Source of the DNA: a virus
Direction: 5' to 3' (one strand)
Length of the DNA stretch: 43,580 nucleotides
Virus record (IMG/VR): IMGVR_UViG_3300032676_000587
Location: 1-43,580 of that record
Position numbers and translations under genes: made by a program. Below are positions 1 to 43,580 of this stretch, piece by piece; the stretch's first letter is position 1, and each line of letters begins with the position of its first letter. The notes beneath the pieces were generated by a model. The model ran no database searches, was not told the DNA's origin, and saw only the letters and a list, made by a program, of their open reading frames with translations.

Positions 1-1
1 A

Positions 2-682
2 GGAATCCGAGGAACAACTCTTAGAGATGCGAAAAAGCTGGGACTTGTACCGAGCGTTACTACCATTATCTCGGTGGCAGCAAAGCCTGGACTCCAAAAC
101 TGGCTTCAGCAGCAGGCTATATTGGCAGCCTTAACACTACCACGCAAAGAAAACGAATCAGAAGAAGATTATTTAGCTAGAGTTTTAAACGATTCAAAAG
201 CCCAAGGCAGAGAAGCTGCGGATCGTGGCACATACATTCATGGAGTGCTTGAGTCATTCTTTGATGGAATGTTGCTAGAAGCTGTGCCTGAATATTGCCG
301 TAATACCGAAAAGGAACTAAAGGTAGCTTTTGGTAACCGCTTATGGATTCCAGAGAAATCAGGCAGTCATGAGCTTGGATTTGGTGGAAAAGTTGATTTA
401 TGCGCTAATGGCGATAAAGTTAAAGGCATACCGCCAGTAGTTGTAGATTTTAAGACTAAAGAAACCCCCTTGGAAAAAGTTGTTCCATACGAAGATCATA
501 TCATGCAGTTGGCTGCTTATCGTGAATTATTAGGTATGGCAGATGCTAGATGCGCTATTGTGTTTGTAAATGGCCTGACAAATGATGTAAAACTGTGTGA
601 GATTGAAGAACAAGACTTGCAAAAAGGTTTAAAATGTTTCTTCCATCTATTGCGGTACTATCAGATTAAATCTGGTCTATGA
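2..682 (+). CDS. PD-(D/E)XK exonuclease, Cas4/RecB-like (5' end missing)
   Basis: The reading frame is open from base 2 with no stop, so the gene begins upstream of the window. A GTG at 74 is an internal codon, because the residues before it (LGLVPSVTTIIS) match the usual start of this phage nuclease family. Seen: GGKVDL, then VVVDFKTK, then MQLAAYRELLG, which fit the D...(D/E)xK...QxxxY core of RecB/Cas4-type nucleases. Known for the family: phage recombination or end-resecting exonucleases. Inference: works with the ssDNA-binding protein and helicase further right. The stop is followed within a few bases by a structured element. The fold is quite sure, the exact role less so. Confidence 0.8.
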   Translation, partial: GIRGTTLRDAKKLGLVPSVTTIISVAAKPGLQNWLQQQAILAALTLPRKENESEEDYLARVLNDSKAQGREAADRGTYIHGVLESFFDGMLLEAVPEYCRNTEKELKVAFGNRLWIPEKSGSHELGFGGKVDLCANGDKVKGIPPVVVDFKTKETPLEKVVPYEDHIMQLAAYRELLGMADARCAIVFVNGLTNDVKLCEIEEQDLQKGLKCFFHLLRYYQIKSGL

Positions 683-688
683 ATTCAA

Positions 689-743
689 GGGGCAGGGTTA
701 AGGTTTCCCCCGACCATTTACACTTCCGTGAGTGTCCTGCCCC
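689..743 (+). other. Compact three-way-junction RNA element after the exonuclease
   Basis: An 8-bp perfect stem (689-696 with 736-743, GGGGCAGG/CCTGCCCC) closes a 55-base element. Directly against its 3' strand sits a 5-bp hairpin (720-724 with 731-735, loop TCCGTG). The 23 bases on the other side can form only a weak GGT/ACC stem. No T-run follows, so it is not a standard rho-independent terminator. It is too short for a tRNA, though the 7-bp GGGGCAG/CTGCCCC end followed by ACC is reminiscent of an acceptor stem. It may protect or process the 3' end of the exonuclease message. Function unknown. Confidence 0.45.
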
Positions 744-795
744 ACCTACTTATTAATAAGTCCTTAAGTAGCTTAAAGCCTTATTAATGAGTCAT

Positions 796-930
796 TTAAC
801 ATACTTTTTTCTGATTAACATTGTGTGTGTTAATACTTTTTTTTACAAAATTTCCCGTTCGGTAACTTTTTTCTACTTTTGCACATTTTTTCATCAATTC
901 TTCCCGTTCGGGAAACTTTTTCATACTTAT
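796..930. promoter_or_regulatory. AT-rich operator- or origin-like region with repeats
   Basis: Part of the 380-bp gap before the small-gene operon. Seen: an inverted repeat TTAACA-N7-TGTTAA (815-833); two direct copies of TTCCCGTTCGG(g)(t/a)AAC followed by a T-run at 852 and 901, 49 bp apart, the second being itself a dyad TTCCCG-TT-CGGGAA; and four T-tracts of the form ACTTTTTT at about 803, 835, 865 and 915. No convincing gene is present. The arrangement looks like paired protein-binding sites with bent A/T tracts, either an operator region for the operon starting at 1064 or a replication origin. Which one cannot be told from sequence. Confidence 0.4.
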
Positions 931-1004
931 AAGTATTAATTTTTTAGTGATATTGCTACCTATAAGCACAAATGTTGTATTTATGCAAAACAACAAAAAT
1001 AATT

Positions 1005-1033
1005 TTGATTTTTTGAAAAAACAAGAATAAAGT
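1005..1033 (+). promoter_or_regulatory. Possible sigma70-like promoter for the small-gene operon
   Basis: TTGATT (1005-1010), 17 bases, then TAAAGT (1028-1033), each 4 of 6 to consensus, lies 30 bases before the first gene of the operon. No copy of the GCGTATTAGT motif is present here, so a host-type promoter would make this an early operon. The match is weak in such AT-rich DNA. Confidence 0.25.
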
Positions 1034-1063
1034 TATTACATCAACACTTGATCGGGGGATTAA

Positions 1064-1258
1064 ATGAAAAAAGCACCATTTTTAGCACAAATATACCTAG
1101 GCGATACGCTTATTGATATACATGGTTATGGTCGTAAGCAAATTGAAGAAATTTACATTGCAGATACTGACATTGAAATTAGCGAGATGATTCATTCATT
1201 AAATTGGGATGAATTTGAGAAAAAATCTGACGAAGCAATTTACTACGCATCAATTTAA
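1064..1258 (+). CDS. Hypothetical small acidic protein, first gene of the small-gene operon
   Basis: 64 residues, with a strong GGGGG(A) ribosome site 7 bases before the ATG. No domain recognised. The N-terminal half looks like a short beta-rich unit (FLAQIYLGDTLIDIHGYG) and the rest is acidic and helical. No signal peptide or membrane segment. It opens a chain of co-directional overlapping genes, so it is probably expressed early. Function unknown. Confidence 0.6.
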   Translation: MKKAPFLAQIYLGDTLIDIHGYGRKQIEEIYIADTDIEISEMIHSLNWDEFEKKSDEAIYYASI

Positions 1259-1267
1259 GGGGGATAT

Positions 1268-1345
1268 ATGAAAAAAATAATTGAATGGATTGGCGTAATT
1301 ATTCTTGGGATCATTCTTGGCCTAATGTTTGGATGGGGGTTTTAA
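1268..1345 (+). CDS. 25-residue single-span membrane peptide
   Basis: MKKIIEWIGVIILGIILGLM begins it, a lysine start followed by one hydrophobic span, ending GWGF. It is preceded by an AAGGGGGAT ribosome site, and its TAA shares the A of the next gene's ATG (TAATG). That coupling and the clean hydrophobic profile support a real gene. It may be an inner-membrane peptide acting on the host. No homologue is recognised. Confidence 0.5.
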   Translation: MKKIIEWIGVIILGIILGLMFGWGF

Positions 1346-1575
1346 TGAACAATGAACCAGTAGCGTGGATGCAAGTTCACCATGAAGATGGCAAACCTAC
1401 AAAATTTAGTAAAGTACAAACATGGGAAGATGATATTCCACTCTACACCCATCCAGCAAAGACACTAACAGATGAGGAAATAGATTTGATTGCTGGCATG
1501 GTTCCAACAATACCGACAGGATGGGATTTGATTGAATTTGCTAGAGCAATACTAAGAAAGGCTAATGAGAAATGA
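1345..1575 (+). CDS. Hypothetical protein with C-terminal LTDEE...FARAI module
   Basis: 76 residues. The start is set at the ATG overlapping the preceding stop (TAATG) rather than the earlier in-frame codon at 1285, which would overlap the membrane peptide by 60 bases. The N-terminus NNEPVAWMQV and the PLYTHPA stretch occur in many small phage proteins of unknown function. The C-terminal half (LTDEEIDLIAG...FARAILRKA) is shared with the products at 1572 and 2394. Function unknown; likely an early host-interaction protein by position. Confidence 0.65.
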   Translation: MNNEPVAWMQVHHEDGKPTKFSKVQTWEDDIPLYTHPAKTLTDEEIDLIAGMVPTIPTGWDLIEFARAILRKANEK

Positions 1576-1886
1576 GTGAAAATAAAATGTGGGACAAACT
1601 ATTTAATCAAAAACTTAAAGAAGTAATGCTCCCATCAAACAAATACCATTTTTACGCAACACTTTCGCCAACTGCAAATGGGTTTTGTGCAAGGGAATTG
1701 ATTGCAGAGGAATATTATCAACAACAATCTGAAATAGAATCGTTAAAAAATAAAACATTAACCGAAGACGAAATAAAAGAATGTGCCGATAGTGTTTGCC
1801 ATGCTTGGAAAAAGAATGGTGTTGGTGAGCTTTACATGGAAGATTTTGCTAGAGCAATATTAAGAAAGGCACAAGAGAATGGCTGA
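1572..1886 (+). CDS. Hypothetical protein with the LTEDE...FARAI module
   Basis: 104 residues, ATGA overlap with the gene before. A predicted helical N-terminal region (about 1-60) is followed by the same C-terminal module as in the neighbouring genes at 1345 and 2394: LTEDEIKECAD...MEDFARAILRKA. The three genes therefore look like different heads joined to one duplicated tail. No enzyme motif seen. Confidence 0.65.
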   Translation: MSENKMWDKLFNQKLKEVMLPSNKYHFYATLSPTANGFCARELIAEEYYQQQSEIESLKNKTLTEDEIKECADSVCHAWKKNGVGELYMEDFARAILRKAQENG

Positions 1887-1971
1887 TTATTTAATTATTG
1901 CAATTCGTTTATTGGCTTTGCTAATTGCTGTGATGTGTATAGCTTTGATAATAGAGTGCAAAGATATATGA
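1879..1971 (+). CDS. 30-residue single-span membrane peptide
   Basis: Starts 8 bases inside the gene before and ends in an ATGA overlap with the next. The sequence is MADYLI followed by a hydrophobic helix (about residues 5-25) and a short charged tail ECKDI. Overlaps on both sides and a clear membrane profile are the support. Function unknown. Confidence 0.45.
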   Translation: MADYLIIAIRLLALLIAVMCIALIIECKDI

Positions 1972-2144
1972 GAGATATGCAAACCGACTTAGAAGTGGTT
2001 GCAGTACAAAAGTCTAGGATTGATTGGCATCCATCTTGCGCTTATCCAGCAATCTATACGCAACATGGTTGGAAGAACCCTAAAACTGGAGAAGTGAAGT
2101 GGGAAAAAGTAACCATTGAACCATTAAAGGAACAAGACAAATGA
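1968..2144 (+). CDS. Hypothetical small protein
   Basis: 58 residues from the ATG of an ATGA overlap. The longer frame from a GTG at 1935 is rejected because it would run over the membrane peptide. The centre reads RIDWHPSCAYPAIYTQHGW, rich in aromatic residues, His and Cys, and the C-terminus is charged. No family recognised. Confidence 0.55.
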   Translation: MRDMQTDLEVVAVQKSRIDWHPSCAYPAIYTQHGWKNPKTGEVKWEKVTIEPLKEQDK

Positions 2145-2296
2145 AAGTATATGTTGTTTGTGCGTGGTATGCTTACGAAGGAAATGGTGACCCACAAAAA
2201 GCCTTCGATTCAGCAGAAAAAGCAAAAGAGTATATAGCCACTAAATCATTGGAATGGTGTGATGGCTACGACTATTATGAGTTGGAGGTAGAATGA
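2141..2296 (+). CDS. Hypothetical 51-residue protein
   Basis: ATGA overlaps with both neighbours. Begins MKVYVVCAWYAYEG, a beta strand followed by a probable helix (KAFDSAEKAKEYIA) and an aromatic acidic tail; this looks like a small alpha/beta fold. Compositionally like a real protein, with no hit recognised. Confidence 0.5.
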   Translation: MKVYVVCAWYAYEGNGDPQKAFDSAEKAKEYIATKSLEWCDGYDYYELEVE

Positions 2297-2397
2297 ACGC
2301 AATTAAGCTCAAAGGTTTTATAACGTATAACATCGGTGGCGGGTATTGCTGGGTCCGTATTGGCAATTTAAAAATTGAATGGATGGTACAAAAATGA
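2293..2397 (+). CDS. Hypothetical 34-residue protein
   Basis: A very small frame in an ATGA chain on both sides. Alternating hydrophobic and polar residues (KGFITYNIGGGYCWVRIGNL) suggest two beta strands with a glycine turn. Evidence is position and coupling only. Confidence 0.4.
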   Translation: MNAIKLKGFITYNIGGGYCWVRIGNLKIEWMVQK

Positions 2398-2633
2398 CCA
2401 CCTTCACCACACAAGACCGGCAAGATGCGCAACGTGCCACGTTTAAATGTACCTGTGGACATGCAATTGGGCACCCATTGGTTCCAAAATGCACTTGCAA
2501 AAAAGTGTTGCCATTGACTGACGAGCAAATTAGAGACATTTGGTACAGACATCCTGAGTTTAAAGATGGATTGGGTGTCGAACCAATTGAGTTCGCCCGC
2601 GCCATCGAACGAGCCCACGGAATAGGAGAATAG
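2394..2633 (+). CDS. Hypothetical protein: Cys/His-rich head plus LTDEQ...FARAI module
   Basis: 79 residues; the ATG at the ATGA overlap is chosen over the one 15 bases upstream. The N-terminal part has CTCGH and, ten residues on, CTCKK, so four Cys and one His that could bind zinc. The C-terminal part (LTDEQIRDI...PIEFARAIERA) is the third copy of the module found at 1345 and 1572. Function unknown; zinc binding is inference. Confidence 0.6.
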   Translation: MTTFTTQDRQDAQRATFKCTCGHAIGHPLVPKCTCKKVLPLTDEQIRDIWYRHPEFKDGLGVEPIEFARAIERAHGIGE

Positions 2634-2636
2634 GTT

Positions 2637-2810
2637 ATGTGGCTTTTAATTACTTTTGTTTATTATGTAGGTATTATGGACGGTAGAACAGCATCAGTTA
2701 ATCATGCCCAATTTGGTAATGAAGCAAACTGCGTAGCCGCTGGAAAAGCGTTTGTTAATATGGCGAATAACAACACGTACACCGCTAAATTTATTTGTGT
2801 GAAACAATGA
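2637..2810 (+). CDS. Small protein with N-terminal membrane or signal segment
   Basis: 57 residues. MWLLITFVYYVGIM is a hydrophobic start; the remainder is polar with two cysteines 22 residues apart (ANCVAAG, FICVKQ) that could form a disulfide if exported. Similar short proteins with an export signal and a Cys pair are common in phage early regions. It ends in an ATGA overlap with the next gene. Confidence 0.5.
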   Translation: MWLLITFVYYVGIMDGRTASVNHAQFGNEANCVAAGKAFVNMANNNTYTAKFICVKQ

Positions 2811-2926
2811 GCTTCACCATCTACCAAGCAGACGGGCTCAAAGTCATCCAGTGGTTTCCAACCATCGACGCCCTTATTGCCAGCATGCTGGCCAACCCTA
2901 ACGATACATATTGGAGAAATGTATGA
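2807..2926 (+). CDS. Hypothetical 39-residue protein
   Basis: ATGA overlaps on both sides. Reads MSFTIYQADGLKVIQWFPTI then a short helix. The local GC content is higher than in the genes just upstream. No family recognised. Confidence 0.45.
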   Translation: MSFTIYQADGLKVIQWFPTIDALIASMLANPNDTYWRNV

Positions 2927-3099
2927 ACGAACAAGACGCCAAACAATTATACAACCACGTCATGCACAACGCACTGGTCTACGGCCAAGGCTTCTTGCGC
3001 TTTACAGCAGACGGCAAGTGTGAGGTGGTAGACCCCAGCCAATACAAAGAGCTGGCCGAGGCATTACTGTGGGCAGAAGAGAATCAGGTGAAACTATGA
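2923..3099 (+). CDS. Hypothetical small protein
   Basis: 58 residues, ATG at the ATGA overlap, with the GGAGAAAT ribosome site just upstream. The sequence suggests helix, strand pair (GFLRFTADGKCEVVDP) and helix. No motif for an enzyme or DNA binding. Function unknown. Confidence 0.55.
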   Translation: MNEQDAKQLYNHVMHNALVYGQGFLRFTADGKCEVVDPSQYKELAEALLWAEENQVKL

Positions 3100-3305
3100 A
3101 AACCAAAATATACGTATGGTGGATTAAGCTGCAAGCAAACCGCATGCCTTGGACTAAGCTGTATAAGTATAGAGTGCGTGAGTGGGAGCGCATGAAAGAC
3201 ACCAATAAGTTTCTTAACGGATTTTGGTGCGCAGATCATAAAGGCAATCTCGAACGAAAAACAGATTGGGAAACTATAAAACAAATGGTAAAGGAGTTAG
3301 AATGA
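3096..3305 (+). CDS. Hypothetical basic, tryptophan-rich small protein
   Basis: 69 residues from the ATG that overlaps the previous stop; the ATG at 3069 is too far inside the gene before. Net positive and aromatic (KIYVWWIKLQANRMPW, YKYRVREWERMK), which would suit nucleic-acid or membrane contact, but nothing specific is recognised. Confidence 0.5.
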   Translation: MKTKIYVWWIKLQANRMPWTKLYKYRVREWERMKDTNKFLNGFWCADHKGNLERKTDWETIKQMVKELE

Positions 3306-3583
3306 GCAAACTAAAAGTAATTAAACCAGCAGTAAAAGAAAAAAGCGGCAAAGTCATCTCAGACACCGACGCATTTAGCCACACCGAGATTGAGAAGAAA
3401 GCGGGCCGCAAGAAGAACGAAGACAAGCGCGGCTTCTTGCTATCAAACGGCACCTTTGCAAACCGCAAGGAAGCTGCCAAGGTGGCCAAAGCGGCCGGTG
3501 AGGTCAAAGACCCGGGCAAGAAGCTACACAGCCACGAACTACGCGCCGGTCTCAAAATCAAAAAAGCCAAGGAGCCAAAATGA
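3302..3583 (+). CDS. Hypothetical lysine-rich protein
   Basis: 93 residues, about one quarter Lys/Arg, ATGA coupled on both sides. A segment GFLLSNGTFANRKEAAKVAK recalls a motif of small phage proteins of unknown role in which a short beta hairpin precedes a helix. The charge suggests nucleic-acid binding. GC content is clearly higher than in neighbouring small genes. Confidence 0.55.
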   Translation: MSKLKVIKPAVKEKSGKVISDTDAFSHTEIEKKAGRKKNEDKRGFLLSNGTFANRKEAAKVAKAAGEVKDPGKKLHSHELRAGLKIKKAKEPK

Positions 3584-3762
3584 AAGCATTTCCAGCATCA
3601 AGCAGATATAACGATGAATTCAATGGTATGGATTTGCGGGATTACTTTGCAGCTAAAGCTATGCAAGGGTCTATAGCATTTGGTGGTTTTCATGATGATG
3701 AAACCGCATTTGCAAAATGGTGCTATGAAACGGCTGATGCAATGATGGAGGCTCGCAAATGA
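3580..3762 (+). CDS. Small phage protein of the MDLRDYFAAKAMQG type
   Basis: 60 residues. The segment GMDLRDYFAAKAMQG is a recurring signature of short phage and prophage proteins of unknown function. Followed by an Asp/Glu-rich part and a helix ending in MMEARK. Coupled by ATGA to both neighbours. Real gene likely; role unknown. Confidence 0.65.
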   Translation: MKAFPASSRYNDEFNGMDLRDYFAAKAMQGSIAFGGFHDDETAFAKWCYETADAMMEARK

Positions 3763-3944
3763 CAACACGCGACGGTGGTAAGGGTGACACCCCACGCCCG
3801 CTCAGTGTCGACAAGGAAACCTTTGACAAACGCTGGGATGACATCTTCAACAAGTCTAAGCCAGATGAGAATGAGACGCAATTACACATTGAGGCTGACA
3901 ACGACCACATAGAAATACTGGCAACCATACCCTTTGGACGATGA
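3759..3944 (+). CDS. Small phage protein with GKGDTPRPLS motif
   Basis: 61 residues. GGKGDTPRPLSVDKETFDKR followed by WDDIF is a pattern I recognise from short conserved phage proteins of unknown function (basic Gly-Lys start, then Phe..Arg-Trp..Ile-Phe). ATGA overlap into the zinc-protease-like gene. Confidence 0.6.
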   Translation: MTTRDGGKGDTPRPLSVDKETFDKRWDDIFNKSKPDENETQLHIEADNDHIEILATIPFGR

Positions 3945-4519
3945 TGAAGAAGAAATACGACTACTACAAGCTGGACGTTGGTTTCTATCCTGACGTGATT
4001 AAGTTGTGCTTTGACGACAAGGTATTCCAGCAGATCCTCAAAGACCACAACGTCTCGCTCAAAGCCAACGCGCTAGACTACGGCATTGCGGAGACGCACG
4101 TGATTGGCGACGGCAAGGACGCGATCATCGTGCTCGTCTTCGACATGAGCCTAGTCAACGACGACATCAGCGAGCTGGTGGACACGATCGCCCATGAGCT
4201 GTGCCACGCGGTAGACAGCTTGGCCGAGCACATTGGTGAGGACGATGGCTTTGTTGGTGAGACCAGAGCCTACCTCACAGGCCACCTAGCCAAGCAGGTA
4301 TTTAAAATTTGCATGCACGAAAAGGAAAAGTATGCTAGAAAAACAAGTAGAGCAAAGACTAAACAAACTAGTCAAACAAAACGGGGGAATGAGCCTCAAA
4401 TTCATATCGAGTATCTCGGGCGTTCCGGATCGCATAGTCTTACTGAACTCCAAAGTATTATTCGTGGAGCTGAAGACGACGAGCGGCAGGATCAGCAAGC
4501 GCCAAGAGATAGTGTTTGA
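3941..4519 (+). CDS. Zinc metalloprotease-like protein (HExxH)
   Basis: The first about 125 residues hold a small zinc-protease-like domain with IAHELCHAVD, giving H85-E86-L-C-H89. Such compact HExxH proteins are common in phages and of unknown substrate. The frame does not stop where the domain seems to end: it runs another 63 residues, of which the part after 4332 is read in a second frame by the VRR-NUC gene. The tail (rich in Lys, Thr, Gln) looks like a by-product of that overlap. The GC-rich body contrasts with AT-rich DNA around 4300-4400. Domain call fairly safe, function unknown. Confidence 0.65.
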   Translation: MMKKKYDYYKLDVGFYPDVIKLCFDDKVFQQILKDHNVSLKANALDYGIAETHVIGDGKDAIIVLVFDMSLVNDDISELVDTIAHELCHAVDSLAEHIGEDDGFVGETRAYLTGHLAKQVFKICMHEKEKYARKTSRAKTKQTSQTKRGNEPQIHIEYLGRSGSHSLTELQSIIRGAEDDERQDQQAPRDSV

Positions 4520-4895
4520 CCAATTCGGCGAGCAAGGCCACCCAGTACACATACTTAGAACATACGACGACATAGAGGATTTTATTTGTGAAGCGCTCCG
4601 ACCTGCACCAGTACCAGCAGCATCTTATCAATTTGTCCCGTACGGTCCCGAACATGGGACTTTTTCTGCCACCGGGACTGGGGAAGACGACGACAACACT
4701 CACCATCATTGCGGAACAGTTTCAGGGGAAGACCTTGATCATCGCGCCAAAAAGGGTGGCGGAAACCGTGTGGGACGCAGAGGTAAAGAAGTGGGACCAC
4801 CTGTCGCACCTCAAAGTAGCCAAGATCATGGGCAGCCCGACGCAGAGATCGTCCGCCTTGAATTCGGAAGCAGACATCTATCTGATAAACCTTGA
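4332..4895 (+). CDS. VRR-NUC domain nuclease
   Basis: Residues 1-85 form a VRR-NUC (PD-(D/E)XK) domain: GVPDRIVLL with D33, VLFVELKTTSG with E46 and K48, then Q58. The family includes phage stand-alone nucleases that cut branched DNA (FAN1-like). The ribosome site AAGGAAAAG sits just before the ATG. The frame stays open for about 103 residues after the domain, and from 4588 this tail lies on the helicase gene in another frame; it is low in hydrophobic order and probably not a domain. Placement next to an SNF2-type helicase is typical of phage replication modules. Confidence 0.75.
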   Translation: MLEKQVEQRLNKLVKQNGGMSLKFISSISGVPDRIVLLNSKVLFVELKTTSGRISKRQEIVFDQFGEQGHPVHILRTYDDIEDFICEALRPAPVPAASYQFVPYGPEHGTFSATGTGEDDDNTHHHCGTVSGEDLDHRAKKGGGNRVGRRGKEVGPPVAPQSSQDHGQPDAEIVRLEFGSRHLSDKP

Positions 4896-5928
4896 GAACG
4901 TAGCGTGGCTATGCGAGGCTGCAAATATGTTAGTGTTCACTAACTTAGTGATTGATGAGTCCAGCCGGTTTAAGGATCCCAGCACCAAGCGCTTTAAGGC
5001 GCTTAAAAAGCATTTAAAGGGCTTCTCACGGCGTATTATCCTCACTGGTACACCTACCCCTCAGGGTATCGCTGATCTCTGGTCACAGGTAGGCATATTA
5101 GACTTAGGCGAGCGCTTGGAGACATCGCTCACCCGCTTTCGTGACAAGTACATGCTGCCGGATCAGATTAACAGGCACACGCACGTGGTGTACAGCTGGA
5201 AGCTCAAGCTGGGCGCAGACATGCAGATCCAAGAAAAGATTTCAGACATCTGCTACTCGCTCAAGGCGGAAGACTACCTAGAGCTGCCCGAATGCACTAA
5301 GCTATACCACTCTATTCAATTAGATAAAAACGTAAAGGCAAAGTATGACGAACTTAGAAAAGAGATGGTCGTTGACATCAAGAAAGAAAAAATCACAGCT
5401 CCGACAGCGGCGGCACTGGCGAACAAGCTACTGCAATTCACATCAGGAGCGGTTTACAACGAAGAGGGAGACACACAAGAAGTACACCGCGCTAAACTGG
5501 AACGTCTTGAGTCGATCATGGAAGAATCTTCAAGTCCCACGCTTGTCTTCTATCATTTCAAGCATTCGCTCCAACGAATACGTCTTCAGTTCCCAGAGGC
5601 GGTGGTGCTGGACGATGACAACATTGCGGCGTGGCGTCGTGGCGAGATTCGTATGCTCCTTGCCCACCCGCAAAGCGGCGGAATCGGGCTTAATCTACAG
5701 TGCAACGTTGGAGACACAGCACAAACGGTCTGGTTCGATCTACCATGGAGCTCAGAGAACTACATCCAAGCGAATGCTAGGATCTACCGCCAAGGGCAAA
5801 CGAAGCCGGTTATCATACACCACCTAACGGCGCATAATACCATCGACCAGCACGTGGTAAAGGTGCTCGAAGGCAAAATAAATTTGCAAGAAGCCCTGTT
5901 AGACGACCTAAATTGCGTATTAGTGTAG
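4588..5928 (+). CDS. SNF2/DEAD-type superfamily 2 DNA helicase
   Basis: 446 residues with the expected motif order: LHQYQ near residues 6-10 (Q-motif-like), Walker A PPGLGKT ending at residue 34, DESS from 123, LTGTPTP from 152, GIGLNL in domain 2, and QANARIYRQGQ 394-404 (motif VI). Acts as an ATP-driven dsDNA translocase in replication or recombination. The GTG start is chosen because the Q-motif lies right after it and AGAGG precedes it; this leaves a 308-base out-of-frame overlap with the VRR-NUC gene. The last codons carry a copy of the GCGTATTAGT motif. Confidence 0.9.
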   Translation: MKRSDLHQYQQHLINLSRTVPNMGLFLPPGLGKTTTTLTIIAEQFQGKTLIIAPKRVAETVWDAEVKKWDHLSHLKVAKIMGSPTQRSSALNSEADIYLINLENVAWLCEAANMLVFTNLVIDESSRFKDPSTKRFKALKKHLKGFSRRIILTGTPTPQGIADLWSQVGILDLGERLETSLTRFRDKYMLPDQINRHTHVVYSWKLKLGADMQIQEKISDICYSLKAEDYLELPECTKLYHSIQLDKNVKAKYDELRKEMVVDIKKEKITAPTAAALANKLLQFTSGAVYNEEGDTQEVHRAKLERLESIMEESSSPTLVFYHFKHSLQRIRLQFPEAVVLDDDNIAAWRRGEIRMLLAHPQSGGIGLNLQCNVGDTAQTVWFDLPWSSENYIQANARIYRQGQTKPVIIHHLTAHNTIDQHVVKVLEGKINLQEALLDDLNCVLV

Positions 5929-5932
5929 CTAT
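5915..5932 (+). promoter_or_regulatory. GCGTATTAGT motif, copy 1 (inside helicase 3' end)
   Basis: GCGTATTAGT at 5915-5924, then GTAGC and TA. It lies within the last codons of the helicase, 7 bases before the ATG of the sigma-region-4-like gene. If active, the first transcribed base would fall at about 5932, on the start codon itself, so the message would be leaderless. This gene has no Shine-Dalgarno sequence, which fits either that or coupling to the helicase stop 2 bases upstream. The least certain of the ten copies because it is coding. Confidence 0.4.
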
Positions 5933-6245
5933 GAAGAAAACATTTACCCGACACAAAGTAAGCGCTGCGACTCCGAGGCTGTCCGACGAGGAGCTAGACC
6001 CAATCGAACAAGACGACGGGGACGGTATTTCTACTGAGTTGGTAGAGGCCTACCTACCCTGGAGTGCTGAGGACGTGGCAGACATTAAGCGCCTCATCAA
6101 CACCAAGGTCCCGCCGAAGGAGCGTGAAGTAATGACTGCTTTTTTGGAGGGCCTAAACCACGTCGACTTGGACATAACGGAGAAGTACTGGCGCTATCAC
6201 TTTAACAAGGGTGTGGAGTTTATTAAAAAGGAACTGAAGCTATGA
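5931..6245 (+). CDS. Small sigma-region-4-like putative transcription factor
   Basis: 104 residues. The start at 5931 (ATG) is preferred to a TTG at 5913 inside the helicase. The C-terminal 50 residues read PPKEREVMTAFLEGLNHVDL, then ITEKYWRYHFNKGVEFIKKEL. The spacing of the ExREV, EGL, short turn, and basic helix ending in IKKEL resembles sigma70 region 4 with a shortened turn. The N-terminal half is acidic and low-complexity. No regions 2 or 3 are present. Inference: it may redirect RNA polymerase to phage promoters. It could also be an unrelated helix-turn-helix protein. ATGA overlap with the next gene. Confidence 0.45.
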   Translation: MKKTFTRHKVSAATPRLSDEELDPIEQDDGDGISTELVEAYLPWSAEDVADIKRLINTKVPPKEREVMTAFLEGLNHVDLDITEKYWRYHFNKGVEFIKKELKL

Positions 6246-6433
6246 CGACGTTTATTGTAGAGCATTTACACAACGGTCACGCAATGTTTGACACGGTTCA
6301 AGGCGTGGAAGACATTGACCCCACTATGTTTAAAAACATTCAGACACTGTGGGTATGTGACACACCAGAAGAAATTGAAGCGGTTGAAAACGAACTAAGG
6401 AGAAAGCATGCAAGATCCGGTCAATCATCCTAA
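6242..6433 (+). CDS. Hypothetical small protein
   Basis: 63 residues. MTTFIVEHLHNGHAMFDTVQ suggests two strands, followed by a helix with the acidic stretch TPEEIEAVENEL. ATGA coupled to the gene before, and its last 26 bases overlap the DUF3310 gene whose ribosome site lies inside it. Function unknown. Confidence 0.55.
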   Translation: MTTFIVEHLHNGHAMFDTVQGVEDIDPTMFKNIQTLWVCDTPEEIEAVENELRRKHARSGQSS

Positions 6434-6698
6434 GCACTACACAGAGCACCCATCAGGCATTGAGTGCATTCAGATCACTGAGCACATGAGTTTTAATCTT
6501 GGCAACGCGCTCAAGTACATCTGGCGCTGTGACTTAAAGAAGGACGCAGTAGAGGACTTACGCAAGGCAATGTGGTACATCCAGCGTGAGATTGAAAAGC
6601 GAGTCAACCCAAAAGAAGTTCGCAAGGACTCGATACAACACTACACAGGCAGCTTTACAAACGCACCTAACACTGGCACAGGAGATTGTGGAAAATGA
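6408..6698 (+). CDS. DUF3310 family protein
   Basis: 96 residues with the family signature: VNHPKHY near the start, GIECIQITEHMSFNLGNALK, YIWRCDLKK, and EDLRKAMWYIQREIE. DUF3310 is widespread in phages and sometimes labelled nucleotide-kinase-like, but its reaction has not been shown to my knowledge. AAGGAG is well placed before the ATG. Position among replication genes suits a nucleotide or DNA role. The last 25 residues lie outside the domain. Confidence 0.85.
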   Translation: MQDPVNHPKHYTEHPSGIECIQITEHMSFNLGNALKYIWRCDLKKDAVEDLRKAMWYIQREIEKRVNPKEVRKDSIQHYTGSFTNAPNTGTGDCGK

Positions 6699-6916
6699 AG
6701 ATTGAAATTGACGACGACTTTGCAGACGAGCTCATTGGTAAAAGTCTTATTGACAGCTATGTCAGCATAAGTGAGAGCTTAAAGCAGTCCAACAAATGGC
6801 ATGAAGATGACGTTGAAGCATGGAAAGAACTCCTTCCTGCGTTGATTATTGTTGGTAGATGGTACTGTTTTGATTTTGAGGGCAAAGTAAAGGCTGCCAG
6901 AAAGAAAAAGAAATGA
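6695..6916 (+). CDS. Hypothetical protein
   Basis: 73 residues from the ATG in the ATGA overlap; a TTG 9 bases upstream is less likely. Begins MKIEIDDDFADELIGKSLID, acidic, then a tryptophan-containing helix and a poly-lysine end (ARKKKK). A similar acidic body and basic tail is seen in small phage proteins, with no known role. Confidence 0.6.
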   Translation: MKIEIDDDFADELIGKSLIDSYVSISESLKQSNKWHEDDVEAWKELLPALIIVGRWYCFDFEGKVKAARKKKK

Positions 6917-7209
6917 ACACACGAATTGATTTAGAGTCCGCCATCATGACGGCGTGGCAAACAGCCGACGACATTGAATTGCTGTTTAAGCACTACGGAG
7001 ACCATCCAACACCAATGACCGAGGACGATGTATTAAATGCACTGCTCGGTATCAAGGCACTTCATGAGATGCGTATGGAGAAGTTGATGGACACATACTG
7101 TCAAAAGTTTGAGTTAAACCAGTATTGTGTTGATCCAGAAAAATTAGCAGCAAGAGAAAGACTGATGTATCCCGATTTTCCAATTAAACAAAAAGGTAAA
7201 AAGAAATGA
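6913..7209 (+). CDS. Conserved phage protein of unknown function
   Basis: 98 residues. The sequence TADDIELLFKHYGDHPTPMT then LNALLGIKALHEMRMEKL and FELNQYCVDPEKLAARE is an all-helical pattern I recognise in small proteins of other phage replication regions. The C-terminus is basic (KQKGKKK). ATGA overlaps at both ends. Function unknown. Confidence 0.65.
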   Translation: MNTRIDLESAIMTAWQTADDIELLFKHYGDHPTPMTEDDVLNALLGIKALHEMRMEKLMDTYCQKFELNQYCVDPEKLAARERLMYPDFPIKQKGKKK

Positions 7210-7424
7210 CAGACGAAGTAAAACAACCGGACCCATTAGATGATGTAGTAGTAACATTAGAGTACACTATTCGTGAAATCAACGCAATGCTAGTTACACT
7301 ATCTAAAGCCCCGTACGAGTACGCATACGGCCCAATTAACTCGATCCACGCACAAGTTGGCCCTCAGTTTCAAAAGGCCAAGGCCAGCATGGAGGCAGCA
7401 TTAAAGGCGATTAAAGATGAGTGA
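7206..7424 (+). CDS. Hypothetical helical protein
   Basis: 72 residues: acidic start, then VVTLEYTIREINAMLVTLSK and a second helix at the C-terminus around a tyrosine-rich turn (YEYAYGP). Looks like a helical hairpin. Part of the coupled operon, ATGA upstream and 8-base overlap downstream. Confidence 0.55.
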   Translation: MTDEVKQPDPLDDVVVTLEYTIREINAMLVTLSKAPYEYAYGPINSIHAQVGPQFQKAKASMEAALKAIKDE

Positions 7425-7659
7425 TGATAATTTTATCCGGCAATTTTTAAAGCATCGTAAGTTCAGCACCAAGATTGCAGACAACGTGGACGAAAAGACA
7501 CGAAAGACAACAGCAGAGCAAGAGATGGAGCACCGTATGCTGGCAGAAGCAATGACTAAGGGCATTGTCAACGAAATGATGCCAACCTTTCGCAAGATGA
7601 TAGAGCAGGAACAAAAGGCGAAAGAAAAGCCAGTCCGCAAGATCATTATTCCAGACTAG
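7417..7659 (+). CDS. Hypothetical charged helical protein, last gene of the long operon
   Basis: 80 residues, rich in Lys, Glu, Arg and Met, probably one or two long helices, ending RKIIIPD. Its TAG stop runs directly into GGGCGATTTAGT, the upstream part of the next promoter, so operon end and next promoter abut without a terminator. Function unknown. Confidence 0.55.
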   Translation: MSDDNFIRQFLKHRKFSTKIADNVDEKTRKTTAEQEMEHRMLAEAMTKGIVNEMMPTFRKMIEQEQKAKEKPVRKIIIPD

Positions 7660-7678
7660 GGCGATTTAGTACGAAAAT

Positions 7679-7696
7679 GCGTATTAGTTAATATAG
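7679..7696 (+). promoter_or_regulatory. GCGTATTAGT promoter, copy 2
   Basis: GCGTATTAGT, five bases, then TA and G. GGGCGATTTAGT begins exactly 20 bases upstream of the block, as in the copy at 33158. The predicted start G at 7696 is the first base of a hairpin (GGA-CGCT-GTGA-AGCG-TCC type). Drives the gene at 7804. Confidence 0.6.
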
Positions 7697-7767
7697 GACA
7701 CGCTGTGAAGCGCTCCGAACCAGTAAGCGAGAGGTGACTGGACTCCTGACCGCTGGGAAAGACCAGC
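7696..7767 (+). promoter_or_regulatory. Structured 5' leader with three hairpins
   Basis: The leader of the gene at 7804 is about 108 bases. It holds a 5'-terminal hairpin (GGA/TCC closing CGCT-GTGA-AGCG, 7696-7716, GNRA-type loop), a second (CCAGT 7720-7724 with ACTGG 7737-7741), and a third (GCTGG 7752-7756 with CCAGC 7763-7767). The remaining bases to the ATG are A/C-rich and unstructured. This looks like an mRNA-stabilising or regulatory leader. No known riboswitch class is recognised. Confidence 0.5.
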
Positions 7768-7803
7768 ACCCTTACACACATCACACACACAGAAAGAAAC
7801 AAA

Positions 7804-8049
7804 ATGAACCCATTCGAATTGCGCTATGCAGCGTTTTACCAAGCAAAAGAGCTATTAGAGAACACCTACAAAGCCCAGATGGCTGCGTGGGATCTAATGG
7901 ACAAGACATCCAAACAATTAGCTGAAGCAGCTCCAAAGTTCCCTACAATGACCGAAATCATTGACGCAGCAATGCAGATCAATAAGTTCGTCAGCGAGAG
8001 CACTGAAAAAGAGTTAGTAAAAGCTGCAAAGAAAGTAACAGGCTTTTAA
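7804..8049 (+). CDS. Small conserved helical protein with its own promoter
   Basis: 81 residues. MNPFELRYAAFYQAKELLEN, then an all-helical body (AAWDLMDKTSKQLAEAAPKF, INKFVSESTEKELVKAAKKV). The opening resembles short proteins I recall from T4-like cyanophages; overall it also looks phasin-like. That recall is not verified. A dedicated promoter and a long structured leader suggest strong or regulated expression. Function unknown. Confidence 0.65.
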   Translation: MNPFELRYAAFYQAKELLENTYKAQMAAWDLMDKTSKQLAEAAPKFPTMTEIIDAAMQINKFVSESTEKELVKAAKKVTGF

Positions 8050-8152
8050 ATTTTTGAGATTAGGCAAGGTGTGACCGGAGGCATCGGCACTTAATATCAC
8101 CAGACCCACAGGTAACCAACTCCAAGATTGGGATTTCCTGCCCAATGTCAAT

Positions 8153-8227
8153 AACTTTACAATCACTGCTTTTTAACTTTACAATCACTGCTTTTTAACT
8201 TTACAATTAGCCTGCAAAACTTTACAA
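8153..8227 (+). repeat. Four iterons AACTTTACAA at two-turn spacing
   Basis: AACTTTACAA occurs at 8153, 8175, 8197 and 8218 (spacing 22, 22, 21). The first two are part of perfect 22-bp repeats ending in TCACTGCTTTTT. They sit inside the 250-bp gap between the genes at 7804 and 8303, which is strongly AT-rich. Regular spacing of about two helical turns puts all copies on one DNA face, as in replication-initiator iterons or arrays of repressor sites. A hairpin ATTGGG/CCCAAT (8127-8146) lies just upstream. Confidence 0.6.
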
Positions 8228-8302
8228 AAATGTCAACAAAACTGTTGATACATATACTTTTTGTCAACAACTATACACATAACTATACATTAAGTAACAA
8301 AA
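8228..8302 (+). promoter_or_regulatory. AT-rich dyad and possible sigma70-like promoter
   Basis: After the iterons come TCAACA-AAAC-TGTTGA (8233-8248, perfect dyad), a second GTCAACA at 8263, and AACTATACA twice (8270, 8282). TTGTCA (8261-8266), 17 bases, TATACA (8284-8289) would make a fair host-type promoter, starting only a few bases before the ATG at 8303. Either a regulated promoter or the unwinding part of an origin. Confidence 0.35.
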
Positions 8303-8455
8303 ATGGCAACTAAACCCGGTTTATACGCAAACATCCACGCTAAGCAAGAGCGCATTAAAGCTGGCTCAGGCGAAAAGATGCGCAAGCCGGGTACCAAAGG
8401 CGCCCCTACAGCAAAACAATTTAAAGAGGCTGCAAAGACAGCTAAGAACAAATAA
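8303..8455 (+). CDS. Conserved 50-residue phage protein (GLYANIHAKQERIKAGSGE type)
   Basis: MATKPGLYANIHAKQERIKA followed by GSGEKMRKPGTKGAPTAKQF is a highly characteristic short basic protein found beside the DUF6321 gene in many phages. Its stop overlaps the next ATG (TAATG). Basic, glycine-rich and probably flexible; a virion or DNA-associated role is possible but unproven. Confidence 0.75.
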   Translation: MATKPGLYANIHAKQERIKAGSGEKMRKPGTKGAPTAKQFKEAAKTAKNK

Positions 8456-8721
8456 TGGCAACTAAAAAGAAGTCTGTATCCCTAGCTATTGGTCGTGGTG
8501 AAAAGCTACCAGCATCGCAAGGTGCTGGGCTTACCGCCAAAGGTCGTGCTAAGTATAACGCGGCTACTGGCTCAAATTTAAAGGCACCCCAACCAGAGGG
8601 TGGCTCTCGTAAAGATTCATTCTGCGCTCGTATGAGTGGCGTAAAAGGTCCTATGAAGGACGAAAGTGGAAAACCAACCCGCAAAGCAGCGGCATTAAAA
8701 AGGTGGAAGTGTGGCAGCTAA
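8455..8721 (+). CDS. DUF6321-like phage protein
   Basis: 88 residues, basic. GLTAKGRAKYNAATGSNLKA, then EGGSRKDSFCARMSGVKGPM and KPTRKAAALKRWKC match the DUF6321 pattern as I know it. Function unknown; such genes commonly lie near terminase or structural genes. Overlaps the next gene by 11 bases. Confidence 0.75.
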   Translation: MATKKKSVSLAIGRGEKLPASQGAGLTAKGRAKYNAATGSNLKAPQPEGGSRKDSFCARMSGVKGPMKDESGKPTRKAAALKRWKCGS

Positions 8722-9100
8722 AAAACCAACCAAAAAAGTATTTACCCCAGAGATGGCTGAGACCATTTTAGAACTGGGTAAACAAGGCGCGTCCCAAAAG
8801 GCGATGTACGCAGCAATTCATATCAGCAAAGACACCGCGGCAAAGTGGAAAAAAGACGACGAGTTCTTTGTTGAAACCATGTCAATGGCCACTACCTACG
8901 GCCAAGCGTACTGGGAAAACATGATGCTTGCCAACATTGACAACCGGGGTTTTAATAGCCGCGTAGCCGAGATCGCCCTACGTGGACAATACCCAGACGA
9001 TTACAAAGACCGTCAAGAGATCAAAGCAAACATTAAGCAAGAAATCGTAGTGGACTACGACAAAGAAGTTTCTGATTTAATAGCAAAACTTAACACATAA
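8711..9100 (+). CDS. Putative small terminase subunit or helix-turn-helix DNA-binding protein
   Basis: 129 residues from a GTG with AGGTGG upstream. The N-terminal part FTPEMAETILELGKQGASQK then HISKDTAAKWKKDDEFF reads as a helix-turn-helix of the kind in small terminases, followed by a helical central region and an acidic C-terminus (VVDYDKEVSDLIAKL). In packaging, the small terminase binds the pac/cos DNA and loads the large ATPase. No large terminase follows; the next gene is a nuclease. It could instead be another DNA-binding protein. Confidence 0.5.
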   Translation: MAAKKPTKKVFTPEMAETILELGKQGASQKAMYAAIHISKDTAAKWKKDDEFFVETMSMATTYGQAYWENMMLANIDNRGFNSRVAEIALRGQYPDDYKDRQEIKANIKQEIVVDYDKEVSDLIAKLNT

Positions 9101-9130
9101 AACTCAAAGGGGAATCGGCTTAGCGGCCCT

Positions 9131-9174
9131 GCCAGTGCTCACTCACTGGCTACCCACCAAATAACCAGTGAGGG
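9131..9174 (+). promoter_or_regulatory. Bistable leader RNA that can hide the ribosome site of the endoVII gene
   Basis: GCCAGTG (9131-9137) pairs with CACTGGC (9144-9150), loop CTCACT. The bases CTCACTGG (9142-9149) can instead pair with CCAGTGAG (9165-9172), which runs into the ribosome site GAGGG before the ATG at 9179. The two hairpins share the CACTGG arm and exclude each other; the second hides the Shine-Dalgarno. The loop CTCACT is also complementary to AGTGAG at 9167-9172, so a pseudoknot is a third option. Reads like a translational switch. Confidence 0.55.
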
Positions 9175-9178
9175 TTCC

Positions 9179-9580
9179 ATGAAGAAGTGCTCTAAATGCG
9201 ACGAAACACAGCCGCTTATCCAGTTTAGTAAAAGCAAAAACTCAAAAGACGGACTGCAAAGTTGGTGTCGTTCCTGTAAGAATCAAGACTACAAGGACAA
9301 CCGGGACAGACGCTTGGATAGAATGCGGATGAACAACTACGGCATTACTTCTGAAGAGTATCGCCAAAAGATAGCCGATCAAGGAAACGCCTGCGAGATT
9401 TGTAAGCTGCCGTTTGTGCCAGACAAAAACCCTTGCGTAGACCATGACCACACTACGTTGGCTGTGCGTGGAATACTTTGCACACACTGCAACTCCGGTT
9501 TGGGGCACTTTAAAGAATCACTAGAAAATTTAGAATCCGCCCAAGAATATATTAAAAAATATACTGCGCAAAATGACTGA
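9179..9580 (+). CDS. Recombination endonuclease VII-type HNH nuclease
   Basis: 133 residues. N-terminal zinc-like pairs (CSKC, then WCRSC) are followed by the endonuclease VII core: CEICKLPF, VDHDHTT, VRGILCTHCNSGLGHF. The family resolves branched DNA, including Holliday junctions, before packaging (T4 gp49), and related forms act as freestanding homing nucleases. The DNA is more AT-rich than the genes before it. Its ribosome site lies in a switch-like leader. Catalytic call good; resolvase versus homing role open. Confidence 0.85.
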   Translation: MKKCSKCDETQPLIQFSKSKNSKDGLQSWCRSCKNQDYKDNRDRRLDRMRMNNYGITSEEYRQKIADQGNACEICKLPFVPDKNPCVDHDHTTLAVRGILCTHCNSGLGHFKESLENLESAQEYIKKYTAQND

Positions 9581-9584
9581 ATTT

Positions 9585-9602
9585 GCGTATTAGTAAATAT
9601 AC
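9585..9602 (+). promoter_or_regulatory. GCGTATTAGT promoter, copy 3
   Basis: TTTGCGTATTAGT then AAATATACG: the block, five bases and a TA, with a full TATA at positions -4 to -1. It starts 5 bases after the endoVII stop. The predicted leader to the DUF2800 gene is about 25 bases and shows no hairpin. Confidence 0.6.
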
Positions 9603-9626
9603 GATTAACCCGAATAAGAGAATAAT

Positions 9627-10760
9627 ATGACCGCACACGCCATACTATCTGCATCAGGATCCAAACGATGGCTATCCTGTACACCGTCAGCTAGATTAGA
9701 GGCAACACTCCCAGAACAAAAACGCGCCGCAGGTTCTTTTGACTTCAGTCAAGAAGGCACTATGGCCCACTCCCTTGGAGAGATTAAACTACGACATTAT
9801 TTTGGACAGATAGGAATTGAAGAGTATGAAAAAGAATACGAGATCATTAGAAACACACCTTATTTCAATGAAGATTTTGAAGCTCACGTTGACAATTATG
9901 TACTGTACGTTCGTTCTCAAATTGGTGAAGGGGACACGCCGCTTTTTGAACAGCGTGTCGACTTCAGTGACTGGGTTCCTGACGGCTTTGGTACGGCCGA
10001 TGTGGTTATACTTTCTAAGCACTCCATTCGAGTCATCGACCTTAAGTTTGGAAAAGGAGTGCCCGTTCACGCGCAAGATAACACTCAGCTCCGCCTCTAT
10101 GCCCTCGGAGCATACGCTAAGTTCAAAGAAGAATGGCCAGAAATCAAGGAAGTCAGCTACACCATTCACCAACCAAGGCTTGACTCTATCAGTACCGACG
10201 GGACAAGCATCAGTAAGTTGCTCGATTGGGCAAACTACTACGTCAAACCCAAAGCCAAGAAAGCGTGGGCAGGCAGCGGGGAGTTCCTCCCAGGTGAGTG
10301 GTGCCAGTTCTGCCGCGCCAAAGCGACGTGCCGCGCCCGCAGCGACTTCAACACCGAGCTCGCCAAGCTCGAGTTCAAAGAAGCCCCGCTCCTCGACGAA
10401 GAAGAAGTCAGTCAAGTCTTAGTTAAGGCGCAGCAGCTACGTACTTGGGTCAATGACGTAGAAGAGTTTGCACTAAACCGAGCAGTAGAAAAGAACATTG
10501 TACCCTCTGGATACAAGCTAGCAACGACGACAACACACCGTAAGATTTCAGACTCAGCAATGGCCGCTACGGTCTTAGTTGAAAAGGGTATGGACCCACA
10601 AGCTATATGGGAACCACCTAAGCTCAAATCCATAGCAGCTCTGGAAAAGCTAGGACCAAAAGGGCAAGTAACAGCTTGGCTAGGGGCGCTAATCCAACGC
10701 CCAGAAGGTTCGCCAAAGCTAGTTAAGGCCAAAGAAGACGCTAAGGAGGACTTTGCATGA
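9627..10760 (+). CDS. DUF2800 Cas4-like PD-(D/E)XK nuclease
   Basis: 377 residues. FGTADVVIL followed by VIDLKFGKG gives D138-L-K140 as the catalytic core, with QLRLYALGAY after it. C18 near the N-terminus (WLSCTPSARLE) and C226-x2-C229-x5-C235 (WCQFCRAKATC) form the four-cysteine Fe-S pattern of Cas4/AddB-type nucleases. DUF2800 proteins occur beside DUF2815 and family A polymerases in phage replication modules, as here. Likely a recombination or end-processing exonuclease in the cytoplasm. Family call strong. Confidence 0.9.
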   Translation: MTAHAILSASGSKRWLSCTPSARLEATLPEQKRAAGSFDFSQEGTMAHSLGEIKLRHYFGQIGIEEYEKEYEIIRNTPYFNEDFEAHVDNYVLYVRSQIGEGDTPLFEQRVDFSDWVPDGFGTADVVILSKHSIRVIDLKFGKGVPVHAQDNTQLRLYALGAYAKFKEEWPEIKEVSYTIHQPRLDSISTDGTSISKLLDWANYYVKPKAKKAWAGSGEFLPGEWCQFCRAKATCRARSDFNTELAKLEFKEAPLLDEEEVSQVLVKAQQLRTWVNDVEEFALNRAVEKNIVPSGYKLATTTTHRKISDSAMAATVLVEKGMDPQAIWEPPKLKSIAALEKLGPKGQVTAWLGALIQRPEGSPKLVKAKEDAKEDFA

Positions 10761-10906
10761 ACGCATGGTTGATTGGTTTTATTGGTTGTGTGTATATGTT
10801 TGTAGCAATTCAATTTTTTATGAAAGGCCAAGTAGGCATGGGGATCTCATTTTTAGGGTACGCCCTTGGAAATGTGGGTCTGGTTATGGTGACATTACAA
10901 TTATAA
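10757..10906 (+). CDS. Small two-span membrane protein
   Basis: 49 residues, ATGA overlap with the DUF2800 gene. MNAWLIGFIGCVYMFVAIQF is one span; a glycine-rich second span (MGISFLGYALGNVGLVMVTL) follows a short basic turn. An overlapping frame on the same strand from 10753 is poorer in composition. Its position in the replication operon suggests early expression rather than a holin. Function unknown. Confidence 0.55.
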   Translation: MNAWLIGFIGCVYMFVAIQFFMKGQVGMGISFLGYALGNVGLVMVTLQL

Positions 10907-10917
10907 AAGAGGCGCCT

Positions 10918-11175
10918 ATGATGGTAGAATGTTATGGTTCGGAGTTTGAAGTTCCGGACATATTGGTAAATAAGTATTTATCTGATTTTGAAGTTCTACC
11001 GGGAAGCAGGCACAGAGAGGGTGTGGAGCAATTAAGAGCCGCAATCTACGAAGTAGTTGACGTTATTGGCGAAGAGCCGGATTTATTAGAAGAGTTTGAA
11101 TACCGTTCAGACTTTATCAAGGCTCTAGCAATGAAGCACGCAATGGAGAAGTTGGGCATTTTGTACGACGCTTAA
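10918..11175 (+). CDS. Hypothetical acidic protein
   Basis: 85 residues from an ATG preceded by AGAGG; the longer frame from 10753 would overlap the membrane protein. Acidic and mostly helical: EVVDVIGEEPDLLEEFEYRS. A second ATG directly follows the first, so the start may be 10921. No family recognised. It lies just before the promoter of the ssDNA-binding protein. Confidence 0.6.
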   Translation: MMVECYGSEFEVPDILVNKYLSDFEVLPGSRHREGVEQLRAAIYEVVDVIGEEPDLLEEFEYRSDFIKALAMKHAMEKLGILYDA

Positions 11176-11211
11176 ACTTTCTCACATTGTGAAATTTAAA
11201 GCAGTAGATTT

Positions 11212-11229
11212 GCGTATTAGTAACATCAG
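11212..11229 (+). promoter_or_regulatory. GCGTATTAGT promoter, copy 4
   Basis: GCGTATTAGT, then AACAT and CA instead of TA, the one copy without the downstream TA. The predicted start G is at 11229. Drives the DUF2815 gene, which is flanked by this site and a terminator and so may be a one-gene transcript. Confidence 0.55.
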
Positions 11230-11276
11230 TAAAAGGTTAGACGTGCTGGCACCTATTGAAGTCCAGTACTAATGTT
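11222..11276 (+). promoter_or_regulatory. Structured 5' leader of the ssDNA-binding protein gene
   Basis: The bases AACATCAGTA (11222) and TACTAATGTT (to 11275) are complementary but for one mismatch, although the first strand partly precedes the predicted start. Within the leader, GTGC-TG-GCAC (11243-11252) or AGGT/ACCT (11234-11254) can form a hairpin. The ribosome site AAAAAGG lies 3' of these and is open. Confidence 0.35.
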
Positions 11277-11289
11277 AAAAAGGTAATAT

Positions 11290-11808
11290 ATGACTCAAGC
11301 AGCTAAAGTAAAAATCGTAACTGGTAAAGTTCGTTTCTCATACGCTAACGTGTTCCAACCAAAAGCATCAGTAGAGGGTGGTACACCAAAGTATTCAGTA
11401 TCAATCATCATTCCTAAGTCTGACAAGGAAACCATTGCCAAGATTCAAAAGGCATACGAAGACACTAAGGCTGGCGCAGCTGCTTACTTTGGTGGTTCAG
11501 TGCCTAAAGGTCTTAAAGGTGGCTTACGTGACGGCGACGAAGAGAAAGACGATCCAGCATACGCAGGCTCTTACTTTATCAATGCAAACTCAGCACAAAA
11601 GCCTGGCGTTGTAGACGCTGACTTGAACCCAATCATGGACATGAATGAGTTCTACAGTGGCTGCTATGGCCGTGCTTCGATTACGTTCTACCCATACAAC
11701 GCACAAGGCTCTAAAGGCATTGCATGTGGTTTGAATAACGTCCAGAAGTTAGAAGATGGAGAAAAGTTAGGCGGTGCAACATCTGCCGCTGCAGACTTTG
11801 CTATCTAA
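11290..11808 (+). CDS. DUF2815 ssDNA-binding protein
   Basis: 172 residues. The sequence VRFSYANVFQPKASVEGGTP, a KYSVSIIIPKSD strand, and ASITFYPYN...GIACGLNNVQKL match DUF2815, a phage family with an OB-like fold used as ssDNA-binding protein. It coats single strands for the polymerase and recombination nucleases. Its own promoter and terminator fit a protein needed in high amount. The C-terminus (GATSAAADFAI) is acidic and hydrophobic at its tip, as in other SSBs. Confidence 0.88.
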   Translation: MTQAAKVKIVTGKVRFSYANVFQPKASVEGGTPKYSVSIIIPKSDKETIAKIQKAYEDTKAGAAAYFGGSVPKGLKGGLRDGDEEKDDPAYAGSYFINANSAQKPGVVDADLNPIMDMNEFYSGCYGRASITFYPYNAQGSKGIACGLNNVQKLEDGEKLGGATSAAADFAI

Positions 11809-11830
11809 GTAGTACCCATAGAAGTGGGCG

Positions 11831-11861
11831 GCCCGGCGTAGAAACTGCGTCGGGCTTTTTT
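11831..11861 (+). terminator. Rho-independent terminator after the ssDNA-binding protein gene
   Basis: GCCCGGCGTAG pairs with CTGCGTCGGGC (11 bp with two G-T pairs) around AAA, followed by TTTTTT. A textbook intrinsic terminator 22 bases after the stop. Confidence 0.85.
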
Positions 11862-11895
11862 GCCCTTATGACCAACCAATAATAAGAAAGACACC

Positions 11896-12318
11896 ATGAA
11901 GTATTATGTATACCAACATGCTGATCCTGAAACCGGAGAGATTTTATATATCGGTAAAGGGTCTTACGAAAGGGCTTGGCTGTGCCGACGAAATAATAGG
12001 GATCCTGAATACACAAAGTATTTGAATCATTTTTTAGATAATGGATATACTTTATTTGACATTGTAACAATACTACATAAAGGGCTGACAAATACCGAAG
12101 CTGAAAATCTAGAATCTAAGTTAATTCAAAAGATACAACCCGTTTTTAATAAGCAACAAACAGAAAAATGGTCGTATCCTAAAAAGTTTTCTGAGGAAGT
12201 TGTTTCCATGGTAAAAGCTCTAAAACAAATGGGTTATGGTCCTCAAAATACAGCATGGATTATGGGTGGTGATAAAAACAAAAACGCAATGACTATGTGG
12301 AGAATGGTGAATGAGTAA
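11896..12318 (+). CDS. GIY-YIG endonuclease
   Basis: 140 residues. The N-terminal domain has YYVYQHA...EILYIGKGSYERAW (GIY and YIG motifs with the catalytic Arg) and ENLESKLIQKI (metal-binding Glu). The C-terminal 40 residues (KALKQMGYGPQNTAWIMGGD) look like a small DNA-binding unit. Such enzymes are usually homing endonucleases. It overlaps the ribonucleotide reductase gene by 8 bases; phage nrd genes are common homing targets. The DNA is AT-rich compared with both neighbours, which suggests later arrival. Confidence 0.85.
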   Translation: MKYYVYQHADPETGEILYIGKGSYERAWLCRRNNRDPEYTKYLNHFLDNGYTLFDIVTILHKGLTNTEAENLESKLIQKIQPVFNKQQTEKWSYPKKFSEEVVSMVKALKQMGYGPQNTAWIMGGDKNKNAMTMWRMVNE

Positions 12319-14209
12319 TAAAAAATATAACGAGATGGATAGCTATCAAGAATATATCGGAATGAGTAGATATGCCCGTTACCAAGACGACAAAGGTCGT
12401 AGAGAGACTTGGGATGAAACAGTAGGCCGTTTTGTAGACTATATTTTTAGCCGTACACCAGCAATCACCGCAGATTCTGCGTTAAAAGAAGAGCTATTCA
12501 CCGCAATCAAGAACCTAGAACTAATGCCGTCCATGCGAGCCATGATGACGGCTGGAAAGAGTGCAGATCGTGATAACACATGCGTTTACAACTGTTCGTA
12601 TTTACCTGTCGATGATGTTAAGTCGTTCGACGAAGCTATGTTTATCTTGTTGTGCGGAACTGGCGTGGGCTTCTCGGTTGAATCTAAATATATTAATAAA
12701 TTGCCCGAAGTGCCAGAAAAGCTCTATGAATCTGGGGGGACAATTATTGTCCACGACTCTAAGGAAGGATGGGCCAAGTCATTGCGTCTTCTCATCGCAC
12801 ACTTATACGCCGGAGAAATTCCCAAGTGGGACGTATCAACCGTTAGACCTGCCGGAGCACGACTCAAAACTTTTGGAGGACGTGCTTCTGGGCCGGAACC
12901 ATTAGTAGACCTATTTAAGTTCACTGTTAATACTTTTAAACACGCACAGGGCCGCAAGCTAAACAGCTTAGAGTGCCACGACTTGATGTGCAAAATTGGT
13001 GAGGTGGTTGTAGTGGGTGGCGTGCGTCGCTCTGCAATGATTTCGCTATCTGATCTTGATGATGAAAGGATTCGACATGCAAAAGCTGGACCATGGTGGG
13101 ACACAGCTCCACACCGCGCTCTTGCGAACAACAGTGCGGTGTATAACGAAACACCTACTGTCGGAAAGTTCATGGAAGAATGGTTATCACTTTACAACTC
13201 CCATTCCGGTGAACGAGGCATTTTTAATCGGGAGGCTGCTAAAAAGACGGTTGAAAAATACGGGCATCGAGATCCGAATTATGAGTTCGGAACTAATCCT
13301 TGCTCGGAAATTATCCTTCGACCATATCAATTCTGTAATCTTAGTGAATGTGTAGTACGCCATGACGACACCAAAGAAACCCTTTTGCGAAAAGTGCGGC
13401 TTGCCGCCATCCTTGGTACAATCCAAGCCACCTTCACAAAATTCCCTTACTTGCGTAAAGTGTGGCAACGTAATACTGAAGAGGAGCGCTTACTTGGCGT
13501 TTCGCTCACCGGCATCTACGACAACCCACTCCTCACCACAGAAGGACCAGAACTAAATGAATTCCTCGCAGAGCTCCGCTTGGCAGCAAGAGAGGCAAAT
13601 GAGCAGTTTGCTGCAATCCTTGGAATCCCTAAATCAGCTGCAATTACATGTGTTAAGCCAAGTGGCACAGTATCGCAGCTTGTTGACTCAGCTTCGGGAA
13701 TCCACCCACGACACGCTAAGTACTACATCCGCCGAGTACGAGGAGATAAGAAAGATCCTCTCAGCCAATTCTTGGTTAGCCAAGGAGTTCCAGCGGAAGA
13801 CTGTGTCTACAAGCCGACTCAGACAACTGTGTTTAGCTTCCCAATCAAAGCCCCAGACGGAATCACCAGAGACGAAGTCACCCCAAGAGACCACCTCGCC
13901 CTCTGGCTCACCTACCAGCGACACTGGTGCGAGCACAAGCCCTCCGTTACCATCTCAGTAGAGGAGAAGGATTGGCCAAGCGTTGGTGCGTGGACATGGG
14001 ATCATTTTGACGAGATCAGTGGCGTGTCTTATCTGCCGTATGACGGTGGTACATACCGTCAGGCTCCGTACGAAACCTGCACTAAGGAAGAGTACGAGGC
14101 GTTAAAAGCAAAGATGCCTAAGATCAATTGGTCAGAACTATCAGAAAATACAGATAACGTGGAGGGTGCACAGATGTTAGCGTGTGCTGCCGGCGTCTGT
14201 GAAATCTGA
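12311..14209 (+). CDS. nrdJ: Class II (adenosylcobalamin-dependent) ribonucleotide reductase, monomeric type
   Basis: 632 residues. Makes deoxyribonucleotides from ribonucleotides with a B12 cofactor, needing no oxygen and no second subunit. The active site is complete: N329-P-C331-S-E333 and C342, the same 11-residue step as C408 to C419 in the Lactobacillus leichmannii enzyme, plus C95 (VYNCSYLPV) as partner cysteine. The C-terminal C625-x4-C630 pair (LACAAGVCEI) is the shuttle that is re-reduced by thioredoxin. Shorter than the about 740 residues of the Lactobacillus enzyme. The host must make or import B12. Confidence 0.92.
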   Translation: MSNKKYNEMDSYQEYIGMSRYARYQDDKGRRETWDETVGRFVDYIFSRTPAITADSALKEELFTAIKNLELMPSMRAMMTAGKSADRDNTCVYNCSYLPVDDVKSFDEAMFILLCGTGVGFSVESKYINKLPEVPEKLYESGGTIIVHDSKEGWAKSLRLLIAHLYAGEIPKWDVSTVRPAGARLKTFGGRASGPEPLVDLFKFTVNTFKHAQGRKLNSLECHDLMCKIGEVVVVGGVRRSAMISLSDLDDERIRHAKAGPWWDTAPHRALANNSAVYNETPTVGKFMEEWLSLYNSHSGERGIFNREAAKKTVEKYGHRDPNYEFGTNPCSEIILRPYQFCNLSECVVRHDDTKETLLRKVRLAAILGTIQATFTKFPYLRKVWQRNTEEERLLGVSLTGIYDNPLLTTEGPELNEFLAELRLAAREANEQFAAILGIPKSAAITCVKPSGTVSQLVDSASGIHPRHAKYYIRRVRGDKKDPLSQFLVSQGVPAEDCVYKPTQTTVFSFPIKAPDGITRDEVTPRDHLALWLTYQRHWCEHKPSVTISVEEKDWPSVGAWTWDHFDEISGVSYLPYDGGTYRQAPYETCTKEEYEALKAKMPKINWSELSENTDNVEGAQMLACAAGVCEI

Positions 14210-14212
14210 TCC

Positions 14213-14404
14213 ATGGGACTGTCCTCCACTCAACCTGTGGAACTGGAACCTAGCGTGGAGATGGTCAAATCTCCATGCAACGGTATCTGTACCCTCGACG
14301 TTACGGACACATGTCGAGGGTGCCAACGAACCAGGGAGGAGATTTCTAAATGGTATGTTATGTCCAACGAAGAGAAGTTAGCAATACTGAATAGATTTAA
14401 GTAA
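14213..14404 (+). CDS. DUF1289 small cysteine-rich protein
   Basis: 63 residues. SPCNGICTLDVTDTCRGCQR, then EISKWYVMSNEEKLAIL, is the DUF1289 signature with four cysteines that could hold a metal. Found in many proteobacteria and some phages; function unknown. Directly behind the reductase, so a redox or cofactor role is possible but only by neighbourhood. Presence of this mainly proteobacterial family is a hint of a proteobacterial host. Confidence 0.85.
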   Translation: MGLSSTQPVELEPSVEMVKSPCNGICTLDVTDTCRGCQRTREEISKWYVMSNEEKLAILNRFK

Positions 14405-14426
14405 CTATTTCACATGGTGGTATTTC

Positions 14427-14450
14427 GGGGCCCTTCGGGGCCCCTTTTTT
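14427..14450 (+). terminator. Strong rho-independent terminator with C(TTCG)G loop
   Basis: GGGGCCC-TTCG-GGGCCCC followed by TTTTTT: a perfect 7-bp GC stem with the extra-stable UUCG tetraloop. The last T of the run touches the first base of the next promoter block, so one transcript ends where the next promoter begins. Confidence 0.93.
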
Positions 14451-14468
14451 GCGTATTAGTATACGTAC
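14451..14468 (+). promoter_or_regulatory. GCGTATTAGT promoter, copy 5
   Basis: Directly joined to a terminator, so it has no conserved upstream element: the 20 bases before it are hairpin and T-run. If it works, the block alone is enough. The predicted start at 14468 is the first base of hairpin CAGA-TACG-TCTG (14468-14479, UNCG-type loop). Drives the DNA polymerase gene. Confidence 0.62.
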
Positions 14469-14497
14469 AGATACGTCTGTTAGCCTAAGGAGCATAT

Positions 14498-16432
14498 ATG
14501 ATTTACTCAATCGACTTTGAAACACGCAGCACCATTGACCTCACCGATCGTGGCCTTGATGTATACGCCAACGACCCCACAACAGAAGTGTTGTGTATTG
14601 CGTTCGGCACCCACCCCGAGACTGTTAAAGTCAAATCCCCACAAATTCCAGAAACCTCGGAGTTATGGCCTTTGATGAACCACGTCAGCAAAGGTGGCAA
14701 AATACAAGCATGGAACGCCATGTTCGAGTACGCCATCTGGAACTGCGTCTGTGTGCCCAAGTACGGCTGGCCACCACTAAAACTCGAGCAGTGCATTGAC
14801 TCTATGGCCATAGCAGCAGCCAATAACGTGCCGCAGTCTCTTGGCGATGCGGCTATCTTTATGGATAGCGCACATCAAAAAGACACCCGTGGCCGCTATT
14901 TGATCCAAAAGCTATGTAAGCCAACCAAGGGCGTATTTAACGAAGACCCTGAATTGATGCGTGAGTTGTTTGATTACTGCGCACAGGACGTACGCACAGA
15001 AATGTCGATTGTAGCCAATTTAAGGCCCCTATCAGCCGCGGAACAGGAAGTTTGGACCATGACCCAGCGGATCAATTTGAGAGGCGTACCGGTCGATCCT
15101 AAAGAGCTCCAGAACGCCGTAAAAGCAGTCCAAGGGGCACAGGCCCAACTAGACCATGAACTCGTCTCCTTGACCGGTTTTAAGCCCTCTGAGCGGGCTA
15201 AATTGCTGGGATGGTTAAATGCGCGGCTAAAGTGTATTGGGATGGCGCCAATGGAAGACATGACGGCAAAAACCGTTTCAGCTATGTTAGTGAACACTAA
15301 CTTAGATCCATTAGTAAGAAAGGCGTTAGAATTACGCCAAGAAGGAAGCCAAACTAGCGTGGCTAAGTACGCTAAAATGTTGGAGATACAACGTGAAGGA
15401 AGAATTAGGAATACATTGGTATATCATGGGGCTAGTACTGGCCGCTGGGCGAGCCGTGGGGGCCTTAATTTACAGAATATTGCAAGGCCCACGTTGGAAG
15501 ATGGAGAGATTGAATCTGCAATACCGAGAGTATTTGGTGAGGCAAGAGGCACAATGCAACAACTCACCAGTCTGGTCCGTAGCGCAATCGTTGCACCGCA
15601 CGGAAAAACCTTCGTTGACGTGGATTTTAGCTCAATTGAAAACCGAGTTGGCGTCTATTTGGCGGGGCAAAACGACAAAGTCGAACTCTTTAGAAAGGGA
15701 TTAGATGAGTACAAAGTATTCGCTTCACAAAGCCTTTACCACGTACCATACGATGCGGTCACGAAGGACCAACGCCAGATTAGCAAGTCTGCGGTCCTTG
15801 GTGCGATGTTTGGTCAGGGTGCTAAGGGGTTGGTTAAGTACGCTGAAGGAATGGGTGTAAAGCTCACGGAGTCGCAAGCCAAGAACGCAGTAGATAACTA
15901 CCGCAGTTCATACTCGAAAGTGAAAGCTCTTTGGGCAGCATGCGAAGCTGCGTCGATTGATGCAGTACAGAATCCCGGTACTGCGTTTGCTGCGGGTAGT
16001 AAGATTGTGCTAAAAGTTGCCAAGAATGCATTATGGATGAAACTTCCAAGCGGTCGTCTCATCTGCTGGCAGAGGCCAGAGCTCGAGTTGTTGCCAACTC
16101 CTTGGGGTTCTACTAAGCTGGGCGTCACAGTTCACAGCCTTAACACTTTTAGCAGGCAGTGGAGTAGAAACGCTTTGATTGGTAGTAGTATCTTTCAGTC
16201 CGCTGTACAGGGTACCGCTAGGGACTGTCTTGCCGTGGCTATGCTTAACCTTGAGCAAGCCGGTTATGAAATGATTAATCTGATCCACGACGAAATCCTT
16301 TTATTGGTAAAAGAAGAAAATTCGGAGGCCGTTTTGCAAGACGTCATAAAAATAATGACAACCCCGCCAACATGGGCTCCGGATTTTCCTTTAGCTGCAG
16401 AAGGATGGATCTCAAAAAGATACCGCAAATAG
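14498..16432 (+). CDS. Family A DNA polymerase with 3'-5' exonuclease
   Basis: 644 residues. The exonuclease domain begins at once with D6-F-E8-T. The polymerase domain has motif A VDFSSIENR (D376), motif B R426..K430SAVLGAMFG, and motif C HDE near 597. There is no 5'-3' exonuclease domain. In motif B the residue matching E. coli Pol I Phe762 is Leu434, and that matching Tyr766 is Phe438. Leu at this place is known from environmental viral polymerases and has been linked to slower copying. Replicates the phage genome with the helicase and ssDNA-binding protein. AAGGAG precedes the ATG. Confidence 0.95.
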   Translation: MIYSIDFETRSTIDLTDRGLDVYANDPTTEVLCIAFGTHPETVKVKSPQIPETSELWPLMNHVSKGGKIQAWNAMFEYAIWNCVCVPKYGWPPLKLEQCIDSMAIAAANNVPQSLGDAAIFMDSAHQKDTRGRYLIQKLCKPTKGVFNEDPELMRELFDYCAQDVRTEMSIVANLRPLSAAEQEVWTMTQRINLRGVPVDPKELQNAVKAVQGAQAQLDHELVSLTGFKPSERAKLLGWLNARLKCIGMAPMEDMTAKTVSAMLVNTNLDPLVRKALELRQEGSQTSVAKYAKMLEIQREGRIRNTLVYHGASTGRWASRGGLNLQNIARPTLEDGEIESAIPRVFGEARGTMQQLTSLVRSAIVAPHGKTFVDVDFSSIENRVGVYLAGQNDKVELFRKGLDEYKVFASQSLYHVPYDAVTKDQRQISKSAVLGAMFGQGAKGLVKYAEGMGVKLTESQAKNAVDNYRSSYSKVKALWAACEAASIDAVQNPGTAFAAGSKIVLKVAKNALWMKLPSGRLICWQRPELELLPTPWGSTKLGVTVHSLNTFSRQWSRNALIGSSIFQSAVQGTARDCLAVAMLNLEQAGYEMINLIHDEILLLVKEENSEAVLQDVIKIMTTPPTWAPDFPLAAEGWISKRYRK

Positions 16433-16451
16433 GGCATTTAGTTTCAAATAC

Positions 16452-16469
16452 GCGTATTAGTAAAAGTAG
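16452..16469 (+). promoter_or_regulatory. GCGTATTAGT promoter, copy 6
   Basis: CGCGTATTAGT, then AAAAG and TAG. GGGCATTTAGT begins exactly 20 bases upstream, straight after the polymerase TAG stop. The predicted start G at 16469 is the first base of the closing stem of the leader structure. Drives the HNH gene. Confidence 0.6.
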
Positions 16470-16547
16470 ATAGGGACAGCGTGTCGACAACGTTGTCTTA
16501 GCCTGAATCTAAGACTCACCTATCGCTTTCAAACTACTATTCAGGGG
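16469..16547 (+). promoter_or_regulatory. Four-way-junction leader RNA whose hairpin loop matches the ribosome site
   Basis: GATAGG (16469-16474) pairs with CCTATC (16519-16524). Between them lie three hairpins in direct succession: GACA-GCG-TGTC (16475-16485), GACAACGTTGTC (16486-16497) and CTTAG/CTAAG (16497-16513). The 7-base loop of the third, CCTGAAT (16502-16508), is fully complementary to ATTCAGG (16539-16545), which overlaps the Shine-Dalgarno AGGGG of the HNH gene. A pseudoknot or alternative stem would block translation. T4 homing nucleases are known to be held back by similar ribosome-site hairpins. Confidence 0.55.
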
Positions 16548-16554
16548 TATCAAA

Positions 16555-16938
16555 ATGCTATCTCAAAAAGAAAAGCAAAAAATACGTTCAAAAAAGCATC
16601 AAGATAAATTAATGTCAACCAAAGAGGGTTGTATAAAGCGAAGATTATTTGAAACTAAATATCGAGCCAAAAAGTTAAACTTAAAATTTGATTTAACACT
16701 AGAGGATTTACTATCTATTTTTCCAGATAAATGTCCAGTATTTAAAACCGAGTTATCTTGGGGGCACCAAACCGGAAAGATATTACCAACCAGCCCTTCT
16801 TTAGACCGAATTGACCCAAATAAAGGTTATGTAATGGGCAATGTTCAGTGGCTTTCTAATTTAGCAAACGCTATGAAAAACAAAGCTACAAAAGAACAAT
16901 TGAAACAGTTTGCTAATTGGATTACTGAAAGTCTTTAG
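16555..16938 (+). CDS. Freestanding HNH endonuclease
   Basis: 127 residues. FPDKCPVF, then SPSLDRIDPNKGYVMGNVQW and LSNLANAMKNKAT form the HNH-type core typical of small phage homing nucleases. The N-terminus is very basic. Strongly AT-rich compared with the polymerase gene before it, suggesting separate origin. It has its own promoter and a structured leader, and its last 17 bases overlap the end of the opposite-strand gene, so it is wedged exactly between the two arms. Confidence 0.85.
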   Translation: MLSQKEKQKIRSKKHQDKLMSTKEGCIKRRLFETKYRAKKLNLKFDLTLEDLLSIFPDKCPVFKTELSWGHQTGKILPTSPSLDRIDPNKGYVMGNVQWLSNLANAMKNKATKEQLKQFANWITESL

Positions 16939-19180
16939 TAGCAGACTTAACCATCTCTTCAATTGGGGCAATCTTGTCCACCAACTCTTGTGTTACGGGT
17001 TGGTGGAAGTCACCCATCTTAAATGTGCCCCAAGCGTACGGTGCCTGACTAGGGTTGGCAGCAATTTGCTTAGCTGCATCTGGGAAGTAATGTTCCCAAG
17101 GCAATTGGGCTATCATCTGACCTTTGAATGACCCTGGAATTTGGGTGTCATAAGTTGGGTGTTCTGTTTCAGGGGTTAGCTCTTTAAAAGGATTTAACTC
17201 ACCAACAGAATAGCCGGTTGTACCGGTCTTAACATTTCTTAAGTTTGGATCGGTGATAGCGTGTATGGTTGCTTCACCACTTGGCATATCGTACTGAGCT
17301 GCAATTTTAGTTTTGTTTAATCGGTCAGCTACGTGTTTTCTTAAATCAGAGTTAGCAGCAAACTGATTGATTACTTCAGGATGGTTCATACCCAAAAAGT
17401 CTGGATAAGTATCGCGAATCATATTATCAAACGCACGCAACTTAGCTTTATTTGGGTTGAGTGCATCCAATTGGTTTACTAATGCTTCAGTGTGGTGTAG
17501 CGCATAATTGGAAGCATCTGGAGCCATGGCGGTATACATACCAAATACCGGATTACCTTTGGCAGTCTCAGCAGCATTTGCAGCTTTATTTTGTAAAGCA
17601 GAAGCTGCGCCCTTTTGTGATGCCCAAAATGCGTCTTTACCAAGATCAGCTTTACGTTGGCCGTAGCGTGGGCCACCATGCAACTCTGCTGCGCGGCTGA
17701 GCGGCACACCGTTAACTGATAATAAAGAGTGCCCCGCTAGTGAACGATCTCCAGGCACGCCAACTAAAACACCACCTTGCAAATCTTGAATACTAATCTT
17801 ATTTGGTTCTGAAAAATTATGCGTCGGCACTACATTATGAACGTATTCAGCTTCGCGTGCTAACTGCGCGCCAGACTTCTTAATCGGATCAAATAGCTCA
17901 GCCATAGCGTGCTCGACCGGCGATTTAGAAACAGAGCCCATCATGTTGGGCATCTGATTCATAAACTCGTTCCAAGCAGCTGGATCGCTTACCTCAATCC
18001 CGTTTTTACCTAAAGAGAGCGCGCCGGTTTGGCGGGCCATATTTTGTGCTGTAGTTTGTGGCAAGGAGGCTAAATGCTCAGACCACTTTGATGCCAGGCT
18101 AGGTCCCTGTACGGTACCAACCTCTTGTAGGGTGCCAGCTATACTGGCCGGAGACTTTTTTATGTCACCCCCTTCGGCATGGCCGGGTGGAAGTGTGGAT
18201 CCTTGCAGTACATGCATACCTGGATAGTACATCTCATTTTTAGGCTGAGTAGTTGCCTTACCCAGTTCAGTAGGTGACATCCAACCAGTAGCTAAGTCAA
18301 CAGCAGTACCAGCAACTTCGTGCGGCTTTAACGGCGCTGCACTAGCCCCTGGAATCATCGCGCCAACAACAGGCAACCCACCAACAATATTAGCACCAAC
18401 TTTCGCCCATTTATTTTTAATTAGTGGGGCTGCAGCTGCAGAAATACCCGCACCAATATCAGCAATACCACCAACGGAAGCAGGATCACTTAGCCCTCTA
18501 CCAATATCGTAACCAGCTATGGCGCTTCTTGCTAAAGGTGCTCCTATTTTTTTAACGTGGAACGCCAGATTTTTTTCGTAAGGTGTTAATTTAGCAGGAT
18601 CTATACCTTGTATTTCCGGTGTGCCGGGCGTTACTGTTGAGTGTGAGTGATACGTCTGCCCGGTTTGTGGATCTCTTGCGTACACATGTTGAACAGTATC
18701 AGGCTGTGCTGGAGCACCAACAATTTTTCTACCAGCTTGTGCTGCCTGTTCATAGTTCCTAATTTCAGGAAAACCTGATAGCTTAGCCATGTCTTCCAAC
18801 GGAATGTGTAAATTTCTTCCAGACAATTCGGCAAGGACGGTATCTGCATAATTTTGAACCGCACCGGGCCCTGCTGGCTTTACCCCACCTGCTAAATTAT
18901 TTAATATTTTATAGCCCATGTTTCCGGTTGTTAGCGCCTTGTTAGCTGCTATTCCTGTACCAGCACCAACTAAACCCTGCTGATTCGGTGTCATTGTATC
19001 GACCCGTGTTGGTGGGGGGCTAGGAGAAAAATCCTGCGGATTATATGGCGTGCCATTGTAATTTGGGTTAGCAGATGGTGTAGCCACAACAATACTTGGC
19101 GGCGTATAGCTTTGACCAGCGCCATCATGGGTTTGCTGGTCTATTGATAGCGGGGTATAATCTTTAACTGGTTCGGTCAT
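16922..19180 (-). CDS. Large putative ejection (internal virion) protein
   Basis: 752 residues, last gene of the - strand virion operon. Proline/glutamine-rich N-terminus (1-90), a Gly/Ala-rich hydrophobic centre (about 225-310: IADIGAGISAAAAPLI, VGGLPVVGAMIPGASAA), then a helical, more globular C-terminal half with PVFGMYTAMAPDASNYALHH. A short GHAEGGDIKKSPAS stretch resembles motifs in other virion proteins here. No enzyme family recognised with confidence. By place and composition an injected protein, as with P22 gp16 or T7 core proteins; that is inference. ATGA coupled to the gene before. Confidence 0.6.
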   Translation of the reverse strand: MTEPVKDYTPLSIDQQTHDGAGQSYTPPSIVVATPSANPNYNGTPYNPQDFSPSPPPTRVDTMTPNQQGLVGAGTGIAANKALTTGNMGYKILNNLAGGVKPAGPGAVQNYADTVLAELSGRNLHIPLEDMAKLSGFPEIRNYEQAAQAGRKIVGAPAQPDTVQHVYARDPQTGQTYHSHSTVTPGTPEIQGIDPAKLTPYEKNLAFHVKKIGAPLARSAIAGYDIGRGLSDPASVGGIADIGAGISAAAAPLIKNKWAKVGANIVGGLPVVGAMIPGASAAPLKPHEVAGTAVDLATGWMSPTELGKATTQPKNEMYYPGMHVLQGSTLPPGHAEGGDIKKSPASIAGTLQEVGTVQGPSLASKWSEHLASLPQTTAQNMARQTGALSLGKNGIEVSDPAAWNEFMNQMPNMMGSVSKSPVEHAMAELFDPIKKSGAQLAREAEYVHNVVPTHNFSEPNKISIQDLQGGVLVGVPGDRSLAGHSLLSVNGVPLSRAAELHGGPRYGQRKADLGKDAFWASQKGAASALQNKAANAAETAKGNPVFGMYTAMAPDASNYALHHTEALVNQLDALNPNKAKLRAFDNMIRDTYPDFLGMNHPEVINQFAANSDLRKHVADRLNKTKIAAQYDMPSGEATIHAITDPNLRNVKTGTTGYSVGELNPFKELTPETEHPTYDTQIPGSFKGQMIAQLPWEHYFPDAAKQIAANPSQAPYAWGTFKMGDFHQPVTQELVDKIAPIEEMVKSATKDFQ

Positions 19181-21459
19181 TTTACTGGGTACGCCTGTCC
19201 GTTAACAACAATATAATGGTTCCCTTTCGGGTCAACGTGAATGTATTTATCCTGCTCTTTACCAATAACTTCAGGTACATCAGCAAATTTCTTGGCTACA
19301 TCTCTAGCCGCATCTACTTTAGAATAAACTTGATAGTACGGAGTTTGCTCAAATTGAGCGGCAGTACCACCCGGATGTTCTTTTTCCCATTTAGTAAATT
19401 CAACTCCTCGATAATACGCAGTACGAATGTCTTGCATATTCTGAGCCAAGTTTTTCATACTGGATTCGTAAGTTGAATCTACACTCACACCTTTGGCAGG
19501 TTTACCCAATTGTAAATCTGCGTTAGTTAAACGACCACCAGCACCCTGTACTAAATTTTTAGCCCATGATGCTTGCGCAACAGCGGCGCCTTGGTCCACG
19601 TTGTGGAAATGTGTTTGGTCCTCATTACCCAACCAACTTCTAGCAATAGCATGATTTTCTGAAGGATCTTGCGCTAATTTAGGGGTTATTTTTGCTTGAA
19701 TTGGACCATACCAATGGCTACCAGCTAAGTTAAATACGTTAGCATGACCTTTAGCTGAGTTAAACAAGCGATCATAATCATCATAAGTTTGCTGGGCCGT
19801 ACCAACACTATTACGATATTCATTTTTCTTTTCTGTATCTTGTTTAGCCGTCTCAACAGACTCAGTACCAATGCCCTCTGCAGCACGCTTCATACGGTCT
19901 TCATACGCAGCTAAATCAGCTTTATAGGCTTCATAGTTGCTACCATAGTTTGCAGCATTTGGCTTTTGCTCTCCGGTAGTGGCTCTAAGAGAAGCTGCTG
20001 AAGGGCCTGTTGGAGCGGCAGGAGCAGCAGCGGCAGGAGCAGCAGCGGCAGGAGCAGCAGCGGCAGGAGCAGCAACGGCAGGAGCAGCAGCGGCAGGAGC
20101 AGCAGCGGCAGGAGCAGCAGCGGCAGGAGCAGCTTGGCCTGGTAACATTTTAGTGTTGTCATCCCACTCATTAACCGGCAATGGCTTAGTATTGTCATCC
20201 CACTCACTCAAAGGCTTAACAGGTGCAATTGTAGATGGGTGTGGGGGCAACGGAGCCGTTTGGTTTGCTGCGGCAGGGGATGTAGTAACTGGCTGGCCAC
20301 CTAAAAGTTTTTGAGCGATTGCAATTGTTTTTTCTCTGCCGCCGTTTGCATTTGCAGCCGCATCACTAACTTGTCCGGTTTTAAGGAATCTAGCTGCACC
20401 ATCGGCACCTAAGAAATGTGCTAAATCTAAATTTGGTGCTGTGGTATCAATTCCTAATTGGGATAAACGATTTCCAGATAACTGACGGTATGTATTAAAC
20501 GCTTCAGTTTGCTCAGCTGGAGTAAGCGAAGTAATTGGGCGGTCTTTGAATTTAGGATTAGCAGCTTGAATGTCTTGATAAGCTGCTTTTGTAATTCCAT
20601 AAGTGCCATAAGCTGAACTCTTTGATAAATCGTGATAGCCGACATTTGGGTTGGCTCCAGATTCATTTGTAGCAATACGAGAAGCATCACCAGTAGCAGG
20701 AGCTGCAGCTGTGCTTGGTGCTGTTGTGCTTGGTGCTGTTGTGCTTGGTGCTGTTGTGCTTGGTGCTGTTGTAGTAGCACCGGGTAAAGATCCAAATTGT
20801 TTTAATGTTGCTACATTAATTCTTTGCTTTACATCTTCAGGAAGGTCATTAAATTGATTTGGTGTCATTCTTACTGGACCAACACCAGGGATCATGTAAT
20901 CTACAGGAGTACTTGAAGCCGCAGAAGCTCGTCCTGTTGCAGTTGCGCCAAATTGAGTTTTTGCAGCATCTCCAAGAATATCCAAACGTCCTTGTGCATC
21001 CCAAGCGGGCAATGCGGCCATACGTATTTGTACATTAGGATCATTGAGTAGAGCAGAATGTTGAGACGCTGTTCCAGCAGCACCTGGAATAAGGCTGTTA
21101 CCACCAGCCAGTGCAGCCAATTGAGCTTTAGCATTTTCGTTTGCTGCTTGAGCGCTGCGGTAAGAAGCCATTTGAGCTCGCATAGCATCTATTTGCTGCT
21201 CTTCAGCATTCTTAACACGATCACGCTCTGCAGTTGCGCCAGCACCTTGGCCAACAGCCAAAGCGTCTTTAAGGCCACCTAAAACGGTTGGCAAAAACCC
21301 GGTACGCTGGTCAATTTGCTGCTGCATATTCTTAAGCAGCTCTGTAGTTTGAGTTGGGTCTAATGGAACCTTACCTGAAATAGTTGGTTGGCCAGCTATT
21401 TTACCTGGCGTTACGGCAACTGTTCCGTCGCTATCTGTGTTTAGTGCTTCTAATCCCAT
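19177..21459 (-). CDS. Ejection-type virion protein with lytic transglycosylase-like domain
   Basis: 760 residues. After a helical N-terminal region come TAPST repeats, then about residues 255-375 a lysozyme/transglycosylase-like domain: ATNESGANPNVGYHDLSKSS with E266 as likely acid, AYGTYGITKAAYQDI and HFLGADGAARFL. Two EWDDNTK(P/M)LP units and an alanine-proline repeat linker follow, then a helical C-terminal domain. Known parallel: T7 gp16 carries a transglycosylase to open the cell wall during DNA entry. The start has AAGGAT upstream. Domain call good, placement in the virion inferred. Confidence 0.72.
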   Translation of the reverse strand: MGLEALNTDSDGTVAVTPGKIAGQPTISGKVPLDPTQTTELLKNMQQQIDQRTGFLPTVLGGLKDALAVGQGAGATAERDRVKNAEEQQIDAMRAQMASYRSAQAANENAKAQLAALAGGNSLIPGAAGTASQHSALLNDPNVQIRMAALPAWDAQGRLDILGDAAKTQFGATATGRASAASSTPVDYMIPGVGPVRMTPNQFNDLPEDVKQRINVATLKQFGSLPGATTTAPSTTAPSTTAPSTTAPSTAAAPATGDASRIATNESGANPNVGYHDLSKSSAYGTYGITKAAYQDIQAANPKFKDRPITSLTPAEQTEAFNTYRQLSGNRLSQLGIDTTAPNLDLAHFLGADGAARFLKTGQVSDAAANANGGREKTIAIAQKLLGGQPVTTSPAAANQTAPLPPHPSTIAPVKPLSEWDDNTKPLPVNEWDDNTKMLPGQAAPAAAAPAAAAPAAAAPAVAAPAAAAPAAAAPAAAAPAAPTGPSAASLRATTGEQKPNAANYGSNYEAYKADLAAYEDRMKRAAEGIGTESVETAKQDTEKKNEYRNSVGTAQQTYDDYDRLFNSAKGHANVFNLAGSHWYGPIQAKITPKLAQDPSENHAIARSWLGNEDQTHFHNVDQGAAVAQASWAKNLVQGAGGRLTNADLQLGKPAKGVSVDSTYESSMKNLAQNMQDIRTAYYRGVEFTKWEKEHPGGTAAQFEQTPYYQVYSKVDAARDVAKKFADVPEVIGKEQDKYIHVDPKGNHYIVVNGQAYPVK
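20010..20134 (-). repeat. Alanine-proline repeat coding tract
   Basis: An 18-bp unit (GGAGCAGCAGCGGCA and kin on the + strand) repeated about seven times encodes AAAPAA units between the transglycosylase-like domain and the C-terminal domain of the protein at 19177-21459. A flexible, length-variable linker. Confidence 0.85.
20702..20776 (-). repeat. TTAPS repeat coding tract
   Basis: A 15-bp unit (GCTGTTGTGCTTGGT on the + strand) in about five copies, the first diverged, encodes TTAPS units just N-terminal of the transglycosylase-like domain. Near-identical copies point to recent slippage. Confidence 0.85.
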
Positions 21460-21468
21460 GATTTATCC

Positions 21469-22488
21469 TTAAGTTATGTTGTTAGGGTCAACAGGATTTA
21501 ACGCACCAGTTCCGTAAGTTGGATCATTATAAACATTCCCGTCGGTTCCTAAAACTTGACCAGCACCTGCGCCACCATTCGCGCCAGTTCCGGTTACTGG
21601 TGACCCATAACTTAATGTAGATCCGTTTGATCCAGTAATCCCGCCAGACGTATCAATTGGGGTTGCAGAAGTACTGCCGGAAGAGCTGCTAAATAGGCCA
21701 CCCAACCCCAAACTATTAAGAATATTTTTTCCAGCAGCAGTTCCGTATAGTGATGATAGTCCACCTAATCCACCACTTAATGCAGAACCAATCTGAGTCG
21801 CAGCCTGTAATGCAGAGTCTTGAGTTTGTTGTGACGCGGTTTGTGGTGCGTTTACTGAGTTTACCAAGTTGGCGTAGTTTGTGGTGGTTTGGAACGGCGC
21901 GTTCATTTGAGCAGCACCAGTAGTCAAGCCTTCTGTAATGCCCTGTGCGCCTACGTTGCCTAAACCAGTAGCAGCAGATACACCCTGCTGTTGGTTTTGT
22001 ATCGCTGAAGTCATCTGTTGTGCCTGTAAGTTGGCCAGCGCGTTTGCTTTAGAAGTATCTACAGCTGTTTGCCCACGTAAGCTACCAAAGTTACCAGACC
22101 CAATTGCGCCAGCTTCTGTACCAGCTGTCATTGTGGGTAATAATTGGTTTAGCTGTTGATCTTGCGCTTGGAACAGGCCACCCATAGCAGTACTCGTGTT
22201 TGGAGTAACTGCACCAGTATTGGGGTCAACAATCCAAGGATTAGCAGCACCTTGAGCGATTGTATTTAGCGTACCCTGAGCTTGGGTAAACGGGTTGTTT
22301 GCCCCTTGCAGCGTATTGACCGCGCCCTGAGCTGCAGTATTTTGAAACTGCGGGGCCGCTTGCTGCGCCGTACCGGCCTGGTTGATAATATTTTGCTGAG
22401 CTGTATCATACCAGCTCGGCATTGTGGTCTGCGTTACTGCAGTACTTTGCAGCGCGTTATTTAGTCCGGTTGAGCCTGTTGTTGCCAT
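21469..22488 (-). CDS. Putative ejection or internal virion protein
   Basis: 339 residues, rich in Ala, Gln, Asn, Thr and Gly. N-terminal two thirds are helical with heptad-like QAQDQQLNQLLPTMTAGTEA and ANALANLQAQQMTSAIQNQQ; the C-terminal third is Gly/Ser-rich (IGSALSGGLGGLSSLYG). GSGNFGSLRGQTAVD is a recurrent segment of phage proteins in this position, to my recollection. Its ATG shares a base with the preceding stop (TAATG). Likely one of the proteins that form the DNA-entry channel; not proven. Confidence 0.6.
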   Translation of the reverse strand: MATTGSTGLNNALQSTAVTQTTMPSWYDTAQQNIINQAGTAQQAAPQFQNTAAQGAVNTLQGANNPFTQAQGTLNTIAQGAANPWIVDPNTGAVTPNTSTAMGGLFQAQDQQLNQLLPTMTAGTEAGAIGSGNFGSLRGQTAVDTSKANALANLQAQQMTSAIQNQQQGVSAATGLGNVGAQGITEGLTTGAAQMNAPFQTTTNYANLVNSVNAPQTASQQTQDSALQAATQIGSALSGGLGGLSSLYGTAAGKNILNSLGLGGLFSSSSGSTSATPIDTSGGITGSNGSTLSYGSPVTGTGANGGAGAGQVLGTDGNVYNDPTYGTGALNPVDPNNIT

Positions 22489-25400
22489 TATACTTTCGCC
22501 TTGTGTTTTGCTTCTAATAGATAACCTAATGCGCCCTTGCTGTCAGGTGGTAAGTGTTTAGCGTCTGCTTTACGCTTGTGCTCTCTAATTGTCTTTAAAA
22601 ACTCGTCTAGTACTTTAGCACCGCTATCGTTACTGCCATTACCTAAAGACGACACCACATCCGCGGGAATAACAAACTCACCGTTTGCTAGCATCGCCGG
22701 AATAGAATCGCTGGTACCGTCGCCTTGACCAGTTACATAGCGGTGGTGTATTGAGTTCAAACCACCTTCGCTAAAGAACTGAGGGTTATGGGTTTCTGGA
22801 AGAACTCTGTCTTCGTAAGAAGTAGGACCGCCGTCTTGCATGTGCGGCATAGCAGTTAAAGGAGCGCCGTGCATACCAAACAAACTGGCGTGTTGAACTG
22901 GTGAGCCATGCGATAGTCCAGGAACCGCTGGAAAGTCAGCTGAGCCGCCCATGGCCTTATGCATAATACCACCGCCTTTAGCTTGCTGAATTTCAGTTAG
23001 CTGTTGTGGATTATACGAAGGCTGCTGGTATGTATAAACAGGCGCAGTGTATGTAGATGATAACGGATCGGCAATCTGAGTGCCTTTAACTGTTGTAGCC
23101 ACGGGTAATGTGATGCCTCCTAAAGTATTTGCTGCTGCTGTTCCACTGCTTAAACTGCCTAATCCCGATGTTGTGGTTGGTGTGTTGCTTGTAGTTTTAG
23201 CCGGTGTGCTGCTTGTAGTTGTAGTTTTAGCCGGTGTGCTGCTTGTAGTTGTAGTTGGTGTGCTGCTTGTAGCTGTTGTAACAGCGCCAGACGCCAAAGC
23301 AGCAAGAGCGCTGCCTAATGCGCTTGACTGATCTGTTGGATTAGAACTACTATCTGACGACGCTGGTGCTGGCGCTGTGTACGGACTTCCATCCTGATTT
23401 ACTGGATCGCCGTATGCGTTACTAAATCCAGTTGGACTTTTTGAGTCCGCGATAATGCTCGTCGACGCTTGCGCAGCTATATTATCTACCGGAGTGTTAT
23501 CTACAGGTGGTACTACCGGAGTGTTATCTACAGGTGGTACTACCGGAGTGTTATCTACAGGTGGTACTACCGGAGTGTTATCTGCAGGTGGTACTACCGG
23601 AGTGTTATCTACAGGTGGTACTACCGGAGTGTTATCTACAGGCGGCACTACCGGAGTGTTATCTGCTGGAGGCACTACTGGTGTAGTATCTGCTGGAGGC
23701 ACTACTGGTGTAGTATCTGCTGGAGGCACTACTGGTGTAGTATCTGCTGGAGGCACTACTGGTGTAGTATCTGCTGGAGGCACTACTGGTGTAGTATCTG
23801 CTGGAGCAGTATCACTTGGCGCTACATAAGGAGTGCCGTCAGAATTTACTGGATCGCCTGCGTTATTACTAAACCCAGAGGGGCTGTTTGAATCTGCAAA
23901 CGCGTCAACAGGAGCTGGTAGCGCGTTTCCTGATTCAGAAGTACCAGTTACAGTAACAGAGCTATCCGGTGTGTTTGCGGGCAATTCTGAAGCATTTGCG
24001 CTCGGTATAATTGCATTAAGCACCGCGCTAGCCGCATCCGCAATTGGATTAGAAGACGGAGCTTGCTGCGTAGCATTGTCTGCTGGGGTAATATTAGCTA
24101 TTGGAGCTTGCAAAGCAGCAGTACTCGCTGAGCTATCAGGAGAAATTGTTGCAGTAGGAGCGGACTGTATCGGCCCATTTGACGCCGTTGTTGTATCGGG
24201 TACTAAGTTACCACTAGCAATCTGGTTTAAGTTGCTTAAGTCTGTGCTGAACTGACTTGCTGTATTTTGTAGCGCAGTCTGATCTGTTGTATACGTGCCC
24301 AGTTGAGTCTGCAACGCTGTATTACTATTTTGATACGCTGTTTGTAACGGCTGAATTGTATTTGTGTATAAATCGTTTACCGCAGTTGTACTAGCTTGCG
24401 CAGTTTGCTGAGCCTGTGCTACCTGATTGTATAGGTCATTCAATTGACTACTTGCAGCAGTAAACGCAGAGTACTCACTGTTGTACTGCGGTATCATTCC
24501 GTTTAAAGTGTCTACAGCAGAATTAACACTAGAAGCGTAAGCCGGATTAGTTGGGTCACTATTGTACTGCGCGAGTGCAGTTTGATACTGCTGCTGCACA
24601 GATTGAATCTGGTTATAAAAACTATTTATGCTATTTTGCTGATTTGTAAGGGTATTGTACTGAGACGTATACTGTGACTCTAAGTTGTTATACGCAGTTT
24701 GATCAGCTTGAGCCTGGTTATAAACCGGTGTATACTGGTTAGTAATTGCGTCGTTTAGCGCCGCTTGTGCTGCGCTTGCTTGTGTATATACACTGTTTAA
24801 TGACGTAGTATCTGCGGCTAAAGCAGCATTTTGTTGCGCAATCGTTGGCTCTAAAGCAGAAGCTGAACTGCCGATTGTTTGTGCTTCTTGTTGCAGCTCT
24901 TGTGCCTGTGCTGAGTTTGCAGGATTGGTGTCCGCAACCGTAGTGGCATCTGGCGAAGACGAGGGGTTTATGTTTGAAAAAGGAGCTGATAAGCTGCTTA
25001 ACCCAGCCTGAATTGTTGGGTTAATGGCGTTACCAATGTCTCCTGCTACAGCGCCTGCTGCGCCAGACAATGCTCCGGTTTCTGCGTTACCGCCTTTTAT
25101 TGCGGCAGATAAGGCACCAGTACCAGCACTGCTAGCAATATTTGCGGCGGTTGTACCAACGTCTGGCGAAATTAATGACTTAGCCGCGCTCGATAGCTGA
25201 CCCAAACCACTACTGATTGCTGTATTTTCAAGTACTGTTACCGGATCTGCTCCGGCAGCAATTGACTTTGAAGCCCCAACCAAGGCTGAGGCCATTGGAG
25301 TAGCTACTGCAGACGTCACGCCGTTTGCTGTTAATAGGTTTGTTACGTCGGCTATTGAGGCGCCAGTTAAACCACCCATTAAAGCGCCGGATAAAATGCC

Positions 25401-25955
25401 GGTTAACGGGTCCTTACCCGTCGCAACACTTTTAATTCCGCCTAATGCACCACCAGTCAATGCACCACTTCCTGCAGCGCTTAGCATTGACTGAACCGCT
25501 GGCGACAGTGCGCTTGCACCAACTCCTTCAGCTGTTAGTCCGGTGCCTAACGCACCGCCTAAACCTGCAACACCGGTCATAGGAGCTACAGCACCCGCTC
25601 CAGCACCTAAACCAATACTTGTAGCAGTTCCTGTTCCAGCGGTTGTACCAGCACCGCCAGCTAAAATGCTATCTGCCGCTGGCGTTAATGAGGCGCTTCC
25701 AGTTCCGGTTAAAGCCGAGCCTTCAGTTACGCCTAAATCTGCTGGGGTAGACGCAGCAAACACTTCTGGAGCCAAGTACGGCGCCGCAATAGCTAAAGCA
25801 GCTGTGCCCAAAGTGGCCCAACCACCGGGGATTGCTGTACGTACTGTATTGTCTAACTGGGCACCAACGCTACCAATCTGTTGAACAACCTTAGACAACC
25901 CAACAGAGTTGCTAAGATTAGTTAGCTGGTTTTCTGCCCAATTAAGAATGCCCAT
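22488..25955 (-). CDS. Giant modular virion protein with repeat region and tape-measure-like C-terminus
   Basis: 1155 residues. Order: N-terminal helix; Gly/Ala-rich membrane-like segments (about 45-330); a long Gln/Asn/Tyr-rich coiled coil (about 345-580); Ser/Thr/Pro region; a PADTTPVVP repeat block flanked by two copies of a SP(S/T)GFSN..GDPVN module; Thr/Ser-rich STPAKTT repeats; and a C-terminal 160 residues with MHKAMGGSADF, FSEGGL, GTSDSIPAMLANGEFVIPAD. The last motif is the one found near the end of many tape-measure-like proteins. Likely an ejection protein. Start by TAATG coupling. Confidence 0.62.
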   Translation of the reverse strand: MGILNWAENQLTNLSNSVGLSKVVQQIGSVGAQLDNTVRTAIPGGWATLGTAALAIAAPYLAPEVFAASTPADLGVTEGSALTGTGSASLTPAADSILAGGAGTTAGTGTATSIGLGAGAGAVAPMTGVAGLGGALGTGLTAEGVGASALSPAVQSMLSAAGSGALTGGALGGIKSVATGKDPLTGILSGALMGGLTGASIADVTNLLTANGVTSAVATPMASALVGASKSIAAGADPVTVLENTAISSGLGQLSSAAKSLISPDVGTTAANIASSAGTGALSAAIKGGNAETGALSGAAGAVAGDIGNAINPTIQAGLSSLSAPFSNINPSSSPDATTVADTNPANSAQAQELQQEAQTIGSSASALEPTIAQQNAALAADTTSLNSVYTQASAAQAALNDAITNQYTPVYNQAQADQTAYNNLESQYTSQYNTLTNQQNSINSFYNQIQSVQQQYQTALAQYNSDPTNPAYASSVNSAVDTLNGMIPQYNSEYSAFTAASSQLNDLYNQVAQAQQTAQASTTAVNDLYTNTIQPLQTAYQNSNTALQTQLGTYTTDQTALQNTASQFSTDLSNLNQIASGNLVPDTTTASNGPIQSAPTATISPDSSASTAALQAPIANITPADNATQQAPSSNPIADAASAVLNAIIPSANASELPANTPDSSVTVTGTSESGNALPAPVDAFADSNSPSGFSNNAGDPVNSDGTPYVAPSDTAPADTTPVVPPADTTPVVPPADTTPVVPPADTTPVVPPADTTPVVPPADNTPVVPPVDNTPVVPPVDNTPVVPPADNTPVVPPVDNTPVVPPVDNTPVVPPVDNTPVDNIAAQASTSIIADSKSPTGFSNAYGDPVNQDGSPYTAPAPASSDSSSNPTDQSSALGSALAALASGAVTTATSSTPTTTTSSTPAKTTTTSSTPAKTTSNTPTTTSGLGSLSSGTAAANTLGGITLPVATTVKGTQIADPLSSTYTAPVYTYQQPSYNPQQLTEIQQAKGGGIMHKAMGGSADFPAVPGLSHGSPVQHASLFGMHGAPLTAMPHMQDGGPTSYEDRVLPETHNPQFFSEGGLNSIHHRYVTGQGDGTSDSIPAMLANGEFVIPADVVSSLGNGSNDSGAKVLDEFLKTIREHKRKADAKHLPPDSKGALGYLLEAKHKAKV
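23491..23808 (-). repeat. 27-bp tandem repeats encoding PADTTPVVP/PVDNTPVVP
   Basis: Eleven full units and one partial unit of 27 bp, one nine-residue unit each. They fall into two blocks: units near 23653-23787 are almost identical PADTTPVVP; those near 23491-23640 are PVDNTPVVP or PADNTPVVP. Two homogenised blocks suggest two separate rounds of expansion. It is a coding repeat, in frame throughout. Confidence 0.92.
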
Positions 25956-26317
25956 TATACTTTAGCCATCCAAGTAAATTTAGGCAGGTTAGATTTCTCC
26001 ACCTTCCAACCAACTCGCTTCATTAAAGCTAAGAGTTGTTGGTTAGTGGTGTCGCCATAAACCGTATCGACTTCTGAGTCTTTTAGTTTTTGTAAAAAAC
26101 CTTTTAACGACTTTGCCAAAGTAATTGGGCTGTCAACAGTAGACATGTGTAACATAGCACGTTTGTCGCCCAAACGAGTAATTAGCAAAATCGAATTGTT
26201 TTCTTGAACCATTACGGTATGACCACTTTGCACCTGAGCAAGCACAGACTGCAAAACCTGTTGAGGGTTTGCTCCTTGGCTTTGTGCTTCTTGGGTTATG
26301 ATCTGCGATGGGGTCAT
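25955..26317 (-). CDS. GNAT-like acetyltransferase domain protein
   Basis: 120 residues. N-terminal helix, two strands (HTVMVQENNSILLITRLGD), then DTVYGDTTNQQLLALMKRVG and WKVEKSNLPKFTWMAKV, a pattern like the end of GNAT folds, as in small phage proteins with a similar layout next to ejection genes. The acetyl-CoA loop is not convincing, so activity is doubtful. First gene after a GCGTATTAGT promoter and head of the ejection-protein operon. Confidence 0.5.
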   Translation of the reverse strand: MTPSQIITQEAQSQGANPQQVLQSVLAQVQSGHTVMVQENNSILLITRLGDKRAMLHMSTVDSPITLAKSLKGFLQKLKDSEVDTVYGDTTNQQLLALMKRVGWKVEKSNLPKFTWMAKV

Positions 26318-26335
26318 TTTATATCCAGTATGCTT

Positions 26336-26353
26336 CTATATACACTAATACGC
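26336..26353 (-). promoter_or_regulatory. GCGTATTAGT promoter, copy 7
   Basis: On the - strand: TGCGTATTAGT, then GTATATAG, with the full TATA before a predicted G start at 26336. GGGC lies exactly 20 bases upstream of the block, as at copies 2, 6 and 8, followed by an A-rich spacer. It separates the tail/stabilisation genes from the ejection-protein operon, leaving a leader of about 19 bases. Confidence 0.62.
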
Positions 26354-26377
26354 ATTTTTTGCGCTTTTTGCCCCAGT

Positions 26378-26647
26378 TTAGTGGGATTTGCCGTTGATTA
26401 TTAGCGATACTTCTTTTGCCCAATCTTGCCAAGAACCAAATCCTTCAGAGCTTGGAACTGGAAAGGCTGAAAACGTAAAGGTACTAGCAATTACATCCGC
26501 AGTATCCCTCCAATTTTCTTCGGGATTGTACGGGATATTAAGCTGACCGTAGTAAATTATAAAGTTACCGTTCCAGTCTTCCCAGCTAGATTGCTCTGGT
26601 AGAAATGGAAAGAACTGCTGGTTATTCTTATTGACATAAATTGTCAT
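26378..26647 (-). CDS. Hypothetical virion-associated protein
   Basis: 89 residues, rich in Trp, Phe, Tyr and Asn: LPEQSSWEDWNGNFIIYYGQ and FGSWQDWAKEVSLIIN. ATGA overlap with the stabilisation-protein gene. Compact beta-rich profile. No family recognised; by place possibly a tail needle or plug accessory. Confidence 0.55.
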   Translation of the reverse strand: MTIYVNKNNQQFFPFLPEQSSWEDWNGNFIIYYGQLNIPYNPEENWRDTADVIASTFTFSAFPVPSSEGFGSWQDWAKEVSLIINGKSH

Positions 26648-28812
26648 GGACGCTCGTCGCCGTACTCTGCGGTAATCATTAAACGACCCATTTCAAAGTT
26701 ACCGTCAATGGTGTTAGATTCAAACTTTAAGCGGATTAAACGTGCTTCAACACGTAGGTCAATCTTGTCAGTATCTGGATCAAAATAGTACGGCCCGTAC
26801 ACTTCCATGTCTGCATCGGTTCCATTAGCAAACTTACGACCCAATATAGTCATAGACATTGGTCCGGTTTGCAAGAAGTTTGGCTCTACACGACGTAAGT
26901 GCATGCGGCGGTTAATGCCGACTAAAGCATCCTGACTTGGATTACCAGTTAACCAACTAATGTCGCTGGTTGTGATGCTAGAATACACCGCGGTTTCTGT
27001 GTTTAAGTTCACTTGGTTTTGGCCATACTCATGCTGCCAAATAGTGAAGCCACCAACTTGTTGGTAAACCAAAGAGCCCGGAGCCACTGTAATGGGGCTT
27101 TCTTCGTCAAACGAAACTAAAGTAACGCCCGGTGTGCCGATCGTGGTATTGTACGTAAACACCGCAGAAGTGACTTGGTACGTTGAGTTATAGTCTGCAG
27201 TTTTGTCAAATGTAAAGATAGTACCAGGTGTAAAGACAGAGCTAACGTCACCAGAGAAGTACATCTGGTTTGCTGTAGGCGCTGGTAAACTTGCTGGATG
27301 GGTAATTACAGTGTAAGCGCGGCTAAATGTTGGGGTATAATTCCAGTCAGCCCAAATAGGTGTTGGGAAAATCTCTGTGGTATATCCACAAGAGCGTTGT
27401 GCTCCAACTGCTTGACCAACGTCATACCATAGCTTATCTTTTACGTTGTAAATAACAGCGTCGGTGCATTCTGTCGCTGTACCGCGAGGATAAAAGAACC
27501 AAATCTCATTGTAGCGTGGTACCTTAGTGGCCCATACTTTTTGGCGTTGTGTGTAGTTGATGTTGTCGAACAAGTAGTTTACGTTCTTATCGTTAGCAAG
27601 CACTTGTACGCTACCGTTATAAGCATAGAAACGATCAACACCCATCCACCAATACACGCCATCCATCTCTACAATAGCGTTGGATGACATGATTGAGATT
27701 TGGCTAGAAATAATATCGTAGTTCCAAAACTGGTTTGTAGTCGTTGTAGCAGAAGCCGACGAGTTAAATGAAACCCGAATCAATGAGTCTGTCGCCCAAA
27801 ACAAGCCAGCTGGTGAGTTAGTACCACCACGCATTGGCATGCCCTTAACAATTTTAGAAGACGACACGTTGTTTTGGTTGGCTAAAGGACCGTTCCAGTC
27901 GTAAAAGTTTTGTTGTGTATAGGTGCTGCTTACGTTGTTGTTTGCAATAAAGCCATGAGAGCCGTACACAAAAATAAATGGGTACAAAACGCATACGCCG
28001 CCGTCTACGCTAATAGGTGTGTACGTTGGGTTTTGGCCTTGAGAATCTGATAGCCCTGTAAAAGTCCAAGTATTGCCTGTGCTAGGCTGAACGTTACCAA
28101 CTAAAACCTGCGATGGCACTCCGTTATCAATGTCAATTAAGTTGTATCCCGGATGGGCAAATAAAGACAACGCACCACCCGCTGGGCTAAACTGAGCGTC
28201 AAACTGCCAAGTAATACGGTACGGACCGCTTTGTGGGTCTTCTGTAAATACTGGGGTGTTGTTTAACCAAACGCTTGTAGGAGTACCACTAATTGCAGTT
28301 GTTACCGTGACAGTTGTGTACGACGCTGCATAAGTTGGTGTACCAGTTGTCACATAATTAACCGGAGTTGTTTGATTAAATATTACGTTTGTTCCGCTAG
28401 GGAAAGATGACACCACGTTACCAGGGACGGTAAAGGTTGTGGTGGTGGGTACTGAGTGCACAGTAAACTGCACAGTACCGGGTAAAATATTTGCTGTAAA
28501 GGGGCCAGAACCTACGCCGTAGTTAATGCCGCAAGTAAACACGTCTAACTCTTGGTAAGTGCCTGCAAAAATGTAGTTTACGCCGTTATATGGCTGTGAC
28601 ACCAAGCCACGATAAATACCAATGTTACTGGTAAACAATGTGCGATAGCCGCCAATCTTTTTAGGATCACCACGCTGAAAACGGCACCACACACCGTCGG
28701 TGTATTGATCGTTTTGGAACTGAGTACCGTCGCGTTTAATCCCAGCCGGTATTGCTAGGCTGTAGATTGATGTATATTGCGAATTGTCTTGTTGCTGATT
28801 ATCAGCCGCCAT
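26644..28812 (-). CDS. P22 gp10-like DNA stabilisation / tail hub protein
   Basis: 722 residues. The start IPAGIKRDGTQFQNDQYTDG followed by VWCRFQRGDPKKIGGYR is the hallmark of the phage stabilisation family. The rest is beta-rich with repeated short blades such as GVYWWMGVDRFYAYNG and RYNEIWFFYPRG, as expected for a propeller-like hub. In P22, gp10 closes the portal channel after packaging and holds the needle. Longer than P22 gp10 (about 470 residues), with an extra Thr/Val-rich insertion at about residues 100-200. Confidence 0.75.
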   Translation of the reverse strand: MAADNQQQDNSQYTSIYSLAIPAGIKRDGTQFQNDQYTDGVWCRFQRGDPKKIGGYRTLFTSNIGIYRGLVSQPYNGVNYIFAGTYQELDVFTCGINYGVGSGPFTANILPGTVQFTVHSVPTTTTFTVPGNVVSSFPSGTNVIFNQTTPVNYVTTGTPTYAASYTTVTVTTAISGTPTSVWLNNTPVFTEDPQSGPYRITWQFDAQFSPAGGALSLFAHPGYNLIDIDNGVPSQVLVGNVQPSTGNTWTFTGLSDSQGQNPTYTPISVDGGVCVLYPFIFVYGSHGFIANNNVSSTYTQQNFYDWNGPLANQNNVSSSKIVKGMPMRGGTNSPAGLFWATDSLIRVSFNSSASATTTTNQFWNYDIISSQISIMSSNAIVEMDGVYWWMGVDRFYAYNGSVQVLANDKNVNYLFDNINYTQRQKVWATKVPRYNEIWFFYPRGTATECTDAVIYNVKDKLWYDVGQAVGAQRSCGYTTEIFPTPIWADWNYTPTFSRAYTVITHPASLPAPTANQMYFSGDVSSVFTPGTIFTFDKTADYNSTYQVTSAVFTYNTTIGTPGVTLVSFDEESPITVAPGSLVYQQVGGFTIWQHEYGQNQVNLNTETAVYSSITTSDISWLTGNPSQDALVGINRRMHLRRVEPNFLQTGPMSMTILGRKFANGTDADMEVYGPYYFDPDTDKIDLRVEARLIRLKFESNTIDGNFEMGRLMITAEYGDERP

Positions 28813-30096
28813 TTAGAACGTTCCACCACTAATTAATTTTGCGTTTAGTTGTGCATTAACAGTAACTATCGGTGCACTTAAGTTGGTTGCGTTAATGTCA
28901 ATAATTTCAGTGCCGTTTGCTGCTAAGCCTAAAATACTGGTACCAGCCAAGTACATGCCAGTAGCGTTGTCGTTTAGGAAAGCATACGATGGAGCACCTG
29001 CGTTACCGTTAACTGCTTTAAACGTAGCAGAAGACGAAGAGTTAAGAATGTATAAAAACTCACCGTCACTGAGCAGCGTATAAGTATTGCCAGTTGCTAA
29101 GGCCAAAGGAGCTTGACTGCTTCCAGCGTTTTGGAAAGTAATGTCGTAGCCAGACTGATTGGTATTGTTTACAAATACGTACAGCTGAGTAATGGCAGGC
29201 AGAGTAACGGCTAAGTTAGCGGCTCTTGTGCCAGATTGCGCTACATAGGTTTGAATGATTGGTGCATTAGCTGTAAGGTTTAGTGTATTACCAACGATAG
29301 CGTCAACGTCGTATGTTGCAGATGTAAACACCACATTGTTTGGCGTAACCCAGCCAACAGTAATAAACGATCCTGTACTAATGTCAAAGAATATAAAGCC
29401 AGAATCACCGGGATTGGTAGTGATTGTGCTTGCGCCGTTAATTACCTGCGGAGACACTGGAGAGAAAATTAACGCACCAGTTCCGCTGTTTCTAAACGCA
29501 ATAAACCAACCCCTTGAAAGGCTAGAAATATTTGGTAGGTTAATTGTTGCGTTACCACCAGTCCAGTTATATGTTGCAGCACGGCTTGCATCTGTTATGG
29601 TTGGTACAACAGACACATCAATAATGTTTTGAGTTGTTGCTAAGTACCCGTTAACAGTAGTTAAGCCTAATGGACTTGGGCCAATAAGCGATGTTGCGTT
29701 GGCTGTTGACGTGCCAGCACCAAAGGTTAAATTGTGCCAAGTTCCAGCGGTAGTGCTGTTATTTGTTAAGTAGTAATACTGTGAAATACCTGTTGCAATT
29801 GTTACGCCATTTGCGCCTAAATAATCAGTTACTAAAAACGAGTAAGAACCCAGGTTACGAAACAAGATGTCGGCACCAACAGTGCCTTGGGAACCCTCTG
29901 GAAGGGCAATAGAAAAGCCCGAGCCAGTTGGCATAACGTCAATGATACGGGTAGCAGGAGTTTCACCAATGGTTTGGTTAACTGTCGACGGCCAAAATAG
30001 CGGAGTATTAGCGCTTAATGTTATCGCTGAATAAGAGACGTCTGTTGGTGTGACAACGGTGCCTGTAAAGGGAGAGGTATAAACTGGTGTACTCAT
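28813..30096 (-). CDS. Beta-rich tail fibre or tail appendage protein
   Basis: 427 residues, almost free of charged residues, rich in Thr, Asn, Ser and Gly. Repeated strands with the pattern IALPEGSQGTVGADILFRNL / NLPNISSLSRGWFIAFRNSG suggest two or three related beta units of about 90 residues. The end ITVNAQLNAKLISGGTF-like segment (VTVNAQLNAKLISGG) is the kind that precedes a fibre trimer or receptor tip. Adjacent to connector and stabilisation genes, so a tail-proximal appendage is likely. Confidence 0.6.
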   Translation of the reverse strand: MSTPVYTSPFTGTVVTPTDVSYSAITLSANTPLFWPSTVNQTIGETPATRIIDVMPTGSGFSIALPEGSQGTVGADILFRNLGSYSFLVTDYLGANGVTIATGISQYYYLTNNSTTAGTWHNLTFGAGTSTANATSLIGPSPLGLTTVNGYLATTQNIIDVSVVPTITDASRAATYNWTGGNATINLPNISSLSRGWFIAFRNSGTGALIFSPVSPQVINGASTITTNPGDSGFIFFDISTGSFITVGWVTPNNVVFTSATYDVDAIVGNTLNLTANAPIIQTYVAQSGTRAANLAVTLPAITQLYVFVNNTNQSGYDITFQNAGSSQAPLALATGNTYTLLSDGEFLYILNSSSSATFKAVNGNAGAPSYAFLNDNATGMYLAGTSILGLAANGTEIIDINATNLSAPIVTVNAQLNAKLISGGTF

Positions 30097-30099
30097 TTA

Positions 30100-30714
30100 T
30101 TATGGTTCCTGAACCGAAGTGTTGCGATCCACACGACGTGAATTGTCTTCTTTCTTAAGCGCTGCAATTGCGTCAGTGTAGTATTTTTTCCACATATCTA
30201 GCTTATCTAACGCTTTTAAATAGCCTTGTGCTTGTAATAAAGCACCGTAAAGCATTGCCTGTGGTGCAATAGCTGTCCATAGGTTTTGTTGATTAGACTC
30301 GTCCAAAGGCTGGATTTCGGCGTAGTAAATAATTTCTGCTGGATAGCTTTGGTCTGGTACGGGGGCAAAATTCCAGTTGTTGTAGTCATAGTCGGCGTAG
30401 TATATTGGCTGACCTGTTGAAGACTCAGATTGATACTGAGCTATGTAGTCCTGGCTGCGCAACAACACTGGTTGCCCATTGATTTTCATAGAAACTGTTT
30501 TACGCCAACGAGCAGGCTTGTTCAGCACCGCCACATTAGATGTCAAATTGGTTTCTACCACAATAAGCTGCATGTAGGTTTTTAACTCAGCAGCGATTGA
30601 AGACTCTGCCAACGCAATTAAATTAGGAATCTGCGCAATAAAGTCTGCGTCATCACGCTCCATGTATTGCTGGATATTCAACACCAGCGAGTCGTATGTC
30701 ATTATTACGCTCAT
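30100..30714 (-). CDS. Phage adaptor (head-tail connector) protein
   Basis: 204 residues. MTYDSLVLNIQQYMERDDAD, FIAQIPNLIALAESSIAAEL and a C-terminal helix with DKLDMWKKYYTDAIAALKKE match the phage adaptor family that sits beneath the portal (compare P22 gp4). Contains an ALNKP/WRKTVSMKI beta part and the NNWNFAPVPD segment often seen in this family. The start shares ATGA with the previous gene. Confidence 0.72.
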   Translation of the reverse strand: MSVIMTYDSLVLNIQQYMERDDADFIAQIPNLIALAESSIAAELKTYMQLIVVETNLTSNVAVLNKPARWRKTVSMKINGQPVLLRSQDYIAQYQSESSTGQPIYYADYDYNNWNFAPVPDQSYPAEIIYYAEIQPLDESNQQNLWTAIAPQAMLYGALLQAQGYLKALDKLDMWKKYYTDAIAALKKEDNSRRVDRNTSVQEP

Positions 30715-31781
30715 CGTGTGTAGTAACTTATGTTAGGTTGGAAATAGATTGGTGACTTATCACGCTCTTCGTTAGATGCTTGCATGAACAACTTATCGGC
30801 CTGTTGTTCTAAATACTGAATGCGGGCCATGTCAACGCTAGGGAGTTGCAGCGCCAATTTGTGTGATAGGCTAGCTTGTACGGAAGCAATCCAACGATCT
30901 GGTACGTAGATTTGATTTGTCAACGAACCAACGTCTTCCATTTGCTTCTCAACAATTAACTGGAACATTTGGTACGGGTTGTTTGGTACTGGCCACAGAT
31001 ACATTGAAGGTTCAATTGTGCGGTCGAACCAGTATTGCAAAGAACGTACAGATGGGAATTGTTTGTTTGGAAGATTCCAGTAATCGTCACGATTTAGACG
31101 TGCGAGCGGAATAACTTGTTGGCTAGTTGAAAACACAACTTGGCGTACTGAATAGTGAGACGCTACGGTCTCACGCAAGCGCCAGTAAAGATGTGGCTCA
31201 GTGGTAGAGATGTTGTAGTATTGCCACTGATAGTCTGTCATTGTGATTTCTGGGAACTGTTCTTTTAAGAACCAGTTAATGCCGTCATCACTGTATTCAA
31301 ACGCTAGGTTATATGTTTGTGTTGAGTTTGGTGCGTAGCAGTTCCAACCAACATAGTACACGCTCTGTGATTGCTGATACGTAGAGCCAAAATAGTTCTC
31401 GTATCCTAAAGTAGAAGCTGGGGTAGAGAGGGTTGGGCTTAAATCAAACGCCGCTGGAGACTCTGGATTGTCTGCAGGAAGGTATTCGGACGCTTGAATG
31501 TTCTGAATGTATACCCAGTTTGCTTCACGCACGTCAATAGTAGTCTTTGGCAGGACTAACTGTTGCTGCTGCGTAAGAGCACCATACAGCTGGTTTTCTA
31601 ACAGCCAAAGATTAACGCCCAGGTTAGATAGGTTTTGTAGGTTGTAAAACAGCGCTTGCTTAGCAGCACCAACATACTCAGGCGTCATCTCTTCTGCTGT
31701 CTTACCAGCATCACGAAATGCATAGGAAATTAACTGGTCAACATTGATTGTTGTTTGGCCAGTGGTGTTGCTATAAGCCAT
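30711..31781 (-). CDS. Virion structural protein, tail-tube or connector type
   Basis: 356 residues. The N-terminus NVDQLISYAFRDAGKTAEEM, then EYVGAAKQALFYNLQNLSN and GVNLWLLENQL, is a helical pattern I know from phage connector/tail proteins beside the adaptor. A jelly-roll-like middle (about 140-215, with EYSDDGINWFLKEQFPEI) appears inserted, and the C-terminal part (YLWPVPNN, VEKQMEDVGSLTNQIYVPD) resumes the connector pattern. Likely part of the neck below the portal. Confidence 0.62.
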   Translation of the reverse strand: MAYSNTTGQTTINVDQLISYAFRDAGKTAEEMTPEYVGAAKQALFYNLQNLSNLGVNLWLLENQLYGALTQQQQLVLPKTTIDVREANWVYIQNIQASEYLPADNPESPAAFDLSPTLSTPASTLGYENYFGSTYQQSQSVYYVGWNCYAPNSTQTYNLAFEYSDDGINWFLKEQFPEITMTDYQWQYYNISTTEPHLYWRLRETVASHYSVRQVVFSTSQQVIPLARLNRDDYWNLPNKQFPSVRSLQYWFDRTIEPSMYLWPVPNNPYQMFQLIVEKQMEDVGSLTNQIYVPDRWIASVQASLSHKLALQLPSVDMARIQYLEQQADKLFMQASNEERDKSPIYFQPNISYYTR

Positions 31782-31784
31782 GGA

Positions 31785-32135
31785 TTACTTCTTTCTTCTT
31801 ACAGAACCACCACGTTTTTTCTTTGGAGCATCATCCCAGGATTCAGCATCTGTTTTAGCTTTATTAGCGCGCTCTACAATATCGCTTACACCTAATTTTT
31901 TATTGCCCCAATCAGATTCAATAGATTTATCTCGGGCGTACCCACCAATTGGGTTATTGGCTTTTGTAGCTAATTGTGTAAATGCGTAATCATCTGATGT
32001 TTTTGATGAGTCTCTTGCAGCATTACCCGATGTATCAGGAAGCGCATGCCCCCCACCAGCCATTTTTTTAACTTTACCACCAGCTTCATAATGATTGCCC
32101 TCAGCTTTCATTTTGGTGTTTTGTTTGAATGTCAT
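31785..32135 (-). CDS. Small basic Gly/Lys-rich protein with GGKVKKMAGGG motif
   Basis: 116 residues. The start holds HYEAGGKVKKMAGGGHALPD and the end is KKKRGGSVRRKK. Probably flexible and DNA-binding by charge. The EAGGKVKKMA motif recurs in the next gene upstream and, in weaker form, in the ejection proteins. Lies 3 bases before the connector gene. Function unknown; a minor virion protein is plausible. Confidence 0.6.
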   Translation of the reverse strand: MTFKQNTKMKAEGNHYEAGGKVKKMAGGGHALPDTSGNAARDSSKTSDDYAFTQLATKANNPIGGYARDKSIESDWGNKKLGVSDIVERANKAKTDAESWDDAPKKKRGGSVRRKK

Positions 32136-32137
32136 TT

Positions 32138-32305
32138 TTACCTTCCGCGGCCGGCGGCTCGCTTAGTTACTTTATTGGGTAGTTTGTTGCTGGCTGGACC
32201 AGCTTTGATAAACTCCTTGGCAACCTTTTTGGGGATGCCAAGGGTTGATTTGCCAGCAGCTGCGGCGTACATAGCGCCTTGTTGAGCTTTTGACTTAATA
32301 GGCAT
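32138..32305 (-). CDS. Small basic protein of the [17 protein letters not shown] type
   Basis: 55 residues starting [20 protein letters not shown] and continuing [14 protein letters not shown], ending in AAGRGR. It resembles the short SKAQQRFM proteins seen in phage structural regions and near DUF3008. The ATG shares a base with the stop of the gene before (TAATG), and the next ATG lies 2 bases after its stop. Real gene very likely, function unknown. Confidence 0.68.
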
Positions 32306-33111
32306 TACATGTATTTCCCAGCTTTACCACCGCGTTTTTGAGCAGGGATCATTGGGCTTGTTGGGCCAACTGGAGCAGCTTGTGGTGCTGGAGCAGGAGC
32401 TTGCTGACCCATACCAGTCATTGCCGGGGTCTGTTGCATCTCATCAGCAGCAAATTGGCCTTGTTGGCCTTTGTTTAAATATTTACGAGCATTAGATAAA
32501 CGAGCAAGCTCTTTGGCCGCCATTAAATCCTGTAATGTAGAGCCACCAACTGCCATCTTCTTAACTTCGCCGCCAGTTTTGTACTTGTTTGGGCCGCCTT
32601 TGGCACCAGAAGTCGCAGAAGCTGATTTACCAGATTCTTTGCTTTTCTTTAAGCCATCAACATCACCAGCTGGTTTGCTTTTCTCTTTAGCTACGTCGCT
32701 GCCTTTCATTGCTGGGCGCTTGGTTGCTGCATTAGGAGCGTCGGCTTTACCAGGCTTGATGTCTTTTACTTTTTTAATATTGTCTTTGTCACCAGCAGAT
32801 TTCTTGGCTTCGTAAACGTTGGTTACAGAACCACCTTCTTTGTAGGCGTTACCGCCGCCACAAAACTTCTTAACAGTGCCTTTTTCTTTTTTAGCACGTC
32901 CACCTTTTTTAAGTCCAGACAAATCCGTCTTTTCTTCGTGCTGTTGCACGTCATGCATGCCAATGGCTTTTTTAACAATTTTCTTGTCTTGTGCCGTATC
33001 AGCTTCATCAACAGTTTTACGGTCGCGTTTTGTAAAATTCTTTACTTCGCGTTGTACAGATCCACCTTCTTTAAAGTGCTGCATCTTAGGTAGTTTTTTG
33101 AAATCGTCCAT
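32305..33111 (-). CDS. Lysine/glycine-rich repeat protein with KEGGSV motifs
   Basis: 268 residues. Start set at the ATG at 33111: GAGG precedes it and the promoter at 33150-33167 lies upstream of it, whereas an earlier in-frame codon at 33246 lies beyond the promoter. Contains [37 protein letters not shown] and [15 protein letters not shown], spaced through a Lys-rich disordered body, then a Gln/Pro/Ala-rich tail. The charge suggests DNA binding inside the head. Could be an internal or scaffold-like protein; no family recognised. Confidence 0.6.
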
Positions 33112-33149
33112 TATGTCCTCGAGGTTGTTGGTTAACGGGTGATCAGCCC

Positions 33150-33167
33150 TTATATCTACTAATACGC
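33150..33167 (-). promoter_or_regulatory. GCGTATTAGT promoter, copy 8
   Basis: On the - strand: AGCGTATTAGT, AGATATA, then A at 33150. GGGCGATTTAGT begins 20 bases upstream and is identical to that at copy 2; here it forms the last codons and stop of the endolysin gene. A short GGG/CCC hairpin follows the start. Drives the connector operon from 33111. Confidence 0.62.
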
Positions 33168-33176
33168 TAAAAAGGA

Positions 33177-33698
33177 CTAAATCGCCCTTAAAAATAGCTC
33201 CCGTTCCTTTTCTCGGCGGGGTTTTAATACTGGTGGTGTGACCCAATTCATAAAGGCGTTTGCAGCCCGATTGTAGTCATTATTATTAAGGTGCAGCACT
33301 ACCTCAGACTGCTTAAAGTGATCCGCTCCAATATTGAAGCAGAGGCTGTATAAGGCGTCCATTTGGTTCTGGTTAAGGGGTACCCTTACTGAAGTCGCTA
33401 CGGCCTCGTCACACCACTTTAAATCGTCTTTAAACAGGTCTTCTACTTGCTGGTCTGTTAATACCGTGTGGAGCATCCACTGCTCTGTTGGCTTAATAAG
33501 ATGCCCAACGCCAATGGTCCACAATCCGCGTGAGTCTTTATAGGCTTTATGGCGCTTGCCCTCAAAGCCAGAAATTAACTCAAAAGTTGATTCTGTAATT
33601 GCCACGATGTCTTTTTCTACTGTTTTAATAAATTGAAAGCTCTGTAGCACCCAGATGAGGGTGCACAACCAAATAGCTAAAAATAGCCTTTTGTTCAT
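33177..33698 (-). CDS. GH24 endolysin (T4-lysozyme type) with N-terminal membrane anchor
   Basis: 173 residues. E46, D55 and T61 have exactly the spacing of Glu11, Asp20 and Thr26 in T4 lysozyme (FEGKRHKAYKDSRGLWTIGV). FNIGADHF and MNWVTPP fit the rest of the fold. Residues 5-24 are hydrophobic (LFLAIWLCTLIWVLQSFQFI), so the enzyme is exported by the host Sec system as a signal-anchor or cleaved form and cuts peptidoglycan in the periplasm. Start at 33698: AAAGGAG five bases before it; an earlier in-frame codon at 33722 lies in the promoter. Confidence 0.9.
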   Translation of the reverse strand: MNKRLFLAIWLCTLIWVLQSFQFIKTVEKDIVAITESTFELISGFEGKRHKAYKDSRGLWTIGVGHLIKPTEQWMLHTVLTDQQVEDLFKDDLKWCDEAVATSVRVPLNQNQMDALYSLCFNIGADHFKQSEVVLHLNNNDYNRAANAFMNWVTPPVLKPRREKERELFLRAI

Positions 33699-33715
33699 AC
33701 TAACTCCTTTTTTGC

Positions 33716-33733
33716 GTAGCACTACTAATACGC
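33716..33733 (-). promoter_or_regulatory. GCGTATTAGT promoter, copy 9
   Basis: On the - strand: TGCGTATTAGT, AGTGC, TA, then C at 33716. The leader to the endolysin ATG is only about 17 bases and holds just the ribosome site. No upstream GGGC. Gives the endolysin its own transcript apart from the spanin genes. Confidence 0.58.
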
Positions 33734-33744
33734 ACTTTGGGGAT

Positions 33745-34242
33745 TTATTTTGCGTTTTCGTACGCCTGAAGGTCTTCTAGCTGTTGGGCTACTTTGAGGT
33801 ATTTTGCGTTGTTTTCTGCTGCGACGCTGAGGACGGTAGCAAGGTCAAGGGAGGTGGTGGCACCATCAGAGCTGCTGGGGCTTGAGGTTTGACCAGTTGC
33901 ACTTGCGTTGTACAGCCGCACATAGCCATTAGTAATACTACAAGAGCTATTGTCCAGAGGACGTACAGCTTTAGAAATTTGGCGTTGGAGGCTGACATTT
34001 GTGTCGCTGAGCTTTCCGATTTGTTGTATGTATGTTGCGACAATTTGGTCTCCTTTTCGTTGTATATCGTTTACTTTTTGTTCTGCTTGAATGTTTGATT
34101 TTTCTATTTTAGCAATATAGTAGTCTGAAGTCCAGCTATATGCTGAATACCCCACTACCGCACCAGAAACGGCAGCTACTATAAGATAAATATAAATTGC
34201 GCTGCCAACACTGGCAATACTACTCAGTAGGTTTTTCCACAT
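33745..34242 (-). CDS. Rz: i-spanin (Rz-like inner-membrane lysis protein)
   Basis: 165 residues. One N-terminal membrane helix (about 15-38), then a periplasmic coiled coil (about 44-95: AKIEKSNIQAEQKVNDIQRK and QIGKLSDTNVSLQRQI), then CSITNGYVRLYNASATGQTS, a segment typical of Rz proteins. With the o-spanin it fuses inner and outer membranes at the end of lysis. Overlaps the putative holin by 23 bases and contains the whole o-spanin gene in another frame. Confidence 0.85.
   Translation of the reverse strand: MWKNLLSSIASVGSAIYIYLIVAAVSGAVVGYSAYSWTSDYYIAKIEKSNIQAEQKVNDIQRKGDQIVATYIQQIGKLSDTNVSLQRQISKAVRPLDNSSCSITNGYVRLYNASATGQTSSPSSSDGATTSLDLATVLSVAAENNAKYLKVAQQLEDLQAYENAK
33789..34043 (-). 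CDS. Rz1: o-spanin (Rz1-like outer-membrane lipoprotein), embedded in the i-spanin gene
   Basis: 84 residues, wholly inside the i-spanin gene in the +1 frame. A TTG start at 34043 is supported by AAAGGAG 6 bases upstream; an ATG at 33998 has no ribosome site. Hydrophobic signal LYVLWTIALVVLLMAMCGC with C44 as the likely lipidated residue (Gly before it), followed by a proline-rich part (KPQAPAALMVPPPPLTLLP). Embedded Rz/Rz1 pairs are well known. Marks the host as Gram-negative. The region before the signal is long for a lipoprotein. Confidence 0.78.
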   Translation of the reverse strand: MSQHTYNKSESSATQMSASNAKFLKLYVLWTIALVVLLMAMCGCTTQVQLVKPQAPAALMVPPPPLTLLPSSASQQKTTQNTSK

Positions 34243-34477
34243 CTTCGTGCTCCTTTGGTTCTGCGTCTTTTTTAAGCATCACAGCTGCGCCATGTGCGCC
34301 AGCGATAATACCAACTGCTTCCGCAAAGTCTTTTAGTACTGGCATGTTACCATGAAACATTTCATACCCAGCACCAATAACAACCGCAATAAACGAAAGC
34401 AACCAAGACCAACGTGCAATGTCGTTGGTCTTGTTGTCTGCTCCGGTTACTAGATCGTTAAAAACCTTCTGAATCAT
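34220..34477 (-). CDS. Putative holin, two membrane spans
   Basis: 85 residues. Spans at about 23-41 (WSWLLSFIAVVIGAGYEMF) and 49-68 (LKDFAEAVGIIAGAHGAAVM), charged acidic C-terminus. Size, two helices and place directly before the spanins and endolysin fit a class II-like holin, the timer that opens the inner membrane. Similar short proteins in phage lysis cassettes are labelled holin. ATGA overlap upstream. Confidence 0.65.
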   Translation of the reverse strand: MIQKVFNDLVTGADNKTNDIARWSWLLSFIAVVIGAGYEMFHGNMPVLKDFAEAVGIIAGAHGAAVMLKKDAEPKEHEDVEKPTE

Positions 34478-34710
34478 TTATGCTCGCGCAATGAGTCTAA
34501 TTTATCTTCGATGCGATGAACCGCTTTCAGAACTTCGTCCCAGCGGGAAGCAAAGTCGTCTTTGTGCATGTAGTTTTCAGCTAGATGCGCACGAAGCTCA
34601 TGCACATTATCTTGTAATAGTTGAACAGCTGTCCAAAGCTCTTTACAGAACCAGCCAATTGCCACACAAATCAGCGGAAGAACCGTATTGATTAGTGTCT
34701 GCAAATCCAT
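34474..34710 (-). CDS. Lysis-cassette membrane protein with coiled coil
   Basis: 78 residues. One N-terminal membrane helix (LINTVLPLICVAIGWFCKEL), then a charged coiled coil (VQLLQDNVHELRAHLAENY and MHKDDFASRWDEVLKAVHRI). A recurrent layout in phage lysis cassettes, comparable to XhlA-type or antiholin-like proteins. ATGA joined to the holin gene, so made together. Could be a second holin or an antiholin. Confidence 0.6.
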   Translation of the reverse strand: MDLQTLINTVLPLICVAIGWFCKELWTAVQLLQDNVHELRAHLAENYMHKDDFASRWDEVLKAVHRIEDKLDSLREHK

Positions 34711-34711
34711 C

Positions 34712-34933
34712 TTATTTTCCAGTCTCTCTTGCTAAGCGCTCAGCAGCCTGGTTAATAGCCATCTGAATGATTGGGTTTGGGTGTTTAGCAATTTCAGTTA
34801 CTACAGCAGCTTCAACTTCTGCTGGAGCTGCTTCTACAGTGGTTTCAACTTCTGCAACGGTAGGAGCAATTTCAGCTTTGATTTCGGCTTCTAATGCTTC
34901 TAATTTCTCTTCGATGGTTTCTAACAAAGACAT
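34712..34933 (-). CDS. Small Ala/Glu-rich helical protein
   Basis: 73 residues: EEKLEALEAEIKAEIAPTVA, an Ala/Val/Glu/Thr-rich middle, and a C-terminal helix NPIIQMAINQAAERLARETG. AAGGA precedes the ATG. Lies between the fibre genes and the lysis cassette. Probably a helical bundle or coiled coil; function unknown. Confidence 0.55.
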   Translation of the reverse strand: MSLLETIEEKLEALEAEIKAEIAPTVAEVETTVEAAPAEVEAAVVTEIAKHPNPIIQMAINQAAERLARETGK

Positions 34934-34956
34934 GGTGGTTCCTTTTGTGGTTAAAA

Positions 34957-36177
34957 TTAATTTGATGTGTAGAACGCAGTTGAGTTAGCTGCGGTAAATG
35001 TTCCGGAAGAATTAGATACTATCAGCGGAATATTACTTGTACTACCTGAAATTGCAGTTGGTGTTACCCAAGTTGACCCGTCAATAGACGACGTATATAT
35101 TGCACTAGAGGCTTGAGAATTACCAGCCGCTACGAATGTTCCGCCGACATTGCAAGCAATACTACCGAGGCCTAGCCCTGTAGTACTTCCTATTGTGGTT
35201 GGAACGCTCCAAGTTGTGCCGTTTGAAGAAGTAGCATAAATTGGGTAGTTGGGTGAGCTGCCATAATTGCTAACACCAACAGCAACAAACAATCCGGATG
35301 GATTAACTGCAATTGCGTTAATACGGTAATTTGAAGTCGAGCCGCCCATCGTTGAGAAAGCTGACCAAGTTGTTCCATTAGTTGATGTGGCGTAGTATGG
35401 CTGGTATGAAGAGCCGTATCCTACAGCAACAAATAAACCTGAAGAATTAACTGACACACCGGTCATTGTTATTCCAGAACCAGCGCTTCCTAAAATTGTT
35501 GGTCCCGACCAAGTAGATCCTGAATTTGTAGAGTAGTATACTACTGGATCTGTTGGTAAACCAGTTGAAGACGAAATATTGTTTCCAACGGCCACGCATG
35601 TTGTACCAGTTGTACCACATACAACAGCTACAGGATTGCTTATTTGTGTTGTACCGCCCATTACCGCCGGTGTAGCCCAAGTTGTCCCGTTTGATGAATA
35701 TGAAAACAGAGGCAAATTAGACGAAAAATTAAAGCCAACCGAAACAAATCCGCCTGCAGCAGTTGGTGCTATGGCACCCATAATCATAACGGATGTTGCT
35801 GAACCCATTGCCGTTACAGTACCCCAAGTAACTCCGTCTGTTGAGGTTGATACGCTTGGAGGTGAAACATTAAATTTATCAAGAACCGCTACATAAGTAC
35901 CGCTTGAGTTAACTGCCAATCCATTTAATGTGTATCCGCTCCAAGCGGAAGGAAACGGTGTGGCAGAACCAAATCCATTAAATGGCAGCGCATACGCTTT
36001 TCCATAAAAGTTTGTTGGCATTGCGATTGTGCCAGAACTAACGCCGGCTAAATTTCTAACCTTATAGTCATTAAGGCTAATAGTTCCTGAAGAGGTATTG
36101 GAAACAGCAATTTCAATAGATTGACCCGCAGTAGCACCAGCTAAACTAATTGGGCCTGTGGAGTTCATTACTGCCAT
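34957..36177 (-). CDS. Tail fibre with Asp-box beta-propeller
   Basis: 406 residues. The first about 65 residues (ISLNDYKVRNLAGVSSGTIA ... NFYGKAYA) are a fibre-attachment-like domain. Then six Asp-box repeats of the type S(T/S)DGxTW occur at 45-55 residue steps: STDGVTW, SSNGTTW, STNSGSTW, STNGTTW, SSNGTTW, SSIDGSTW. This predicts a six- or seven-bladed propeller of the sialidase/BNR kind. No sialidase catalytic residues (RIP motif) are evident, so glycan binding is likelier than cutting. TAATG coupling with the GYSG fibre. Confidence 0.75.
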   Translation of the reverse strand: MAVMNSTGPISLAGATAGQSIEIAVSNTSSGTISLNDYKVRNLAGVSSGTIAMPTNFYGKAYALPFNGFGSATPFPSAWSGYTLNGLAVNSSGTYVAVLDKFNVSPPSVSTSTDGVTWGTVTAMGSATSVMIMGAIAPTAAGGFVSVGFNFSSNLPLFSYSSNGTTWATPAVMGGTTQISNPVAVVCGTTGTTCVAVGNNISSSTGLPTDPVVYYSTNSGSTWSGPTILGSAGSGITMTGVSVNSSGLFVAVGYGSSYQPYYATSTNGTTWSAFSTMGGSTSNYRINAIAVNPSGLFVAVGVSNYGSSPNYPIYATSSNGTTWSVPTTIGSTTGLGLGSIACNVGGTFVAAGNSQASSAIYTSSIDGSTWVTPTAISGSTSNIPLIVSNSSGTFTAANSTAFYTSN

Positions 36178-37736
36178 TATGGTGTTCCGTAAGCAGTTAC
36201 GTTAGCCAATGCTACAAAGTTACCAGATGAGTCCATGGAAGCGATTGCTGTAGAACCATAATAGAAATACAGTTTGCTACCAACTTGTTTAATAGAGAAG
36301 TTAGTTGTATTAAAGCTAGTTGCTTGCGCAGTACCATTAACTAATAAATTACCTGTTCCAGGATCCGTTGTGGTACCAACAGATAGTCCACCAAAAGGAG
36401 TCACACGTACACGCTCAACGGTACCAATCTTAAACAGAATTGGCCAGCTACCTTCAGTCTCTAAAGCTAAATTCGAGCTTGAACCGTTTTGTGTCCAGTA
36501 CATTTGGGCTTCTGCTGTACCGTTGTTGTAAAGCCCAAGTGCGGTAAATATGCTACCACTAGATGCGTCTAGCAACAATGTATTGCCGTTGCCGCCTTTA
36601 ACATATAAAGTGCCTGGTAAGGTGCCAGAAGTATAGCCAGTATTAACACCGAAGTTACCACTAGTATCTTTGTACAATTGACCCGAACCAATTGTAATTA
36701 CACCAGTACCACCAGTTAGTGTTGTGCTGTACTGAATGCTTGTTGCGTTTACAGTACCGCCAGACTGATTTGTTGCAGTAGTAGCGGTTCCACTAATACC
36801 AATAGGCCAAGTACCGGTTGCATTTGAACCTGAAATGGAGGCTGCGCCAATAGTATTGTAGGAAATTGTTTGAGCTGAACTACCGTTAAATACAACGGGG
36901 GACGTACCGCCGGTACCACTTGAGTTAAACGTTATGGAGTTAGCTGTAGAAGCTGCTGGAAGGCCGGAATATCCTGAGAAGCCACTGTAACCAGAAATAC
37001 CAGAACCGCTGTATCCTGAAATACCAGAGAATCCGGAAGCCCCTGCAGTACCACTGTATCCAGATGCGCCTTGTGCGCCGCTGTATCCAGAGTATCCGCT
37101 AGCTGCTGCGGCACCAGGTTGACCTGAGTAACCAGAGAATCCAGAAATACCAGAGCCACTAAATCCACTGTAGCCACTGTAGCCGCTGTAACCTGAAATG
37201 CCGTTAACTCCGCTGTAGCCGCTATAACCGCTGGTTCCTGAATTACCTGTAGGTCCCGTTGCGCCATTAAAGCCACTAAAGCCAGAGTATCCTGAAAAGC
37301 CAGAACCGCTATAGCCGCTAGCACCTGAAGCTCCATTGGCGCCGGTTGCACCTGAGTATCCAGAGTAGCCGCTGTAGCCAGAAACACCAGAACCGCTGTA
37401 GCCAGAAATACCAGAACCACTGTAGCCAGAGAACCCACTAAAACCACTGTATCCTGAAGCACCGTTTGATCCAGTGCCACCACTGTAGCCACTGTAACCA
37501 CTGTAGCCGCTTGTCCCCATACCAGTTGCGCCACTGTAGCCACTGTAGCCGCTCACACCCGAAATACCAGACCCACCAACAAACGAATTTACAGTACCAG
37601 AAGTACTGAGGTAGTACAGCTTACCGTCTGGAATATTTAACGCAAGCTCACCACTAACCAATTGGGCTGTGGTTGGTGCATTACCAGGGGTAGTACTGTG
37701 GTATATTGAAATCGGTGTGTAGCCTGATTGGGCCAT
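36177..37736 (-). CDS. Collagen-like GYSG-repeat tail fibre
   Basis: 519 residues. N-terminal about 55 residues (TTPGNAPTTAQLVSGELALN) form an attachment domain known from phage fibres. Residues about 57-265 are collagen-like Gly-X-Y triplets, mostly GYS and GFS/GIS, broken by GATGANGAS stretches. The C-terminal about 250 residues are a beta-rich head ending in GSKLYFYYGSTAIASMDSSG. Tyr/Ser in the X and Y places instead of proline is unusual; surface hydroxyls could carry sugars. Next to three sugar-transfer genes. Confidence 0.8.
   Translation of the reverse strand: MAQSGYTPISIYHSTTPGNAPTTAQLVSGELALNIPDGKLYYLSTSGTVNSFVGGSGISGVSGYSGYSGATGMGTSGYSGYSGYSGGTGSNGASGYSGFSGFSGYSGSGISGYSGSGVSGYSGYSGYSGATGANGASGASGYSGSGFSGYSGFSGFNGATGPTGNSGTSGYSGYSGVNGISGYSGYSGYSGFSGSGISGFSGYSGQPGAAAASGYSGYSGAQGASGYSGTAGASGFSGISGYSGSGISGYSGFSGYSGLPAASTANSITFNSSGTGGTSPVVFNGSSAQTISYNTIGAASISGSNATGTWPIGISGTATTATNQSGGTVNATSIQYSTTLTGGTGVITIGSGQLYKDTSGNFGVNTGYTSGTLPGTLYVKGGNGNTLLLDASSGSIFTALGLYNNGTAEAQMYWTQNGSSSNLALETEGSWPILFKIGTVERVRVTPFGGLSVGTTTDPGTGNLLVNGTAQATSFNTTNFSIKQVGSKLYFYYGSTAIASMDSSGNFVALANVTAYGTP
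36947..37572 (-). repeat. GYSG-type collagen-like coding repeats (fibre 2)
   Basis: Irregular 9-bp-based repeats (CCACTGTAGCCGCTGTAGC and kin on the + strand) encode Gly-Tyr-Ser, Gly-Phe-Ser and Gly-Ile-Ser triplets. Related in wording to the longer array at the right end of the window but more varied, so older or less homogenised. Confidence 0.9.
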
Positions 37737-37739
37737 GGT

Positions 37740-38180
37740 TTATTCCTTTAGATGCTCTAATATTTCTTGTGGTTTTACAAAGCGATCGTTTTGGTGCTCG
37801 GTGGCTTCCCACCATACAAATTGATTTTCTATTAAATGTGATCGGTCTTTTAGTAGATTAATGTTTTCAGGGTGCCCAAATATTAGTGGATCCGATGGAC
37901 CCCACAGTACAATTCCTGGCTTGCCTTCATCCCAAGCTAGGTGTTGAAAAAAGCTATCAACCCCAATCCAGGTTTTACACTGTCTTAATAATTCTCGCAA
38001 AGATGTAATCGGTAAGTTAGTCCTAAAGTCTGGCACTAGTTGTTTTTCACCTTTTACACCAACTTGCACAACGTGCATAGTTTTTTGCAATTCTTGTACA
38101 AGTTCTTCCCAATGTGGATAGTTTTTTGGGTTTTCTTTACCTGTTCTTAACTTTTGTGCGTACGGAGCTATGATTATCAT
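37740..38180 (-). CDS. C-terminal half of a GT9 (heptosyltransferase-like) glycosyltransferase
   Basis: 146 residues. Begins MIIIAPYAQKLRTGKENPKN and contains SLRELLRQCKTWIGVDSFFQ, HLAW and GIVLWGPSDPLIFGH, the nucleotide-sugar half of the GT-B fold in GT9 enzymes. It lacks the N-terminal half; that half appears to be fused to the end of the gene before (38177-39154). The two genes meet in an ATGA overlap, so both pieces are made in step. Likely adds a sugar to phage or host surface glycans. Confidence 0.7.
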   Translation of the reverse strand: MIIIAPYAQKLRTGKENPKNYPHWEELVQELQKTMHVVQVGVKGEKQLVPDFRTNLPITSLRELLRQCKTWIGVDSFFQHLAWDEGKPGIVLWGPSDPLIFGHPENINLLKDRSHLIENQFVWWEATEHQNDRFVKPQEILEHLKE

Positions 38181-39154
38181 AAATACATCTTCCTATACGC
38201 ATTTTCTAAACTATCTTTCCATTTCCATTGGTCCATCTTTTTGTAGATGTTCCACTGGTCAATGTCCCCAAACAGTTGTATAGCTTCTGCTATAGGTTTT
38301 CCGGGAATAACTTCAGGGTAACAGCTAAAAACTTCAGCGCGAGGTATTGAAGGAAGTATGTGGCTGAATACAATATGGTCGCCAAGACCACAATTAAGAA
38401 CCACAACGGTGCGATCACGAAATCTAATAATATTTCTAAAAATTTGTTCGTCATGCTTATACATCTCCTCGCTTGTTTCGCTACGAATCCCACCTTGAGG
38501 ATTCTTCATGTGCCAAGTTACTGCGTTCGGTACTGCTAAAATGCTGTATCCTTTTTGTTGCAGCTGATAGGTAAACAGCGTCTCTTCTCGATGCGCTACT
38601 CGTGAAAGGCCCAGATTATAATCAGCGATCCCAGCACGATATAAGAAAGAACAGTGTAGATGCTCAACTTCTTTATGCCTTTCAATCTTGCCCCATTGGA
38701 TATTGGGTTCGTTATCAATGTTGTCAATTAACCCGGTTACTTTACTAGTGTCTGGCATGTACGGTGGCGTTAATATCGAACCACCTACTGCACCCACGTT
38801 ATAAACAGTACCTGTTGCCCAATCATACAATTCAGCTAATACATTGGGTTCTGGAATAGCGTCATCGTCGACGCGCCACACCCATTCGTATCCTGACAAG
38901 TTTGCTGTTTGGTGTATGTGGTGCTGACCTTTTTTACCAGCAAAATTCCATTCCCACTTAACACCTTTTGCGTCTAACATCTGAAAAAAGTATGAATATA
39001 TCATCTCTTTTCGCATGTCTTGTGGTTCGTCATTATCGTCAAAGATTACCAATGCGTCAGGTAATTTTGTTTGGTTGATAATAGCGTTTAATACTAGTGG
39101 CAGTGTTGTGAAGTACCGCCCCCGTGTTGCTATAGAGCACAGTACTTTACTCAT
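38177..39154 (-). CDS. GT2 glycosyltransferase fused to the N-terminal half of a GT9 domain
   Basis: 325 residues. Residues 1 to about 240 are a GT-A family 2 transferase: SIATRGRYFTTLPLVLNAII, WVWRVDDDAIPEPNVLAELY (acidic metal-binding residues), and HREETLFTYQL. From about residue 248, TVVVLNCGLGDHIVFSHILP then PRAEVFSCYPEVIPG reads like the acceptor half of a GT9 enzyme, whose other half is the next gene. Overlaps the gene before by 8 bases. Substrate unknown. Confidence 0.75.
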   Translation of the reverse strand: MSKVLCSIATRGRYFTTLPLVLNAIINQTKLPDALVIFDDNDEPQDMRKEMIYSYFFQMLDAKGVKWEWNFAGKKGQHHIHQTANLSGYEWVWRVDDDAIPEPNVLAELYDWATGTVYNVGAVGGSILTPPYMPDTSKVTGLIDNIDNEPNIQWGKIERHKEVEHLHCSFLYRAGIADYNLGLSRVAHREETLFTYQLQQKGYSILAVPNAVTWHMKNPQGGIRSETSEEMYKHDEQIFRNIIRFRDRTVVVLNCGLGDHIVFSHILPSIPRAEVFSCYPEVIPGKPIAEAIQLFGDIDQWNIYKKMDQWKWKDSLENAYRKMYL

Positions 39155-40373
39155 TGTCCCACCTGCAAATCATTAAATTGCTAAGGTTGCTTTCTGACAC
39201 TGGCTCCATTACATCTGATATGTTGCCTGCGTGGTTGATGTACGCAAACTTAAAGCCAGGAAAGTCTTTTTCAGTTAAACCGTGCAGCTTATGATGCTCA
39301 CCCCAAAAGCCTTTTGGCTCATTATGAGGTACCGTGATTAAAAGACGTTTGCAGTGGCTTTTTAGCCTATCTACGACCTCCAAACCATTGTCTATATGCT
39401 CCACTACCTCAAACGCAATTATGGTGTCATAATCGCCTAAAATAAACTGGTTAATGTCCCCGCTAACAAATAGGTTATTAGGTCCGTCCCAGTTTTGCTC
39501 TTTGGCAACATCAACAATAATTGGGTCATAGTCTAACCCAAGGTAGTTAATGTAGTTATTAAAAAACTGCCTACCATAGCCAGTCGAGCAACCAATTTCA
39601 AATACGCTATTGCCTGTAATATTTTGTGCTGCCCATTCGTATCTTTGCGTTTCTCTTGGAAACACTGGATCGCCTTTTAGGAACACAGCGCGCTCGTAGT
39701 TATTTGACAAGCGCCATCTATACCACTCAGGATTGTATTTCTTTGCTAACTTGAGCTCATTTAGCAAAAAGATATTATCCCAATTTTGTACTAGCTCTGT
39801 GTCGTGTACTGTACCCTCAGCCTTGTGGTAGATTGGGAACGTTCCATCGTCCCAGTTGGCTGCAATTTTGAAGCCTAACTTTTCAGCCTTGTAGCAAAAC
39901 TCAATGTCCTCACAGCCGCCAACACCATAAGATTCGTTCAGTAAACCAACCTCATCAAACACTTTGCGGTCAATCATTACACAGAAAAATACAACAAAAC
40001 GGCTCTGTGTAATTTGAGAAAACTGTGTCCAAACTGCTGCGATGTCTGTATTAGCGTCTAGCTTTTCCAGCCAGTTGGGTCCTAATATTACGGTGTCGTT
40101 GTTTAGCAGTACAATTTTACGGGCTCTCGCCTTTTTAATTCCTGCGTTTGTAGCCTTAGCAAACCCAAGTGGAGTATCACTCCAACACATTCTAAAGTGC
40201 GGTACTGCTGTTGTTAAGTAGCGTAAATACGCTTCTGTATTGTCTGTACACCCGTTGGCCGATATAATCAGCTCTACGTCGTCCATGTTAGTGTATTTAA
40301 TTATTGAATCAATACACGGCTTTAAGTACTTCTCGCAGTTATTGTAAGTTGGTATTACAATGCTATATTTCAT
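39147..40373 (-). CDS. Bifunctional GT2 glycosyltransferase / SAM methyltransferase
   Basis: 408 residues. Residues 1 to about 225: GT2 fold with IVIPTYNNCEKYLKPCIDSI, PLGFAKATNAGIKKARARKI, LLNNDTVI and GGCEDIEFCYKAEKLG. Residues about 255-400: class I methyltransferase with VFEIGCSTGYG (SAM loop), YDTIIAFEVVEHIDNG and LLITVPHNEPKGFWGEHHK. Adds a sugar and probably caps it with a methyl group. First gene of a three-gene operon behind its own promoter, placed between two fibre genes. Domain calls are strong. Confidence 0.88.
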   Translation of the reverse strand: MKYSIVIPTYNNCEKYLKPCIDSIIKYTNMDDVELIISANGCTDNTEAYLRYLTTAVPHFRMCWSDTPLGFAKATNAGIKKARARKIVLLNNDTVILGPNWLEKLDANTDIAAVWTQFSQITQSRFVVFFCVMIDRKVFDEVGLLNESYGVGGCEDIEFCYKAEKLGFKIAANWDDGTFPIYHKAEGTVHDTELVQNWDNIFLLNELKLAKKYNPEWYRWRLSNNYERAVFLKGDPVFPRETQRYEWAAQNITGNSVFEIGCSTGYGRQFFNNYINYLGLDYDPIIVDVAKEQNWDGPNNLFVSGDINQFILGDYDTIIAFEVVEHIDNGLEVVDRLKSHCKRLLITVPHNEPKGFWGEHHKLHGLTEKDFPGFKFAYINHAGNISDVMEPVSESNLSNLMICRWDNE

Positions 40374-40386
40374 GTATTCCTGTCAA

Positions 40387-40398
40387 GTTCGTACGAAC
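40387..40398 (-). promoter_or_regulatory. Perfect 12-bp palindrome in the glycan operon leader
   Basis: GTTCGTACGAAC lies between the promoter and the ATG of the first glycosyltransferase gene. In DNA it could be an operator; in RNA a hairpin 14 bases before the start codon. Single occurrence noticed. Confidence 0.3.
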
Positions 40399-40413
40399 CT
40401 ATATTATATCGTC

Positions 40414-40431
40414 CTACTACCACTAATACGC
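40414..40431 (-). promoter_or_regulatory. GCGTATTAGT promoter, copy 10
   Basis: On the - strand: TTTGCGTATTAGT, GGTAG, TA, then GG at 40414. It lies 11 bases after the stop of the glycine-rich fibre gene, with T-runs between that could end the upstream transcript. Drives the glycosyltransferase operon and perhaps the fibre and lysis genes beyond it. Confidence 0.6.
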
Positions 40432-40441
40432 AAAAAGGCTT

Positions 40442-42433
40442 TTAAGCGCCGTTAAAAAAGGCAAAGAAGTTGAAATTAGTAATTGCCCCAACAAGTTTAT
40501 AAACAATAATAATACCGCCTTGTGCGCCAGCACCACCCCTACCCGTTGCATCGGAAAGCGGTAAACCTCCGCCACCGCCACCGCCGCCAAAGTAAGATGT
40601 ATTTGATGCGGGGACTGTGTTACCTGATGTTCCACCTTCACCACCACCACCACCCATACCAACAACATCAGTTCCGACGCCGCCTATGCCGCCGGTTGAG
40701 ATTGAATTTCCAAGACCACCAGAACCGCCGCCGCCACTAAATCCAGGGTTACCTTTTCCTGCAGAAGTTACGGCTGCGCCGCCGCCGGAACCCGCGTTGT
40801 TATTACCCCCAGCACCCGAAGAAGTGGCTACGATAGCATTTCCACCAGCAGATCCTCCTCCATTACCACCACCACCGCCACCGCCATAACTAGCCGAACC
40901 TGTACTAAATGAACCATTACCGCCAGTTCCTCCAACCCCTAATGGGCCACCAGCACCACCACCACCGCCACCGCCAACTCCGTTTCCTGCAACAGTGATT
41001 AGTGCGCCGGAACCGCCAGAACCGCCATTATAAGTGGAGCCTGCTCCACCACTTCCGCCAGTTGAAGATGTTGTGGTTGAAACCCCGCCACCCCCGCCTC
41101 CAGCAGAATAAGCGCCTGAGTTAAAGGTAGTAGAGCCACCAGCACCACCATTTGAACCAACAAATGCGGCAGTGCCACCTGCGCCTACAGCATAAGAAAC
41201 ACTGCCAGATAAGGTTAAATTGGTTGCTTTTGTATACCCACCACCACCACCGCCAGCTCCGCCAGCTCCGTTGGGAGCAGAATAGTAAGAACCTGCGCCG
41301 CCGCCGCCGCCACCAAAAAGGTGAATAGCATTGTTAGAGTTATTCCAGTTTGCAGGAACCGTCCAAGAGGTTCCGCCAGTTAATACATAAACATATTGGT
41401 TTGCCGTAGGTGTAGTAGCTGCAACACCAAGCACATTTGAATTTAATTGGGTATGAGTTCCAGCGTAAAAAGTAACTGGAGCAAGGTTAGAGGTTATATC
41501 CTGAACAATTAGATAATCAACTCCTGATGTTTGATTGGTAATTGTTAATGTCGCAGATGCTCCTGAAGAATTACTAACAACTGTTACTGGATTACCAGAA
41601 GAACCACTGACAGACCAAGTTCCAATAGTTGTTGTAGTAGCAGATGGAAAAATAATAGTGTTTGCTACTGTTTTTTGACTATTTAATGTAGAAAATGTAT
41701 TTGAACCTGAAATAGTAAGGTTGGAAATTCCAGTAGCACCACCTATGGTTAATGTTCCATAAGTTAACCCACCACCAGCAAATGTCCTAGTTGCTGTTGA
41801 TGTGCTAGATAAAACAATAGTAGAAGAGGCACCGCTAAATGTAAGACCTGTGGTTGTAGCAAATGACCACATTGTTCCTGAGTTACTTAATGTAATTGTA
41901 GAAGTGCCAAGTGTTAAAGTTGCTGTTCCTGTTGCGCTATAAACAAAACTGGCGCAAGAAATATTGTAATTTCCAGTATTTAAACTACCATTGGTTAAGG
42001 TTATTGCTCCTGTTGTTGTTAAAGCACTTCCTAAAGTCCAACCACCTCCAACACCATTAAAAATAACTATTGCCAAAGATTTACCATTTGTAGTAATGGT
42101 TTTTCCTGTTGTAGTAGCCGCAAAAGTAACTGTGGCATTACTGGTAGACGCATTAAATGAACCGCCTGATGGAAAAGTTAAATTTCCATATACAGAATAT
42201 GTTGATGCTGTTGTTCCTAAATTAATAGCTTGAGAAGCAGTAACAGTTAAGTTATTACAAACTGCTCCTGTGCAAAAAATTGTTCCTGTTCCTGAGTTTG
42301 TATCAATTACAGCATCATCGGAAGAAGTTGGAGGCCCTACTAATCCACCTACTCCCCCTGAAGTTAATGCCCAGTTAGTATTGCTAGACGTATTCCAGGT
42401 GCCTGTTCCACCAACCCAATAGTAAGTAGCCAT
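40442..42433 (-). CDS. Glycine-rich receptor-binding fibre / adhesin
   Basis: 663 residues. Starts MATYYWVGGTGTWNTSSNTN, a common opening of phage and bacterial surface proteins. Residues about 60-330 are Thr/Ser/Gly-rich repeats like a beta-helix. After SWTVPANWNNSNNAIHLFG comes a 280-residue glycine-rich domain with runs such as GGGGGGAG and GAGGAGGGGGG, ending GGIIIVYKLV. Such domains form polyglycine-helix sandwiches in the S16 gp38 adhesin (known), where exposed loops bind the host. Likely the host-range determinant. Confidence 0.75.
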   Translation of the reverse strand: MATYYWVGGTGTWNTSSNTNWALTSGGVGGLVGPPTSSDDAVIDTNSGTGTIFCTGAVCNNLTVTASQAINLGTTASTYSVYGNLTFPSGGSFNASTSNATVTFAATTTGKTITTNGKSLAIVIFNGVGGGWTLGSALTTTGAITLTNGSLNTGNYNISCASFVYSATGTATLTLGTSTITLSNSGTMWSFATTTGLTFSGASSTIVLSSTSTATRTFAGGGLTYGTLTIGGATGISNLTISGSNTFSTLNSQKTVANTIIFPSATTTTIGTWSVSGSSGNPVTVVSNSSGASATLTITNQTSGVDYLIVQDITSNLAPVTFYAGTHTQLNSNVLGVAATTPTANQYVYVLTGGTSWTVPANWNNSNNAIHLFGGGGGGAGSYYSAPNGAGGAGGGGGGYTKATNLTLSGSVSYAVGAGGTAAFVGSNGGAGGSTTFNSGAYSAGGGGGGVSTTTSSTGGSGGAGSTYNGGSGGSGALITVAGNGVGGGGGGGAGGPLGVGGTGGNGSFSTGSASYGGGGGGGNGGGSAGGNAIVATSSGAGGNNNAGSGGGAAVTSAGKGNPGFSGGGGSGGLGNSISTGGIGGVGTDVVGMGGGGGEGGTSGNTVPASNTSYFGGGGGGGGLPLSDATGRGGAGAQGGIIIVYKLVGAITNFNFFAFFNGA

Positions 42434-42633
42434 TATTGCGCTACCTCAATTGGTGCATTAGGGTCGATAAAATCTGTGCCGTTCCATATCCAGCCTATTT
42501 GTGCGTCATTCCCATCTGCGTCAGGGGTAACGATAAGCTGGCAATCAGGATACGGACATGGGTCAGTTGGTTCAGCAATAATTATGTTAATTACTAAACC
42601 ATCCGAGAGTTGGCAGACAGCGCAAGTAGTCAT
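42433..42633 (-). CDS. Small fibre-associated protein
   Basis: 66 residues with CAVCQLSDG near the start, CPYPDCQLI in the middle and GWIWNGTDFIDPN at the end. Short proteins ending in a W.GT.F.DP motif often sit between phage fibre genes and may act in fibre assembly. Four cysteines in two pairs. TAATG overlap with the next fibre gene. Confidence 0.6.
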   Translation of the reverse strand: MTTCAVCQLSDGLVINIIIAEPTDPCPYPDCQLIVTPDADGNDAQIGWIWNGTDFIDPNAPIEVAQ

Positions 42634-42634
42634 A

Positions 42635-43580
42635 TTAAGCTTGTTGTGCTAAAGCAATTACGTCCCAAGTTGTGGAAGCCGTATTGTAAATACATCCAAC
42701 ATACAATATTTTATTGATTGTTGTTGAAGTTGGCAAGGTTGTTCCCACAATTCTGTAAATTGAGTTCCAAGATAAAGTTTGTGATGTGCCGTTATCCAAA
42801 ATACGGATAATTAGTTTTTGAGCGTCCACTGGGCTGCCACTTGGCGCATTGATAGTAAGGCCAGTAGCCAACGCGGTAACTTCGTACTGGTCTGTTGTTC
42901 CGGCGTTTGGTGTGATGGATGACGCGCTGGTTGTTGAAGTAACCCTAGGTGCAACATAGGTGTTTGCGCCAGAGTAACCAGAATAACCAGAGTAGCCTGA
43001 TATACCAGAACCGCTATAGCCAGAGATACCAGAACCGCTATAGCCCGATATTCCACTATAGCCAGAAATACCAGAACCGCTATAGCCAGAGATACCAGAA
43101 TAGCCCGATATACCAGAACCACTGTAACCAGAAATACCGGAGCCACTATAGCCTGAGATACCACTATAGCCAGAAATACCACTGAATCCACTATAGCCAG
43201 AAATACCACTGAATCCACTATAGCCAGAAATACCACTGAATCCACTATAGCCAGAAATACCACTGAATCCACTGAATCCACTGAATCCACTATAGCCAGA
43301 AATACCAGAACCACTGTAGCCAGAAATACCACTAAATCCACTATATCCAGATACGCCGCTATATCCTGAAATTCCACTATAGCCTGATAATCCTAAACCA
43401 CTATATCCAGAATATCCCGAAATACCCGAACCGCTGTAGCCAGATACACCCGAACCACTATAGCCAGATATACCACTATAGCCAGATATACCACTATAGC
43501 CAGATATACCACTATAGCCAGATATACCACTATAGCCAGATATACCACTATAGCCAGATATACCACTATAGCCAGATATA
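42635..43580 (-). CDS. Collagen-like GYSG-repeat fibre (5' end missing)
   Basis: About 314 residues are visible and the frame stays open to the window edge. A start at 42871 would be an internal TTG: the upstream frame reads GYSGYSGAN then TYVAPRVTSTTS straight into it. Residues up to there are Gly-Tyr-Ser/Gly-Ile-Ser collagen-like triplets; the C-terminal about 110 residues (AGTTDQYEVTALATGLTINA ... NTASTTWDVIALAQQA) form a small beta head seen in phage proteins. Second GYSG fibre of this phage. Confidence 0.78.
   Translation of the reverse strand, partial: ISGYSGISGYSGISGYSGISGYSGISGYSGISGYSGISGYSGSGVSGYSGSGISGYSGYSGLGLSGYSGISGYSGVSGYSGFSGISGYSGSGISGYSGFSGFSGFSGISGYSGFSGISGYSGFSGISGYSGFSGISGYSGISGYSGSGISGYSGSGISGYSGISGYSGSGISGYSGISGYSGSGISGYSGSGISGYSGYSGYSGANTYVAPRVTSTTSASSITPNAGTTDQYEVTALATGLTINAPSGSPVDAQKLIIRILDNGTSQTLSWNSIYRIVGTTLPTSTTINKILYVGCIYNTASTTWDVIALAQQA
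43455..43580 (-). repeat. Seven perfect 18-bp tandem repeats at the window edge
   Basis: CCACTATAGCCAGATATA is repeated seven times without a mismatch and ends exactly at the last base. Each unit encodes SGYSGI. Less perfect copies continue back to about 42966. A perfect array at the edge suggests the assembly stopped because repeats could not be resolved. Confidence 0.95.

Follow-up and report, generated by a model that had tools for sequence, protein, structure and literature searches.

Freestanding homing endonucleases must be quiet enough to spare the phage that carries them, and to our knowledge the control of most of them is unknown. In the closest described systems, the T4-type leaders of I-TevI, I-TevII, I-TevIII, T4 segB and Aeromonas phage Aeh1 mobE, the Shine-Dalgarno (SD) sequence of the endonuclease gene lies in an RNA structure, and SD burial silences I-TevI and mobE (PMC2988022, PMC3014915). 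Likewise, the leader analysed here places the SD of a phage nuclease gene in an RNA structure: judged by its sequence, the downstream gene encodes a homing-type endonuclease, and burial of the SD is indicated by covariation.

The window, i.e., the whole stretch of DNA analysed (43,580 bases, a virus record from IMG/VR), contains this leader at positions 16469–16554 of the plus strand. It precedes a gene for a predicted HNH-type homing endonuclease of 127 aa (16555–16938, plus strand, ATG start codon at 16555), which matches phrog_3322 endonucleases (E 4.7e-33) and has no match in Pfam. Leader and gene are inserted 3' of the DNA polymerase A gene (14498–16432, plus strand; PF00476). Most of the 80 relatives found via the polymerase lack the insert, and in these the converging gene follows directly after the polymerase stop codon. 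A group I intron remnant was considered and rejected, because no space is left for an intron 3' half after the ORF; the HNH ORF extends into the end of the converging gene, and the polymerase ORF aligns right to its own end. Elsewhere in the window, a GIY-YIG-like gene (11896–12318; recognized by eye, weak match to phrog_5356) is flanked by genes for an ssDNA-binding protein and a B12-type ribonucleotide reductase and has no leader of the kind described below.

Structure of the leader

Comparison of homologous leaders makes it nearly certain that the RNA adopts a three-way junction (helices P1, P2, and P3) combined with a kiss between the P3 loop and the SD. The closing helix P1, in which GATAGG (16469–16474) pairs with CCTATC (16519–16524), had been read correctly from the sequence in the initial annotation (10/10 paired, one double change). 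The four-way junction with three adjacent hairpins proposed there did not survive the comparison: GACAGCGT/ACGTTGTC form one covarying hairpin, P2 (16475–16482 with 16490–16497), whose column pair 14–27 occurs as CG, UA, AU, and GC. Already in the close homologue L001 a C-G pair of P2 is replaced by A-U, which contradicts the reading as two small hairpins. The latter have no double changes at all and are broken in some sequences, and forcing them costs about 4.6 kcal/mol (−12.5 vs −17.1).

P3 consists of TTAG (16498–16501), the loop CCTGAAT (16502–16508), and CTAA (16509–16512). As initially annotated, its loop is the exact complement of ATTCAGG (16539–16545), which overlaps the SD, AGGGG. The pseudoknot claimed on these grounds holds as far as the pairing is concerned; the SD, however, is not in an unpaired stretch but in the loop of a further hairpin, P4 (TACT 16535–16538, loop 16539–16545, GGTA 16546–16549; 93% of cells paired, double changes at two positions). 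Because P4 is a real hairpin whose stem changes as pairs among the leaders (TACT/AGTA, TATT/AATA, TATC/GATA, AACC/GGTT, AACT/AGTT), the interaction is a loop-loop kiss and not a simple H-type pseudoknot.

The minimum free energy (MFE) of the window leader is unremarkable (z −1.7 to −1.9), and the case must therefore rest on comparison. In the class of leaders to which it belongs (class 1, see below), GUC has two GAC copies as alternative partners, which puts P2 and P3 in competition; the two competing forms of the window leader are equal in energy (−17.1 kcal/mol each), and its P3 can be extended to 7 bp if GTC is taken from P2. In most cases tested P4 by itself has about 0 kcal/mol and is unfolded at 37°C, and the 6–7-bp loop/SD duplexes yield −4 to −7 kcal/mol. 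Being too weak to fold alone, P4 must be held by the kiss.

Kissing pairs and their distribution

Leaders were gathered by pattern scans, one for the SD region and one for letters of P1 and P2 only, and by a covariance model (R1) that was built without the kiss and run over about 95 contigs. Model R1 recovered L180, L294, and L317, which were outside its training set, as well as new leaders. All 21 R1 matches in the main search (E ≤ 0.0073) have perfectly complementary loops, as do all leaders found via the P1/P2-letters-only pattern, which involved no selection on loops. Weaker R1 matches (E 0.02–0.1) lack complementary loops; those in T4-like contigs possess the SD hairpin only. Seven contigs with T4-like late promoter letters (TAAATA; L234, L239, L252, L256, L466, L468, L471) carry HNH- and GIY-YIG-like genes behind leaders in which P1 and an inner hairpin are combined with the SD hairpin ATACT-n7-AGTAT, and no loop is complementary to the SD loop. 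These leaders represent a related, simpler type that is seemingly present on the gene's own late transcript.

In total, 23 distinct leaders of the kissing design were found in uncultured phage contigs. Among them are 18 different loop sequences (ten of 7 nt, eight of 6 nt), all perfectly complementary to their SD loops; L175, L492, L537, and a second leader in the window at 9109 were found by the descriptor defined below and hence selected for complementarity, while the others were found by patterns, one of which names part of the SD region, or by the model (by both for the second copy in L354). P3 loop and SD loop have the same length in every leader, either 7 or 6 nt. In two stitched alignments, comprising 15 leaders with 7-nt and 8 with 6-nt loops, the loop/SD pairs are 100% standard, with double compensatory changes at 6/7 and 5/6 kissing pairs, respectively; when the pairing is slid as a control, this drops to about 40%. 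An alignment of 10 leaders (A3) gave 100% paired positions for P1, 97.5% for P2, 100% for P3, 100% for the kiss, and 90% for P4, with four of the seven kissing pairs altered on both sides, and RNAalifold also draws the loop/SD helix unaided. Since P1 and part of P2 are near-invariant in class 1, they contribute little evidence there.

That such complementarity arose by chance in a single phage could be suspected from the weak MFE z-scores, but is refuted by the 18 different loops that are all matched and by a count with a descriptor. This descriptor demands a P3 of at least 4 bp with a loop of 6–8 nt, another hairpin whose loop holds the exact complement, an outer helix, an SD, and an ATG. It finds 15 places in 743 kb (window and related contigs), a density biased by the choice of some contigs for their model matches, compared to 0–3 (mean 1.1), the fair measure of chance, in ten dinucleotide shuffles. 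About 0.06 places would be expected in the window, where two are found. ORFs of at least 117 aa follow 13 of the 15 places; the remaining two precede 6-aa ORFs and look like chance. We thus regard coincidence as virtually excluded. The second leader of the window (9109–9178, plus strand), detected by the descriptor scan with its pairs counted, has the hairpins GCCAGTG-CTCACT-CACTGGC (P3, 9131–9150) and AACC-AGTGAG-GGTT (P4, 9163–9176), and 3' of it lies an endonuclease VII-type gene of 133 aa (9179–9580, plus strand; PF02945, E 1.1e-19).

Two junction classes with different conserved letters can be distinguished. Class 1 (GATAGGGACA ... GACTnACC) comprises the window leader at 16469 and those of L001, L286, L287, L333, L347, L348, L351, L353, L354, L452, and L461. 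Class 2 (P1-GAAAA-P2 ... P3-CTA-P1') comprises L180, L455, L457, L458, L462, L294, L175, L492, L537, and the window leader at 9109, and L317 is close to it. In the nearest orthologues of the HNH gene (L001–L003, 80% protein identity), hardly a letter of the leader has changed, while the DNA immediately upstream has diverged. Thus, none of the closest orthologues whose upstream DNA can be read keeps the gene and lacks both pairings, and the loop/SD pairing anticipated for related HNH leaders is kept in every homologous one. In the much diverged leader of the polymerase relative L180 (4458–4602), the pairing has changed on both sides, with loop CCATATT and SD loop AATATGG. The leader itself is intact, and the ORF behind it is a 19-aa stub, similar to the beginning of the L461 nuclease and, judging from its sequence, left over from a decayed or deleted nuclease gene.

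All 22 full ORFs 3' of the leaders look nuclease-like. The scanned ones match HNH of the phrog_3322 type (window, L286, L348, L353, L452, L457, L458, L461, L462), HNH with NUMOD3 (L347), GIY-YIG (L287, L317), T5orf172 (L333), and endonuclease VII (L294, window 9179); those of L175, L354b, L455, L492, and L537 were assessed solely by eye or have weak matches. Near-identical class 1 leaders precede unrelated nucleases (L347, L348, and L353; L333 vs the window), which argues that leaders and nucleases have been recombined. In L317 (2100–3050), the GIY-YIG cassette is inserted shortly after the start of another gene, and this start (MARTSLA/MSRTSLA) is repeated 3' of the cassette.

The leader is an option and not a necessity, because several relatives do without it. 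In L200 and L208, the insertion site after the polymerase stop codon holds related genes of the HNH type behind the same promoter-like motif, with no structured leader, and the kissing leader is also absent from the distant homologues of HTVC119P and S28-C10, which overlap the gene upstream of them. Six HNH relatives were likewise without one, as were eight named phages that carry nucleases; where the nuclease is a related one, named phages have a gene overlap instead of a leader. The model gave one weak match, in phage Bobbio (E 0.026), which is not a kissing leader. A BLAST search of the leader region against named phages gave no real match. Bacterial genome contigs contained 86 stretches of GATAGGGACA-n-ACCTATC, none of which passed the kissing descriptor as a class member, and a scan for CCTGAAT...CACC...ATTCAGG returned chance matches only.

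Predicted transcript start, probable translational control, and alternative explanations

Between the polymerase gene and the leader lies a promoter-like region (16433–16468, plus strand), in which GGGC is found about 20 nt upstream of GCGTATTAGT (16452–16461), followed by n5, TA, and then GATAGG. The window holds about 10 copies of GCGTATTAGT-n5-TA (plus strand: 5915, 7679, 9585, 11212, 14451, 16452; minus strand: 26342, 33156, 33722, 40420), mostly ahead of genes and often with GGGC about 20 nt upstream. A few bases 3' of one copy, a DUF2815 RNA (RF03084; 11234–11292) precedes a gp2.5-like ssDNA-binding gene; another DUF2815 RNA lies near the end of L294. No match was obtained for a T7-type RNA polymerase that might read the motif, and the control search was equally silent. 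Relatives carry altered versions of the motif (GCATTAATATG, GCATTAGTATA), and the L001 leader stands 3' of GCATTAATATG, the repeated motif of that phage. The distance from motif to P1 is constant in most class 1 and several class 2 leaders, and the motifs of both the window and L001 place the expected start at P1 or within a few bases of it. That the stem begins where the promoter predicts the transcript to start, as had been proposed, is supported by relatives whose leaders are equidistant from their own motifs; transcription from exactly 16469 is a plausible prediction. In several leaders P1 is two bases longer at its 5' side (TAGATAGG/CCTATCTA), and the start may accordingly lie slightly upstream of 16469.

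We consider it likely that the leader acts in cis as a translational lock on the nuclease gene. As the comparison shows, the P3 loop pairs with the whole 6- or 7-nt P4 loop; this would stabilize P4, which is too weak alone. The SD would be divided in this structure, with AGG in the kissing helix and the next bases in the P4 stem, and 30S ribosomes would be blocked from it, resulting in low nuclease output. Repression is suggested by the buried SD, in analogy to T4-type homing-endonuclease leaders; of the silencing of a freestanding nuclease through loop-to-SD pairing, as initially postulated, the structure is well supported by comparison and the mechanism plausible. The promoter probably sets the start at P1 or just 5' of it, and the full lock should hence be part of every transcript of the gene itself; it would then be a constant throttle or be opened by some factor. 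The lock would also be a movable module of nuclease cassettes from several unrelated families. A more far-reaching version, in which the leader is an independent kissing-loop switch that recombination exchanges among unrelated nuclease families and that a phage or host factor opens at a defined time during infection, is doubtful at present, at perhaps a one-in-four level of belief.

Other explanations differ in what the structure would do. The leader could tune expression or affect mRNA stability instead of repressing translation, and the related nucleases of L200 and L208, which lack it at the same site, speak against the repression reading. A riboswitch-like element, in which a ligand or protein bound by the junction opens or closes the kiss, would fit the near-invariant class 1 junction letters (GGGACA ... 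GACTnACC) and the competition of P2 and P3 in forms of equal energy; since the junction letters of the two classes differ, the junction may do more than hold P3. Yet class 2 achieves the same output with other letters (GAAAA ... CTA), so that no common pocket is visible, the length of P1 ranges between about 4 and about 14 bp, and the conservation within class 1 could stem from recent common ancestry, all of which makes sensing by the junction rather unlikely. Less credible still is a timing mechanism as described for I-TevI, I-TevII, I-TevIII, and segB (PMC2988022), with the lock on read-through transcripts only and escape of transcripts from the gene's own promoter, because P1 follows the promoter-like motif and own transcripts would contain the full structure. 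The close likeness of class 1 leaders before unrelated nucleases, as if recombined, might also point to a DNA-level element such as a recombination or homing site with an incidental RNA fold, but compensatory changes that couple the P3 loop with the SD and a fixed spacing to the start codon would be needless in a DNA site, and this explanation is highly improbable.

Relation to known RNA elements

No Rfam family reached the gathering score for the leaders tested (window, L317, L333, L294, L351), and a literature search, which lay mostly outside subscription papers and is hence no proof, found no description of a kissing leader. If the translational lock is real, a compact RNA that precedes genes of no fewer than five nuclease families would solve the control problem in a general way for this phage group; it would also constitute a new family of structured RNAs and a natural case of SD control via a pure loop-loop kiss. 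Tertiary or pseudoknot pairing in leaders controls initiation in preQ1 riboswitches, the S15 rpsO operator, and T4 gene 32, which respond to a ligand or protein. The leaders analysed here would be alike in controlling initiation by leader pairing, and differ in that two loops kiss 3' of a three-way junction. Fully paired kissing loops of 7 nt and 6 nt are known from ColE1 RNAI/RNAII and TAR/TAR*, respectively, where they form between molecules, whereas here loops of the same lengths pair fully within one leader and cover the SD.

The T4-type homing-endonuclease leaders remain the closest known systems, but in these a single stable hairpin buries the SD, while the kissing leaders need the remote P3 loop in addition to a P4 of about 0 kcal/mol. 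Moreover, the late promoter of I-TevI lies inside the hairpin, so that its own late transcript misses part of it, whereas the promoter-like motif of the kissing leaders, with its predicted start, stands before P1. Unlike the T4-type leaders, the kissing module is common to unrelated nuclease families. The kissing leader would thus act in the manner of the T4-type silencers, although two of the features that define them are absent.
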